Shown one piece after another: positions 1 through 14,623 of a DNA stretch of 14,623 nt. The stretch comes from a bacterium (lineage in GTDB: Bacteria > Blakebacterota > Blakebacteria > Blakebacterales > Blakebacteraceae). Each line of letters begins with the position of its first letter. Positions within the stretch are counted from its first letter, which is position 1. Where the stretch lies: NCBI GenBank assembly GCA_025774205.1, contig JALGWK010000012.1, forward strand, positions 1 to 14,623. Reading direction: 5' to 3'. A program made the position numbers and the translations under genes. Under the pieces are notes generated by a model. It was not told the origin of the DNA. It did not search any database and saw only the letters and a program-made list of their open reading frames with translations.

Positions 1-1
1 C

Positions 2-337
2 AGCTCGCGTCCGCCGCCGACGAGTTCGCGGACCCGGACCACGACGTCACGGCCTCCACCGAGGACCACCTCGCGGCCTCCGCCGAGGACCACGTCACGG
101 CCTCCGCCCAGCACCAGTTCACGGAGCCGGACCACGACGTCGCGGCCTCCGCCGACGAGTTCGCGGACCCGGACCACCACGTCACGGCCTCCGCCCAGCA
201 CCAGTTCACGGAGCCGGACCACGACGTCGCGGCCTCCGCCCAGTACGACATCACGGCCCCCGAGCTCGAGTTCTTCAGCAAGCCGGAGCACGAGCTCACG
301 CTCCCGGACGACCACCAGTCGTCCGCCGGGGCTGTAG
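2..337 (+). CDS. 3' end of a gene encoding a Ser/Thr/Pro/Arg-rich repeat tail (5' end outside window)
   Basis: The frame starting at base 2 is open to a TAG at 335-337 and encodes at least 111 residues, almost all S, T, R and P, with recurring TTTSRPPP and STSSRSRT blocks. All three forward frames are open here, so the choice rests on substitution pattern. Repeat units differ mainly at third positions of this frame (ACC/ACG, TCA/TCG, CCC/CCG). The peptide STSSRSRTTTSRPP is encoded at 110-151 and again at 287-328 with 13 base differences but no amino-acid change, including two swaps between the AGY and TCN serine families. That is strong evidence of selection on this reading. The next gene starts 18 bases after the stop, with its Shine-Dalgarno in the gap, so the two may be co-transcribed. 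The tail is very basic and predicted disordered; it could be a linker, a surface-exposed tail or a nucleic-acid/peptidoglycan-contacting segment. The main domain lies upstream and the function is unknown. Confidence 0.75.
   Translation, partial: SSRPPPTSSRTRTTTSRPPPRTTSRPPPRTTSRPPPSTSSRSRTTTSRPPPTSSRTRTTTSRPPPSTSSRSRTTTSRPPPSTTSRPPSSSSSASRSTSSRSRTTTSRPPGL
19..240 (+). repeat. Tandem repeat array, 24/42/45-base units with an 87-base higher-order period
   Basis: Units run 19-60 (42 bases), 61-84 and 85-108 (24 each), 109-153 (45), 154-195 (42) and 196-240 (45). The 45-base copies at 109-153 and 196-240 are identical. The 42-base copies at 19-60 and 154-195 differ at two bases. This gives an 87-base repeat (45+42) and implies a recent duplication. 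The array lies inside the Ser/Thr/Pro/Arg-rich coding frame. A more diverged copy continues to about base 330. Confidence 0.92.
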
Positions 338-355
338 GAGAAAGGAAATAACGTC

Positions 356-1651
356 ATGAACAGCATGGGAATGAGGATCCGCAGAGCGATCGTATCGGGG
401 GCAGCCATACTGCTCCTCTCGCCGATCGCTGCAGTCGCCCAGAGCGCGGAGATCCTGGCAGTCGTTCCCACCGGGACCGGTGCCAGACCTCTCGCACTGG
501 GTGAAGCCTACCACGCCATCGGAGGCGACATCCACAGCCTCTACTACAACCCGGCCGGTCTCGGACTGGCGAAGGGATTGAGCATCGAGGGCGGGATATC
601 TCACCGTATGACCGCCCTCGACACCCGCTACTTCGGAAACGAGGCGACTTCGAAGGTCTTCAGCACCGGCCTCGACAACCTGGGGCTCGTCTACGCGATC
701 CCGACCGATCAGGGCAGCCTCGTCTTCGCGCTCGGTGCCCACCGGCTGCGTGACCTGGACAACCGTTACCGGCTGGAGGGATACAACACCTCGGATGATC
801 CCGATCTGGGGGAGACCTGGATCGAGGCCACCGACTCCGACCGGGGCGCTCTCTACGGCTACGCCGCCGGAGTGGCGGTTGAGGTTTCGCGCGGGACCTT
901 CGTCGGCTTCACACTCGAGGCGATCAGCGGGAGCAACAGCTACACCTACCTGCTCGACGCCTACGATACCGATAACGTCTGGACGCCCTATGATGGCCAC
1001 CGGTGGGATGACGGGATCGATTACACCTACCAGAGCCGCGGCCTCCGGATGTCCTTCGGGACCCTCTGGAGTCCGGTCCGCTGGATCTCCTTCGGAGGCA
1101 CGGTCCGCATGCCGAGCGAGATCGAGATCACCGAGGACTGGTACCAGTCGGAGGTCCTTTACTACGACGACGAGACCTCGGAGCTGACCTACGATGATGA
1201 CGGGACCTACTCCTACTCGCTGAGTCTCCCCTTCGAGTTCGACATCGGCGCCGCTCTCTCGATTGCGGGAGTCACGCTGACGGGGAGCGCCTCCTACAAT
1301 GACTTCTCGCAGGCCTCCTACTCGAAGCCGCCGTATGACGGGTTCGATCCCGACTTCTTCATCAACAACTACAAACCGCAGTGGAAGCTTGGCGGCGGCC
1401 TGGAACTGGCGGTCCCGGGTGGCATGGCCCTCCGGGCCGGTTACCAGCGGGCGCCGCTCCTCTTCCAGGCGGTCGGAGAAGAGATCGCCAGAAACCGGGA
1501 GATCTTCAGCGCGGGTATCGGGGTCCCGATGGGTGATCTCATCCATCTCGACCTGACCTACCGCAGCGCGCAGTGGGAAACCGGTTTCGGCGCCACCTCG
1601 GAAATGTGGCGCAACGGTCACTTCATCATGTCGTTCGGCTATCGGTTCTGA
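356..1651 (+). CDS. Outer-membrane beta-barrel protein, PorV/FadL (OMPP1)-like
   Basis: The 431-residue product begins with a Sec signal peptide: basic residues R7, R9 and R10, a hydrophobic core at 11-22, and probable cleavage after AVA at residue 28. The mature N-terminus carries the family-type stretch G42-L69 (GARPLALGEAY followed by YYNPAGLGL), typical of PorV/UPF0164 and FadL-like outer-membrane proteins. The rest alternates polar and hydrophobic residues with many aromatics, as barrel strands do, and the chain ends in Phe (YRF), the usual BAM-recognised terminal residue. ATG at 356 was chosen because AAAGGA at 341-346 sits nine bases upstream; ATG at 365 is further from any Shine-Dalgarno. 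A strong terminator follows directly. Substrate is unknown: family members include hydrophobic-compound channels and, for PorV, a type IX secretion shuttle, but no other type IX gene is visible here. Acidic loops (residues about 225-285) contain several Asp/Tyr runs. Confidence 0.85.
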   Translation: MNSMGMRIRRAIVSGAAILLLSPIAAVAQSAEILAVVPTGTGARPLALGEAYHAIGGDIHSLYYNPAGLGLAKGLSIEGGISHRMTALDTRYFGNEATSKVFSTGLDNLGLVYAIPTDQGSLVFALGAHRLRDLDNRYRLEGYNTSDDPDLGETWIEATDSDRGALYGYAAGVAVEVSRGTFVGFTLEAISGSNSYTYLLDAYDTDNVWTPYDGHRWDDGIDYTYQSRGLRMSFGTLWSPVRWISFGGTVRMPSEIEITEDWYQSEVLYYDDETSELTYDDDGTYSYSLSLPFEFDIGAALSIAGVTLTGSASYNDFSQASYSKPPYDGFDPDFFINNYKPQWKLGGGLELAVPGGMALRAGYQRAPLLFQAVGEEIARNREIFSAGIGVPMGDLIHLDLTYRSAQWETGFGATSEMWRNGHFIMSFGYRF

Positions 1652-1674
1652 CCCCTCTCCCGATGCCGGATGTA

Positions 1675-1713
1675 AAAGCCCGGCCCGCTTCACGCGGGTC
1701 GGGCTTTGTTATT
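1675..1713 (+). terminator. Intrinsic terminator after the FadL/PorV-like gene
   Basis: Arms at 1675-1688 and 1694-1707 form a 14-bp stem with one G-T pair around a five-base loop (TTCAC). A T-rich stretch (TTTGTTATTT) follows. It starts 23 bases after the stop codon at 1649-1651, so it separates this gene from the kinase downstream. Confidence 0.9.
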
Positions 1714-1760
1714 TCCAACGGTGTTGACGCGAGATAACCCTCACTGTACTTCTGAAAGGG

Positions 1761-4700
1761 ATGAGAGCCTCCCTGACATCGAAGAACAGGCCTCCAGGGA
1801 TCGCCGAACTGCGGACCCTGACCTTTCGGATGAGCTGGCTGGTGCCGGCGCTCGTCCTCCTGGCTCTCTACCTCGGTTTCGGCGGCTGGCGACCGTGGGC
1901 ATTCCTCGCCCTGATTCCGGCCTGGCTGGCGGTGAGGTCGTCCGGCCGTTCGGCCGTCGCGGATCCCCTGGGCAGGTTGAAGTGGTTCCTTGCGGGCCTT
2001 GCCCTGCTGGCCGCGGTCGGGAACGCGGCGCTGCCGCTGCATACCCCGGAGCACGTGCTCGACAACCGGGACCGGGAAGATCGGGAGGCCGTGGCCACCG
2101 CGGTCGACCGTATACAGGAACACCTTGAGAACACCATTGGAACCACCCTGGAGGCGCTCACAGATCCAACCCGAGGCCCGGGCACGAGGGAGCGACTGGA
2201 GAGCGTGATTCCCGATCTGCCAGCCGTGATACAGGGCAGCGTGGCCCTGGCTCTCTTCCGGGGTGAGGGGGAGACGATAGCCTGGGCCGGATCGCCGTGG
2301 CTGGTACCGGCCCGGATCGACGATCCCGGTGAAGGGAGTGGGAGCGCGATCACCGATGATCTCCGGTTCGTCATCGCCGGAGATGAACTTTCGGCAATGG
2401 CCTACGTGGTGAAGGAGGTGCCGGGGGGGACCCTGGTGGCTGCCGGTCTCCTGGCCCGCGACCGGGCCCACCCCGACCTGGCTCCCGGATCTGAACCGCT
2501 CCTCGACCTCATCCTTCCCGACCGGGTGGCGGCGAGACTCATCATCACCTCGGGGGGGATCCCGCCCCGAACCGTAACCATCGAACCGGGACCGTGGAGC
2601 GGGAACACCATCCCGTGGCCGGGCAGGGGAGCCGTGCAGGTCGCGCTGCTCTGCTTCATCCTCATCATCAGTCTGCTCCTCCTCGGTCGGGACAACTCCA
2701 TCGCCAGGGGACTGTCTGCGGCGCCCGTGATCTACGCCTCGGTGGTACCCCTGGTCCTCGGGGCGGCTGCCCGCCCGCTTTCGCTCGATCTGATAGCCCC
2801 TTCATGGACCGGCCACCAGCTCATCAACCAGGCCTTCCTGGCCGTGGCGGCGGCCGGACTGGCCCTCTGGTTCGCGCTCGGTGTCCGCGCCAGGCTCAAA
2901 GACGCGGGGGGACACCGGTTCACCACTCTTCAGAGTCTCTCCGCCGGTCTGCTCCTGCTGGTGATCTGGCCGGTCGGCCTGGCGCTTCTGCAGGATCTCT
3001 TCCGCTTTGCCCCGGGCTGGTTCTGGGCCCGGGTCAGCTTCCTGCCGCCCATCTCCGATCTCATCGGCTGGCTGATCGCCATCGCCATGATCCTTGGGGT
3101 CACCAGCTTCTCCGCCGGCGCGGCCGCCCTGATCCGGAACCGGTACGGGCGACCGGGGTACGCGGCAGCGGCCGTCCTGGCGTTGTCAGGCGGAGTCCTG
3201 GCCCGCGTGACGGGGGCGTGGGACGGCGCCCTCCTGACGGGTGCCCTGACGGCGGTGGTCGGTACCGCGGGCGCCGCGCTCTGGTTGAGACGGAGCGGTC
3301 GAAGCACTGCCCTGGCGACCCTCCTCGGGATCGGCGTGGTGAGCGCGGTGACCCTGCTGCCCGTCAAGGGACAGCTGGGACGGGTTATCATCCGGGGGAC
3401 GGTAGAAGAATACGCGGCGGGCATGGCCGGCACGGGAGTAGGCCTCACCCCGATGGAGGTCATGGAGATCACCCCCGAACTGAGGAACGCCGTTGCCTCG
3501 ATCAGGGGCGCGTCCGACGTGCTTCCGCATCCCTTCGCGAACCCGGCCGATCGTCAGGCCTACCTGGTCTGGCGGGAACTGGAACTGGATGAGGAGGAAC
3601 TTGCCGGGGGAGTCCAGATAGTGGATGAGACCGGCGCGGTAAGGGGTCATTTCATGGATGTCCCCGATCTCTTCGACGTGCCGGATATAGAAAAGGTGCG
3701 ATCGATGCTGGGCCGGGGCGAGGGGCGTCGCGTTCTGACAGCGGGATCACCGGCGGAATTCGGGATCGAAACCCTGCTGGTTGGTGTTCCCGGCGAGGAG
3801 GGGGCGGGATCGCTCCTGCTCGGTGTGCGGCGGCGGCTCCTCGGGATCATGGCCGGCGGCGAGGACCGTATCTGGACCCGGCTCGGCCGGGCCGGTCATG
3901 CCGAACGGGAAGGGCGGCTGGGGGGGGTCCTCTTCCTCCGTCTCTACGATGAGACCTACGGACTGCTTGCCCTGCCGCTCAACCCGACCCTGGTGGAGGC
4001 GCCGGGACAGGTGCCCTCCTCGGTGATCGAGAGGGTCAGGGAGGGTGGCAATCGGGGTGCCTGGTTCCGGAGGGGAGGCTGGGTCGGGAACGGCGCCGAT
4101 GAGTACTATTTCCGGCTGGAGACCGCCTCGGCAGGGCCTCTCATGCCGGGTGGGGTCGTCGTCGAGGAGAACGTGGTCGAACGGGTGGCCTGTCTGGGAG
4201 TGCAGATCCCCGGGCTGTGGGGTCGGGTTGTGGACATGTTGAACGTCTTCATCTTCTTCGCCGCGGCCCTCCTGCTGCTCGGTTGGCTGCCGGCGGCGGT
4301 GGTGGCCGGGAGCGGCATCCCGATCGCGCGCGTCCTCCGACGGGTTTCCTTCCAGACGAGACTCCTGATCCCGCTGCTGGTGGTGGCCCTGGTGCCGCTG
4401 GTGGCCCTCTGGCTCCTGACGCGGGGCTTCATCCTCAACCGGGAACGATCGGCGTGGGAAGAGGGGCTCGAACAAAGCGTAAGCGACGTGCAGCAGGCGG
4501 TACTGACCCAGACCGGGGAGCAGGCCGCGGAACTGGTACGGATCCGGGAGCAGATGTCAGGATCTCCGATGAGAGAAGTGGATCTCGGACCGGGGGCCCT
4601 GTGGGCGATATTCGATGAGAACCTCTTTCGGGTGGCCGGCACGATACCCGACTCCCTGGCCGAGCGGATCCCGTTGCGGGACACAAAGTTCGCCAGGGGA

Positions 4701-6029
4701 CCTGGATCCTTCCTCTTCCGGTCGGGAGGTCTCTGGGCGGTAGCCATCCTCCCGTTGGAAGGGGGGTATGAAGAGGGCGCGGCGATCGTCGTGCGACCCT
4801 TCACAGCCGATCTGCTCAGGGAGGCGGCCAGCGGATCGGAATGGCAGGTCGACCTGTTCATCGACGGACGTCTGCGCGCTTCGACCGGTCCCGGCCCGTA
4901 TACGGCCGGACTCCTGCCGACCCTGCTGCCCTCCGAAGCAGAGTGGCAGGGATTGCGGGGCCGGGAGGTGGGCACTTTCAGCTGGGGAGAACTGGGCGGG
5001 CTCCATTACCTCTACGCCTACCGACCCATCACCGATCACACCGGGACCGCGGTCGGTACCATCGCCCGGAGGCGATTCGGTCTGTGGGGTGTGAACGATC
5101 CGGCCCTGAACGAACTCTTCACCACCGTGGCCAGCATCTACCTCCTCCTGGTGGTAGCGGTCACCCTGGTGGCCTTGCTGGTGGCCAGCCGGATCTCGCA
5201 GCCGATCGGGGACCTCACCCGCTCGGCCGTCAGGGTGGCCGGAGGCGATCTCGGCGTGGAGATCCCGGTCACGCGGGGTGACGAGGTGGGCGGGCTCCAG
5301 AAGGCCTTCCGGCAGATGGTGATCGCCCTGCGGGAGAACCGCGATGAACTGGCCCGGGCCGAGCGGGAACGGGCGTGGCAGGAGATGGCCCGCCAGGTTG
5401 CCCACGAGATCAAGAATCCGCTCACCCCGATGCAGCTCTCGGCCCAGTTCATCCGGCGGGCCTACGATGAGAAGGCCGATAATCTCGATTCGATCGTGAG
5501 TGACTGCACCGACACCATCGTGGAGCAGGTGGAGGCGCTGCGGCGGATCGCCAACGAGTTCTCCGCCTACGCCCGCCTGCCGGTGGTGAACCGGGAGCCG
5601 ACCGACCTGAACGTACCGGTGGAGGATGCCCTGAACCTCTTCGAGCCGGCCCTGCCCGACGGGGTTACCCTGGTGCGGGATCTGGCCGACGATATCCCGG
5701 AGGTCATGCTCGACCTCGAACAGATCCGACGGCTCACCATCAACCTGATCAGGAACTCCATCGACGCCATGGGGGAGGAGGGGACCCTCACCGTCACGAC
5801 CGGTCACGACCCGGCGGAAGTCTGGCTGCAGGTGCGGGATACCGGCGAGGGGATCGCTCCCGAAGTGCAGGATCGACTCTTCGAACCCTACTTCTCGACG
5901 CGGACCGAGGGGACCGGTCTCGGCCTGGCCATCACCCGGGCCATCGTGGATGCCTTCGGCGGCACTCTCACCGTCGACAGCCGGCCGGGCGAAGGCACGA
6001 CCATGACAGCCCGCTTTCCCTGCCCCTGA
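1761..6029 (+). CDS. Giant membrane sensor histidine kinase, NtrY-like catalytic end, about 14 TM spans
   Basis: 1422 residues. The catalytic end is clear: HAMP about 1143-1195, H-box VAHEIKNPLTPMQ with phospho-acceptor H1215, N-box N1332 (LIRNSIDAM), G1 box DTGEG (D1360, G1362, G1364), F box LFEPYFSTR and G2 box GTGLGLA (from G1384). The H-box is of the NtrY subgroup, whose partners are often NtrC-family activators. I count 14 hydrophobic spans: about 25-40, 44-58, 75-93, 291-309, 319-337, 357-376, 392-412, 433-456, 467-484, 490-509, 516-534, 824-845, 867-888, 1120-1142. This leaves three extracytoplasmic domains (94-289, 535-823, 889-1117). The loops that should be cytoplasmic are Arg-rich (RARLK, RNRYGR, RRSGR, RVLRR), which agrees with the topology. 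The ATG at 1761 abuts AAAGGG, too close for normal Shine-Dalgarno spacing, so translation may be leaderless or start later; ATG at 1830 would shorten it by 23 residues. The ligand is unknown and no response regulator is adjacent. Confidence 0.9.
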   Translation: MRASLTSKNRPPGIAELRTLTFRMSWLVPALVLLALYLGFGGWRPWAFLALIPAWLAVRSSGRSAVADPLGRLKWFLAGLALLAAVGNAALPLHTPEHVLDNRDREDREAVATAVDRIQEHLENTIGTTLEALTDPTRGPGTRERLESVIPDLPAVIQGSVALALFRGEGETIAWAGSPWLVPARIDDPGEGSGSAITDDLRFVIAGDELSAMAYVVKEVPGGTLVAAGLLARDRAHPDLAPGSEPLLDLILPDRVAARLIITSGGIPPRTVTIEPGPWSGNTIPWPGRGAVQVALLCFILIISLLLLGRDNSIARGLSAAPVIYASVVPLVLGAAARPLSLDLIAPSWTGHQLINQAFLAVAAAGLALWFALGVRARLKDAGGHRFTTLQSLSAGLLLLVIWPVGLALLQDLFRFAPGWFWARVSFLPPISDLIGWLIAIAMILGVTSFSAGAAALIRNRYGRPGYAAAAVLALSGGVLARVTGAWDGALLTGALTAVVGTAGAALWLRRSGRSTALATLLGIGVVSAVTLLPVKGQLGRVIIRGTVEEYAAGMAGTGVGLTPMEVMEITPELRNAVASIRGASDVLPHPFANPADRQAYLVWRELELDEEELAGGVQIVDETGAVRGHFMDVPDLFDVPDIEKVRSMLGRGEGRRVLTAGSPAEFGIETLLVGVPGEEGAGSLLLGVRRRLLGIMAGGEDRIWTRLGRAGHAEREGRLGGVLFLRLYDETYGLLALPLNPTLVEAPGQVPSSVIERVREGGNRGAWFRRGGWVGNGADEYYFRLETASAGPLMPGGVVVEENVVERVACLGVQIPGLWGRVVDMLNVFIFFAAALLLLGWLPAAVVAGSGIPIARVLRRVSFQTRLLIPLLVVALVPLVALWLLTRGFILNRERSAWEEGLEQSVSDVQQAVLTQTGEQAAELVRIREQMSGSPMREVDLGPGALWAIFDENLFRVAGTIPDSLAERIPLRDTKFARGPGSFLFRSGGLWAVAILPLEGGYEEGAAIVVRPFTADLLREAASGSEWQVDLFIDGRLRASTGPGPYTAGLLPTLLPSEAEWQGLRGREVGTFSWGELGGLHYLYAYRPITDHTGTAVGTIARRRFGLWGVNDPALNELFTTVASIYLLLVVAVTLVALLVASRISQPIGDLTRSAVRVAGGDLGVEIPVTRGDEVGGLQKAFRQMVIALRENRDELARAERERAWQEMARQVAHEIKNPLTPMQLSAQFIRRAYDEKADNLDSIVSDCTDTIVEQVEALRRIANEFSAYARLPVVNREPTDLNVPVEDALNLFEPALPDGVTLVRDLADDIPEVMLDLEQIRRLTINLIRNSIDAMGEEGTLTVTTGHDPAEVWLQVRDTGEGIAPEVQDRLFEPYFSTRTEGTGLGLAITRAIVDAFGGTLTVDSRPGEGTTMTARFPCP

Positions 6030-6322
6030 TACGCTTCCGGGGTGCCATCCGGGAGACCATTAAACATACAGATTCAGGCTTCCGGGCTGGAACCAGCCGG
6101 GGGGGGCGATCGTTCAACCTGATGATTGCGGACTTCAACAGTGATCGTCCCGGGAGGCGATGCGTCGGAGGGCTGGACTAGTTTTGATCCAGTACATGGA
6201 ACCTGGCGCCGGTCGCGTCAGGCTTCAGGGGAACCTCTGGAGGTGTCCCTCGTCACCGCAAGAAGAACAGAGCCGGAATCCGAGCGCATGACGACAATTG
6301 CCCGAGAGTCAGGACGCGCCTC

Positions 6323-6366
6323 AGTGTCATGTTACGTGACCAACGTCCGCACCGAGAGTGACGCCG
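6323..6366 (+). repeat. Repeated intergenic element, copy 1 (upstream of TPR gene)
   Basis: This 44-base segment matches 11285-11328 at the same internal spacing. AGTGTCATGT is identical in both. Nine dissimilar bases follow, then a 25-base block with one mismatch whose core is GCACCGAGAGTGACGCCG. Its first part also forms a palindrome, TGTCA-N7-TGACC, at 6325-6341. Both copies lie in the leader of a gene in the same putative envelope module (TPR gene and exbB), which suggests a shared operator, promoter part or RNA structure. Confidence 0.8.
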
Positions 6367-6393
6367 TGCTTGACCGGCAAGGCGTGGCGACGA

Positions 6394-6413
6394 GGTATAG
6401 CGGTGGCTATACC
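6394..6413 (+). promoter_or_regulatory. Perfect 7-bp hairpin in the TPR gene leader
   Basis: GGTATAG (6394-6400) and CTATACC (6407-6413) are perfect inverted arms around a six-base loop, 42 bases before the proposed ATG. It could be an operator palindrome or an mRNA stem affecting translation. It also overlaps a possible -10-like TATAGC. No function can be assigned from sequence alone. Confidence 0.5.
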
Positions 6414-6455
6414 GAGGAGGCGCAACGCAGACGGTCGGGAAACGGCGCCGCTCGA

Positions 6456-9400
6456 ATGCGACGGTTGTTGCGTGACAGGGCACCAGGTCGGATCAGACCG
6501 GTCTGCATGGCGATCATCGCTTTCACCCTCTTCCTCCCGCGGACCGGTCTTTCCCAGAATGGGGTGCCGGTCAGCTCTCCCTCCATCCAGGTCGACCGGG
6601 CTGAACAGGATTACCGGTTCATCCGGGGATTGATATCCGACGGCCTCTACCCGACGGCGCTCGATCAGATCCACCAGTTCCTCTCCACCCATTCGACCTC
6701 CAGACGGATCGAGGAGGTCCGCCTGCTGCAGGCGGAGGTGCGCTTTATAGAAGGGGAATATCGGCAGGTCGTAGACCTGCTGCGGGCCTTCACGATCGCC
6801 TACCCGCAGAGTTCCTTCCTCGACCAGGCTCTCTACCGGCGGGGTGAAGCGTATTTCAAGCTGGGGGATTACGAGGCGGCATCGGCCGATTTCGAAGGGC
6901 TTGCCCGGCAGCGGCCCGACTCCGATCTGCTCGACCGGACCAGTTACTGGCTGGGGGAATCACGGCTCCGGCAGGGGGACCATGAGCGGGCGCGTCAGGC
7001 CTACCAGAGCGTCTACCACAACAACGCCGACTCCCCGGTCGCCGATTACGCCCTCTACAGCATGGGCTGGATCGCGCAGGAACTGGAGGAGTATGGCGAC
7101 GCGGTGACGTACTACCAGCGGGTTGTGGATGAATACATGGGCAGCGATCTGCTCTCCACATGTCTCTTCAAGATGGGGCAGTGTTACTTCGCCATGCAGC
7201 AGTACTCCGAGGCGGCCGACGCGATGACGCAGGTCATCCAGCTCGATCTCGGTCCCGAGGTCTCGGCCAACGCCGGGTTCCTGCTGGGCGAATCGTACTA
7301 CCACCTGGAGGAGTACACTCTCGCCCGGCGCCATTACGAACGGGTTGCCGGAGATCATCCCGACCATGAAGCCGCGCCCGAGGCCCGGGTCGCCATCGGC
7401 TGGACATATCTGAAGGAGGGAGAGGCCGCTTCCGCAGCGACGGCCTTCGCGGCGGCGGTCGAACAGTACCCCGACAGTCCCGTCGCCGGCGGAGCGCAGT
7501 ACCGGCTGGGGGTTGCCCTCAAGGAAGCGGGACGGGGGGATGAGGCCCTCGATGCCTTCCTCGCCACCGCCGACCGCTACCCCGCTGATGAATGGTCTGA
7601 GGACGCCCTCCTGGAGGCGGCTCTGATCCGCTACCGCCAGGGCGCCTGGGCCCGGTCGCGCGAGATACTCCAGCGCATCCTGACCGACTATCAGACCAGT
7701 TCCCTGGCGGCCGAATCCGCGGAACTGCTCGGCGAGTGCTGGCTCGCGGAGGGCAACTGGATCGAGGCCGCGAATGCCTTCCAGGCCGTGATCACCGGCT
7801 GGCCCGGCGCCTCCACTGCCTCCCTGGCGCTCTTCCAGCGATCGTACTGCCTCTTCCAGCTGGGTCGACTCACCGAGGCCGCGGAAGGATTTGCCCTCTA
7901 CCGCCGTGAGAACGGCGCGGATCCGATGGCGCCTGACGCCCTCTTCTTCCAGGCCGAGGCTGTCTACCGGAGTGGAGAGTACGGGGAGAGTGAAGGACTC
8001 TATCGTCGGTACCTCCAGGACTTCCCGGATGGTGAACGGACCATTGACGCCGAATATGGTGTCGGCTGGTCGTTCTTCTCCCGGGATCTGTGGGATTCGG
8101 CGATCGAATCGTTCCGCCGGGTGGTAGCCGCCGGGGGTGGTGACGAGACCCTCAAACGGGACGCTCACCTCCGTATCGCGGACGCCTGGTTCAACCTTCA
8201 CCGCTACCGGGACGCTGCCGTCACCTACAGCAATGTGCTCGACCGCAATCCGGCGGCCGCAGATGCCGACCGGGTGGCGTACTCGTCAGGTGATGCCTAC
8301 ATCAGGGCCGGGCAGTACGAGTCGGCCCTGGCGATCCTCGGCCGGATCGTGGCCCGTTACCCGTCGAGCGAATACTACGATGACGCCCTCTACTGGAGAG
8401 GGTGGTCGCTCTTCCGGATGGAGGAGTACAACCGGGCGATCGAAGAGTACGGCAAGGTGCAGGCGCTCAGGCCGCCGTCGATATACGAACCCGATGCCGG
8501 TTACGGGATAGGGGACGCGCTCTACAACGCCGGTCGGTATGAGGAGGCCCTGGCCGCTTATCGCGCCGTGGCCGATGCGCATCCCGACGAGAACTGGCTG
8601 GCGGAAGCGATCGGCGGGATGCAGTGGTCGCTGGTCCAGCTCGAACGGGACACAGAGGCAGAGGGAGTGGTGGCTGACATGCTGCAGGCGGGCACTCCCG
8701 CCGCGGTGGAGTCCCGGGTGAGGCTCCAGCAGGGGGAGTTCCTCTACAACCAGGAACGGTTCAGTGACGCGACCGACGTATTCGACGCCCTCAGTCGCCG
8801 GGGTTCGGAGGAGGTTCGCGGGGAGGCCACCTACTGGCTGGCGCGGGCGTGGCAGCAACTCGATGATGACGGCCGGGCCGAACGAACTCTCATTACCCTG
8901 CTGACCGATTTCCCGGGGAGTCAATTCACGAACGAAGCCCGGATCCGGCTGGGTCAGCTGCTCTATGAGCGGGAGGCCTTCAGCGAAGCCATCCAGGTCC
9001 TCGAACCGCTTACGAGGTCCTCCCAACCGGAACGGGCCGAAGCGCTCTATTTCCTGGCCCGCTGCCATCTTGAGCTGGGAGATCCGACCCGCACCGAAGT
9101 CGAACTGAGACGGCTGATCGATGACTACCCGGGGAGTCCGGTGGCCGCCCAGGGCCGTCTCCGCATGGCCGAACTGGCCCTGACACGCGGCAACTACAAT
9201 ATCGCCCGGACACAGATCAACACGATCCTGGCTGAGCGGACGGACGAACTGGCCGCCGAGGCGCAATACCTGGCCGGAGAGGTGCTCTTCGCCCAGGAAC
9301 GATGGGCCGAGGCGGAAGTGCAGTACCACCGGATCAAATACGTCTATCCCGCCTTCACTGACTGGATCGCGATGGCTACCTGGCGAGCCGGTGAAGCGAA

Positions 9401-9518
9401 CGTGCGGCTGCAGGAATACGGCAAGGCCCGCGACCTCTTCCAGACGGTGCTCGATGATTATCCCGATACTCCCGCCGCGGCCCTGGCCCGGGCGTCCATC
9501 GAAAGGTTGCCGAGGTGA
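6456..9518 (+). CDS. Secreted giant tetratricopeptide-repeat (TPR) protein
   Basis: 1020 residues from ATG 6456. The N-terminus looks like a signal peptide: basic MRRLLRDR, then a hydrophobic segment at about 17-29 and probable cleavage near residues 33-34 (GLSQ). The rest is almost entirely TPR-type helical hairpins of about 36-37 residues, roughly 26 units, with recurring signatures such as YRRGEAYFKLGDYEAA and a YP or FP close before the next unit. This resembles CpoB/YbgF and BamD-like periplasmic TPR proteins but is several times longer. The start was set by the signal peptide; the Shine-Dalgarno is weak, and ATG at 6507 would remove the basic n-region. Its stop overlaps a GTG of the next frame and lies five bases before the preferred ATG, so it is probably translationally coupled to the downstream barrel. 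Likely role, inferred: a periplasmic scaffold binding partners of the adjacent barrel and TonB complex. No catalytic domain is visible. Confidence 0.88.
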   Translation: MRRLLRDRAPGRIRPVCMAIIAFTLFLPRTGLSQNGVPVSSPSIQVDRAEQDYRFIRGLISDGLYPTALDQIHQFLSTHSTSRRIEEVRLLQAEVRFIEGEYRQVVDLLRAFTIAYPQSSFLDQALYRRGEAYFKLGDYEAASADFEGLARQRPDSDLLDRTSYWLGESRLRQGDHERARQAYQSVYHNNADSPVADYALYSMGWIAQELEEYGDAVTYYQRVVDEYMGSDLLSTCLFKMGQCYFAMQQYSEAADAMTQVIQLDLGPEVSANAGFLLGESYYHLEEYTLARRHYERVAGDHPDHEAAPEARVAIGWTYLKEGEAASAATAFAAAVEQYPDSPVAGGAQYRLGVALKEAGRGDEALDAFLATADRYPADEWSEDALLEAALIRYRQGAWARSREILQRILTDYQTSSLAAESAELLGECWLAEGNWIEAANAFQAVITGWPGASTASLALFQRSYCLFQLGRLTEAAEGFALYRRENGADPMAPDALFFQAEAVYRSGEYGESEGLYRRYLQDFPDGERTIDAEYGVGWSFFSRDLWDSAIESFRRVVAAGGGDETLKRDAHLRIADAWFNLHRYRDAAVTYSNVLDRNPAAADADRVAYSSGDAYIRAGQYESALAILGRIVARYPSSEYYDDALYWRGWSLFRMEEYNRAIEEYGKVQALRPPSIYEPDAGYGIGDALYNAGRYEEALAAYRAVADAHPDENWLAEAIGGMQWSLVQLERDTEAEGVVADMLQAGTPAAVESRVRLQQGEFLYNQERFSDATDVFDALSRRGSEEVRGEATYWLARAWQQLDDDGRAERTLITLLTDFPGSQFTNEARIRLGQLLYEREAFSEAIQVLEPLTRSSQPERAEALYFLARCHLELGDPTRTEVELRRLIDDYPGSPVAAQGRLRMAELALTRGNYNIARTQINTILAERTDELAAEAQYLAGEVLFAQERWAEAEVQYHRIKYVYPAFTDWIAMATWRAGEANVRLQEYGKARDLFQTVLDDYPDTPAAALARASIERLPR

Positions 9519-9523
9519 GCGCG

Positions 9524-11284
9524 ATGAGCGGATCGGGAAGCGGATCGGAAAGGCGTGCGTGTGAGATGACGCGATCGGTCGCGCTGATGCTCCTGCTGGC
9601 TGCGGCCGGATGGAACCTGCTGCCGGTCGGGGCCGCCGGGCAGGTGACGCAGCAGGCGGTCCAGGACACCAGCGGCAAACGACAGACCCTGCCGCCGCTG
9701 GCATTGCCCGACATCGTGATCCTCGGTCGTGACAGTGCCATGGTCAGGGAGGGAAGCAAGCTCTTCACATCGGTAAAGCGGACCGCCCTCGAACGGGAGA
9801 TCGGCGCTCCGCTCGGGGAGAAGCTGGAGAGCCGGACAGGTCTGGGCGGTGGTCGAACCTTCGCCGCCAGGGATAATGCAGATCCCGGCCGGCAGGCGCG
9901 GGCGTATCTGCGGGGCGGTACCTTTGACTATCTCGGAGGGGCCGAGTACTGGACCGACCTTCGGCAATGGCGTCTGGTGACCGAAGCCGGCGGGGCGGGT
10001 ACCAGGGAGCACATCGACAACAGTGCCGCGCTGGAAGGTTTCGGGCGGGCGACCTTGATCCGTCGTCTGGGGACCAATACTGAACTGAGGATCCGGGCCG
10101 GGTTCTCCGGCGGCCGGCAGGAGGAGTGGGGCGACGCGATCACCATCGCCGGACTGCCCGGACTGCAGGCAGCCCCGGCTGACGCCGCCCGCACCTGGAT
10201 CGACGGCACGTACGGGCTGGAATTCGAGAGCACGCTCCGGCGAGGACTCACTTTCCGGGCGGGTGCCGGCGGTCGGCACACGGAACTGCGGGACAATACC
10301 AGACAGGCACCGACCACTCTTGAGCCGGGCAGCAACGGCGGCTGGGCCGATCTCGGCCTGGAATGGGTCACCGGCAGGACGATCTTTGCCCTTTCCGGAC
10401 GGGCCGAGGGGGATGGGGTCAAGGGGGTCCTCCCGGGCCGCACGGTCAGCCTGGTCACGAGTGAAGTATCGATGCAGACGCTCGTTGGTGAAGCGCGCAA
10501 CTTCCACCTGGGCGCGGTCGTCTACCAGCTCAATGACGGTTTGTCCACGATCACGCGGATCTGGCCCCGGGTGAGCTTCTCGTCCCGGTATTCCGATCGG
10601 TTCAGGATGTACGTCCGGTATCATCCCGCCATCGATTATCTCTCCCTCAGCGCGGCCCGGGTCGCGAATCCCTTTGTGGCCAACAGTTTTACGGTCACTC
10701 CTCGTCGCGAGCGATTCAACCTGGCGATCGGTCTTACCTACACCGTGGCTCCCAGGATCGAAATGGAGTTCCAGGTGGCCCGGCGGATATTCGAATTGAT
10801 GCCGGTCTGGCGGCGGGTTGACCTGACGAACGAAAGCAACAGCCGCGGGCTCTTCATGCTCGACGGCATCGATTCCCCCGGTCTGAACGAGACCCGACTG
10901 GGCCTCCGGGGAGATCCATCCGAGCGGTTTGTCTTCTCTTCGGAAGTCGTGCTCCGGGACGTTACCGGGGGGGGAGGGATCGAGGAACTGCCGCATATCC
11001 CGCGATTTGAATTCACGGGCGGGATCAACACGGTCGGACCGTGGAACATTGAGCTGGGTGCCGAGGTTATATGGCTGGGGGAGCGGTACGGGGATAGTGC
11101 CGGACTCTCCTCCCGGAGACTCGAGCCGGCGGCTGATCTGAGCCTCCGAACAGCCCGTAAGTTCGGTGATCTGTTGACTGTCTGGCTGGAACTGAGGAAC
11201 GTGCTCGACCGGGAGATCGTAATCTGGGAAGGGTACCCGATGCCGGGACGAACGACCGCCCTCGGGATTTCGCTTCGGTTCTGA
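9524..11284 (+). CDS. TonB-dependent-receptor-like outer-membrane barrel lacking a plug domain
   Basis: 586 residues from ATG 9524, chosen because GAGGTGA at 9512-9518 is five bases upstream. GTG 9515 (overlapping the TPR stop) and ATG 9566 are alternatives that keep the signal peptide (hydrophobic 18-38, cleavage near AAG/Q). After the signal comes LPDIVILGRDS (61-71), reminiscent of a TonB-box/early-plug stretch. Barrel-like strands then begin within about 30-40 residues, so there is no room for the plug of about 130 residues seen in true receptors. The C-terminus (RNVLDREIVIWEGYPMPGRT, then LGISLRF) is the classic end of a TonB-dependent receptor and closes with Phe. It sits between the TPR gene and exbB-exbD-tonB, which suggests energised use of an unplugged barrel or a barrel serving as an anchor. 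Generic beta-barrel similarity is the main alternative. Confidence 0.8.
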   Translation: MSGSGSGSERRACEMTRSVALMLLLAAAGWNLLPVGAAGQVTQQAVQDTSGKRQTLPPLALPDIVILGRDSAMVREGSKLFTSVKRTALEREIGAPLGEKLESRTGLGGGRTFAARDNADPGRQARAYLRGGTFDYLGGAEYWTDLRQWRLVTEAGGAGTREHIDNSAALEGFGRATLIRRLGTNTELRIRAGFSGGRQEEWGDAITIAGLPGLQAAPADAARTWIDGTYGLEFESTLRRGLTFRAGAGGRHTELRDNTRQAPTTLEPGSNGGWADLGLEWVTGRTIFALSGRAEGDGVKGVLPGRTVSLVTSEVSMQTLVGEARNFHLGAVVYQLNDGLSTITRIWPRVSFSSRYSDRFRMYVRYHPAIDYLSLSAARVANPFVANSFTVTPRRERFNLAIGLTYTVAPRIEMEFQVARRIFELMPVWRRVDLTNESNSRGLFMLDGIDSPGLNETRLGLRGDPSERFVFSSEVVLRDVTGGGGIEELPHIPRFEFTGGINTVGPWNIELGAEVIWLGERYGDSAGLSSRRLEPAADLSLRTARKFGDLLTVWLELRNVLDREIVIWEGYPMPGRTTALGISLRF

Positions 11285-11328
11285 AGTGTCATGTCAGGCA
11301 GCAAACGTCGGCACCGAGAGTGACGCCG
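11285..11328 (+). repeat. Repeated intergenic element, copy 2 (upstream of exbB)
   Basis: Matches 6323-6366: identical AGTGTCATGT at 11285-11294, then a 25-base block at 11304-11328 with one mismatch. It begins directly after the stop codon of the barrel gene and ends 51 bases before the exbB start. Here only the left TGTCA half-site is kept; the palindrome seen in copy 1 is lost. The octamer CGAGAGTG recurs at 11339-11346. Confidence 0.8.
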
Positions 11329-11379
11329 GGCAGAGTTTCGAGAGTGCCGGTGGACCGGTTTTGTGAGAAGGAGTAGTGG

Positions 11380-12039
11380 ATGAACATCTTCGATATCCTG
11401 GTGAGTGGCGGCTGGCTGATGATCCCGATCGCGATCTGCTCCTTCATAGGGGCGGGGATCGTTGCTGAACGCTGGCTCACCCTGCGCAAGGCGCGGGTCA
11501 ATACAGGCACCCTCATGAACCGGGTCCGACAGGCCCTCCGGGGCGGAGAGATCGGGAGAGCGATCGATGTCTGTGACGAGACGCCGGGGCCGATAGCGCG
11601 CCTCATCAAGGAGGGTGTGCTCCGGGCAGGCGCCAGCCGCGACCTGATCCGGGAGACTGTCGAGGCGACCGGCAAGGCCGAACTCTACAAACTGGAGCGG
11701 GGGCTCGGCGCCCTGGCTACAGTGGCCGGGATCGCGCCCCTCCTCGGCTTCCTTGGAACGGTGACAGGCATGATCCGGGCCTTCATGGAGATCCAGGGTC
11801 TCGGCGGTCAGGTGAACGCCACCGTGCTGGCCGGCGGTATCTGGGAAGCGCTCATGACCACCGCGGCCGGCCTGAGCGTAGGCATCCCGGCACTCATCTT
11901 CTACAACTGGCTGGTGGGGCAGGTGGAGCACTTCGTGTTCGAGATGGAACGGTCGAGCATGGAACTGCTCGATCTGCTGGGTGGAGAATCCGTCATGAAT
12001 GGAGGGGACGTCCTCCAGGAGGCGGAGTATGGACATTAA
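11380..12039 (+). CDS. exbB: ExbB/TolQ/MotA-family proton channel subunit
   Basis: 219 residues, inner membrane. Three spans are visible at about 10-29, 112-134 and 150-177, separated by the large cytoplasmic loop typical of the family. The second and third spans carry the family patterns APLLGFLGTVTGMI (119-132) and ALMTTAAGLSVGIPA (157-171), including the polar Thr residues that line the proton path. The start is well supported by AAGGAG at 11368-11373, six bases before the ATG. It overlaps exbD by 11 bases, so the two are translationally coupled. With ExbD it should form the proton-driven motor that energises the TonB protein encoded next. TolQ is an alternative name, but the TonB partner favours ExbB. 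Confidence 0.93.
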   Translation: MNIFDILVSGGWLMIPIAICSFIGAGIVAERWLTLRKARVNTGTLMNRVRQALRGGEIGRAIDVCDETPGPIARLIKEGVLRAGASRDLIRETVEATGKAELYKLERGLGALATVAGIAPLLGFLGTVTGMIRAFMEIQGLGGQVNATVLAGGIWEALMTTAAGLSVGIPALIFYNWLVGQVEHFVFEMERSSMELLDLLGGESVMNGGDVLQEAEYGH

Positions 12040-12445
12040 AACGAGCCGGAAGCGGATCCATACGTTCAGCGCCATCGGCCTGACCGATATCGTCATGCTC
12101 CTGCTCATATTCTTCCTGCTGAGCAGCACCTTCATCCTCCAGCCGGGGATCAAGGTGGATCTCCCCGAGGCGCAGGTGACCGAGACGGTGGATCAGGAAA
12201 CCCTGACGGTGACCATCCCTTTAAGCGGCGGCGTCTACCTGAACGACCAGCCTGTCTCACTGGCCGAACTCCCCGCCCGGCTCATGCAGGAGCTGGCGCA
12301 GGGAGCCGAAAAGGACATCATCCTGCGAGCTGATGGGGATATTCCCTTCCGGCGGGCGGTGGAGGTGATGGACATCGCCAAGCGGGTCGGTGCCGCGCGT
12401 TTCCTGATCGCCACCCGTAAGGAAGAGGAGGGAGGCGGAGGGTGA
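12029..12445 (+). CDS. exbD: ExbD/TolR-family biopolymer transport protein
   Basis: 138 residues with a short basic cytoplasmic N-terminus (KTSRKR), one span at about 18-38, then a periplasmic domain. D20 (in GLTDIVMLLLIFFLL) is the membrane aspartate expected to carry protons, equivalent by position to E. coli ExbD D25. ATG 12029 is preferred over the upstream in-frame ATG at 11999, because a GGAGGCGGAG stretch lies just before it and the family N-terminus starts there. The periplasmic part (DLPEAQVTE and ILRADGDIPF blocks) is standard for the family. The C-terminal EEEGGGG tail is low-complexity. It is partnered with the overlapping exbB. Confidence 0.93.
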   Translation: MDIKTSRKRIHTFSAIGLTDIVMLLLIFFLLSSTFILQPGIKVDLPEAQVTETVDQETLTVTIPLSGGVYLNDQPVSLAELPARLMQELAQGAEKDIILRADGDIPFRRAVEVMDIAKRVGAARFLIATRKEEEGGGG

Positions 12446-12451
12446 CCTTTA

Positions 12452-12473
12452 TGCCCTGTCACGCAACATGACA
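12452..12473 (-). promoter_or_regulatory. Palindrome TGTCA-N7-TGACA over the tonB start, with an extended repeat arm
   Basis: Bases 12457-12473 form TGTCA-N7-TGACA with perfect five-base half-sites, and the tonB ATG (12468-12470) lies inside it. Read on the minus strand, it shares the TGTCATGTT-R-CGTGAC pattern with 6325-6340 (one mismatch). The 17 bases 12452-12468 are also an exact inverted copy of 6466-6482, just inside the TPR gene start. The site has operator form, but translational or mobile-repeat explanations remain open. Confidence 0.55.
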
Positions 12474-13238
12474 TTCAGCCTGGATGACAGACGTTTCCAG
12501 GGCTGGATGCTGTCGGCTCTCTTCCACACCCTGCTGGCGGTTCTCTTCCTGACGATCGGTATAGAACTTCAGGTGCTGCCCGAAGAATACAGCGAGGTCA
12601 TCCTTTTCGACCTCTCTGCCAGCATGGCTTCCTTCAGGGAGAGCGAGAGTGCCGGCGTACCGGCCTCGAGCGCTCCTGAGCAGATCGAGTCGAGTACCTC
12701 GGTGGCGATACCGGAGCGCCGCCCGATACGGGTACCGGATGAGGCGGTAGCGGTGTCGAGCCGGCAGGAGGCCGATGTGCCCCGGATCGAACCCTCCCGG
12801 GTTATCGATCAACTGCAGCGCGCGGGCCAGGAACGCCCGACGACCAGGCCGGGCACGACTGCTGGTGACCGTCTCCTCCCTCCCTCGACCGGTCTGCCGG
12901 AGGGCCTGATCCGGCCCGATCAGACGGCTGCCGGGGGTGGGGGAAGTACCGAATCGCCATGGCAGATCCAGTGGATCGGACAGAATCGTGACGTGGTCCG
13001 CAGCGTACTGCCGGAATATCCGGCCGGAATCGACCGGGAAGTCAAGCTGCAGTTCCGTTTCTCGGTCACACCAACCGGTGAGGTGACGGCCATCAGACCC
13101 CTCCAGAAGGGTGATCCGACTCTTGAGGGGGCCGCCCTTACTGCCTTGCGACAGTGGAAGTTCCAGCCGTTACCGGCCGTTTCGATCCAGGCCAATCAGG
13201 AGGCGGTCATCACGCTCCGGTTCCGGGTCCGCTTCTGA
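12468..13238 (+). CDS. tonB: TonB-family energy transducer
   Basis: 256 residues. A short cytoplasmic N-terminus precedes one span at about 13-32. S16 and H20 within it match the SxxxH motif that couples TonB to ExbB/ExbD; E. coli TonB has the same residue numbers. A periplasmic linker (about 40-165) is Pro/Ser/Thr/Arg-containing and less Pro-Lys-rich than the enterobacterial one. The C-terminal TonB domain (about 182-234) shows LPEYPAGIDREVKLQFRFSV, then PTGEV and ALTALRQWKFQP, the family hallmarks. It starts 22 bases after exbD. No clear Shine-Dalgarno precedes the ATG; the start codon lies in a palindrome, and coupling to exbD is likely. ATG 12507 is an alternative but would remove part of the N-terminal motif. 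It should contact the adjacent receptor-like barrel. Confidence 0.92.
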   Translation: MTFSLDDRRFQGWMLSALFHTLLAVLFLTIGIELQVLPEEYSEVILFDLSASMASFRESESAGVPASSAPEQIESSTSVAIPERRPIRVPDEAVAVSSRQEADVPRIEPSRVIDQLQRAGQERPTTRPGTTAGDRLLPPSTGLPEGLIRPDQTAAGGGGSTESPWQIQWIGQNRDVVRSVLPEYPAGIDREVKLQFRFSVTPTGEVTAIRPLQKGDPTLEGAALTALRQWKFQPLPAVSIQANQEAVITLRFRVRF

Positions 13239-13252
13239 TCGGCTGAGTCCCG

Positions 13253-13316
13253 GAGCCTGTCGGAGAAACACTCCGCCAGCGTTATCCTCGCTATCGACGG
13301 TTTCTCCGACAGGCTC
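13253..13316. repeat. 17-bp perfect inverted repeat with a 30-base interior
   Basis: GAGCCTGTCGGAGAAAC at 13253-13269 is perfectly mirrored at 13300-13316, enclosing 30 bases that contain a further short AGCG/CGCT pairing. It begins 14 bases after the tonB stop. It may end the exbB-exbD-tonB transcript, although no T-tract follows, or be a small dispersed palindromic element (REP/MITE type). No target-site duplication is visible at the edges. Confidence 0.85.
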
Positions 13317-13332
13317 ATTGCATTTTGCAATG
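13316..13332. repeat. Small perfect hairpin abutting the long inverted repeat
   Basis: CATTGCA (13316-13322) and TGCAATG (13326-13332) are perfect 7-base arms around TTT, sharing one base with the long inverted repeat on its left. A third short stem, GCTCTC/GAGAGC (13332-13337 and 13348-13353), follows at once. Together they form a cluster of stems after tonB that could block readthrough. Confidence 0.6.
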
Positions 13333-13378
13333 CTCTCGGGGCGGGCTGAGAGCCCGGATGCCGGTTGTCTCCACGGTG

Positions 13379-13394
13379 TGTCATTACTGTGACA
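13379..13394. promoter_or_regulatory. Candidate activator site TGTCA-N6-TGACA upstream of the pilin promoter
   Basis: Perfect five-base half-sites TGTCA (13379-13383) and TGACA (13390-13394) are separated by six bases. The centre is about 120 bases upstream of the start site predicted from the sigma-54 promoter, the usual distance for an enhancer site bound by an NtrC-family activator such as PilR. The left half reads GTGTC with its preceding base, which resembles the core reported for PilR sites. Binding is inferred. Confidence 0.45.
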
Positions 13395-13431
13395 GCCCGG
13401 GAGCTGCAGCAAATAATTGTAAGTTATTGAT

Positions 13432-13444
13432 TATCAAGATATTG
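13432..13444 (+). promoter_or_regulatory. IHF consensus site
   Basis: TATCAAGATATTG matches the IHF consensus WATCAANNNNTTR at every defined position. It lies in an AT-rich stretch between the candidate activator site and the -24/-12 promoter, about 70 bases upstream of the predicted start site. That is where IHF bends DNA in many sigma-54 promoters. Confidence 0.6.
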
Positions 13445-13483
13445 CAGCATCAGCCTGGAAATCATGGCTGGAATCTCCCATTT

Positions 13484-13499
13484 TGGCACGATATCTGCT
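13484..13499 (+). promoter_or_regulatory. Sigma-54 (-24/-12) promoter of the pilin gene
   Basis: TGGCACG (13484-13490), four bases, then CTGCT (13495-13499) match the sigma-54 consensus TGGCACG-N4-TTGCA. The invariant GG and GC are at the required spacing and there is one mismatch in each of two weaker -12 positions. Transcription would start near 13510, giving a leader of about 55 bases before the pilin ATG. Pilin genes of several Gram-negative bacteria use sigma-54, which agrees with the location. Confidence 0.75.
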
Positions 13500-13564
13500 A
13501 CATTACAGGATCAGAGAAATTCGTCCCAATGCTGCTGTACTCATGTTTGACGGAGGATTCGGTA

Positions 13565-13960
13565 ATGCGCAATCAGAAAGGTTTCACCCTGATAGAGCTG
13601 CTGATTGTGATCGTGATCATCGGTATTCTGGCTGCTGTCGCGATCCCGCGGTTCCAGGGTGTATCAGACAAGGCGAAGATCGGTGCCGCCAAGGCCGAAC
13701 TTGCCACCATCAAGAACCTCCTGGGTATGTACCAGGCGGAGAACGACACCTCGGCCTACCCGGCCACGGGTGACATCACAAGCATGGCCACGTTGCAGAC
13801 GATCCTATCCCCTTACGGAATGATCCCGGCTGCTGCTGAAGCAGCCTGGGCATTCAACACGTACGCCCGAGCGACGGAGGATACCTTTGTGCTCACGGGC
13901 AAGGCGAATGACAGAACCCGAACGGTGATCAACGTCACACCGACTGTGATCACGCCGTAA
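13565..13960 (+). CDS. Type IV pilin / type II pseudopilin (class III signal peptide)
   Basis: 131 residues. The prepilin leader is MRNQKG, cut before F7 (FTLIELLIVIVIIGILAAVAIP), with the mature Glu5 required for assembly. The N-terminal hydrophobic helix doubles as membrane anchor and fibre core. The segment following (AKAELATIKNLLGMYQAEND, then YPATGDI) resembles GspG-type major pseudopilins and short geobacterial-type pilins. The mature length of 125 is shorter than a classical PilA. The start is fixed by GGAGG at 13552-13556, eight bases before the ATG. It has its own sigma-54 promoter and terminator, so it is probably monocistronic and highly expressed. The prepilin peptidase 165 bases downstream is its likely processing enzyme. 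PilA and GspG cannot be separated from sequence alone, so no symbol is given. Confidence 0.92.
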   Translation: MRNQKGFTLIELLIVIVIIGILAAVAIPRFQGVSDKAKIGAAKAELATIKNLLGMYQAENDTSAYPATGDITSMATLQTILSPYGMIPAAAEAAWAFNTYARATEDTFVLTGKANDRTRTVINVTPTVITP

Positions 13961-13984
13961 CCAGGCGTTGATAAAGAACCCGGG

Positions 13985-14023
13985 AAAGCACCGGGCGGCG
14001 GTTCACCGCCGCCCGGTGCTTTC
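13985..14023 (+). terminator. Intrinsic terminator after the pilin gene
   Basis: A perfect 17-bp stem (13985-14001 with 14006-14022) closes a TTCA loop. The A and T ends of the arms give a short TTT tail, and the stem makes it nearly symmetrical, so it could also act in the other direction. It starts 24 bases after the pilin stop. Confidence 0.92.
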
Positions 14024-14125
14024 TGCGTATCTGGACAGGGTGGACGGGGTGCTGCAGACCTGCCGGATATTTGTTTCAGGAATGAGGTTCAGGAGAGTCC
14101 CGCCCAGGGGGCAGGAGATCTCTGA

Positions 14126-14623
14126 GTGACAGAGGCAGTAACATATCTGGGGCCCTTTGTGGCCCTTGTCTTCGGCGCGACAGTCGGCAGTTTCTGCAAC
14201 GTCTGTATTCATCGACTTCCTCGACGTGAGTCGATCATTTCACCTCCCTCACACTGCCCGCACTGCAATCAGCCGGTCAGGTGGCATGACAATGTCCCGC
14301 TGGTCGGGTATATTCTGTTGAAAGGACGCTGCCGCGATTGCGGAGAGCGGATCAGCGCGCGCTACCCTGCGGTTGAAGGGGCGGTAGCGCTGCTCTGGCT
14401 GGGCCTCTGGTGGTTCAACGGTGGAGAGGTGTGGCCGTTTCTGGCTGACGCCGCGTTCGCCACCACCCTGGTGGTCGGAGTCGGTATCGATCTCGAGCAC
14501 CGGCTGCTACCCGACCGGGTGACCCTGCCGCTGCTCGGACTGGGCCTGCTGATCTCGATCGTACCCGGAGATCTCTCCCCGCTGGAGTCCCTGATCGGGG
14601 CTCTGGCGGGGGGCGGTATCATG
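14126..14623 (+). CDS. pilD: Prepilin peptidase (A24 family), N-terminal 166 residues, 3' end outside window
   Basis: GTG start at 14126 with AGGAG (14113-14117) eight bases upstream; an in-frame TGA lies immediately before it, so no longer start is possible. The product shows the PilD N-terminal domain: GSFCNVCIHRLPRRES (21-36), the zinc-binding pair of CxxC motifs (C44/C47 and C69/C72), then RYPAVE. GIDLEHRLLPDRVTLP (120-135) contains the first catalytic aspartate, D122. The second catalytic motif (GxGD) lies beyond the window, since full-length enzymes are about 250-290 residues. Membrane spans begin at about 8-24, 85-97 and 105-121. The enzyme cleaves the leader of prepilins such as the upstream one and usually N-methylates the new Phe1. 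It is separated from the pilin by a terminator, so it needs its own promoter, which I could not identify. Confidence 0.94.
   Translation, partial: MTEAVTYLGPFVALVFGATVGSFCNVCIHRLPRRESIISPPSHCPHCNQPVRWHDNVPLVGYILLKGRCRDCGERISARYPAVEGAVALLWLGLWWFNGGEVWPFLADAAFATTLVVGVGIDLEHRLLPDRVTLPLLGLGLLISIVPGDLSPLESLIGALAGGGIM

Follow-up and report, generated by a model that had tools for sequence, protein, structure and literature searches.

Organization of the locus

The window, by which we mean the whole stretch of 14,623 nucleotides that was analysed, carries a block of five genes at 6456–13238, all on the + strand, in the order TPR protein, barrel, ExbB, ExbD and TonB (Table 1). The initial annotation had placed such a block here, and both its coordinates and its gene order proved correct. 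The TPR and barrel genes overlap by 4 bases, and those for ExbB and ExbD by 11. Pfam searches of the locus returned TPR models, MotA_ExbB (2e-32), ExbD (3e-26) and TonB_C (2e-6); the barrel of the window had no Pfam match, unlike the other four module proteins.

Table 1. Genes and features of the five-gene block (positions in the window)
Feature	Position	Strand	Description
Giant TPR protein	6456..9518	+	1020 aa; putative signal peptide; ~25–26 TPR units of 37 residues
Plugless barrel of the TonB-receptor type	9515..11284	+	589 aa as listed
TonB-box-like motif LALPDIVILGR	9698..9730	+	Barrel residues 62–72, near the mature N-terminus
Full-length barrel domain of the TonB-dependent transporter (TBDT) type	9866..11281	+	Residues 118–589; hhalign to plug-bearing TBDTs; phmmer to BtuB1
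ExbB-type proton channel subunit	11380..12039	+	219 aa; MotA_ExbB Pfam match; in the module clade of the ExbB tree
ExbD-type subunit	12029..12445	+	138 aa; ExbD Pfam match
TonB-type transducer	12468..13238	+	256 aa: membrane helix, proline-rich linker, TonB_C at residues 193–253

With respect to the first gene, 24 TPR units were scored at a steady 37-residue spacing and one was skipped, which makes the earlier estimate of roughly 26 units a fair one. No lipobox was seen. Near-complete homologues (n = 61) have a mean length of 1018 aa (s.d. 28), and within the window's phylum the most highly conserved part of the protein is its C-terminal quarter.

Distribution of the module

Profile searches combined with fetched neighbourhoods yielded 82 barrel loci. 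Removing two receptors with plugs and one further barrel left 79 loci in the family. The hits in G312, G340 and G057 C306 were ordinary plug-bearing receptors that had been matched by the barrel only. A TPR gene of about 1000 aa lies immediately upstream of the barrel at 73 of the 79 loci, and all five genes accompany 44 of them; several of the remaining loci are truncated where their contigs end. In the window's own phylum, the five-gene order was present in each of the four genomes. The order is thus found in dozens of genomes from several phyla, which is more than chance would produce. The initial annotation had named neighbourhoods in which these genes never occur together as grounds for abandoning its idea, and the neighbourhoods retrieved here gave the opposite result.

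Five phyla are represented directly, namely that of the window and those of G322, G200, G139 and G064, the G139 phylum being represented by a TPR–barrel pair with a detached motor. The module likely occurs in more than five. Further hosts are G060, G217, G076, G210, G284, G228, G088, G357 and G147, with TPR–barrel pairs also in G149 and G286. From its gene content, the phylum of G064 appears to be Bacteroidota, and it is referred to below as the Bacteroidota-like phylum. The suggestion of a recurring module in little-studied phyla is therefore upheld, and it extends to this Bacteroidota-like phylum as well. When a single barrel was used to scan plasmids, viral contigs and contigs of named genomes, only one named relative was returned, and we found no description of the module in the open-licence papers searched.

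A receptor barrel without a plug

The homology of the barrel was established by comparing a profile of 45 barrels with six TBDTs, five of which have a clear TonB box and the beginning of a plug. Using hhalign, residues 118–589 were matched to template positions 152–615 at 99.9% (E 8e-36), in an alignment of 449 columns that reaches the end of the TBDTs. Template positions 1–151, which hold the box and plug, were left unmatched. As a control, two comparisons with the PorV-like barrel gave 1.2%. The Plug model (PF07715) matched none of the 45 barrel homologues, and the TBDT barrel model (PF00593) matched five of them. In a phmmer search of the PDB, the sole noteworthy hit was that of residues 487–589 to BtuB1 (8blw, E 8e-5). 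Barrels of the TBDT family have 22 strands.

Ahead of the barrel domain there is a signal peptide followed by approximately 70 residues that carry LALPDIVILGR. A signal peptide beginning at Met18 (base 9566) suits the homologues better than the listed start, and the homologues as a group are 573 aa long (s.d. 24). AlphaFold2, run on the barrel from two sequences (the window and L007), gave a pLDDT of 26 and no usable model, so the case for an absent plug is built on sequence profiles. As judged from these profiles, the barrel is a complete TBDT-type barrel that lacks a plug, in agreement with what had first been proposed. On the strength of the Plug search and the hhalign result we rejected the alternative that this is an ordinary TBDT whose plug had escaped detection.

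The TonB box

The LALPDIVILGR segment aligns residue for residue with LRLQDVVVTAARS and YTFPTIIVTATRT of ordinary receptors from the same genome, whose receptors carry LRLQDVVVTAARS, LEMERVTVTANRR and YTFPTIIVTATRT directly ahead of their plugs. Because of this alignment, we regard the segment as a TonB box that has been kept. The initial annotation had offered LPDIVILGRDS as the barrel's contact for TonB; the alignment supports this, and the segment is a likely candidate for that role. One premise of that proposal has to be corrected, namely that TonB acts on the plug in normal uptake, as it is the box ahead of the plug that TonB grips. The element gripped by TonB in normal uptake is retained in a plugless barrel.

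Across the family, barrel homologues outside the Bacteroidota-like phylum nearly all carry the motif L-x-L-P-D/E-V/I-L/V/I-I/V-x-G, and a few clear instances, WELPEVLVYGRD and LDLREYTITGKN among them, escape the regular expression used for the box. Within the Bacteroidota-like phylum, the box of some members is altered or missing, and these have no motor beside the barrel. Counts of motif against adjacent motor were 27/16 versus 10/10, figures blurred by missed spellings of the motif and by the Bacteroidota-like phylum with its variant boxes.

The motor and its transducer

The ExbB–ExbD–TonB trio contains all of the expected Pfam families and key residues. Specifically, Thr127 and Thr161 of ExbB, the membrane-helix Asp of ExbD and the membrane-helix His20 of TonB are each kept in at least 95% of module homologues. 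In an ExbB tree, the module ExbBs form one clade (support 98/95) that takes in those of the Bacteroidota-like phylum and leaves out 33 ExbB paralogues from the sampled genomes. Four long-branched module ExbBs (L137, L140, L141 and L142) also lie outside the clade, with weak support. This topology supports the earlier view that the motor is a dedicated one and, together with the recurring gene order, speaks strongly against a chance neighbourhood.

In three genomes (G139, G446 and G441) the TPR–barrel pair stands alone and an ExbB–ExbD pair of the module clade is encoded elsewhere, with a TonB attached in G139 and G446. G438 has a barrel without a box, and the four motors examined there all fall outside the module type; as a single case, this joint loss of box and motor is suggestive only. 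The window genome, which is 86% complete, contains two ExbB-type genes, the second of which belongs to an ExbB–ExbD–ExbD cluster. With so few such genes in this assembly, the module motor may drive ordinary receptors as well.

Neighbouring genes and the distribution of TolB

The only extra gene that recurs in the flanks of the module encodes a protein with a SPOR domain, a type of domain that binds septal peptidoglycan. This protein lies between barrel and motor at many loci of the Bacteroidota-like phylum, in some cases fused to an HU-type domain. The window operon holds no SPOR protein, and the module flanks hold no recurring gene for substrate uptake or export.

Genomes with the module also differ from others in TolB content. 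At E≤1e-5, none of the 24 module genomes had TolB_N, as against 74 of the 170 other genomes that encode a TBDT-like barrel (p 5e-6). The anticorrelation persists with the module genomes grouped into 18 families (p 8e-5), shared ancestry thus being allowed for up to family level only. At E≤1e-3, three module genomes show weak TolB_N-like matches, the window's among them (1.3e-4). There is no gene for a Pal lipoprotein among the module genes, and the transducer of the window scores above the cut-off for TonB_C, with 16.5 bits for the full-length TolA model (cut-off 59.45). Loci for tol-pal have been reported missing in Bacteroidetes, and the sections of that report drawn on here make no mention of a TPR–barrel–ExbB–ExbD–TonB module (PMC12204202).

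Proposed function and alternatives

Taken together, the lack of a substrate gene, the SPOR-domain neighbour and the absence of TolB favour a coupling machine resembling Tol-Pal over nutrient import. Our preferred reading, held tentatively, is that the block encodes a dedicated force-transmitting machine, which links the outer membrane with an inner-membrane motor and is Tol-Pal-like without being a member of the Tol-Pal family. Such a proton-driven, trans-envelope machine would have ExbB and ExbD as its inner-membrane motor and TonB as its transducer, with the C-terminal domain of TonB pairing with the box in the N-terminal tail of the barrel. With no plug to extract, force would reach the barrel itself, and hence the outer membrane. 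The TPR solenoid would serve as a periplasmic scaffold, probably closing or aligning the barrel from below. The likeliest task would be to couple the outer membrane actively to both the inner membrane and the cell wall in lineages without TolB. Hosts of the module probably use it to pull on the outer membrane rather than to import food, and perhaps it stands in for the Tol-Pal system. It is also possible, if more speculative, that this is an undescribed ancient machine that does the work of Tol-Pal, constricting and tethering the outer membrane during division, in lineages without TolB, the Bacteroidota-like ones among them.

The main rival, which we consider less likely, is a TonB-energised transport channel in which the TPR protein or the linker following the box would close the barrel from the periplasmic side. 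The pull of TonB would open it so that a large molecule could be taken up or exported, as in the TPR-plus-barrel polysaccharide exporters that employ other barrels. Such a channel would account for the retention of a complete receptor barrel, which a mere anchor would not need, and for a box and motor of the transport type; moreover, exopolysaccharide export offers examples of TPR proteins paired with barrels. However, no gene for a synthase, a hydrolase, a binding protein or any other substrate-related function was found to recur beside the module, and its spread over many phyla at near-constant protein sizes is better suited to a housekeeping role.

The wide distribution would also fit a part in outer-membrane biogenesis or lipid homeostasis, such as assembling barrels or lipoproteins or moving lipids, with the TPR solenoid carrying clients and the motor providing force. 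Long TPR proteins work in outer-membrane assembly and lipoprotein export, and the TPR protein has BamD/YfiO-like and Slam-like matches. These matches are generic, though, and no bam, lpt, mla or lol gene is a conserved feature of the flanks, which leads us to consider this role improbable. Still less probable is an ordinary Ton motor that lies by chance beside an unrelated barrel and TPR gene and serves the usual receptors. The window genome does encode at least five plug-bearing receptors, and its assembly shows no second clear Ton motor, but the constant order of the five genes across several phyla and the separate ExbB clade argue otherwise, as do genomes with several ExbBs, which retain the module copy in addition. 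Finally, an accessory role in type IX secretion is very hard to credit: the TPR protein does match PorW/SprE, an upstream barrel matches PorV families and flanking genes of several hosts have type IX-like sorting tails, but both matches fall below curated cut-offs (128/250 bits for PorW/SprE and 46/90 bits for PorV), in phyla other than that of the window the PorV-like gene is not conserved beside the module, and the type IX system has its own motor.

With regard to significance, all TonB-dependent outer-membrane proteins known to us are explained by plug movement. A widespread, co-inherited barrel that has a TonB box and its own motor yet no plug would mean that TonB force serves another purpose. 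The coupling machine proposed here is a concrete and testable candidate for drawing in the outer membrane at division where Tol-Pal is lacking, Bacteroidota included, and the module occurs in culturable species.

Comparison with known systems

The exporters PgaA, BcsC, PelB and AlgK–AlgE share with the module a long periplasmic TPR array and a plugless outer-membrane barrel. Their barrels have 16–18 strands and belong to other families, and the module differs from these exporters in having a TonB motor and no conserved neighbouring synthase genes. The combination of a TBDT barrel, a TPR protein and TonB is also seen in the SusCD/RagAB pedal-bin transporters, where the TPR lid is on the cell surface and the barrel has a plug, unlike that of the module. 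This lid contains 4 TPRs (PMC11817032).

Two reported gene clusters also bear a resemblance. In Fibrobacter succinogenes, FSU_2397–FSU_2403 place two TPR proteins near ExbB–ExbD–ExbD–TonB, a set read by the authors as serving cellodextrin uptake; it differs from the module in its two TPR proteins and two ExbDs, and no barrel is identified in that paper (PMC6851124). The vWA force transducers encoded with TPR, TolQ-like and TolR-like genes are, like the module transducer, uncharacterised, driven by the proton-motive force and adjacent to a TPR gene; they use a vWA transducer, unlike the module, and no TBDT-type barrel is reported in the sections drawn on (PMC12204202).

Homologous parts are found in TonB-dependent transporters of the BtuB, FhuA and SusC type, which have a related full-length barrel, an N-terminal TonB box and the same motor and transducer. 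They contain a plug that the module barrel lacks, and the module is further distinguished by an obligate TPR neighbour of ~1000 aa and a separate motor lineage encoded with the barrel. In terms of function, the best available analogy is Tol-Pal (TolQRA–TolB–Pal–CpoB), which likewise combines a motor driven by the proton-motive force, a transducer and a TPR protein acting on the outer membrane, and whose TolB is absent (E≤1e-5) where the module is present. Relative to Tol-Pal, the module has a TonB_C transducer, a TPR protein several times larger than CpoB and, in place of TolB and Pal, a barrel of the TBDT type.

Genes flanking the module

With respect to genomic surroundings, the PorV/FadL-like barrel and NtrY-like kinase genes that lie upstream of the TPR gene are found in the same position at loci L008 and L009, the barrel gene of the latter being incomplete as its contig ends within it. 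This upstream pair is not conserved beyond the phylum of the window, Blakebacterota. The repeats at the window start, when read in one frame, yield a Ser/Arg/Pro-rich low-complexity tail, and L008 also starts with a tail resembling it. On the downstream side, a prepilin likewise follows the module at L007.

Features flanking or related to the module
Feature	Location	Coordinates	Context
Imperfect repeats, 24/45-base	Window	1-351	
PorV/FadL-like barrel gene	Window	356-1651	Upstream of TPR gene
NtrY-like sensor kinase, 1422 aa	Window	1761-6029	Upstream of TPR gene
GspG/PilA-like prepilin	Window	13565-13960	After module
Prepilin peptidase	Window	14126-14623	After module
Second motor, ExbB-ExbD-ExbD	L150	7335-8785	Window genome, contig C360
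Module barrel	L094	7127-8764	Genome G438
Module-type barrel	L134	7333-9141	
Module-type barrel	L135	7270-9090	

Variant barrels and other motors

The TonB-box motif was lost from the module barrel of genome G438, and none of the four motors examined in that genome was of the module type. The L134 and L135 barrels keep the box, with no TPR or motor gene adjoining either. As for the second motor of the window genome, its ExbB falls in a clade common to many sampled genomes in the ExbB tree, and no TonB, TolA or TolB gene adjoins it.

A TPR protein gene upstream of a divergent ExbB-ExbD pair was also observed as a recurring layout (L203, L206, L208, L210 and L216), which is possibly the vWA-type transducer cluster described in a published survey (PMC12204202).
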